DNA of 38,114 nt, from NCBI GenBank assembly GCA_016199545.1, contig JACQGN010000234.1, positions 1 through 38,114 on the forward strand, in the 5' to 3' direction. The position numbers were made by a program, and so were the translations under genes. This DNA is from Betaproteobacteria bacterium. GTDB lineage: Bacteria > Pseudomonadota > Gammaproteobacteria > Burkholderiales > SG8-41. Under the pieces are notes generated by a model. That model was not told the DNA's origin, ran no database searches, and saw nothing but the letters and a program-made list of their open reading frames with translations. Positions 1 to 38,114 of this stretch are shown in pieces (position 1 is the stretch's first letter; the number at the start of each line of letters is the position of its first letter).

Positions 1-701
1 GAGAAGTAGTTTCGGGCGAGTTTCTCGTAGCGAGTAGCGATGCGCCGGAACTGCTTGATGCGGTTGAAGACACGTTCCACCAGATTGCGGTCTTTATACA
101 GGTGACGATCATAGCTTCTTTGCTCCTTGCGATGCGCCATCGGCGGGATCACCGCCGCAGCGCCCTGGGCGGCGATGCGCGCGATGAACGCATCGGCGTC
201 GTACGCCTTGTCGGCAACCACCGCCTGAGTGGGCAAGCCCTCGATCAAGGCCTCGGCCTGTTTGATATCGGCGGCCTCGCCCCCGGTCAAGAAGCAGCGC
301 AGCGGGTTGCCCAGGGCATCGACCGTGGCATGGATCTTGGTGCTCAGTCCTCCGCGCGAGCGCCTGCGTGCCCGTTTTTTTTGGGCACCGGCGGCATGCT
401 GGTGGGCACGCACAACACTGCTATCAATGAAAAGCGCCGCCAAGTCCGGATCATCACTGACAGCCTTGATCAGTCGTTGCCAGACGCCGGTCTTGCCCCA
501 GCGCGAAAACCGCGTATACGTGTTGTGCCAGTTGCCCAACGGCGGCGGCAGATCGCGCCACGGCGCGCCGGTGCGTGCAATCCAGAGCACCGCTTCCAGA
601 AACAGCCGGTTGTCCTTGGCCGTGGCCCCTGGATCGCTCGCCTTACCCAGCAACAAATGCTCAATACGCTCCCACTGGTCATTGCGCAGCATCTTTCGCA
701 T
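1..701 (-). CDS. IS5-family transposase, C-terminus cut by window edge
   Basis: My reverse-strand translation from ATG at 701 is uninterrupted: MRKMLRNDQWERIEHLLLGKASDPGATAKDNRLFLEAVLWIARTGAPWRDLPPPLGNWHNTYTRFSRWGKTGVW...DSSVVRAHQHAAGAQKKRARRRSRGGLSTKIHATVDALGNPLRCFLTGGEAADIKQAEALI...VADKAYDADAFI...DRNLVERVFNRIKQFRRIATRYEKLARNYF; absent from the ORF track because it has no stop inside the window. Confidence 0.85.
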   Translation of the reverse strand, partial: MRKMLRNDQWERIEHLLLGKASDPGATAKDNRLFLEAVLWIARTGAPWRDLPPPLGNWHNTYTRFSRWGKTGVWQRLIKAVSDDPDLAALFIDSSVVRAHQHAAGAQKKRARRRSRGGLSTKIHATVDALGNPLRCFLTGGEAADIKQAEALIEGLPTQAVVADKAYDADAFIARIAAQGAAAVIPPMAHRKEQRSYDRHLYKDRNLVERVFNRIKQFRRIATRYEKLARNYF

Positions 702-766
702 CGATCTCGGCCTCCTGGGAAAAACCAGACGGTACCAAAATCGACCGAATGTGTACAGGCCCTAGC
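1..766 (-). mobile_element. IS5-family (IS427/IS1031-like) insertion sequence, partial (left end outside window)
   Basis: Reverse-strand transposase reading frame; probable IS end near ...TGTGTACAGGCCC followed by CTAG. Confidence 0.8.
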
Positions 767-1068
767 AGCTTGATACAAAAGCCGTCGTCGCCCCCGGGAG
801 TGCGGGGGTCTGGAAAGATTCGTTTTGACGAATTAACATTGCTTGGAATTCCAACCCGGGCCGAAATGATGGTTAGCTCTTTGCATCAAGCTGTAGTTTT
901 GCATGTACATCTAACGGCTGGTATTGGTTCCACGTGCTGGAACCCAGGCCCAGCCGGAGCTTTCTGTGCGAGGCGCCTGGGCTCTGCATACAGGTAAATT
1001 AAGCCAGAGGTCGCTCTGCAGTAACGGCCGCGCCACACAATGCTTCTGCGAATTCGTTCAAGCTAACC

Positions 1069-1421
1069 ATGCGAACCATCACGCGCGCCTTCTCAGTCTT
1101 TAATTGCTTCTCCGACTCAAGCCCAAAGTTGTCTCTGCAGGAGATTTCGAAAGACCTGAGACTGGCCAAGTCGACTACCTTCCGACTCGTAGCAATACGC
1201 GGTCTCACATGGAGGCAGTGTTCCTGGAATCAGCGCCCTTTCGGTACCGCTGTTCAGCTCGGATGATATTTCGCGTTACAGTCTGAGCATCGTGATGCCA
1301 ACCGTCCGAGCGCAAGGTCGTTATCGCGCCACTGCTTAAATCGTTACGTAGGGCGGGGCAGAAGGTGTCGACGGGCCTCGGCGCAAGCGCGATGAGCAGC
1401 GCTCTTGAAGGCTCGGAGTAA
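1069..1421 (+). pseudogene. IclR-family transcriptional regulator remnant (HTH start and C-terminal tail kept, middle lost)
   Basis: RTITRAFSVFNCFSDSSPKLSLQEISKDLRLAKSTTFRLV (IclR HTH), then GISALSVPLFSSDDISRYSLSIVMPTVRAQGR and, in another frame, VVIAPLLKSLRRAGQKVSTGLGASAMSSALEGSE*. Confidence 0.7.
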
Positions 1422-1711
1422 AGCACTGTGCTCCGCATTTATTCCATCACGGTCGCATGAACGCGATCCTCGCTGCAGGCTGCAACCTGACTTGGTGACG
1501 CGGCCGACCACGCATGAAGACGGCACGCTGCTGTGGTCCGTGCGGGATAGTCTCGGCGGAGTGTAGTGCCAGCGCGCTGATGAGTCGCCGCCAAGCCGGC
1601 ACCGTGATTTCGGGAGTTCGGCGCTTCCAGGGTCAGCGCCGTCGTTCTCTCAGTCGGCTGGCACAAACAGCCGCACCGGCCGGGTGCCGAGAACACCCGG
1701 TCTCTCCAGAT

Positions 1712-2668
1712 CTAATCGACCTTAAGCCCCGCGGTCTTCGCCACTTTGCCCCAGCGTACGTACTCGCTCTTGATGAACTCCGCGAATTCCGCGGATGACG
1801 CCGGCGCGGGGGTGAGCCCGGCGGCGTCCAAGCGCTTCCTGACATCAGGCTGCTCCATCGCGCGAATGACTTCGGCGCCGATTCTGCTGACGATCTGCTT
1901 CGGCGTCTGCGCAGGCAGGACAACGCCGTACCATCCCGTCACTTCGAGGTCGGGATAACCCGCTTCGGCCGACGTGGGAACGTCAGGATAGGCCGGCACG
2001 CGCGTCGAACCCGTGACCACAAGCGCCCTCAACCTGCCGCTTTGCACGTGGCCCATCGGTCCGGCGGGCGCCGCGAACAGCATGCCGATATTGCCGCCGA
2101 GGAGATCGAGCAGCGCAGGCGAGGCGCCTTTGTACGGGACGTGCAGCACCTCGCTGCCGGTGACTATCTTAAACAGGAAGACGGCGAGTTGCGCGGCAGA
2201 CGACGAGGACCCAAAGGCCAGCTCGTTCGGATTCTTTTTAGCGAGCGCTGTCAGATCCTTGACCGTCTTTACCGGCAGCGACGGGTGTACGACGAGTACA
2301 TACGGCTGCGCGGTGCCGCGCGCAGCCGCAGCAAAATCCTTCAACGGATCGTAGCCGACGTTGCGGTAGAGGTGAGGATTGATCGCCAGCGTGCCAATAA
2401 AACCCAGGATGATGGTGTGTCCGTCTGCGGGTGCCTGGGCTCCAAGCGCCGTTCCGATGCTGCCTTGCGCCCCCGGTCGGTTGTCGACGACCATCTGCTG
2501 GCCCAGCGCATCGCTGAGCTTAGGCTGGATGCTACGTGCGAACGTATCGGTCCCGCCCCCAGGCGTGAACGGCACGATGAAGCGGATCGGCTTCGATGGG
2601 AATTGCTGCGCATGGGCTGAGGCGAACATACAGCCCAGCGCGACCACTGCTGCCAGCGTGCGTTTCAT
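1712..2668 (-). CDS. Bug/TctC-family tripartite tricarboxylate transporter substrate-binding protein
   Basis: Signal peptide; YPxKPIRFIVPFTPGGGTDTFAR, VVDNRPGAQGSIGTALGA, LHVPYKGASPALLDLLGGNI. Confidence 0.95.
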   Translation of the reverse strand: MKRTLAAVVALGCMFASAHAQQFPSKPIRFIVPFTPGGGTDTFARSIQPKLSDALGQQMVVDNRPGAQGSIGTALGAQAPADGHTIILGFIGTLAINPHLYRNVGYDPLKDFAAAARGTAQPYVLVVHPSLPVKTVKDLTALAKKNPNELAFGSSSSAAQLAVFLFKIVTGSEVLHVPYKGASPALLDLLGGNIGMLFAAPAGPMGHVQSGRLRALVVTGSTRVPAYPDVPTSAEAGYPDLEVTGWYGVVLPAQTPKQIVSRIGAEVIRAMEQPDVRKRLDAAGLTPAPASSAEFAEFIKSEYVRWGKVAKTAGLKVD

Positions 2669-2820
2669 ATTGCCTCCTCGTTTGAATATGTTATCTGGTC
2701 ACCGCTGGGGTATGCCAATGACGCTCGGCGCGACTCTGCAGCCGCCAGTGGGTACAGCATAAACGGCGAATTCTGGCGAGTCAATGCCGGCCACTGACCC
2801 GCTTGTTCCGGTTGGGCATT

Positions 2821-3546
2821 TCATGGTGTCTGGGAGTCGCATGCGTCGATCAACTCGCGAAGCGTATGGCTGCGTAAGTCGAGTGCGCACTCGATTATGC
2901 GTTCCTGAGCGTCCGCGCCAAGCACACCTGCACTGAGGCGCCGAAATTTGGCGGCGATGTCTTCGTCCGTCATCGGATTGCGCGGATCGCCTTTTGGAAA
3001 ATCGATTTGTTTCTCGCATCGGGAGCCGTCGGAAGTGACTACCGTTATGCGCGCGGGCCTGCGCGCCGGAAAACCACCATCGAGGGCCGGATCGTGAACG
3101 CACCTCACCTTTGCGAGCATGGCCTTCACGTCGGGCGCTGTCCATCGCGGCTCGTCGAGCTGGCGCAGCGTGTATTCGCCGTCGACGAGCGAGACAGCCA
3201 CGCAATACGGGAGGCTGTGGTCTGCCGTCTCGCGCGCGTCGATGTCGTAGCGCGATTTGCCGCCCATGCCGTGCACCATGTCCTCAAGGAGCCAGCCGAA
3301 TCCGGCAACCGTCACTTCCGCGATGCGCTCGGGGACCAGGTCGCGCTCGTGGCGCAGCGCGAGGGTTGCGTCGATCGCACTGTGGATGATGTACGCGGCC
3401 GGGTATTGCTTCAGGCATGTGCGCGGCAGGCACCAGCTATCCACTGGCGCGGTCAGCACATCCCAATCGCACTCGCCGAGCATCAATGCAGACATCCCGC
3501 GTTTTCCTTCGAAAATCTCCAGCGGGCTCGCATTCGCGCGCGCCAC
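2821..3546 (-). pseudogene. MmgE/PrpD-family protein, C-terminal part only (N-terminal half absent)
   Basis: ANASPLEIFEGKRGM...LKQYPAAYIIHSAIDATLALR...YDIDARETADHSLPYCVAVSLVDGEYTLRQ...CEKQIDFPKGDPRNPMTDEDIAAKFRRL; no N-terminal domain upstream. Confidence 0.7.
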
Positions 3547-3660
3547 GGCACAGCGTCTCGGCGAGGCGTTCGGCCACCGTAGGTTCGCGGCGCGCCGCGT
3601 CAGCGGAATCAGGCATACTCACGCTGTATTCCAGTCTGCAGCTGCAAAAGAGGAAAGCAC

Positions 3661-4428
3661 ATGCGACTCAAAGGCAAAACGGCTCTCATCGCCGGCGCTG
3701 CACGCAACATCGGGAAGGCCACTGCGCTCACGTTCGCACGTGAAGGCGCCAACCTCGTGCTCGTGGCAAAAAGCAGCCGCGACGAGCTGAACGCGGTCGC
3801 GGAGGAATGCAAGTCTCTGGGAGTGCAGGCGCTGCCTCTGCTCGCGGACGTCGGCTTGCCGCAGGAAGTCGAGCGCATTGTACAGGCGGGGCTCGAGCGT
3901 TTCGGCTACATCGACACGCTGGTGAGCGTCGCCGCCATTCGCCCGCACAAGCCGTTCTGGGAGATCAGCATCGATGAGTGGCATCGGGTCTTCGAGGTGA
4001 ACCTGCACTCGACATTCTATCTAGCGAAAGCGCTCGCTCCGACGATGATGAAAAGCGGCAAGGGTGGAAGCGTCGTCGCCCTCGGCGGCATGGCTTCGCT
4101 GACGGGTCAGCCGATCCGCGCGCACGTGGTCGCCTCCAAAACGGGGCTGTACGGGCTCATCAAGTCGCTTGCGCTGGAGCTCGGTCCGTACAACGTGCGC
4201 GCCAACCTGATCGCCGTCGGCTTCATCGACACCAAGCGCTTGAATCCGGAGTGGTACGCTTCCGAACAGAACAACATCCCCTACAACGCCGCGGACATGG
4301 AGGCGACGCCGCTGCGGCGCGCAGGCACGCCGCAGGAGGTCGCCAATGTCGCGCTGCTCCTTGCGTCCGACCAGTCCTCCTTCGTCACAGGCGACCGCAT
4401 CGTCTGCGCCGGCGGACGATACATGTAG
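3661..4428 (+). CDS. SDR-family oxidoreductase
   Basis: GKTALIAGAARNIGKATAL Rossmann motif, ASKTGLYGLIKSLALELGPYNVRANLIAVG, C-terminal VTGDRIVCAGG. Confidence 0.93.
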   Translation: MRLKGKTALIAGAARNIGKATALTFAREGANLVLVAKSSRDELNAVAEECKSLGVQALPLLADVGLPQEVERIVQAGLERFGYIDTLVSVAAIRPHKPFWEISIDEWHRVFEVNLHSTFYLAKALAPTMMKSGKGGSVVALGGMASLTGQPIRAHVVASKTGLYGLIKSLALELGPYNVRANLIAVGFIDTKRLNPEWYASEQNNIPYNAADMEATPLRRAGTPQEVANVALLLASDQSSFVTGDRIVCAGGRYM

Positions 4429-4473
4429 GCGGGCGTCCCACCTACGTTCGGACGTCGTACCCCGGCAGTCATT

Positions 4474-5222
4474 CTAAAAAGCGAAGCGGCTCAAGCCGCC
4501 GTCGACCGGAATCACCGTCCCGGTGATGTAGCTCGCGCGGGGTGAGGCGAGAAATATCGCGAGGTCGGCGAGCTCGTCGGGATCGCCGAAGCGGCCGATC
4601 GGCACCTCCTGCGTGAATGCGCGCCGCTTCTCCTCGGTCGGATACATCCGCAGCATCTGCTCGCTCGTGAGCCGCCCCGGCTGTATGCAGTTCACGGTGA
4701 CGCCGCTTTTTGCAACCTCGCGCGAGAGCCCTTTGCTCCACGCATGAACCGCGGCCTTGGACGGATTCGCCGCATTGATGTTGTAGGGCTCGGAGGTGCC
4801 GGTGAGACTGATGACGCGGCCCCATCCGTGCGCGACCATACCCGCCACCACGGCGTGCGTCAGGGCGCGCAGACGAAAGAAGTTGAGCGTCATGGCTTCT
4901 GTCCAGAGCTCCGGCGGCGCGTCGAAGGTCGTGGGGCGGCTGCCGCCTGCTGCATTGACGAGGATGTCGACGCGCCCGAGATGCTCGCGGGTGCTCTGCG
5001 CGAGCTTGGCCGGCGTCTCTTGGTCGTAGAGATCCGCCGCGATGACGACCGGCTCGATAAAGCCCGCTGCCGTGATTTCCTGCGCCAGCTCACGCAGCAG
5101 CGGCGCGCGGTGATCGCAACGCGCGCGCCTTCGCGCGCGAGCCCGATGGCGATCGCGCGGCCGAGGCCGATGCTGCTTGCGCCAGTCACCAGCGCGGTTT
5201 TGCCTTTGAGCTGCAGGTCCAT
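4474..5222 (-). pseudogene. SDR-family oxidoreductase interrupted by a frameshift
   Basis: MDLQLKGKTALVTGASSIGLGRAIAIGLAREGARVAITAR in one frame; PLLRELAQEITAAGF...VDILVNAAGGSRPTTF...MTLNFFRLRALTHAVVAGMVAHGWGRVISLTG...IPVDGGLSRFAF in another. Confidence 0.8.
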
Positions 5223-5253
5223 GGCGGGAAGCGCTCCTGAATGGCGTAGGCGT

Positions 5254-5559
5254 CTATCGAGCCACAACGATCATGGCACCGAACGCGATGACGAGTGCGC
5301 ACCAGATCCACGCGAGCGCTTTGACGAGGCCAATGCGCTCGCGCTTGGCCGAAATGCGCCGCAGACCGGTATAGCCGTGCGCGAGGATGACCGCGAGGAG
5401 CACTGCGTTCAGGCCGCGGGCAGAAGCGACGCCGGGGGCCCAGAGGTGAAGTGCGACGAGCGGTCCCAGCAGCACGCCGGACGCGCGCTGCAGGATCCAC
5501 ATCCACAGCGGCGTAACGCTAAATTCGTGCCCGAAAACGGTTCGGCTAGACGCCAGCAT
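5254..5559 (-). CDS. Succinate dehydrogenase/fumarate reductase-like membrane anchor (SdhD-like)
   Basis: About 3 hydrophobic segments, WILQRASGVLLGPLVALHLW, LAVILAHGYTGLRRI; overlaps the upstream SdhC-like ORF. Confidence 0.75.
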   Translation of the reverse strand: MLASSRTVFGHEFSVTPLWMWILQRASGVLLGPLVALHLWAPGVASARGLNAVLLAVILAHGYTGLRRISAKRERIGLVKALAWIWCALVIAFGAMIVVAR

Positions 5560-5926
5560 AGCGAAGCACCTCCCTCAGGCCGAAGAGCGCGCTGATTGCG
5601 ACGATCGCCCACAAGGATATCCTGTAATCGACGCGCATGCCGAGCTCCGAGAGCAGGAGCTTCAACCCGTACAACGTGTGAAAAACGATGCTGAAGTAGA
5701 GCGCCGCATGTATCCAGTGCTGCGACTGCACCGCGGGCAGCCACGGCGCGCCGGCTTTCACTGACGCGAGCGCCGGGACGTGGAGCACGGCCTGCGCGAT
5801 CACGTGCACCAGTACGAAGACAACGATCACGGTGCCGCTCACCCTGTGCAGCCACCGCGCGATATCGCCGTGCAGCAGGCCTTCGGACTGACGCGTCGTG
5901 TTGCGGGGAAGTGTCGCCGCGCTCAT
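5546..5926 (-). CDS. Succinate dehydrogenase/fumarate reductase-like cytochrome b subunit (SdhC-like)
   Basis: WLHRVSGTVIVVFVLVHVIAQ and HAALYFSIVFHTLYGLKLLLSELG; 4-bp overlap with FeS subunit. Confidence 0.78.
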   Translation of the reverse strand: MSAATLPRNTTRQSEGLLHGDIARWLHRVSGTVIVVFVLVHVIAQAVLHVPALASVKAGAPWLPAVQSQHWIHAALYFSIVFHTLYGLKLLLSELGMRVDYRISLWAIVAISALFGLREVLRYAGV

Positions 5927-6627
5927 GCTTCTTTACCTCGACCGAAGAAGAGCTCCCTGCGAAAGTCGCGGATCGCCTGTGCGGGGCTGAGATCGGCGGG
6001 GCAGACCTGCGTGCAGACGTCGCAGTTGAAACATTCGAGCATCCCGCCCTGCAGCGCCTGATCGAGGCGGTCTCGCCGGTCGGCCGGATGCTCAGCCATG
6101 TGGCGGAGCTTCAGCATGAACGCGGGACCGTCGAAAGGACGCTCCTCGACGGCGGGACAGGCGGAGACGCAGACCATGCAGAGAAGGCACGAATCCATGT
6201 GGCAGAGCTTGGCCGCGAGATCGGGCGCGATCAGCTCGGGTTGACCGGGGTGGGCGTTGTTGCGCAGCGGCGCGAGCTCGAACGACGCGAGGCGACTTTC
6301 GATTTCGGTGCGGTCGACCACGAGGTCGCGCAGCGCCGGGAAGGGCTTCAGCGGCTCGATGCGCATCTGCGCCTTGCAGCGCTCCTGGCACGCGAGCACG
6401 GGACGGCCATTCACACGCACGGCGCAGGTGCCGCATCTGCCGACGCGACAGGCGAACTGATAGGCGAGATCGCCCGCCTGGTTCTCGTATATCGAGCGCA
6501 CGACGTCCAGCACGCTCATGTTCGCGAGCCCGCTCACCTCGAAGCTTTCGAAGCGGGGCTCGGCGTCCTGCGAGGGATCGAAGCGCTGGATCTCTGCGGT
6601 GACGGTAATCGACGCGACGGTGCTCAT
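5923..6627 (-). CDS. Succinate dehydrogenase/fumarate reductase-like iron-sulfur subunit
   Basis: CRVGRCGTCAVRVNGRPVLAC, CLLCMVCVSACP, CFNCDVCTQVCP. Confidence 0.9.
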   Translation of the reverse strand: MSTVASITVTAEIQRFDPSQDAEPRFESFEVSGLANMSVLDVVRSIYENQAGDLAYQFACRVGRCGTCAVRVNGRPVLACQERCKAQMRIEPLKPFPALRDLVVDRTEIESRLASFELAPLRNNAHPGQPELIAPDLAAKLCHMDSCLLCMVCVSACPAVEERPFDGPAFMLKLRHMAEHPADRRDRLDQALQGGMLECFNCDVCTQVCPADLSPAQAIRDFRRELFFGRGKEA

Positions 6628-6642
6628 TGCGGGTCCTTCCTC

Positions 6643-8409
6643 CTAACTCGCCGCTGCAACGCGTGCAGCTTCGGCCGTGGCGGGCGTTGCCGAACCGGCA
6701 ACCGCATGCTTCTCGACCAGCACGCGGCCGCTCTCGCGCCGCACCCAAAGGTTCGCCGTCCAATCCGGATCGGTTTCGGGAAAATCGGTGCGGTAGAAGG
6801 CGCCCCGGGTCTCCTTGCGCTCGATCGACGTCGCCGCCATCGCCTGCGCGAGATCGAGCAGGTTCGCGAGCTCAAGCGATTCCATCCACTCGCGGTTGAG
6901 AACGCGCGACTTGTTCGTTACCTTGAGGCGCGGCATCACGTTCTCGCGCAGATCCGTGAATGCCCGCAGCGACTCTTCGAGTCTGTTCGCGGTGCGAACC
7001 AGCCCGACGTGGTCCCACATGAGCTTCTGGACGCGCCGTTTCACCTCTGTCGGACGTACCCCGTCTGCCCGCTGCATCGGTGCAGTGAGCTCCGCCACGC
7101 GTGCCCGCGCCTGCTCGAGCCCGGCGTCTCCCGGCGCGCGCGCGGCTTTCGCGTCGTCTGCTGCGGCCATGCCGGCGCGGCGCCCGAATACCTGGATATC
7201 GGGCATCGAGCTTCCGCCCAGGCGGTTCGCGCCGTGGACGCCGCCCGCGGCTTCGCCGGCGGCGAGCAGACCCGGCACGCACGTGCGGCACCAGCGATCG
7301 ATGCGAACGCCGCCGAGCGTGTAGAGGGCGCTGGGCATCACCTGTATCGGCGCCTGCAGCCGCGCCTGCGGCTCGCCGTAGTTCTCGAGAAGGCGCTTGA
7401 CGTAGATCGGCCGCTCCCTGAGGAAGGCGTCGAACACCGCCGGGTCGGGCACCATATAAACGCCGCCCTCGGGCGTGCCGCGGCCCTCGAGAATTTCGAG
7501 CATGATCGCGCGCGCGAGAACGTCACGCGTGCTGCCCTCTTTGCGAAGCGGATCGTGCTTCAGCACGAAGCGCTCGCCTTTGACATTCAGGAGCTGCGCG
7601 GCCTCGGCATTCGGGTCGAAGTGCCGGGGCCCGTAGTGCGCGGGCTCGGTGAGCGTGTAGCCGCGCGCGCCCTGCGGATAGACGAACGAGATCGGGATGA
7701 ACTGCATGAACTCGACATCCACCAGCTCGGCGCCGGCGCGAAGCGCGATCGCGATGCCGTCGCCCGTATTGATCGTGGGGCCCGAGCTCGTCTCGTAGAG
7801 CTGCGACGTGCCGCCGGTCGCGATGATCACGGTCGGCGCCGAGAAAAAGCGCCAGACCCCCTTGGACAGGTCGATCACCAGACCGCCTGCGACGCATCCG
7901 CCGCCGTCGCGGATGACGTCGGTCAGCATGTGGAAGTCGCAGATGCGGATGCCGCGTTTGTGCATCTGATGCAGCATCACTTCGGTGATTCCGATGCCTT
8001 CATCGATCGAGCCGAGGGTCCTCACGTATGTACCGCCGCCGGTCATCGACATGTAGTACTTGTCGGCCTCGGTGCGGTCCCAGGCGAGGCCGTATTCCTC
8101 GAGGTCGTACGCGCGCGCGAGCGCTTCATCGACCAGGATGCGCGTGAGCTCGTGGTTGTTGATCCCGACGCCCGAATCGATCGTGTCCCTGAAAAACGCG
8201 TCGTTGCCGTCCGCCGGGTTGAGACCGCTCACCACGTTGTAACGGCCGCCGGACATGCGCGTGTGGTTCGCGCGGCGCGGGCCTTTCGCGAGCAGCACGA
8301 CGTTCGCGCCCGCGTCATGCGCCGCGATTGCGGCGCGCATGCCGGCCGCGCCGCTGCCCGCGACAACGACGTCGGCGTGCTCGAGGAAGATGTCGGATGC
8401 TGTCGCCAC
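6643..8409 (-). CDS. Fumarate reductase/succinate dehydrogenase-like FAD flavoprotein (GTG start at 8409 proposed; ORF open to 8469)
   Basis: DVVVAGSGAAGMRAAIAAHDAGANVVLLAKG, RANHTRMSGG, TRDVLARAIMLEILEGRG, PGLLAAGEAAGGVHGANRLGGSSMPDIQVFGRRAG. Confidence 0.92.
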   Translation of the reverse strand: MATASDIFLEHADVVVAGSGAAGMRAAIAAHDAGANVVLLAKGPRRANHTRMSGGRYNVVSGLNPADGNDAFFRDTIDSGVGINNHELTRILVDEALARAYDLEEYGLAWDRTEADKYYMSMTGGGTYVRTLGSIDEGIGITEVMLHQMHKRGIRICDFHMLTDVIRDGGGCVAGGLVIDLSKGVWRFFSAPTVIIATGGTSQLYETSSGPTINTGDGIAIALRAGAELVDVEFMQFIPISFVYPQGARGYTLTEPAHYGPRHFDPNAEAAQLLNVKGERFVLKHDPLRKEGSTRDVLARAIMLEILEGRGTPEGGVYMVPDPAVFDAFLRERPIYVKRLLENYGEPQARLQAPIQVMPSALYTLGGVRIDRWCRTCVPGLLAAGEAAGGVHGANRLGGSSMPDIQVFGRRAGMAAADDAKAARAPGDAGLEQARARVAELTAPMQRADGVRPTEVKRRVQKLMWDHVGLVRTANRLEESLRAFTDLRENVMPRLKVTNKSRVLNREWMESLELANLLDLAQAMAATSIERKETRGAFYRTDFPETDPDWTANLWVRRESGRVLVEKHAVAGSATPATAEAARVAAAS

Positions 8410-8423
8410 GCTGCTCGTCCTCG

Positions 8424-9110
8424 TCAACGGTTTTCCTGCACCTTGCCCTCGAGTGCGGCGTCGACCCACGAGTCGCCGAAAACGATCTCCAGAGGCTTCT
8501 TGCCGTCCTTGATGTCCTGCGCCTGCTGGAATTCCATGTCCATTCGGCTGCGGGCTTTCCTGACGACGTCCTCCGCGACCGCCAGCGGGACCACCGCGAC
8601 ACCGTCATCGTCACCGATCACGATGTCTCCGGGGCTCACGACAAGTCCGCCGACCTGCACCGGCACGTTGATCGAGCCGGGGGTGTTCTTCTGCGCCGAA
8701 CGCGGACATACGCCGCGACAGAATGCGGGAAACCTCTCCTCCCGCAGCAGCCGTATGTCGCGCACGCAGCCGTTTGTAATGAGCCCCGCGATGCCCCGAT
8801 TTCGCGCCTGGAGTGACATGTTGTGGCCGAAGGAGCCCGTGTTGTTTTCGCGTCCCTCGTCGATCACGAGCACGTCGCCGGGCTCGACCATGGTGAGCGC
8901 CTTGTGCGTAGTGATGTTGTCGTTCGGATAGTTGAGCACGGTAAAGGCGACGCCGCGTATCGTCATCTTCTCGAAGATCGGACGGATCTCGGGCATCATC
9001 ACACCGTGCCGGCCCATCGTGTCTGCGATGGTCGAGGTCCAAATACCGGCGAACTCCTCGACGAGAGATTTCGGCGGCCGCTGAAACCTGTAGTTGATCT
9101 GACCGTACAT
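8424..9110 (-). CDS. RraA-family protein (HMG/CHA aldolase-like)
   Basis: STIADTMGRHGVM...GDVLVIDEGRENNTGSFGHNMSLQARNRGIAGLITNGCVRDIRLLRE...GDIVIGDDDGVAVVP. Confidence 0.9.
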   Translation of the reverse strand: MYGQINYRFQRPPKSLVEEFAGIWTSTIADTMGRHGVMMPEIRPIFEKMTIRGVAFTVLNYPNDNITTHKALTMVEPGDVLVIDEGRENNTGSFGHNMSLQARNRGIAGLITNGCVRDIRLLREERFPAFCRGVCPRSAQKNTPGSINVPVQVGGLVVSPGDIVIGDDDGVAVVPLAVAEDVVRKARSRMDMEFQQAQDIKDGKKPLEIVFGDSWVDAALEGKVQENR

Positions 9111-9269
9111 ATATGTCTCCGTTATTGCGTGTTATGCGCGCCTCACGCGCTTGCGGTGCAGCCGTCGCTTCAGACGCTTCCAGTCCGGGGCGGGCCCGGT
9201 CATCCGGCGAGACAAACTCGCTGTCAGCTATGGGTCGCGCCGGATCGGCCGAGTCTCATCGGGCGCGTA

Positions 9270-10649
9270 TCATCGCGACTGTCGCAGCAGTGCGCCGAAC
9301 GCGCGCGCGGAGCTCGATCGCTCGAGGCTGCGTACCGTCTCGATCGCCCGCTCGATCCGAGACGGCGCCAGCACGCGTGCGGCGAGCCGCGTAAACTTCT
9401 CGAGACGTTTGCTTTCAGTGCACGGGTCGCCGGGCATCCCGTGCGGATCGAGGATCGAGCTCCGCAGTGTCTGCCCGTTCGTGAGCTGAACCTCCACGCT
9501 TGCGCCGTAATGGCGCGGGTAGACCGCTTCCATTTCCGGGTCAACGGAAAGCTCCGTTCTTGCAGCGAGGTCGCGCCGCGCCTGATCGCCGATCGCGCTT
9601 TCGCTGTACATCTTCGGATCGGTCGGGTCGCCTGTCAGCGCCAGCGCGCTGCAGTACGGCATGCTGTATTGCGCACCCATCGTATCCACCGGCGCAGGCG
9701 CGGCATTGATGCGCTTCGCATACGAGTTGACGCCGATGCGCACTTTCTCGATGGATGAAGCGGCGAGCGGCTTCATTCCGCGCAGCGCGACGAGCTGCTG
9801 AACCGGCGCCTGAATCCGGCTGCAGCAGGGAAACACCTTCACGAACACCTGCTCGACGGCCCAGCGCTTGCCCAGATCGGCCACAAGCAGCTCCGGTTGC
9901 GCCGTTTTTCCGCCGAACACTTCGAGCACACCGAAGCGTCCCTCGACCGCCGTCGGCGGCCCGCTGAAGCCGCGCGCGGCAAGCTGCGCCATACGCACAC
10001 CCGCTTCAGCCGAGCGCCCGGCATGCATGCGCTTCATCATGCCGCCGCCGGCGCCCGTCGCGAACGATTTGATACCGGAGGCGGTGGAACACGCGAGACC
10101 GACGGCTGCCTGAACCTGCGCCAGTGGAAGCTTCATCACGATGGCCGCCGCCGCGGCGGCGCCGATCGGCCCTGCCAGGGATGTCTTGTGAAATCCGCGA
10201 TGCGCGGGCTCGAGGCCCAGCGCCAGCCCTACCCGATTCATGACTTCGTAACCTGCGATCACGCCGAGCAGCAGCCGCTCGCCCGAGGCATTCACCGACT
10301 CCGCCGCTGCGAGCGCGGCCGGAACGATGATCGCGCCGGGATGCACGATCGCTTCGTCGAGCAGGTCGTCGAGCTCGAAACCATGGCTCGCTGTGCCGTT
10401 GCATAGCGCCGCGCCGGGCACCGCGGTCATGTCCGAGCTTCCGAAAACGCTGCTCTCGCCGCGCGCACCCTCCGCGGCGATTTCCGCAGCCATGATCTCG
10501 CTCCACGGCTCCCTGGCTCCGTACAGCCCGCAGCCGACCGAATCGAGCACGCACCACTTCGCGTTGTCGACCACCGAAGCGGGAAGACCAGCCATCGTGA
10601 GCTCTTGAAGCAGCTCCAGAACTTCGCTCATAGCGCCTGCGTTTTTCAC
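9270..10649 (-). CDS. MmgE/PrpD-family protein (2-methylcitrate dehydratase-like)
   Basis: CVLDSVGCGLYGAREPW, CNGTASHGFELDDLLDEAIVHPGAIIVPAALA, GPIGAAAAAAIVMKL, KVFPCCSRIQAPVQQLVALR. Confidence 0.93.
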   Translation of the reverse strand: MKNAGAMSEVLELLQELTMAGLPASVVDNAKWCVLDSVGCGLYGAREPWSEIMAAEIAAEGARGESSVFGSSDMTAVPGAALCNGTASHGFELDDLLDEAIVHPGAIIVPAALAAAESVNASGERLLLGVIAGYEVMNRVGLALGLEPAHRGFHKTSLAGPIGAAAAAAIVMKLPLAQVQAAVGLACSTASGIKSFATGAGGGMMKRMHAGRSAEAGVRMAQLAARGFSGPPTAVEGRFGVLEVFGGKTAQPELLVADLGKRWAVEQVFVKVFPCCSRIQAPVQQLVALRGMKPLAASSIEKVRIGVNSYAKRINAAPAPVDTMGAQYSMPYCSALALTGDPTDPKMYSESAIGDQARRDLAARTELSVDPEMEAVYPRHYGASVEVQLTNGQTLRSSILDPHGMPGDPCTESKRLEKFTRLAARVLAPSRIERAIETVRSLERSSSARAFGALLRQSR

Positions 10650-10765
10650 GTGTTAAGCCTTGGGTTCGTCGAACGCACGTCTTCGGGCCGGTCCAGCACT
10701 TCAGGAGCGCGCGGACGTAGTATACAAGTTTAACAACAAGCGATTGCCGAAGGAGCACTCCAGCC

Positions 10766-11971
10766 GTGGATTTCGCTTTGACCGCTGACCAGGAGCTGAT
10801 GCGCGACACGGTGCGGCGGCTGGTCGCGCGTGAGATCGAGCCGTTGCTGCGCGAGCACGGTGCGAAGCGCGCCATGCCGCGAAACGTCTTTGTCCGCGGG
10901 CTGCGCGCGTGCGCCGAGCTCGGGCTGACTGCGGCGCGGCTGCCCGAAAGCGCGGGAGGGCCGGGTATCAAGATGCTCGATTACGGAATCATGATGGAGC
11001 AGATTCCGCCCGTTATCGGCGTGTCGCTGATCGCGCACGAAGCGTCGACCGCACGGCTGTACGCCGAGGGCACCGACGAGCAGCGCAAGCGCCTTTTGCC
11101 CGATATCATCTCGGCAGGAAAAATCGTCTGCACCGACTCGACCGAACCGGATACCGGGTCGGACCCGCGCAACATCAAGACGCGGCTTACCCGCAGCGGC
11201 GATCGGCTGCTCCTGAACGGCTGGAAAATGTGGATCAGCAATGTTGCCGAATGCGACGCGATCCTCGTGACCTGTCTCGACTGTCGCGAGGACGCCGCGA
11301 GCAACAAAGTCATCAAGGTCGTCGTCGAGCGCGATCGCTCGCCATTCGAAGCGCGGAACATCGACACGATCGGCCTTCAGCAGGGGCTGCTGGGCGAGGC
11401 TGTGTTCGAAGAGACGCCCATAGATCCCCGCAATGTTGTGATCTCCGCCTCGGGCGCAACCGAGGCGCTCAAAACGAGCTGGGCGGTGAATCGCCCGATC
11501 TTCGGCCTCTTCGCCGTGCATTTCGCACAGCGTGCTTACGAGATGGCGGTCGAATACGCGCTCGTGCGCAGACAGTTCGGAAAGCCGATCGGAGCGCATC
11601 AGCTCGTGCAGAAGAATCTGTCCGACGTCGCCACTGCCGTCATGAGCAGCCGCCTGCTGTGCTACTACGCGCTGTCGGCCGTCGATCAGGGCGGCCCGGC
11701 CGAAGGTCTCGCCGCAATGGCCAAGCGCTACGCGCAGAACGCGTGCCAGGAAGCGGTGTGGCAGGCGATGAACGTGCTTGGAGCGATGGGCTTATCGACC
11801 GAGGCGAAGATCGAAGCGCTCTACCGCGATGTGCGCATGATCGCGATTCCCGACGGCACGAACGAAATCCTCGCGCTGATACACGGTCGCGAGATTACCG
11901 GCTTCGAAGCATTTCGTGGTCTCGTCACGGCATCGCGAAGCCGCCGTTCACGCTCAGAATCTGGCCGGTAA
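10766..11971 (+). CDS. Acyl-CoA dehydrogenase
   Basis: MDFALTADQELMRDTVRRLVAREI, CTDSTEPDTGSDPRNIKTRLTRSGDRLLLNGWKMWISN, RRQFGKPIGAHQLVQKNLSDVA, PDGTNEILALIHGREITG. Confidence 0.95.
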   Translation: MDFALTADQELMRDTVRRLVAREIEPLLREHGAKRAMPRNVFVRGLRACAELGLTAARLPESAGGPGIKMLDYGIMMEQIPPVIGVSLIAHEASTARLYAEGTDEQRKRLLPDIISAGKIVCTDSTEPDTGSDPRNIKTRLTRSGDRLLLNGWKMWISNVAECDAILVTCLDCREDAASNKVIKVVVERDRSPFEARNIDTIGLQQGLLGEAVFEETPIDPRNVVISASGATEALKTSWAVNRPIFGLFAVHFAQRAYEMAVEYALVRRQFGKPIGAHQLVQKNLSDVATAVMSSRLLCYYALSAVDQGGPAEGLAAMAKRYAQNACQEAVWQAMNVLGAMGLSTEAKIEALYRDVRMIAIPDGTNEILALIHGREITGFEAFRGLVTASRSRRSRSESGR

Positions 11972-12713
11972 TCCAGCCGGCCTGCTCGCTGGCAAGGTAC
12001 GCGATGGCCGAGACAACCTCCGCGGGCTCGCCGAGCCTGCCCGTGGGATACACCTTCAGCACGCTTTGCATGCGGCGCTGATACTTCTCTTCACCCATCT
12101 CCGCGCGCATGAGGTTCTCGCGCTCCTGCCGCAGCTCGGTGTTGGTCGCGCCCGGTGAGACGATGTTGAGCGTCACGCCGCTTTTTCCGACTTCCTGGGC
12201 GACCGATTTGGCGAGCGCGATGACACCAGCTTTGGCGGCGGCGTAGTACGAGAGTCGCGCCTGACCGAGGCGCGCGGAATCGGAGGCGAGACACACGATG
12301 CGCCCGTACTTTCTCGAAACCATCTCCGGCAGCAACGCGCGCATGCACAGCATCGGGCCGTAAAGACAGATGTCGATCATTCGGCGCCAGTCGGCCAGGG
12401 AAGACTCCAGGAAGAGCTTGTCGTCCAGAATGGCCGCGCTGCTCACGAATATGTCGACAGGCCCGAGTTTCCGCACCACTTCGCCGGCCATCGCGCTCAC
12501 GTCCTCCTCCCGGCTCACGTCGGTGCGCACGCCGATCACTTCCATTCCACTGCGCTGCGCGAGCTTACGGGCGGAGTCTTCGGCGCGCTCGCCGTTTACA
12601 TCGGCTAGCGCGACTTTGGCGCCGCCTTCTGCGAGGAGGGTCGCCGCGGCGTAGCCGATGCCGCGCGCCCCGCCTGTGATGAGCGCCACCTTTCCATCGA
12701 ATCGAAGCTCCAT
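11925..12713 (-). CDS. SDR-family oxidoreductase
   Basis: MELRFDGKVALITGGARGIGYAAATLLAEGGAKVALADV, SYYAAAKAGVIALAKSVAQEVGKSGVTLNIVSPG, ITGQILSVNGGFAMP. Confidence 0.95.
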   Translation of the reverse strand: MELRFDGKVALITGGARGIGYAAATLLAEGGAKVALADVNGERAEDSARKLAQRSGMEVIGVRTDVSREEDVSAMAGEVVRKLGPVDIFVSSAAILDDKLFLESSLADWRRMIDICLYGPMLCMRALLPEMVSRKYGRIVCLASDSARLGQARLSYYAAAKAGVIALAKSVAQEVGKSGVTLNIVSPGATNTELRQERENLMRAEMGEEKYQRRMQSVLKVYPTGRLGEPAEVVSAIAYLASEQAGWITGQILSVNGGFAMP

Positions 12714-12715
12714 GG

Positions 12716-13513
12716 CTACAGCCCCTTCCTGCGGTAGCGTCGGAAATCGGGTTTGCGCTTCTCGAGAAAGGCGCGGATGCCTTCCATGTTCTCTTCGTTT
12801 CCGTAAATGCCTGCGAGCAGCGCGCTTGTGGGGAAGAACGACGGATAGAACTCCTCGTCGGAGCCCGCGTTCAGCGCGAGCTTCGCGATGCGTATGCTCT
12901 GCGGGCTCTTGTCGAGGATCTCCTGGCACCACTCGTCGACCAGGGCGTCTAAGTCCTGGTCTTTCGCGACGAAGTTGACGAGGCCCATGTCGAGCGCCTG
13001 CTGGGCGGTGTACTGGCGGCAGCCGAATACCATCTCACGCGCCTTGCGCTCGCCCACGTAACGCGAGAGCAACTGACACGCGCCCCAAATTGGAATGCTG
13101 CCTACGCGCGGTCCCGTCTGGCCGAAGATTGCCCCTTCGGCCGCAAACGACATGTCGCAGAAGAGATGGATCTCGTTGCCGCCGCCAACGCAGTAGCCGC
13201 GAATCTTCGCGAGTATCGGTTTGTCCATCATGCGCATGACCGAGGAGAGCGCGAAAAGCCGGCGCATGTGCGCACGGCCGACGTCCGGCGTGCGGCTCGC
13301 CTGGTCGCTGACGTCACCGCCCGCGCAGAACGCCTTGTCGCCTGCGCCTGTCAGCACGACCACGCCGATCTCCGGGTCATCGGAGGCGCGGTGCATCGCG
13401 TGCGTCAATTCCTCGTAAGTGAGCGGGCGCACCGCATTGCGTTTCTCGGGCCGGTTGATGATAACGGTCGCGACGCCGTTCTTCGCCTGGAACTCGATAT
13501 CCTGGTATTGCAC
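12716..13513 (-). CDS. Enoyl-CoA hydratase/isomerase family protein
   Basis: VATVIINRPEKRNAVRPLTYEELTHAM, GDKAFCAGGDVSDQA, IRGYCVGGGNEIHLFCDMSFAAEGAIFGQTGPRVG. Confidence 0.95.
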   Translation of the reverse strand: MQYQDIEFQAKNGVATVIINRPEKRNAVRPLTYEELTHAMHRASDDPEIGVVVLTGAGDKAFCAGGDVSDQASRTPDVGRAHMRRLFALSSVMRMMDKPILAKIRGYCVGGGNEIHLFCDMSFAAEGAIFGQTGPRVGSIPIWGACQLLSRYVGERKAREMVFGCRQYTAQQALDMGLVNFVAKDQDLDALVDEWCQEILDKSPQSIRIAKLALNAGSDEEFYPSFFPTSALLAGIYGNEENMEGIRAFLEKRKPDFRRYRRKGL

Positions 13514-13624
13514 GCGGGATCTCCGATGGGATGGCTGTGGATCATTTATAACACCATCGGCGCTTCACCGGCAGTCGCATTTCGTTTAGTCTCGGGCTCA
13601 CCCATAAAACACACGTGCCAGTCG

Positions 13625-14406
13625 ATGAACTACCAGACGATACTGACCAGCCAGGATGGCGCAGCACGAATTCTCACTCTGAATCGCCCGGACAAGCGCA
13701 ACGCCGTGAGCACGCTGACGATGCAGGAGATCATCGACGAGCTCGAAGCAGCCGGGGCCGATGACACGGTGCGCGCGGTGATCATCACCGGCGGGCCGTC
13801 GTTTTTTCCGCGGGCGCCGATCTGAACGAAGCGCTGCAGGTGAAGAGCGCCGCGGACGGCATTGACTACTTCAGGCGCTGGCACCGGCTGAATACGGCCA
13901 TCGAAGAGCTCGCAAAGCCGGTGATCGCTGCGATCGAAGGCTTCTGCATCACGGGCGGGCTGGAGTTCGCGCTCGCATGCGATCTGCGGGTAGCGGGCGA
14001 AGGCGCTTCGTTCGCCGTGACAAGCTCCCGCATCGGCACGGTCGCCGGCGCGGGCGGCACTCAGCGATTGCCGCGCATCGTGGGCCTCGCCCATGCGCTC
14101 GACATTCTGTTCTCGGCGGAACCGATCGACGCGCGCGAGGCGCACCGCATCGGGCTCATCAACAGGCTCGCCGCGAAGGGCGGTGCGCTCGAAGCCGCGA
14201 AGAAGCTCGTGGGCGTTTACGCACAGCGCGCGCCGCTCAGCCTTGCGTTGGCGAAGCGTGCGGTCCACCGCGGCATGCAGATGGATCTCGCCTCCGGAAT
14301 CGATCTCGAGACTTTTCTCGTCACCACGATATACGGCACCCAGGACAAACAGGAAGGGATCTCCGCGTTCCCGGAGAAGCGCACCGCGCAGTTCAAAGGC
14401 AAGTAA
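13625..14406 (+). pseudogene. Enoyl-CoA hydratase/isomerase with single-base frameshift in a poly-T tract
   Basis: MNYQTILTSQDGAARILTLNRPDKRNAVSTLTMQEIIDELEAAGADDTVRAVIITGGPSFF | SAGADLNEALQVKSAADGIDYFRRW...GFCITGGLEFALACDLRVAGEGASFAV...FPEKRTAQFKGK; one extra T at ~13800-13806 restores the frame. Confidence 0.85.
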
Positions 14407-14443
14407 CTTCGCTCTTCCTCGCCGTTGCCCCGAGAAAGAGCGT

Positions 14444-14470
14444 CGGCCGGTGCTGCCACCGCACCGGCCG
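14444..14470. terminator. Candidate bidirectional terminator hairpin between convergent genes
   Basis: CGGCCGGTGC - TGCCACC - GCACCGGCCG perfect 10-bp stem, 7-nt loop; no clear U tract. Confidence 0.5.
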
Positions 14471-14586
14471 CGTCACCAGGCTTTGGGTTCGCGTCGGCCA
14501 AGTCTCGCCTAGGCCCTCGTGTCGATGACCACCTCGTCGCCTTCGACCCTGAACGTGTGCGATCTGTGATCACTGCGATGTTCCGC

Positions 14587-15000
14587 TCATGTCAATGCAG
14601 TCGTTTCAGTGTGCGGTATGGTGCCGATATCGTTGATCCAATCGAACGCGGACCGGCACCATATCTGCCGGACGGGGCGCAACAGTGCGCGCTGCCGGAT
14701 CGCACCGACACGCAGGCCGTAGAGCTCGGGCGCGTCGATCGCGGCGGTTGCGTACATCTGCGTGCCGCAACGCGGGCAAAACGAATGCGCGCGCTTTCGG
14801 CCGCTGTCCGCGGTCTTGACGTAGACGCTGGGTTTGCCGCTCAGCAGCCGAAAGCTGCTCGCCTTTGCTACGGCCACGATACGGAACGCCGAGCTGGTGA
14901 AGATCTGGCAATCGGTGCAGTGACAGATGGTCACGCTGGCGGGTTCGATCTCGGCCTCATAGGTGATGAAGCCGCAATGACAGCTCGCGTCGACATGCAT
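14587..15000 (-). CDS. GFA (glutathione-dependent formaldehyde-activating enzyme)-like protein
   Basis: MHVDASCHCGFITYEAEI..VTICHCTDCQIFTSSAFR...FCPRCGTQMYA zinc-binding CxC/CxxC pattern; AGGAGG upstream. Confidence 0.88.
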   Translation of the reverse strand: MHVDASCHCGFITYEAEIEPASVTICHCTDCQIFTSSAFRIVAVAKASSFRLLSGKPSVYVKTADSGRKRAHSFCPRCGTQMYATAAIDAPELYGLRVGAIRQRALLRPVRQIWCRSAFDWINDIGTIPHTETTALT

Positions 15001-15019
15001 GTTTCCTCCTGCTCGAATG

Positions 15020-15770
15020 TAAGGATTCCGTACCACTGCGTCACTTCGTAGCCTGGAAGCAATTCGGCGACTGCGGGTAGATTCGGAATCGAGCGCCTCG
15101 ACCCGGTGGTGGCCAGCGCGACCAGTTTGCCGCTTTGCACGTGCGGCACGACCGAAGCGGAGCTGCCAAACAGCAGCGTCATTTCGCCGGACATCACGGC
15201 AATTGCGGCTGGGCCGTTGCCCTTGTAAAGCACATGAACCATCTTCAACTTGGCGAGCACTTCCAGCAACGCGCCCGAGAGGTGCGGGCCGCTTAGATTT
15301 CCGCTCGAGCCGTAGGTCAGTTCTCCCGGGCGTTTGCGGGCGAGCGTGATCAGATCCGGCAACGACTTCACGGGTAGCGATGGATGCGCGGTCAGGACAT
15401 AATCCGACACGGCAACGCGACTCACCGCAGCGAAGTCTCGTTCAACGTCGTAAGGAAGTTTCGGCACGGCCGCGGGCAACATGGTGATCGCGACATTTAC
15501 GCCAAGCAGCAATGTATATCCGTCTGGGGCTGCCCGTGCCGCCAGTTCGGTGCCGACCCGAGCGCTTGCCCTACCTCGATTATCAACCACGACTTGCTGG
15601 CCAAGTTGATCCGAGAGCGCTTGCGCCATGATGCGCGCCGCCGCGTCGGCACCGCCGCCCGGGGGCGTGGGACAAATGAGGCGAACTGCTTTGACAGGGT
15701 ACGGCTGCGGCCACGCGCTCGAGGCTAGCGTTAGAGCAACGCCGAAAGCGAATAATATTCTGCCAGTCAT
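15020..15770 (-). pseudogene. Bug/TctC-family substrate-binding protein, C-terminally truncated
   Basis: MTGRILFAFGVALTLASSAWPQPYPVKAVRLICPTPPGGGADAAARI...VVDNRGRASARVGTELAARAAPDGYTLL...HVLYKGNGPAAIAVMSGEM...GYEVTQWYGIL then runs into the GFA RBS/start. Confidence 0.8.
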
Positions 15771-15829
15771 TGGATCGAGTCCGCCCATCAGCATCTTCGC
15801 CGCAAACGACAAACGATGGAAAACTCAGT

Positions 15830-15925
15830 CCGCCTGCGATTCCGCCGAGCCGAGCCCGCGTCCCGGGAGCAAGCTCGCCGAGGGCGCATAGTAGGTCTTA
15901 TGTCGGTCTTAACGGGGGACTGGCG
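15830..15925. repeat. GC-rich intergenic repeat family, copy 1
   Basis: CCTGCGATTCCGCCGAGCCGAGCCCGCGTCCCGGGAGC ... CTTAACGGGGGACTGG; similar to 21105-21195 and 37877-37970. Confidence 0.6.
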
Positions 15926-16137
15926 CTGAATTACTGAGCACTCTATTCCAGCCGCCAGAGCAAGGCAAGCTCGTGCTCGTATCCTGGCTCATTCGAGGCG
16001 TTACTTGGGTACGGCAGCTCAGGCGATGTCGGGAACCGAGCGTAATGCAGAGTGCTGTGTAACAATGGCGCGCCGCGAGGGATTGGAAAATAGGTTAAAC
16101 GATGGCGGAACAAGAGACTTATAAGCAGGAAGGGCCG

Positions 16138-17328
16138 ATGAGCATAAAACCCCTGGAGGGCATCCGGGTTGTCGATTGCACGCATATCGTTGCGGGGCCA
16201 TTTTGCACGATGCTTCTGGCGCAGGCCGGCGCGCAAGTCATCAAGCTCGAGCCCCCCAAAACCGGCGAGTGGTATCGCGCAAACGCATCGACCATCCCGA
16301 ACGACATCGGTGAGCGCGCGCCTCTGAGCTTTGTCACGCTCAATCGCGGCAAGCTCGGCGTCACTCTGAACCTCAAGGATCCGAAGGGCAAGGAAGCGTT
16401 CAAGAAGTTGGCGGCTGTGAGCGATGTCGTCGTGGAGAACTACGCCCCGGGCGCCATGAAGCGGCTCGGGCTGGACTACGGCACGCTGAAGACCGTCAAC
16501 CCCCGGCTCGTTTACGCGTCGATCTCCGGCTTTGGCAAGCGCACCGATCTGCGCGGCCCATACGCTGACTGGACGGCGCACAATCCGTCCGCGCAGGCGA
16601 TGAGCGGCATGATGGATGGGAGCCGCGAGCCCGGCGGCCCTCCCGTGCTGGTCAGCGCGACGATTGGCGACACGATTCCTGCAGTGTGGACCGCGTACGG
16701 CATTACGTTGGCACTGCGACAGCGGGAGCGAACCGGCAATGGCCAGTTCCTCGACATCGCCATGTACGACACGATGGCCATGCATAACAACGTCGCCGTG
16801 GCATCTGTGGAGCTGGATGGCGCGAACGCCGGCCGGCGCCATCAGCAAGTGGGCCCAGCCGACCATGTGCTGTTCGAAGCGCAGGATGGCTGGGTGATGC
16901 TCTCCGGCGCGCGCGAGCATGAGAAGTGGGAGAGGCTGTTCCGTCACATCGGCCGGGCCGACCTCAACGATGGTCAGAAATACCTCACCCTCAACATCAA
17001 GCCCGTTCTCGAGGGCTGGAGCAAGCAGTTGCCGAAGGCGGAGGTCTGCCGCATCATGCTGGGCATGGGCTTTTCGCCTGCGCCGGTGCAGACGGCGACG
17101 GAGGTGTACCAGTGCCCGCAGCTTGAAGCCCGGCGCATGTTCGTCGGGTTCGAGCACCTGGGCCGCAAATTCCGCCACCTCGGCGATCCGATCAAGCTCT
17201 CGAACGTGCCGGACACCGTGGGCAGTCCGCCGCCGCTGCTGGGCGAGCACAACGAGTATGTGTTTGGCGAGATCGTCGGTTTCAGCCCCAGCGAGCTCCA
17301 GCAGATGAAGGCGAGCGGGGTCTTCTAG
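16138..17328 (+). CDS. CaiB/BaiF-family CoA transferase (ORF open from 16102)
   Basis: PLEGIRVVDCTHIVAGPFCTMLLAQAGAQVIKLEPP, VTLNLKDPKGKEAFKKLAAVSDVVVENYAPGAMKRLGLDY, VYASISGFG; AGGAAGG upstream of 16138. Confidence 0.95.
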   Translation: MSIKPLEGIRVVDCTHIVAGPFCTMLLAQAGAQVIKLEPPKTGEWYRANASTIPNDIGERAPLSFVTLNRGKLGVTLNLKDPKGKEAFKKLAAVSDVVVENYAPGAMKRLGLDYGTLKTVNPRLVYASISGFGKRTDLRGPYADWTAHNPSAQAMSGMMDGSREPGGPPVLVSATIGDTIPAVWTAYGITLALRQRERTGNGQFLDIAMYDTMAMHNNVAVASVELDGANAGRRHQQVGPADHVLFEAQDGWVMLSGAREHEKWERLFRHIGRADLNDGQKYLTLNIKPVLEGWSKQLPKAEVCRIMLGMGFSPAPVQTATEVYQCPQLEARRMFVGFEHLGRKFRHLGDPIKLSNVPDTVGSPPPLLGEHNEYVFGEIVGFSPSELQQMKASGVF

Positions 17329-17533
17329 GAGTGTGTCGGACTTTACTCCGACACACTCCTTACGCAAGACCGCCTGCAGGCAAAGGGCACAATTGGATGT
17401 GGAAATACCTGAATTGGACCTGGCCGGTGCCTTGGCGATGGCAAGAGCAGGTCTGTTCACTCCGTTTCGTTGTAAAACCGCAGGCGGTCTTGCATTTAGC
17501 AGCCTGTCGTATGCTAAGTCCGACAGGCTGCTA
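17325..17533 (+). repeat. REPIN/MITE-like element, copy A
   Basis: AGGAGTGTGTCGGA(17327-17340)/TCCGACACACTCCT(17347-17360); inner arms GCAAGACCGCCTGC(17364-17377)/GCAGGCGGTCTTGC(17480-17493); TAGCAGCCTGTCG(17497-17509)/CGACAGGCTGCTA(17521-17533). Confidence 0.85.
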
Positions 17534-17681
17534 TCATGCTCAACTTTGAGGCGGTTTCTGGCACTTGGAGAATGGGGATTCAAGATCGAACAATGATTAC
17601 TGCATCACTTGGTCATTTGCCGCAGTGCCCGCGGTAAATTGCGGCGAAAATGCCCAGTGTGGGAACCAAGGAGGCTTGTCG

Positions 17682-18656
17682 ATGAGATCGCCCAGCATAG
17701 TCGCGCGGACACTGACCACCCTCGTATTATTCGCGCTCGCCGCTACGGCCGCTGCCCAGCAGCCTTATCCAAGCAAGCCAATCCGCCTCATTACGCCGTA
17801 CCCACCTGGAGGCGGCACCACCGTAGTCGCTCGTCTTCTCGGCCAGAAGCTTACCGAAAGCTGGGGCCAGTACGTAATTGTTGACAACCGTCCCGGCGGC
17901 AACACGATCATCGGCACCGAAGCGGCGGCCAAAGCCCCGCCTGATGGCTATACCCTGGTATTGCAGGTCAGCACCTTTGTGATCGTCCCCAGCCTGATCG
18001 CCACGCCTTACGACCCTGTCAAGAACTTTGCTCCGATCGCCAATCTTGCCAAGAGCGACTACGTTCTGGTCGTTCATCCATCGATACCGGCCAACGATTT
18101 AAAGGAACTCATCGCTCTGGCCAAAGCCAGGCCGGGAAAACTCAATTACGGCTCGACGGGCACCGGCGGTGTGCAGCATCTGGCAGGTGAATCGTTGAAC
18201 ATCATCGCGGGAATAAAGATGCAACACATTCCCTACAAAGGTTCGGGGCAGCTCCTCCCCGACCTCTTTGGAGGGCAAATACAGGTGGCTTTCCAAGTAC
18301 CCATATCGGCGATTGCTAACATCAAGAGCGGCAAACTCAAGGGGATCGCAATCGGCGGTGACCAGCGCTTGCCAGCCCTGCCGCAGGTACCCACGTTCGC
18401 CGAGGCCGGCCTGCCGGGTTTCGGGGTGAACACCTGGTTCGGGATCCTCGCGCCAGCCAGAACCCCACGGGCGATCGTCGACAAACTGTCGACCGGGATT
18501 GGCAAGATCCTGTCCTTGCCGGACACCAGGCAAAAACTGGACAGCCTGGGCCTGACTCCCTTCTTCTCCACCCCGGAGCAGTTCGCCGCGCTGATAAAAG
18601 CCGACACGGCGCATTACGCAAAGATCATCAAGACCGCCGACATCAAAGGCGAGTAA
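17682..18656 (+). CDS. Bug/TctC-family tripartite tricarboxylate transporter substrate-binding protein
   Basis: AAGGAGG RBS then MRSPSIVARTLTTLVLFALAATAAAQQPYPSKPIRLITPYPPGGGTTVVARLLGQKL...VDNRPGGNTIIGTEAAAKAPPDGYTL. Confidence 0.95.
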   Translation: MRSPSIVARTLTTLVLFALAATAAAQQPYPSKPIRLITPYPPGGGTTVVARLLGQKLTESWGQYVIVDNRPGGNTIIGTEAAAKAPPDGYTLVLQVSTFVIVPSLIATPYDPVKNFAPIANLAKSDYVLVVHPSIPANDLKELIALAKARPGKLNYGSTGTGGVQHLAGESLNIIAGIKMQHIPYKGSGQLLPDLFGGQIQVAFQVPISAIANIKSGKLKGIAIGGDQRLPALPQVPTFAEAGLPGFGVNTWFGILAPARTPRAIVDKLSTGIGKILSLPDTRQKLDSLGLTPFFSTPEQFAALIKADTAHYAKIIKTADIKGE

Positions 18657-18669
18657 CGGGCTTGCCGAT

Positions 18670-19659
18670 TTATTCTTTACGCAATCCTGTCTTTTCGATC
18701 ACCCGCCGCCACTTGGCGTGGTCGATACGGATGCGCTCGGCGAAGGCTTCAGGCGTGCTCACGACCGGATCGGAACCGTCGCCCGCCATGATCTCGCGAA
18801 AGCGCGGAGACAGTACGACCTTGTGGATCTCCTGATTGAGGCGCATCACCAACGCACGTGGTGTACCGGCCGGCGCCAGGACGCCGTTCCAGCTATCCGC
18901 GTTAAAACCCGGGTATCCCGACTCCGCCACCGTGGGCACGTCGGGAAGTCCGGTCGCGCGTCGACCGCCCGCAACGGCAAGCGCACGCAAGCGGCCGCTT
19001 CGAACATGCAAGATCGTATTGATCGCGCCACCGAACATCACCTGCACTTCGCCGCCGAGCATCGCGGTGAGCGCCGGTCCGGTACCCTTGTACGGTATGT
19101 GCGTCAGGTCCATCCCGGTCATCTGCTTGAGCAACTCCATCGGCAGCATCGTCGCCGCCGAGCTTGCGCCGTAGTTGATCTGCCCGGAGCGCGCCCTTGC
19201 AAAGGCAATGAAATCCTTCAGCGTTTTCACCGGCAGCGAGGAATGCACGACCAGGATGGCCGATGATTCCGTCGTCAGCGTAACCGGCGCGAAATCCCTG
19301 ATCGAATCGTAAGGCACTTTGCGCAGATTCGGCGCGATGGTCAACGTCCCCAGATTGGCCAGCAGCAGCGTATAACCGTCGGCCGGTGCACGTGCACCGA
19401 TCTCCGTGCCAATCGTGCCCTCGGCGCCGGCGCGATTGTCGACCACGAAAGTCCGACCGAGCGACTCGCCAAGCAACTGCGCAAGCGCGCGGGCGACCGT
19501 ATCGGTACCGCCGCCCGCCGAGAACGGCGATATGAACCGCACGGGCTTGACGGGATAGCGCTCCGGCGAAAACGCGCCTGGCGCCTGGGCGAACGCCAAC
19601 GTGGACGCCGTCAGAAGCAATACGACGGACGTGCGAGAGAAATGATGCCGGTAACTCAT
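18670..19659 (-). CDS. Bug/TctC-family tripartite tricarboxylate transporter substrate-binding protein
   Basis: YPVKPVRFISPFSAGGGTDTVARALAQLLGESLGRTFVVDNRAGAEGTIGTEIGARAPADGYTLLL...THIPYKGTGPALTAMLGGEV. Confidence 0.95.
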   Translation of the reverse strand: MSYRHHFSRTSVVLLLTASTLAFAQAPGAFSPERYPVKPVRFISPFSAGGGTDTVARALAQLLGESLGRTFVVDNRAGAEGTIGTEIGARAPADGYTLLLANLGTLTIAPNLRKVPYDSIRDFAPVTLTTESSAILVVHSSLPVKTLKDFIAFARARSGQINYGASSAATMLPMELLKQMTGMDLTHIPYKGTGPALTAMLGGEVQVMFGGAINTILHVRSGRLRALAVAGGRRATGLPDVPTVAESGYPGFNADSWNGVLAPAGTPRALVMRLNQEIHKVVLSPRFREIMAGDGSDPVVSTPEAFAERIRIDHAKWRRVIEKTGLRKE

Positions 19660-19698
19660 CGGTCGAGCGAAGCGATAAAGTCGTTAGAGTCGTTAGGC

Positions 19699-19775
19699 CT
19701 TTACTTTATAGCACTGATCCCTTCATTACATTGACCAGCACCGAGTGAATATAAAGTAAAGCTCTGACCCCGTTA
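19699..19775. repeat. Inverted-repeat intergenic element with GGGGTCAGAG motif
   Basis: CTTTACTTTATA (19699-19710) and TATAAAGTAAAG (19750-19761), then CTCTGACCCCGTTAC. Confidence 0.55.
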
Positions 19776-19790
19776 CGCAGGGTCGTCGGA

Positions 19791-20714
19791 TCAGCGCGGT
19801 GCGGCGTCTTCGTGCAGGAACGCTCGAAGCGCGACGAGCAGGTCCGCGGGATTGTCGCCCTGCACGGTGTGACCGGCTCCCTCGATCCTGACCCAGCGCC
19901 CCTGGCGGAGACGGGCGGCCAGGCGCTCGGCGTCTTCGTCGTGAAAGACGTCGCTCTGGGCGCCGCGCACGACCAGGGTCGGGCACTCCACCGCGTCCGC
20001 GGCCGACCACAGGAGCTCGCGCCGGCGCGCGCGCGCGCCGGGATCGACCTTGCCGCGGTGGCGCTGGTCGTACTTCCACATGAAGCGGCCGTCCGGCATG
20101 CGGCGCAGGTTGTGCAGGAGACTCCGCCGCAGCAACTCGCGGTTGCGGCGCGGGTTGAACGCCAGCGCCCGGTCGACGAACTGGTCGACGGAGTCCAGCG
20201 GCGTGGCTTCCGAGGTGAACGCCTGAATCTTGCGAATGCCATCGGTCCTGACCTCGGGCCCGGTGTCGACGAGAACCAGCCCGGCGAGGCGCCGGCTGTG
20301 CTGGCCGGCCCATGCGAGCGCATTGGCGCCGCCGAGCGACATGCCCACGAGGACGAAGCGATCGAGACCCAGGGTGTGGACGAACGCCTCGAGATCGCCC
20401 ACGTGGCTCTCGATCGAGTAGTCCATCTGGGGCGACCACTCGCTCTCGCCGTGGCCGCGCTGGTCCAGCGCCACGCAGTGCCGCTCGAGCCGCAGGGCCG
20501 CGCACACGAGATCCCACGTGTGGGCGTTGAGGCCGCCGCCGTGGAGGAATACGACGGGGGGTAGCCCCGGCGTGCCCCAGTCCAGATAGTGAAAGCGCAT
20601 GCGCCGGAGCAGCAGGTGGTGCTCGTCCGGCAACACGACCTCGTCAAGGGGGATGCCGGCGGTGACCGCCGACAGCGCGAGATGCACGCGGAACTCTTCA
20701 GCACTGAGGCTCAT
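19791..20714 (-). CDS. Alpha/beta-fold hydrolase
   Basis: VVFLHGGGLNAHTWDLVCAAL, DQRGHGESEW, VLVGMSLGGANALAWAG nucleophile elbow, GAGHTVQGDNPADLLVALRAFL. Confidence 0.93.
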   Translation of the reverse strand: MSLSAEEFRVHLALSAVTAGIPLDEVVLPDEHHLLLRRMRFHYLDWGTPGLPPVVFLHGGGLNAHTWDLVCAALRLERHCVALDQRGHGESEWSPQMDYSIESHVGDLEAFVHTLGLDRFVLVGMSLGGANALAWAGQHSRRLAGLVLVDTGPEVRTDGIRKIQAFTSEATPLDSVDQFVDRALAFNPRRNRELLRRSLLHNLRRMPDGRFMWKYDQRHRGKVDPGARARRRELLWSAADAVECPTLVVRGAQSDVFHDEDAERLAARLRQGRWVRIEGAGHTVQGDNPADLLVALRAFLHEDAAPR

Positions 20715-20745
20715 GAACGCTCCTGACCGGGGATGACGAACTCCC

Positions 20746-20955
20746 TAGCAGCCTGTCCGACTTAACACTTCGACAGGCTGCTATAAGCAAAACCGGCCGC
20801 AGACTTCACACATTGCAACCCGAGACCTTCTCAAGACGATGTCGCCTTGCACAATTCTTCACGGTTCGCTCCACTCGAATTCCTTTCTTGCGACCTCTTG
20901 CTCGGCCGGTTTTGCCTAAGGAGCTTGTCGCATCTTGAGTCCGACAAGCTCCTAG
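20746..20955 (-). repeat. REPIN/MITE-like element, copy C (inverted relative to A and B)
   Basis: TAGCAGCCTGTCC../CGACAGGCTGCTA; inner arms GCAAAACCGGCCG(20787-20799)/CGGCCGGTTTTGC(20903-20915); AGGAGCTTGTCG(20919-20930)/CGACAAGCTCCT(20942-20953). Confidence 0.85.
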
Positions 20956-21104
20956 CGGTCGCGTTCGACGGCATCTGGACAGGACTCGATCACCCACGGA
21001 CCGAAGCTACTGCCGCAGCAGGAGCGTGTCAACCCCGCCGCCGTTGCAGCGCTCGCCACCGTGGCCCGGGACACGATGGCGAACGAAAATCAATCCGGCA
21101 GCGC

Positions 21105-21195
21105 TGTCGCCGCGCCGAGCCCGCGCGCCGGGAGCAGGTACGGACGCGGTGCCGGACTGCAATGGGCCTTCGGTCCTAATGGGGGACCGGCAGTC
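21105..21195. repeat. GC-rich intergenic repeat family, copy 2
   Basis: GCCGCGCCGAGCCCGCGCGCCGGGAGC ... CGGTCCTAATGGGGGACCGG. Confidence 0.6.
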
Positions 21196-21344
21196 GCACT
21201 CCCGCTTGAATGATGATACACGGGGGCGGAGAATGACGCTCAAGAACGACGTCGTTCCGAGTGTCGCGTTCAACAGAAAGTTCTCCACCTCGGCAATGAG
21301 TCTAAGAGTGGCTAACGCATAGTGGACCACGTGTTCGGGTTATT

Positions 21345-22355
21345 ATGACAGGCACTCTAGATCGACGCCGCTTCCTCGCGCAGGCTGCCAGCGCGTTGCT
21401 GGGCGGTGTGGCTGCCGTTATGCCACGCGGCATGCAGGGTGCAACGCTGCGAGGCGCAACCCGGTTGGAAAAAATGTCGCAGCCATTTGAAGCCTCCGGC
21501 GGAGGAACGTCCGACATCACGCTGTTCTTGTGCGGCGATGTCATGACCGGGCGCGCGATCGACCAGATCCTCACTTTTCCGAACAAACCGCACCTCTTCG
21601 AGCCCTACATGCGCTCGGCGCTGGGCTATGTGGACCCGGCGGAGCAGGCAACGGGGCGGATCAAGCGCCCCGTTAACTTCGCCTACATTTGGGGGGATGC
21701 CCTGGCGGAGTTTGAGCGCGCGCGGCCGGACGTCCGGATCATCAATCTCGAAACGGCCGTCACCGCGGCCGAGGATGCATGGCCGGGCAAGGGGATTCAC
21801 TACCGCATGCATCCCGCCAACGTCCCGTGCCTCACCGCGGCAAGGATCGACTGCTGTGTGCTCGCCACAAAGCGGCCTCGCGACGTGGTGGTAATTTCAT
21901 TCCACTGGGGTAGCAACTGGGGCTTTGATATCCCACGGGAGCATCGCGCCTTCGCACACCACTTGATCGACGCGGCAGGCGTGGACATCGTGCATGGTCA
22001 TTCCTCGCACCATCCCCGGGGCATCGAGCTCTACCATGACAAGCTCATCCTGCATGGCTGCGGCGATTTGCTGAACGACTACGAGGGCATCGGAGGATAC
22101 GATGCATACCGTGGCGAACTCGCACTGATGTACTTCCCGACGGTGGATGCGGCAACCGGAAGGTTGCTGCGCCTCGTCATGACGCCGACCCGGACCCGCC
22201 ATCTGCGCGTGAACCGCGCGCCGCAAGAGGCTGTAGACTGGCTGGGGAAAACGCTCGACCGCGAGGGAAACAAGTTCGGCACACGCGTCGAACGCCAGGC
22301 TGATAATACGTTTCTCCTGCGCTGGGGTGAGCGCGCTGCCGTTCGCCTGCCATGA
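21345..22355 (+). CDS. CapA-family protein (poly-gamma-glutamate synthesis-like), internally deleted
   Basis: Tat-like RRRFLAQAASALLGG; DITLFLCGDVMTGRAIDQIL, DVRIINLETAVTAAEDAWPGKGIHYRMHPANVPCLTAARIDCCVLA, VVISFHWGSNWGFDIPREHRAFAHHLIDAAGVDIVHGHSSHHPRGIELY. Confidence 0.85.
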   Translation: MTGTLDRRRFLAQAASALLGGVAAVMPRGMQGATLRGATRLEKMSQPFEASGGGTSDITLFLCGDVMTGRAIDQILTFPNKPHLFEPYMRSALGYVDPAEQATGRIKRPVNFAYIWGDALAEFERARPDVRIINLETAVTAAEDAWPGKGIHYRMHPANVPCLTAARIDCCVLATKRPRDVVVISFHWGSNWGFDIPREHRAFAHHLIDAAGVDIVHGHSSHHPRGIELYHDKLILHGCGDLLNDYEGIGGYDAYRGELALMYFPTVDAATGRLLRLVMTPTRTRHLRVNRAPQEAVDWLGKTLDREGNKFGTRVERQADNTFLLRWGERAAVRLP

Positions 22356-22588
22356 ACGGCCAGAGTCTCGCGATTCGAGTGGAGTGCTACGCCGGCCATC
22401 GCAGCGCCGAGACGCTGCTACGGTTTCATCTCGGCGAGCGCAAGGTCGAAATACTCGACGTGGTGGATCGCCGGCTCGGACCGGATCATCGCTACTTCAA
22501 GGTCAAAGGCGACGATGGCGGAACCTACATCGTTCGCTACCACGTACCATCGGACCGCTGGGAACTTACAATATTCTGCGCCGGCTAG
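22352..22588 (+). CDS. Small uncharacterised protein (78 aa)
   Basis: 4-bp overlap with the CapA gene; MNGQSLAIRVECYAGHRSAETLLRFHLGERKVEILDVVDRRLGPDHRYFKVKGDDGGTYIVRYHVPSDRWELTIFCAG. Confidence 0.65.
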   Translation: MNGQSLAIRVECYAGHRSAETLLRFHLGERKVEILDVVDRRLGPDHRYFKVKGDDGGTYIVRYHVPSDRWELTIFCAG

Positions 22589-22684
22589 GAGCTCGCCGAA
22601 CCCGGCATGTTGCTGTTCTTCCCGGCCTGTTTCGAGCATTCCGTGGACGCCAATGCGAGCGCGGATGAGCGCATAAGACAATAG
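22589..22684 (+). pseudogene. C-terminal remnant of a 2OG-Fe(II) oxygenase-like protein
   Basis: ELAEPGMLLFFPACFEHSVDANASADERIRQ* resembles the PGxLvlFPsxxeHsVxxN...RIS tail of 2OG-Fe(II) oxygenases. Confidence 0.45.
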
Positions 22685-22757
22685 TTGCACTGGCTGGCCG
22701 CGCTGCGGTACATTGAACGCGCACGGATTCGAACTGCCGGCATAACAACGGGAGCGG

Positions 22758-23213
22758 ATGAGAATGCCAATCAATTCAGATGAAGGAATTCGCGAAGTAC
22801 TGAGCAGCACGAAGACGATCGCCCTGGTGGGGGCGAGTCCGAACCCGGAACGCGCCAGCCACTCGGTCATGCACTACATGATGGACCGCGGCTATCGCGT
22901 GATCCCGGTGAACCCCAACGTAAAGGAAGTCCTCGGGCAGAAGACCGTGGCCGCGCTGAAAGACATCAAGGAGCCGGTGGACATGGTGGACGTGTTCCGC
23001 AGGTCGGAGCATGTGGGGAGGCTGTGTGACGAGGCAATCGCGATCAGCGCCAAGTCGATATGGTTACAGTTGGGCGTGATCGATGAAGAGGCTGCCAGGA
23101 GAGCGGAGGCCGCCGGATTGAAGGTTGTCATGGATCGCGGCCCTGCGATCGACATGCCGCGCTTAGGCATGGGACCCCCGAACCCGCACAAACCCAAGCG
23201 GCCCGGTAAATAG
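22758..23213 (+). CDS. CoA-binding domain protein (YccU-like)
   Basis: TIALVGASPNPERASHSVMHYMMDRGYRVIPVNPN...VDMVDVFRRSEHV...IWLQLGVIDEEAARRAEAAGLKVVMDRG. Confidence 0.92.
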   Translation: MRMPINSDEGIREVLSSTKTIALVGASPNPERASHSVMHYMMDRGYRVIPVNPNVKEVLGQKTVAALKDIKEPVDMVDVFRRSEHVGRLCDEAIAISAKSIWLQLGVIDEEAARRAEAAGLKVVMDRGPAIDMPRLGMGPPNPHKPKRPGK

Positions 23214-23253
23214 CTCCCGGCCTACCGCCGCAAATCACAGCGCGCGCTGCTCG

Positions 23254-24599
23254 CTAAGCTCTCTTTGCGAGACGGTCCAGCACCGGGCGGATGCTGGTGA
23301 GCGTTTCGATTGCCAGTAACATCTGCGTTGTTTCCCTGGCAGCCTCGGTGCCGATCACTTCCGCGGCGTTCCGAACATACTTCTCGATCACGAGCGCCGG
23401 CGGCGCGGGTCGTCTCGCGTCGCCAAGCGGGTATTCGATGGGCTGCACGATCGTCGTTCCCGTTGCCTCGATTATCAACGCCCCAAGAGGCCCCTGCTTT
23501 GCCGAGGCGGGATCTTCCACCGTTTTGAATTTCGCGAGGTGGCGTTGCAACTCCGGCCGCTTGAATGTCTTGTCCGAAAACGTGGACTTGATGACCTGCC
23601 CGTCCAGAATCGCGCACGCGACCGGATATTCGTATCCGAACTTGCCGGAAAACTCCCCGGTCGGCCGAACGCGGAAGTAGGGTTGCAGATGCGGCACGCG
23701 GATCTCGAGGAAAGTGATGTCCTCGAGCCGCATCCCGGTCTGCTCTCGAAATTGCAGCGCGGCGTCTATGGCCCCTTGCGCGATATAGCCACAGGGATAT
23801 TTCTTCAAGCGCCAGGTATCAGCGATATGCCACTCCCCGAGGCCTTGCGTGGCATGACCCACATCCACGCCCTCCATCCTGCCCGCGGCAACCACGCTGT
23901 AGATATACCCGAGCGGTGCATCAAGCGCGTCTGGGTTCGATTCGAATCCGCTCGCGGCCAGTTCCGCGGCCATGACGCCGGCCTGGGACGCGATGCCGCC
24001 GTGGAGCGGTTTGGTGTGCGTTCCGAAATTGCCGGTAATGCCGCCCGCCTGCGAGGCCGCGATTCCCCACGCATGACGTTGCTGCGAACTGGTGAGACCC
24101 AGCAGCTTGCCCGACACGGTGGCAGAGGTCAGTGGTCCGAACATCGCGGTACTGTGCAGTCCGTGGAACTGATCCGCGCGCCTTGGGACAATTCGCGACA
24201 GCGCTTCGCCACCTCGTACCCTGCAATGTAGGCCTCGAGCAGTTCACGCCCGCTGCGGTCCTGCGTTTCTCCCGTCGCCAGCATAGCCGGAACCAGGACA
24301 ACGCTCGGATGCCCGAAACTGGAGCAGTCATCGAAATCGAGGGTATGCCCCAGCGTGCCATTCACGAGCGCGGCGAGCCAAGTGGAAGTCTTGCGTGGCG
24401 TGCCGAACACGGTGGCCTCGTTCGCAGCGCAGCGATTGACCATATCCTGGACTCTGATGCCGGGGTCCTCGCCGACCCCGGCAAGGGCGACGCCGATCTG
24501 GTCAAGCACACCCAGCTTCGCAACCTCGACCTCCCGCTGCGGAACCCTGTCCAGCGTCACACTCTTCACGTAATCCGCGAGTATCTGCCCGAATTCCAT
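23254..24599 (-). pseudogene. MmgE/PrpD-family protein interrupted by a frameshift
   Basis: MEFGQILADYVKSVTLDRVP...NGTLGHTLDFDDCSSFGHPSVVLVPAMLA...AYIAGYEVAKR | ADQFHGLHSTAMFGPLTSATVSGKLLGLTSSQQRHAWGIAASQAGGITGNFGTHTKPLHGG. Confidence 0.85.
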
Positions 24600-24799
24600 G
24601 TCGTCTCCCGTTTGACAGTGCCCTTGGCATCATTGACTCGCCACTTCACGTGAGCATAGCATCAGTCCCGGGAGAACGACGCAAGCGAGCAGTAACTGCG
24701 CAGGGCGGCCGAACGACGATGCAGGGCTACAATCGTCACGATGACATGGCCGACAGCAGGTCGATCACGCATATTACTCAGGCACGACAAGGAGGGAAG

Positions 24800-26200
24800 A
24801 TGGGCACGACGCAACGGATGGCTCGCTTTATCGCAGATGGCAAGTTCGAAGAAATCCCGGCCCCGGCCGTGAATCTGTCAAAGCTTTGCCTGTTGGACGC
24901 GGTAGGCTGCGCCATCTATGGCACCACACGCCCGCTGGGCAAGATCATGACCGGTCTGGTCGACGAACTCGGCGGCAAGCCTGTGTGCAGAGTGCTGGGA
25001 ACGCGCATCGAGACCAACGCGGTCAACGCCGCGATGGCTAATGGCACGCTGGGGCATTCCGAGGATTTCGACGATTTTGCCGCCGGCCACCAGGCAGTGC
25101 TGCTGATGCCCGTGGTGCTCGCCTTAGGCGAAGAACTGCATGTCAGCGGCAAGCATGCTCTGCTCTCCTACATCGTCGGTTTTGACATCACCACCAATGT
25201 CACCCACAGTATGGGAGAAGATCACTACGGCAAGGGCTGGCACAACACCTCCAGCATAGGCACCTTGGGATCCACTGCTGCGGCGGCGAAGATGCTGGGT
25301 CTGGACGAGATGCAGACGCGCATGGCCTTGGGTATTGGTGCGAGCCAGGCTTCCGGCCTGCGCGGCAACTTCGGCACGATGACCAAACCCTTCCATCCCG
25401 GCAACGCCTGTCGCGCAGCGGTCACGGCCGCCAAGATGGCACAGAAGGGCTACGAGGCCAACCCGGACATCATGGAGCATCGGTTTGGCTACGCAGCGGT
25501 GTATGGCGAGGAAATGATGAGCCTCAGCAACATTACGCGCCACCTGGGCAACCCTTGGGCTCTCATGGGCAGCGGCCGAAACGTGGCCAATGGCATTCAA
25601 ATCAAGATCTGGCCCTGCTGCGGCGGCACCCACGGCGCCAACACCGCCATGACGCATCTGTTGGAGAAGCACCGCTTCAAGGCGGAGGACGTCGAATCGG
25701 TGGACATCATTACGACGCACGAGCCCTCCTGCATGGCGCCAAACCTGCGCTGGCCTAAGTCCGGTCTGCAAGGCAAGTTCTCCACCTGGTACACCGTCTC
25801 TTCCATGATTGTCGATGGCGGCAAATTGGATCTCTCCAGTTTCACCGATGAGGCGGCTAACCGACCGAGGGTCCAGGACATGCTGCGCAGGGTAAACGTT
25901 ACCCAGGACCCGGATACCACGGGACGGCCCCACCGCTCGCGGGGAGGCGGGCACTGGTGGGATGTGAGCGTGACCCTGAAAAATGGCGAGCGCTTGGTCG
26001 CACCCCGCGTCGAAGCCAACGGTGGCCGCGGCGATACCTACGGTTGGGAAACCAGGGATGCTGTATTCGACAAGTTCAAGATGCTGGCTGGCGCGGTGCT
26101 CAAGCCTGCTCAGGTGGACTCGGCGCTCAATGCGATCATGGATATGGACAAAGCCCCGGATGTACGCAGCGTCGTCGACACGGCGATCCTGCCGCGCTAA
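24800..26200 (+). CDS. MmgE/PrpD-family protein
   Basis: GGAGG RBS then MGTTQRMARFIADGKFEE; MANGTLGHSEDFDDFAAGHQAVLLMPVVLALGE, IGASQASGLRGNFGTMTKPFHPGNACRAAV, KIWPCCGGTHGANTAM. Confidence 0.94.
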   Translation: MGTTQRMARFIADGKFEEIPAPAVNLSKLCLLDAVGCAIYGTTRPLGKIMTGLVDELGGKPVCRVLGTRIETNAVNAAMANGTLGHSEDFDDFAAGHQAVLLMPVVLALGEELHVSGKHALLSYIVGFDITTNVTHSMGEDHYGKGWHNTSSIGTLGSTAAAAKMLGLDEMQTRMALGIGASQASGLRGNFGTMTKPFHPGNACRAAVTAAKMAQKGYEANPDIMEHRFGYAAVYGEEMMSLSNITRHLGNPWALMGSGRNVANGIQIKIWPCCGGTHGANTAMTHLLEKHRFKAEDVESVDIITTHEPSCMAPNLRWPKSGLQGKFSTWYTVSSMIVDGGKLDLSSFTDEAANRPRVQDMLRRVNVTQDPDTTGRPHRSRGGGHWWDVSVTLKNGERLVAPRVEANGGRGDTYGWETRDAVFDKFKMLAGAVLKPAQVDSALNAIMDMDKAPDVRSVVDTAILPR

Positions 26201-26407
26201 GAGTGTGTCGGGCTTAGTCCCGACACACTCTTTACGCAAAACCGCTCGCAGGAAAACAGTGCAATCAGCCTCAATCAATGCGGATTCGGTTGGATCCGTA
26301 TCATCATTCATGGTCTCTGGAGGTCACTTCAGCGACTTCTGTAGCAAATGTGCGGGCGGTTTTGCATTTAGCAGCCTGTCGGAGATGCAAGTCCGACAGG
26401 CTGCTAG
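26199..26407 (+). repeat. REPIN/MITE-like element, copy B
   Basis: AAGAGTGTGTCGGG/CCCGACACACTCTT(26199-26232); inner arms GCAAAACCGCTCGCA(26236-26250)/TGCGGGCGGTTTTGC(26351-26365); TAGCAGCCTGTCGGA(26369-26383)/TCCGACAGGCTGCTA(26392-26406). Confidence 0.85.
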
Positions 26408-26464
26408 CCTGGACAACGAGGCGTGTTGCTGCGCGACACTTGAGCCTGTACCCAAGGAGGCGCC

Positions 26465-27448
26465 ATGGTCAGACTTTTCACCGCTGTAACGCAGATATTG
26501 ACCGCAGGTTTGCTGGCGGTTCTTGCCGGCGCCGTAGTTGCCCAGCAGGACTATCCGAACAGGCCGATTCGCATCGTCGTGCCCTACCCCCCGGGCGGCT
26601 CCAACGATTTTCTGGCCCGTCTCTTCAGTCCGAAGCTCACCGAACTTCTGGGCCGGCAAATCATCGTCGACAACCGGGGCGGCGGCAACACGATCATCGG
26701 CGCCGATATCGTGGCGAAGTCCGCTCCCGATGGCTACACGCTTCTCCTGGCGGGCAGCGCCCAGGTCGCCATTCCTCACCTCTATCGCAATATTCCGTAC
26801 GACACAATCAACGATTTCATGCCCATCGCCGGAATTGCGCGCAGCGAGTTTCTTCTTGTGGTCCATCCCTCGTTGTCGGTCAACACTGTGCGCGACCTCA
26901 TCGCCTTGGCCAGGAAAAGACCGGGCGAGCTCAATTACGCCACCTCGAGCACCGGAGGCCCGACCCACCTAGGGGCCGTGCAGTTCCAGATGCTGACAGG
27001 GGTGAATATGCAGCAGGTTCCGTACAAGGGCGGCGGACCAGCGATGTTGGATCTCGTCGCCGGTCATGTGCAGCTGGGTTTTGCCAACCCGGCGGGCTCA
27101 GTTCCGTTTGTGAAAGCGGGCCGACTGAGGGCCATCGCTGTCACCGGCGAAAAGCGCCTCGAGACCTTGCCGCAAGTCCCGACGTTCGCCGAGAGTGGCC
27201 TTCCAGGATTGGCGTTGAGAAACTGGTATGCGATCACTGCGCCAGCCGGCACGCCGAAAGCGATCATCGACAAGCTATCGGCCGCAATTCTGAAAATCTC
27301 GGCCATGCCGGACATCAAGACAGCCATCACCAGGCAAGGGCTGGACAGCTTCTCCGCCACTGGTGAGCAGGTGGACGCGATGAGAAGGGAGGACTCGGTC
27401 ACGGTAGCCAAAGTCATCAAGGCTGCCAACATCAGGATGCAGGACTGA
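26465..27448 (+). CDS. Bug/TctC-family tripartite tricarboxylate transporter substrate-binding protein
   Basis: QQDYPNRPIRIVVPYPPGGSNDFLARLFSPKLTELLGRQIIVDNRGGGNTIIGADIVAKSAPDGYTLLL...QVPYKGGGPAMLDLVAGHV. Confidence 0.95.
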   Translation: MVRLFTAVTQILTAGLLAVLAGAVVAQQDYPNRPIRIVVPYPPGGSNDFLARLFSPKLTELLGRQIIVDNRGGGNTIIGADIVAKSAPDGYTLLLAGSAQVAIPHLYRNIPYDTINDFMPIAGIARSEFLLVVHPSLSVNTVRDLIALARKRPGELNYATSSTGGPTHLGAVQFQMLTGVNMQQVPYKGGGPAMLDLVAGHVQLGFANPAGSVPFVKAGRLRAIAVTGEKRLETLPQVPTFAESGLPGLALRNWYAITAPAGTPKAIIDKLSAAILKISAMPDIKTAITRQGLDSFSATGEQVDAMRREDSVTVAKVIKAANIRMQD

Positions 27449-27638
27449 AATTTCCTTCACATCGTCATTTCTTGTGCGTTGCGCGGTTGCGATCGGGGGT
27501 CGGGACGTGCACCACCCGTAAGAACTCGGTGTTGAGTGTCTGCGCGAGCCTGCGAACGGCAACGGCGATGCTGCGCGGCTGCTCCTTGACGACCAGCTCC
27601 ACGCGATCGTTGTCCAATTCGCTGGCTAAACGGCTACG

Positions 27639-28709
27639 CTACTCCCCACGTATGCCAGCCTGCTTGATGACGCGGCTCCAGCGTTCCGTCTCGGCGCGGA
27701 TGTGCGCGGCGAATTCGGAAGGCGAGCTGCCCACCGCTTCCGAGCTGTCGGCCCTCAGACGTTTACCCAGCTCGGCTGAGTGCATTGCGCTAGCGATCTC
27801 CTTCGATAGCCGCTCGACCAGCGCGCCTGGCGTGCGCTGCGGGGCGATGATGCCATACCAGTTGAGGACCACGACGCCGTTCACGCCGCTCTCCGCGAAG
27901 GTCGGCACCTCGGAAAGCGCCGGTATGCGCTTCGGTGCGGAGACCGCGAGCGCCCGCAGCCGCCCGCCCTGAAGAAAGGGCAGAGAAGACACGACGGTCG
28001 GGAAGCCGACCTGCACGAGGCCGCTGACGATGTCCCCGTACGCCGCGCCCTTGTAAGGCACGTGAAGCATGCGCGTGCCGGTGGCAGCCTGGAAGAGTTC
28101 ACCCGTGAGATGGATCGGACTGCCGATGCCGGTGGACATGAACGAGAGCTTGCCAGGATGCGCCTTGAGGTGCCGCACGAGCTCCGATGCCGACTTCGCC
28201 GGCACCGCGTTGTTGACGACCATCACGTAGCCCTGCGAGGTGATCTGCGAGACCGGCGCGAAATCGCGCAGGAGGTCGAAGCGCGACTTGTAGAGCATAG
28301 GGTGGATGATCGGCGTCAGGCTCGTCGTCATGAGCGTGTGCCCGTCGGGCGCGGCGTTGGAAAGAATCTCGAACGCGACGTGACCGCCCGCGCCGGGGCG
28401 GTTGTCGACGATGGCCTGCACGCCGAACGATTCCGAGAGCTTCTGCGCGAGCCCGCGCGTGATGCCGTCCATGTTGCCGCCGGGGGTAAGCGGCACCAGG
28501 ATGCGCACGGGCCGGCTTGGGTATGCCTGCGCGCTCGCAGCGCTCAGCGCGTGCAGAGACGACAGCGCCAGGAGTCCCGATCCAACGACGAGTGCGGCCG
28601 TACCGATCCCGTAGCGCCTCCCCGGCGGCGGTGCCGTGCCAGGGCATCCTGCTAGTGCCGTGCCCTCAGCCGCAGGAGCGGCGGGAAATTCGCGTCTTAA
28701 CGGGCTCAT
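27639..28709 (-). CDS. Bug/TctC-family tripartite tricarboxylate transporter substrate-binding protein
   Basis: AYPSRPVRILVPLTPGGNMDGITRGLAQKLSESFGVQAIVDNRPGAGGHVAFEILSNAAPDGHTL...LHVPYKGAAYGDIVSGLV; GGGGAG upstream of ATG 28709. Confidence 0.93.
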   Translation of the reverse strand: MSPLRREFPAAPAAEGTALAGCPGTAPPPGRRYGIGTAALVVGSGLLALSSLHALSAASAQAYPSRPVRILVPLTPGGNMDGITRGLAQKLSESFGVQAIVDNRPGAGGHVAFEILSNAAPDGHTLMTTSLTPIIHPMLYKSRFDLLRDFAPVSQITSQGYVMVVNNAVPAKSASELVRHLKAHPGKLSFMSTGIGSPIHLTGELFQAATGTRMLHVPYKGAAYGDIVSGLVQVGFPTVVSSLPFLQGGRLRALAVSAPKRIPALSEVPTFAESGVNGVVVLNWYGIIAPQRTPGALVERLSKEIASAMHSAELGKRLRADSSEAVGSSPSEFAAHIRAETERWSRVIKQAGIRGE

Positions 28710-28825
28710 GGTGGTCTCCCCTCGCATTTTGCGGAATAATTGGCAGTGCGACGAAAACAATCTTACGCGCAGCACGCATTGCAGGCTATGTGCGTGCATT
28801 GTTTCTTTCCACCGGACATGCACAA

Positions 28826-29389
28826 ATGACCCGATTCAAACCACTGCCCGAAAGCGAAATGACCGAAGCGCAGCGCAAAGCCGCCCAGGAGTTGGCCACC
28901 GGGCCGCGCGGGCGCATGAACCCCGATGGCCCCAACGCGCTCCTGCTGCGCAGTCCCGGCCTGATGTCGCGCACGCAGAAGGTCGGCGAATATCTACGCT
29001 ACCAGAGCTCGCTGCCGGCGCGGCTCAACGAGTTCGCCATCCTCGTGACCGCGCGCCAATGGGACGCACAGGTCGAGTGGATCGCGCACCACCCGCTCGC
29101 GCTCAAGGCGGGGCTCGACCCTTCGGTAGCCGAGGAACTCGCGCAAGGCAAGCGGCCCGCCGCGATGAAGGAAGACGAAGCCGCCATCTACCAGTTCTGC
29201 AAGGAGCTGCACGAGAACAAAGGCGTAAGCGACCGTACCTTCAAGGCCGTGGCAGACAGGTTCGGAGAGCGCGGGGTAATCGATCTGATCGGCCTCACCG
29301 GCTACTACACCATGCTTGCGATGGTGCTCAACGTCGGGCAGCAGCCGCTGCCCGGTGGTGTGGCGCCGCCGTTGCCGATGCTGAAGTAA
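28826..29389 (+). CDS. Carboxymuconolactone decarboxylase-family protein
   Basis: MTRFKPLPESEMTEAQRKAAQEL...NALLLRSPGLMSRTQKVGEYLRYQSSLPARLNEFAILVTARQWDAQVEWIAHHPLALKAGLDP. Confidence 0.85.
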   Translation: MTRFKPLPESEMTEAQRKAAQELATGPRGRMNPDGPNALLLRSPGLMSRTQKVGEYLRYQSSLPARLNEFAILVTARQWDAQVEWIAHHPLALKAGLDPSVAEELAQGKRPAAMKEDEAAIYQFCKELHENKGVSDRTFKAVADRFGERGVIDLIGLTGYYTMLAMVLNVGQQPLPGGVAPPLPMLK

Positions 29390-29427
29390 CACAAACCGCG
29401 GGCATCAAGCAGTATGGTCTGCCGGGA

Positions 29428-31404
29428 TCATAGGGCGTTCCCCGCGGCGTGTCCTTCGGCCGTCGCAGCGAGTACGCCTCGCGCCAATGCGCAGTCGCCG
29501 ACCACGTGCACCTCGATGCCCGCGGCACGAAGCGGCCCAGCCAGGTCGTCCTGGGGCGCGCGCGGGGTCGAGTAGGCGACGAACGCGACGTCCTGGATCA
29601 CGTTGACCTCGCTGCTGTAGACGTTCGCGTATTCCAGCTTCTCAGTGGGCGCCGCGGCCCAGAGCGGCTCGGCGAGCGGGATGACTTCGATGCGTTTCTC
29701 GTGAAAGCGCCGAATGATCCCCTGGCGCGTGACGAGCGAGGTCTTCTGCGCGATGTATTCCCGCGCCGTCACGAGAAAGACGCGGTCGAAAATCCTCCGC
29801 AGCAGTTCCGCCGACGCGTAAGTCCCTTCAGTGTGATCCATGTCGAAGATGACCGCACTGCCCGCCCGGCGCCCGGGATTGTCGAGAATATCCTGCATGG
29901 CACTGCGCAAGTCGGGTACCCAACCCGCCTCGCGCGGCATGCGTGGCGGGTGCAGCATGCGCGAGCCAGCCGCGAGGACCACGGCATGAGGCTCGCGCGA
30001 AATTACATCTGCAGCGCTCGCCTCGACGCCAAGCTCGAATTGCACACCTGCTTTGTGTGCGGCGTTGAGCTGATACCCGTAGATGTTGGCGAGCGTATGC
30101 CCCCCGGGTAAAAGCGCGTGCAGCCGCGTCTTGCCGCCGACTTCGGAAGACCTGCCGAAGGCCGTGACTTCGTGTCCCCTCGCCGCCGCAACCCACGCAG
30201 CCTCCAGCCCGGCAACGCCGGTCCCGATCACCACCACACGGCGTTTCCTCGCCGCGGGGGCAGGCCACCAGTCGGCCTCGTCCGGTTCTGCAACGCGCGG
30301 GTTGTTGATGCACGCGATCGGCTTGAGTTGTGTATTGATCGTGTCCCAGCAGATGTTGCAGAAGACGCAAGAGCGAATTTCGCGCGTGCATCCCTGTGCG
30401 GCCTTGAGCGGCCATGCTGCATCCGCCAACAGAGGGCGGCCCAGCGCAACCAGCTCCGCATCCCCCGAGGCGACGATGCGCTCGGCTTCAGCAGGCTGCG
30501 CGATCTTGCCGAGTGCAACAAGCGGCACACCGTTGAGGGCGGGACGCAGCCCGCGCATGAGGTCCAGCCATGGCAAGGCGGCCTCGTTCGCGTCTGGCAG
30601 ATGTCGCTCGAGCGCGAGTCCATGCGTACCCTGCGCGAAACACACGTAGTCAACCTCGCGCGAGGCCGTCAGGCGCGATGCGACGATCGCGGCTTCCGCG
30701 GGCCCGATGCCGCCCGGCACCCAGTCGTTGCCCGGGAGCTTCAACCCGATCAGAAATTCGCGGCTGCACGACGCGCGGATCGCGGTAATGAGCTCGCGCA
30801 GAAACCGCGTGCGCCCATCCCAGTCACCGCCATAGTCATCAGTGCGCTCGTTTGACCAGGGCGACAGGAACTGGTGAAAAAGGTGTCCGTGACCGCCGGA
30901 AATTTCCACACCGCTGAACCCGCATCGCTCGAGCCGGGCCGAAGACGCAGCGAAGTCCTCGATCATCGAATGGATCTCGCCCGCGGTGAGTGCGTGCGGC
31001 ACGGTCCAGGAGAGATCGTCCGGCAGCGCTGACGCGCCGATCGTGTGGGCGCCGACGCCGGTGTTGTGGCGGCCGCGTCCGGGGTCCTGTAGCTGTCCGA
31101 GCAAACGGCAGTCCTCGGACTCGACGGCCTCCGCCCAGCGCTTGAGTTCGTCCAGATTATCGTCGTTCCATGCCCGCGCCCGGTACGACACGTGCTGGTG
31201 GCGCGCCATGCTGATGGGCTCGGTGACGATCAGCGCTGCGCCGCCGTGTGCGCGCGCGGCGTGGTAGTCGATCAGCCGCATGGTCACGCGCGTGCTCTCC
31301 GCCATGTGCGTGTTCATGGATGCGTGCACGATGCGGTTGCGCAGCGTTCTCGCGCCAAGCCTGAACGCAGAAAAGAGCGACGGGTACAGCGTTGGAGTAT
31401 TCAT
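29428..31404 (-). CDS. NADH:flavin oxidoreductase (OYE / 2,4-dienoyl-CoA reductase-like) with FAD/NAD-binding C-terminal domain
   Basis: LFSAFRLGARTLRNRIVHASMNTHMAE, GFSGVEISGGHGHLFHQFLSPWSNERTDDYGGDWDGRTRFLRELI, CVFCNICWDTINTQLKPIACINNPR FeS motif, RRVVVIGTGVAGLEAAWVAAARGHEVTAF. Confidence 0.93.
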   Translation of the reverse strand: MNTPTLYPSLFSAFRLGARTLRNRIVHASMNTHMAESTRVTMRLIDYHAARAHGGAALIVTEPISMARHQHVSYRARAWNDDNLDELKRWAEAVESEDCRLLGQLQDPGRGRHNTGVGAHTIGASALPDDLSWTVPHALTAGEIHSMIEDFAASSARLERCGFSGVEISGGHGHLFHQFLSPWSNERTDDYGGDWDGRTRFLRELITAIRASCSREFLIGLKLPGNDWVPGGIGPAEAAIVASRLTASREVDYVCFAQGTHGLALERHLPDANEAALPWLDLMRGLRPALNGVPLVALGKIAQPAEAERIVASGDAELVALGRPLLADAAWPLKAAQGCTREIRSCVFCNICWDTINTQLKPIACINNPRVAEPDEADWWPAPAARKRRVVVIGTGVAGLEAAWVAAARGHEVTAFGRSSEVGGKTRLHALLPGGHTLANIYGYQLNAAHKAGVQFELGVEASAADVISREPHAVVLAAGSRMLHPPRMPREAGWVPDLRSAMQDILDNPGRRAGSAVIFDMDHTEGTYASAELLRRIFDRVFLVTAREYIAQKTSLVTRQGIIRRFHEKRIEVIPLAEPLWAAAPTEKLEYANVYSSEVNVIQDVAFVAYSTPRAPQDDLAGPLRAAGIEVHVVGDCALARGVLAATAEGHAAGNAL

Positions 31405-31505
31405 CGGATTGCAACGGAGGGTTCCATGATTTAGACTCGATACTCGAGCGTTCGAGCCGCACTGACGATACCGGATGCGGCCCCGCAGGGTCAACGAGGT
31501 TCATC

Positions 31506-32477
31506 GTGCGTTCATTCTGTCCTACAGGATGGTTTCTGGGAATGTGTCTCCTGCCAGTCGTCGCCCACGCGCAGGAGTATCCCACACGCCTTATTCGAAT
31601 AATCGTTGCCCAGGCGCCGTCCTCGGGGCCCGATCTCGCCGCGCGCACGCTCGGACAAAAGCTCACCGAATCCTGGGGGCAACAAGTCATTGTCGACAAT
31701 CGTCCGGGGGCAAACGGGATCATCGGAGGAGAACTGGTGGCGAAGGCGAAGCCCGACGGTTATACGCTTCTGCTGGGTGTGCCGAGCGCCCTTACCGTCA
31801 ACCAGTTCGTCTACAAGAAGATGCCGTACGATCCGGTGCGCGATCTGGCGCCGGTCACTCAGATCGCGACCAATACGTTCGGCGTCGTGGTCACGCCCAC
31901 GCTGCCGGCCGCCTCGATCAAGGCGCTTGTTGCGCTCGCGAAATCGCGCCCCGGCGAGCTCATCTACGCCTCCGCCGGCATCGGGAACCTGACGCATCTG
32001 GCGGGGGAGCTTTTTTCGCAAGCGGCCGGGGTGAAGATGCTGCACGTCCCCTACAAGGGAACGACGCCCGCGCAAGTCGACTTGATCAGCGGACAGGCCG
32101 CGCTCATGTTCGTGCCAATGCGAGGCGTAGCGGAGCACGTCAGCGCGAGGAAAGTCCGGCTGCTGGCGACTTGCGGAGACAAACGCGATCCCGCTTTCCC
32201 CGATTTCCCCACGCTGATGGAATCGGGATATCCCGGGGTGGTCATGATCGGCTGGAACGGTCTGCTCGCCCCCGCGGGCACGCCGGCGGACATCGTTAAC
32301 AAGCTCTCGCGCGAGATTGGCCGCCATCTCAGCGTACCCGAATTTCGCGATCGCATGGCGAGCCTGGGAGCCGATCCCTCCCCGAGCACGCCGGAAGCAT
32401 TCGCTGCGTTCATCCGGGCAGAAGCCGCGAAGTGGCAGAAGGTGATACGAGCGATCGGGCTCGAGCACAGCCAGTAA
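31506..32477 (+). CDS. Bug/TctC-family tripartite tricarboxylate transporter substrate-binding protein (GTG start proposed)
   Basis: VRSFCPTGWFLGMCLLPVVAHAQEYPTRLIRIIVAQAPSSGPDLAARTLGQKLTESWGQQVIVDNRPGANGIIGGELVAKAKPDGYTLLL. Confidence 0.92.
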   Translation: MRSFCPTGWFLGMCLLPVVAHAQEYPTRLIRIIVAQAPSSGPDLAARTLGQKLTESWGQQVIVDNRPGANGIIGGELVAKAKPDGYTLLLGVPSALTVNQFVYKKMPYDPVRDLAPVTQIATNTFGVVVTPTLPAASIKALVALAKSRPGELIYASAGIGNLTHLAGELFSQAAGVKMLHVPYKGTTPAQVDLISGQAALMFVPMRGVAEHVSARKVRLLATCGDKRDPAFPDFPTLMESGYPGVVMIGWNGLLAPAGTPADIVNKLSREIGRHLSVPEFRDRMASLGADPSPSTPEAFAAFIRAEAAKWQKVIRAIGLEHSQ

Positions 32478-32552
32478 ATCTTGTTTTGTTGGGTTAGTCC
32501 GCACGCGCGCCGTGATAGTGTTGCACTGCGCTCACGCATTGAGGAGATCGAT

Positions 32553-33920
32553 ATGGGTGTTAGTGAAGAACGGTTGGCCAAGTTCGTTACAGAAACAAGC
32601 GAAGACGCGATCCCGCCCGAGTCCTATCGCGCAGCCCTCCAGGCATCGTTTGACTGTGTCGGGGTTGCACTTGCGGGTGCAGCCCAGCCGCACGGCAGGA
32701 TGATCGTCGATTTCGTGGACGAGCAGGGAGGAAAACCTGCCTGCACGATCATCGGCAATAAGCTGCGCACATCCTCCTACCTGGCGGCGCTCGCTAACGG
32801 GACGCTCGGCCACGCGCTCGACTACGACGACATGGGCGGCTTCGGGCACCCCTCCGTGGTGCTGCTGCCTGCCGCGCTCGCCGTCGGCGAGCTGCTCGGC
32901 AAGTCCGGACGCGACGTCTTGAGCGCCTACGTCATCGGCTTCGAGGTCGCAATCCAACTGCGTCGAGGCTCGGACAACGCGCAAGGCCTGACGGGATTCC
33001 ACTCCACAGCCATATTCGGCACCATGGGCGCGACCGCCGTGGCTGCACGGCTGATGGGGCTCACCAAACAGCAGACGCTCATGGCGTTTGGTCTCGCCGG
33101 CTCCATGCCGAGCGGCATCCTCCAGAACTTCGGCACGCACACCAAACCGCTGCATGCGGGAATGACATGCCGCTCAGGCGTGATGGCGGCAGCGCTCGCC
33201 GGGCGCGGCTGGCTTGCCACGGATTCATTTCTCGAGAGCAAAGTCGGCTGGGCGCATGCCTATCTGGGCGAGGGGAAATACGATCCGGATGCGATGACTG
33301 CCGACCTCGGCAAGGTGTGGCTCAGCAAGAACAGCATCGTCATCAAGAAGTACCCCTGCTGTGGATCGAATCACAGCGCACTCGATGCCCTGATTCCGAT
33401 ATTGACCGAAAACAAGATCGGCCTGGACGACGTGGCGCGTGTGGACGTGGACAACGTCCCCGCGATCTCGCACGTGCTCCTGCACCCGAATCCCGCTTAC
33501 GGATTCCAGGGCAAGTTCTCGCTCCACTACAACATCGCCACGGCACTCGTCGACAGGAAGATCAATATCGCGAGCTTCTCGGACGACGCATACAATCGAC
33601 CCGAGTACCGCGCCGCGCGGGAAAAAACGCAAGTCAACGTCATAAGCAACTGGCACCCGGATTACGAGCACCATCCCACCTACAATCCGGTCAGCGTCAC
33701 ACTGAAAGACGGCCGAAAGCTCACGAAGCGCGTCAACCGGCACACGATGCACGGCGCCCCTGCCGATCCGCTTTCCGAGCAGGAACTGAAAGACAAGTTC
33801 CGTTACTGCGCACGCATGCGCCTGCCCGATGCACAGGTGGAGGAAGCCGTCAACGCCTGGTGGAGCCTGGACCGCGCATCCAAGCTCACCGAGGCGTTGG
33901 CGTCCGTCACGCCCCGGTAG
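32553..33920 (+). CDS. MmgE/PrpD-family protein
   Basis: FDCVGVALAGAAQPHGRMI, LANGTLGHALDYDDMGGFGHPSVVLLPAALAVGELLGKSG, FHSTAIFGTMGATAVAARLMGL, KKYPCCGSNHSALDAL. Confidence 0.95.
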   Translation: MGVSEERLAKFVTETSEDAIPPESYRAALQASFDCVGVALAGAAQPHGRMIVDFVDEQGGKPACTIIGNKLRTSSYLAALANGTLGHALDYDDMGGFGHPSVVLLPAALAVGELLGKSGRDVLSAYVIGFEVAIQLRRGSDNAQGLTGFHSTAIFGTMGATAVAARLMGLTKQQTLMAFGLAGSMPSGILQNFGTHTKPLHAGMTCRSGVMAAALAGRGWLATDSFLESKVGWAHAYLGEGKYDPDAMTADLGKVWLSKNSIVIKKYPCCGSNHSALDALIPILTENKIGLDDVARVDVDNVPAISHVLLHPNPAYGFQGKFSLHYNIATALVDRKINIASFSDDAYNRPEYRAAREKTQVNVISNWHPDYEHHPTYNPVSVTLKDGRKLTKRVNRHTMHGAPADPLSEQELKDKFRYCARMRLPDAQVEEAVNAWWSLDRASKLTEALASVTPR

Positions 33921-34013
33921 TCGCCTCGCGCCCAGAGGCGCTACCGTCATGGCACTGATGTGGCAACGCCTCGGATCGTGAAGGGCTTGCCGTTCATGCG
34001 AGGTCGCGCAGGG

Positions 34014-34988
34014 ATGCTGAAAAAGCATTCGGCTTGGGGCGCATTCGTGACTGCACTGATGGTTGGCGCTCCCGGCGCGGTGCAGGCACAGGCCGCATTT
34101 CCCGGCAAGCCGATACGCATTGTCACGGCGGCCGTGGGCGGGACCAGCGATTTCACCGCGCGGCAACTGGCGCAGGGCCTCGGCAGCAGCTTCGGGCAGC
34201 AGGTGATCGTCGACAACCGGGGCGGGGCGAGCGGCATGATCGCGGCGCAGATCGTGGCGAAGTCGCCGCCCGATGGCCACAACCTGCTGCTGTTCACCAG
34301 CCCGCTCTGGCTGTTGCCCCTGCTACAGGACAACGTGCCGTACGATCCGGTGAGAGACTTCGCGCCCATTTCGATGACCGACCGTTCTCCCAGCGTGCTC
34401 GTCGTGCATCCTTCGCTGCCGGTGAAATTCGTTCGCGAGCTGATTGCCCTGGCAAAAGCGCGGCCCGGTGAACTCAATTATTCACGGGCATCAGCGGGCG
34501 GCCCGTCTCATCTCTCGGCCGAACTGTTCAAGTCCATGGCAGGAGTCAACTTAGTACAAGTACCTTACAAAGGTGGCGGCCCGGCTATGCTTGCCCTGCT
34601 CGGCGGCGAAGTGGAGCTGACTTTCGCGAGCGCAGGAGCCGCGGCCGCGCCGCTCAAGCAGAGCCGCGTGCGTGCGCTGGCCGTGACGACTGCCGAGCCG
34701 TCGCGGCTGTTTCCCGGATTGCCCACCATTGCCGCCTCTGGCCTTCCCGGATTCGAGGCGGTTCTGGTGAACGGCCTGTTTGCTCCGGTGGGAACACCGG
34801 CATCCGTCATCAGCATGCTGAATCGGGAAGTCGCTCAGTTCCTGCGCAAAGCCGAAGCCAAAGAGCGGTTTTTCAGCACCGGGATGGAGGCTGTCGGCAG
34901 TTCTCCCGCGGAATTGGAGTCGGTCGTCAAGTCCGACATCGCAAAGTGGGGCAAGATCATCAAGACTGCCAGGATTCGCATCGAATAA
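34014..34988 (+). CDS. Bug/TctC-family tripartite tricarboxylate transporter substrate-binding protein
   Basis: FPGKPIRIVTAAVGGTSDFTARQLAQGLGSSFGQQVIVDNRGGASGMIAAQIVAKSPPDGHNLLL...VQVPYKGGGPAMLALLGGEV. Confidence 0.94.
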   Translation: MLKKHSAWGAFVTALMVGAPGAVQAQAAFPGKPIRIVTAAVGGTSDFTARQLAQGLGSSFGQQVIVDNRGGASGMIAAQIVAKSPPDGHNLLLFTSPLWLLPLLQDNVPYDPVRDFAPISMTDRSPSVLVVHPSLPVKFVRELIALAKARPGELNYSRASAGGPSHLSAELFKSMAGVNLVQVPYKGGGPAMLALLGGEVELTFASAGAAAAPLKQSRVRALAVTTAEPSRLFPGLPTIAASGLPGFEAVLVNGLFAPVGTPASVISMLNREVAQFLRKAEAKERFFSTGMEAVGSSPAELESVVKSDIAKWGKIIKTARIRIE

Positions 34989-35074
34989 TTCCCACAGTCA
35001 GCCACGGGGCGACATTCATCGACGCGCAATCCGGCAAAACGTTCCGGAACGCAATTATCAGCGGGAGGTTGAAC

Positions 35075-35768
35075 ATGAAGTTGCCGTAGAATAGCTTATT
35101 GCTGGCGCTGTTGTCGGCGCCGTTCGTTCACTCCGGCATTGCCGCCACCCAAGACCGCGCTGCTGCCGATGGTGCTGACAGTGCATCCCTCGGTGCCGGT
35201 GAAAACAGTCAAGGAACTGGTGGTGCTTGCCAAGGCAAAAGCGGAAAGCCTGAAATACGGGTCCGCTGGCAACGCCAGCGCAAGCCACCTGGTGACCGAG
35301 CTTTTCCTTGACGTGGCCGGCGTCAAGATCCTGCACGTGCCGTACAAAGGCGGCGGCCCGCAAGTCGTTTCGACGCTCAGCGGAGAGATCTCGGTCGCGT
35401 TCATTCCGATCCCCAATTCGCTGCAACACATCAGGGGCGGCAGGCTGGTGGCCCTCGGCGTCAGCACCCTGAAACGCGATTCCACGCTCCGCGACATTCT
35501 GACCATCGCCGAGGCCATCGGCATTCCTGACTTCCAGGTGTCCGAGTGGCACGGCGTAGTTGTCCCGGCAGGAACACCCCCTGCCGTGATCAACCGGCTG
35601 CACCAGGACATCGCCAGGGTGCTGGCGCGATCCGACGTCAGGGAACGTCTTCAGGCCACCGGCGCGCACGTTGTGGGTGGCACGCCCCAGGAGATGGCGG
35701 CGTTCGTAAAGAGGGAATTCGCCCGCTGGTCGAAATTGATCAAGTCGGTAGGCATCCGCGTGGAATGA
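35075..35768 (+). pseudogene. Bug/TctC-family substrate-binding protein with early nonsense codon and internal deletion
   Basis: GGAGG..ATG AAG TTG CCG TAG then NSLLLALLSAPFVHSGIAAT (signal-peptide remnant), jumping to MVLTVHPSVPVKTVKELVVLAKAKAESLKYGSAG...ILHVPYKGGGPQVV...KLIKSVGIRVE. Confidence 0.85.
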
Positions 35769-35832
35769 CGGTCGGAACGCGGCTTGAATCTTTGCGCCGG
35801 AGCAAGGCTTGTCACCGCATGAGGTTTGCGTT

Positions 35833-35955
35833 GTGACCGGCGCTATTGATCTGCATACCCACGTCGTTCCGCCCAATATCATCGCCGCGATGCTGCGCGA
35901 GAAGGAGCAGATCCGCGGCAGTACTGCGCGCTTCCTGCTCGGGGAATCCCGTTGA
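35833..35955 (+). pseudogene. N-terminal remnant of an amidohydrolase-family protein
   Basis: (GTG) VTGAIDLHTHVVPPNIIAAMLREKEQIRGSTARFLLGESR*: D-x-H-x-H metal motif, then stops. Confidence 0.55.
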
Positions 35956-35956
35956 G

Positions 35957-37018
35957 ATGGACAAGCCCAAAGTAGCCATGGTCATCGGGGCCAGCGGGGT
36001 CACAGGCAACCCGCTCGCCGAACAACTGGCGCTGGCCGGCTGGAAGGTCTACGGCGTGTCGCGGCATCCGCCACAGTTGCGGGGCGGCCCGCACGCGCAA
36101 TTCCACCATCTCCCGGCCGACCTCACCGACGGCCGCGCGGCGCGTGCCGTGCTCGCCGGCTGCACCGACGTCACGCACGCGTTTCATTGCGCCAACGACG
36201 CACGCCCCGACACGAGGCTCGCGATGATCGGCAACGCGCTTGATGTCATCGAAGCGGTTGCGCCGGGGTTTGCCAATATCAACCTGCTGCAGGGCACGAA
36301 GTACTATGGCAGCTACCTGGGGCCGTTCAAGACGCCGGCGAAGGAGACCGACCCGCGCGTGCCGGGCGGCGATTTTTATTACGCCGAGGAAGACCTGGTG
36401 ACGGGGCGGCAGCAGGGCAAGCGCTGGACCTGGACCGCAGTGCGGCCGACGGCGGTGTGCGGTTATGCGGCCGGAAACCCGGTTAATCTCGCCACGGTGC
36501 TCGCAATTTACGGGTCGCTCTTGCGCGAGCTTGGTCAGCCGTTCGGGTTTCCCGGCACGGCTGCCTGCTTCAATGCGCTGATCCAGGTGATCGACGCCGA
36601 GCTGCTGGCGCGATCGGCGATCTGGGTGTCGACGACGGCGGGCTGCGGCAACAAAGCGTTCAACGTAAGCAATGGCGACATGTTTCGCTGGAAATACATG
36701 TGGCCGGCGCTCGCCGGATTCTTCGGGCTCGAAGCGGCCGGGCCGCAGCCGTACTCGTTGAAGCAGTTCCTGTCTGACAGGCAGCCGCTGTGGCAGGCGA
36801 TGACCCGCAAGTACAGCCTCAAACCGTTTCCGTTCGAGCGCACGCCGGACTGGGTGCAGGGATCGTTCTCGCCGCCCAATTCGCGCCTGGCGTGCGAGTA
36901 CGACTTCATTTCCGACACGTTGAGAGTGCGGCAGAGCGGCTTCTCCGAAGTCATCGACAGCGAGCAGATGTTTCGCGGCATGTTCGAGCGCTTCAGGAGC
37001 GAGAAACTGATTCCCTGA
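35957..37018 (+). CDS. SDR-type NAD(P)-dependent reductase, PRISE-like (progesterone 5beta-reductase/iridoid synthase-like)
   Basis: KVAMVIGASGVTGNPLAEQLALAGWKVYGVSRHPP, NINLLQGTKYYGSYLGPFKTPAKETDPRVPGGDFYYAEEDLV, WTWTAVRPTAVCGYAAGNPVNLATVLAIYGSL. Confidence 0.85.
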   Translation: MDKPKVAMVIGASGVTGNPLAEQLALAGWKVYGVSRHPPQLRGGPHAQFHHLPADLTDGRAARAVLAGCTDVTHAFHCANDARPDTRLAMIGNALDVIEAVAPGFANINLLQGTKYYGSYLGPFKTPAKETDPRVPGGDFYYAEEDLVTGRQQGKRWTWTAVRPTAVCGYAAGNPVNLATVLAIYGSLLRELGQPFGFPGTAACFNALIQVIDAELLARSAIWVSTTAGCGNKAFNVSNGDMFRWKYMWPALAGFFGLEAAGPQPYSLKQFLSDRQPLWQAMTRKYSLKPFPFERTPDWVQGSFSPPNSRLACEYDFISDTLRVRQSGFSEVIDSEQMFRGMFERFRSEKLIP

Positions 37019-37023
37019 GTCAA

Positions 37024-37848
37024 TTACCGACGCAGTTTTACCTCGGTAGGTCCCGGAAAGTCCCGTTGCAATGTGTCTGCCGGATCGTCATCCAGATTCG
37101 CCAGCCCTTCGAGCGCCAGTCCGAAACCCTGCATATCCAGCATTTTACGCCGCAGACCCTGGACCAGCAGGGTACGCGCGTGACGCGTCACCAGCGGCGG
37201 CTTGGCAGCGAGCATTTCGGCCAGCTCCCATGCGCGGGCCATGAGCTTGTCCTTGGGCAGGATCTCGTGCACCATGCCAAGTTCCAATGCCTGCCTGGCC
37301 GTGATTTTTTCGCTGGTGAGCAGGAAATACCGCGCGCGGCTCAGTCCCATCACGATCGGGTAGATGACGTGCGCGCCGTCGCCGGGCACGGTATCGCACA
37401 GCATATGGCCGTCCTGAAATTCGGCGTGCTCGGCGGCAAGAACGATGTCGCAGAGGAAAATCAGATCGCCATGCTTGAGAGCCGGACCGTTGACGGCGCA
37501 AATGACAGGCACGTCGATATCGAGCAGACTCATCTGCATGTGCCGGCCCTTCCAGTTCGACCGCTCCCACCCGCGGGGGCTCCGCGGCGGCGACTTGCCT
37601 GACGGCGGTGGGCCGGAAAAGGCATCGCCCGCACTTGTCCAGATCACCACCTTGTTTTCGACGTCGCTACCGATGTCATGAAAGGCTTCGCCGAGATGGT
37701 AATAGATGCCGGGGTACGCTTCGGGGTCGATGTAAGACCACTGAAGCGTGCCGCCCCTGGAATGGGTGGTCATCAGAAGTATCCCGTTGCGCCGTTCCAT
37801 GCGAATGCACGGGTACTTCTGCGAATATTCGTCGAACGTCAGCATCAC
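37024..37848 (-). CDS. Crotonase-superfamily protein resembling 6-oxocamphor hydrolase (beta-diketone hydrolase)
   Basis: FDEYSQKYPCIRMERRNGILLMTTHSRGG, VPVICAVNGPALKHGDLIFLCDIVLAAEHAEFQDGHMLCDTVPGDGAHVIYPIVMGLSRARYFLLTSEKITARQALELGMVHEILP. Confidence 0.8.
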   Translation of the reverse strand: MMLTFDEYSQKYPCIRMERRNGILLMTTHSRGGTLQWSYIDPEAYPGIYYHLGEAFHDIGSDVENKVVIWTSAGDAFSGPPPSGKSPPRSPRGWERSNWKGRHMQMSLLDIDVPVICAVNGPALKHGDLIFLCDIVLAAEHAEFQDGHMLCDTVPGDGAHVIYPIVMGLSRARYFLLTSEKITARQALELGMVHEILPKDKLMARAWELAEMLAAKPPLVTRHARTLLVQGLRRKMLDMQGFGLALEGLANLDDDPADTLQRDFPGPTEVKLRR

Positions 37849-37876
37849 AACCCTCCTTGTTAACGATGCGATAATC

Positions 37877-37970
37877 CGTCAGCCTGCGACTCTGCCGCGC
37901 CGAGCCCGCGCGCCGGGAGCCGCCGGGAGCGCGCTCGCACAGCGAGCATAAAGGGGGTCGGAGTAACTTT
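37877..37970. repeat. GC-rich intergenic repeat family, copy 3
   Basis: CCTGCGACTCTGCCGCGCCGAGCCCGCGCGCCGGGAGC ... ATAAAGGGGGTCGGAGTAAC. Confidence 0.6.
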
Positions 37971-38090
37971 TCTCGGGCATTCGCGTCTGAAATCTTACTT
38001 CGTCCCTGATTTTTGCTCGTAAAATCCCAGCCCGCTCGCCGCGAGAATAGGGGGACACGAAGCTATCGTTGGCAGCCGTTCGCGATGCGC

Positions 38091-38114
38091 TAGGAGTGTG
38101 TCGGACTTAGCTCC
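38091..38114 (+). repeat. REPIN/MITE-like element, copy D, cut by window end
   Basis: TAGGAGTGTGTCGGACTTAGCTCC matches the left terminal hairpin of copies A and B. Confidence 0.75.

Follow-up and report, generated by a model that had tools for sequence, protein, structure and literature searches.

Copy A, a 208-bp repeat at positions 17326..17533 (+) of the window (i.e., the whole stretch of 38,114 nucleotides analysed here), is, with a probability of roughly 0.83, a non-autonomous MITE belonging to an insertion sequence (IS) of the IS1182 family (DDE), with borders that usually read CTAG...CTAG, and would be moved in trans. It shares its ends with that family, belongs to a high-copy population, shows no target duplication, and carries paired changes in all of its helices. 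Its unusual features are the hairpins, which plain IS1182 copies lack, a REPIN-like layout, and the occurrence of solo palindromes of 36-38 bp. That is, the element is best read as a hairpin-ended variety of MITE of the IS1182 family, REPIN-like in layout only.

Copy A and its relatives

An inverted-pair search of the window delimited copy A. Its left terminal inverted repeat, TAGGAGTGTGTCGGACTT, lies at 17326..17343 (+) and its right one, TAGCAGCCTGTCGGACTT, at 17516..17533 (-); in the repeat search the outer 18-nt inverted pair, TAGGAGTGTGTCGGACTT / AAGTCCGACAGGCTGCTA, is 83% identical, and the 18-bp terminal inverted repeat of the element is TAGSAGNNTGTCGGACTT. The left subterminal hairpin (17327..17360, +), with a 14-bp stem and a 6-nt loop, consists of arms at 17327-17340 and 17347-17360 that match at 100% over 14 nt; the right one (17497..17533, +), with a 13-bp stem and an 11-nt loop, consists of arms at 17497-17509 and 17521-17533 that match at 100% over 13 nt. 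A third, inner stem joins GCAAGACCGCCTGC (17364..17377, +) to GCAGGCGGTCTTGC (17480..17493, +), again at 100% over 14 nt, with 102 nt between the arms. All three helices had been described in an initial annotation and were recovered exactly by the repeat search. The annotated end, 17533, also stands, whereas the start shifts from 17325 to 17326, because the C at 17325, the first letter of a CTAG, belongs to the flank. Copy A folds with a z-score of -10.3 as DNA and -9.1 as RNA relative to shuffles, and its longest stop-free frame, of 69 codons, is too short for a transposase.

Copy A is located between a gene of CoA-transferase family III (16102-17328), whose stop codon is the first TAG of the element, and a gene for a TctC/Bug receptor. 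Copy C, of 209 bp (26198..26406, +), likewise provides with its first bases, TAA, the stop codon of an MmgE/PrpD gene (24650-26200). Copy B, also of 209 bp (20746..20954, -), is in reverse orientation and has a CT-type left end, and a half copy consisting of the left end only (38091..38114, +) runs off the contig end. Within the window, 13 matches to the end motif TAGSAGNNTGTCG are found at up to 1 mismatch, compared with 0.79 expected, and none of 100 shuffles reached 13. Two further features of the window were noted. A second short dispersed repeat, with consensus ~CGCCGCGCCGAGCCCGCGCGCCGGGAG and unrelated to the MITE, is found at 15812-15870, 21086-21136 and 37862-37920, and 27 nt are identical in two of its copies. 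At the window edge (1-713, -), an IS5-type transposase gene (DUF4096 plus DDE_Tnp_1), already recognized as IS5 in the initial annotation, is cut by the contig start; beyond its end, the inward sequence CTAGGGCCTGTACACATTCGG is faintly like the MITE end.

In the MAG as a whole (4.41 Mb in 349 contigs, 79% complete), 228 ends were counted at up to 2 mismatches, compared with 9 for a reversed-pattern control, so that the dispersed nature proposed from copy A is borne out genome-wide. This number corresponds to about 110 element equivalents, part of which are solo hairpins; many of the ends sit at contig ends, as expected for a repeat, and most copies measure 196-215 bp. Across 60 relatives, the ends have a patchy distribution but are abundant within the same bacterial family (418 in G035, 309 in G004, 103 in G016, 102 in G010, none in many others), and the rest of the order has almost none; searches of plasmid and phage collections gave no match to the element. 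Every copy studied comes from MAGs. A 166-bp relative with ends TAGGAGCCTGTCGGACTTAGG / TTGGAGCCTGTCGGACTTAGG was seen in another family of the order (G058, L074 1501-1666).

The usual copy combines one TAGGAG-type end, of subtype TG, TT or CT, with one TAGCAGCC end, and a few copies have two TAGGAG-type ends (L027, L028). In alignment A1, of 28 copies and 222 columns, the subtype of the left end (columns 7-8) is tied to the inner-side base that precedes GCAA (column 39), with TG going with C, TT mostly with T, and CT with G. The interior, initially thought not to be conserved between copies, is partly conserved within subfamilies in this alignment. Solo units, 36-38 bp in length, are common; the genome contains four occurrences of one 38-mer, three of which were seen with unrelated flanks. 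At one pair of loci with the same flanks, our genome has a TT-type solo hairpin (L201) and the sister genome a longer CT-type copy (L244), a difference that we read as one unit having replaced or converted the other.

Terminal repeats shared with IS1182-family transposons

A scan of named genomes identified a complete IS with the same ends in a groundwater betaproteobacterial MAG (L234). This locus carries TAGCAGCCTGTCGGACTT at 139 and its inverse at 1708, identical at 18/18 positions at both ends, each bordered by CTAG. Its transposase, of 451 amino acids, includes DUF772 and DDE_Tnp_1 and scores 363.5 bits with the NCBIfam IS1182 model (NF033551), for which the cut-off is 270. In the genome of copy A, contig C69 carries the end TAGCAGCCTGTCGGACTT and, about 105 bp behind it, the N-terminus of an IS1182-type transposase that is truncated where the contig stops (L190/L204). 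A search with the C69 N-terminus retrieved relatives with the same motif at the upstream end, such as G008 (L205), where the gene lies about 50 bp behind it. Among further IS1182 loci in relatives, six have TAGCAGNNTGTCGGRCTT ends (L206, L207, L216, L218, L220 and L221), some of them sharing the hairpin, and L217 shows a perfect 20-bp terminal inverted repeat beginning CTAGGAG. In the closest genomes, contig ends truncate the autonomous copies, and L204 and L205 match at the only end seen.

The resemblance has its limits. In L206 and L207, the IS end consists of a hairpin followed by AAATGGAA, resembling the right end of the MITE read inward (CTGCTAAATGCAA); the subterminal hairpin is, however, absent from the IS copies with exact ends (L234, L204, L205), and the match between MITE and IS does not cover the whole end. 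The left end of the MITE (TAGGAGYK) is unlike the IS end (TAGCAGCC). Copy number does not correlate with a detectable IS1182 gene across genomes, and G001 and G010, which hold many ends, gave no match to the IS1182 N-terminal query, which gaps in these MAGs could explain. The mere presence of DUF772 was also considered as a simple correlate of copy number and discarded as uncorrelated (4/10 genomes).

One candidate for a full IS1182 element, L209 in G004, turned out to be a citrate synthase gene with an IS1182-like N-terminus. In its 453-aa frame (1486-2844), the first ~48 residues resemble the N-terminus of an IS1182 transposase (E = 3e-4), residues 77-453 are citrate synthase, and a degenerate TAGCGGTCTGTCGGACC end lies upstream; this may be a transposon-gene fusion.

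Insertion sites, folded structure and alternative origins

The sister genome G001, ~94-98% identical at the flanks, together with the genome of copy A, provided ten pairs of occupied and empty sites, each of which may reflect either a loss in G001 or a gain in our genome. Target duplication is absent in all ten; instead, 2-28 nt differ between the occupied and empty sites and were apparently replaced. Two empty sites have TG where the occupied ones have [TA...TA] (L033, L036), and a third, with CTGA (L044), is compatible with the same TG replacement; the other sites differ by 3-28 nt. A classical duplication of TA or CTAG was ruled out, since the empty sites show CTGG, CTGG, CTGA and other sequences instead of CTAG. 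The flanking base is C at 24/31 left and G at 24/31 right borders, and both bases are mostly present in the empty sites too; thus they look like a target preference. At L044 and L027, a TAG stop codon in the occupied site corresponds to TGA in the empty one. Target hairpins, which are typical of IS1272, are not enriched either among the empty sites (P ~0.26) or in the flanks of the 210-bp copies (P = 0.65), a point against the IS1182 assignment.

Pairing was assessed across the 28 aligned copies. The proposed structure has 93.5% paired cells, versus a shuffle mean of 89.0%, and 15 pairs are changed on both sides, in 50 such cells, versus shuffle means of 6.9 and 15.8; none of 500 shuffles reached any of these three measures, and all sliding controls drop to 34-43% paired. 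All three helices contribute paired changes, so that structural conservation, whose lack would have spoken against the initial annotation, is present. Between orthologous copies (L054 and its counterpart in G001), whose flanks are 98-100% identical, matched changes appear on both hairpin arms. Template-switch correction of quasipalindromes can yield paired changes without selection. Selection on the structure is likely, and kinship among copies together with such correction could explain part of the signal.

In the mechanism that we propose for an IS1182-family MITE, the element carries only the ends expected to be recognised by the IS1182 (DDE) transposase, i.e., the 18-bp repeats TAGSAGNNTGTCGGACTT, usually bordered CTAG...CTAG, and would be mobilised by this enzyme in trans. 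Next to each terminal repeat stands its own complementary arm, and the interior is joined by a further stem, such that a single strand or a cruciform forms three helices; by analogy with stem-loop-replacing models for IS1272, these folded ends may be part of the transposition substrate. Insertion occurs without target-site duplication, apparently at a short site, often C-TG-R beside a gene end, with the element replacing a few bases. A more far-reaching version of this scheme is tentative, and on balance we consider it unlikely: that a DDE enzyme drives these repeats as a REPIN-like population, in which the IS1182-type transposase acts on folded ends, in single-strand or cruciform form, so that the hairpins and the inner stem must persist, replacement swaps a few target bases, and the 36-38-bp palindromic units move alone.

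We also considered whether IS1182 elements had inserted in pre-existing hairpins of an unrelated repeat family, the arms merely resembling IS ends. IS1272 does insert into stem-loops (PMC4923244), and in L215 an IS1182 element abuts a hairpin arm. Moreover, one solo 38-bp unit has its place in a perfect 9-bp hairpin that resembles a terminator, within the loop; without the unit, this hairpin reads AAGGGCAGC-CTAGC-GCTGCCCTT. Nevertheless, GGACTT or GGGCTT follows inward at every IS end but on one arm only in the palindromic units; the ends of L234 are identical at 18/18 positions; and those of L237 differ in the manner of imperfect terminal inverted repeats (TAGCCGCG versus TAGCAGCC), unlike paired arms. 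This target effect is thus very improbable as the source of the similarity.

Even less probable is a RAYT-driven REPIN, i.e., a pair of inverted REP units that a Y1 (HUH) transposase would mobilise, to which two inverted palindromic units, copy numbers in the hundreds in some genomes, compensatory changes and solo units would all be well suited. The outer tetranucleotide is, however, CTAG in most copies, with GTAG at only 1/31 left borders, and the ends match those of an IS1182 (DDE) element instead. A RAYT flanked by the same ends, which the initial annotation had suggested looking for, was not found: a PF01797 search of the 79% complete genome found four Y1_Tnp loci, none with these ends within ~1.5 kb. 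Between the two classes named at the outset, REPIN or MITE, it is therefore the MITE that is supported, its 18-bp ends being IS1182-family terminal inverted repeats, while the RAYT/REPIN half finds no support. The same genome does contain a separate REP system, in which a Y1/RAYT-like gene (L082, G000:C86) lies by its own, different GTAG palindromes, GTAGGGCGGGAAAGCGC...CCCGCC.

We give equally little credence to a domesticated RNA or DNA hairpin cassette kept for its action at gene ends (3'-end stability, termination or stop codons), for which transposition would be no more than a distant origin: the paired changes in all helices and between orthologous copies, the stop codons supplied by copies A and C, and the two sites with TAG in place of TGA are in its favor, but at most tested sites the sister genome has no copy, which indicates turnover, a T-run terminator signature is lacking, an Rfam search matched no family, and quasipalindrome correction offers a route to paired changes other than selection.

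Comparison with known mobile elements

Placed in the IS1182 family, the element has close counterparts. IS1272 inserts without target duplication and removes the bases of a target stem-loop (PMC4923244, PMC5678879), and Methanosarcina acetivorans contains IS1182-family MITEs of 160-169 bp (PMC3852290); a review of prokaryotic MITEs leaves IS1182 unmentioned (PMC10969869). With the ISs of this family (IS1272, TnSha1, and ISMac2 with its MITEs) the present system has in common the terminal repeats, a DDE transposase with DUF772, the lack of target duplication, the replacement of target bases, and the existence of derived MITEs. It differs from them in that the MITE adds complementary arms that form hairpins and a third, inner stem, in its two unlike ends, in its solo 36-38-bp units, in a much higher copy number, and in the lack of enrichment of stem-loop targets among the 210-bp copies. 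With more than 100 natural structured substrates, and the empty sites of a sister genome, it offers a test set for stem-loop-replacing transposition in the IS1182 family.

QMITE2 of Coxiella, which is associated with IS1111 (PMC10969869), is likewise a MITE that has REP-like palindromes and is linked to an IS; there, however, IS1111 targets the palindrome of the MITE, whereas in the present case IS and MITE have their terminal repeats in common.

A REP/RAYT system requires a head of GTAG type and REPs on both sides of a Y1 gene (PMC2817692). The REPINs of Stenotrophomonas, Pseudomonas and E. coli resemble the present element in their two inverted palindromic units, their intergenic location, their hundreds of copies in some genomes and their compensatory changes; here, by contrast, the heads are CTAG rather than GTAG or GTGG, no RAYT is found with these ends, and the partner is of the DDE type. 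Palindromic elements that consist of two inverted units and occur in many copies are usually attributed to transposases of the RAYT (HUH) type, and the finding of DDE-transposon ends in a REPIN-like layout argues against calling such repeats REPINs by their layout alone.
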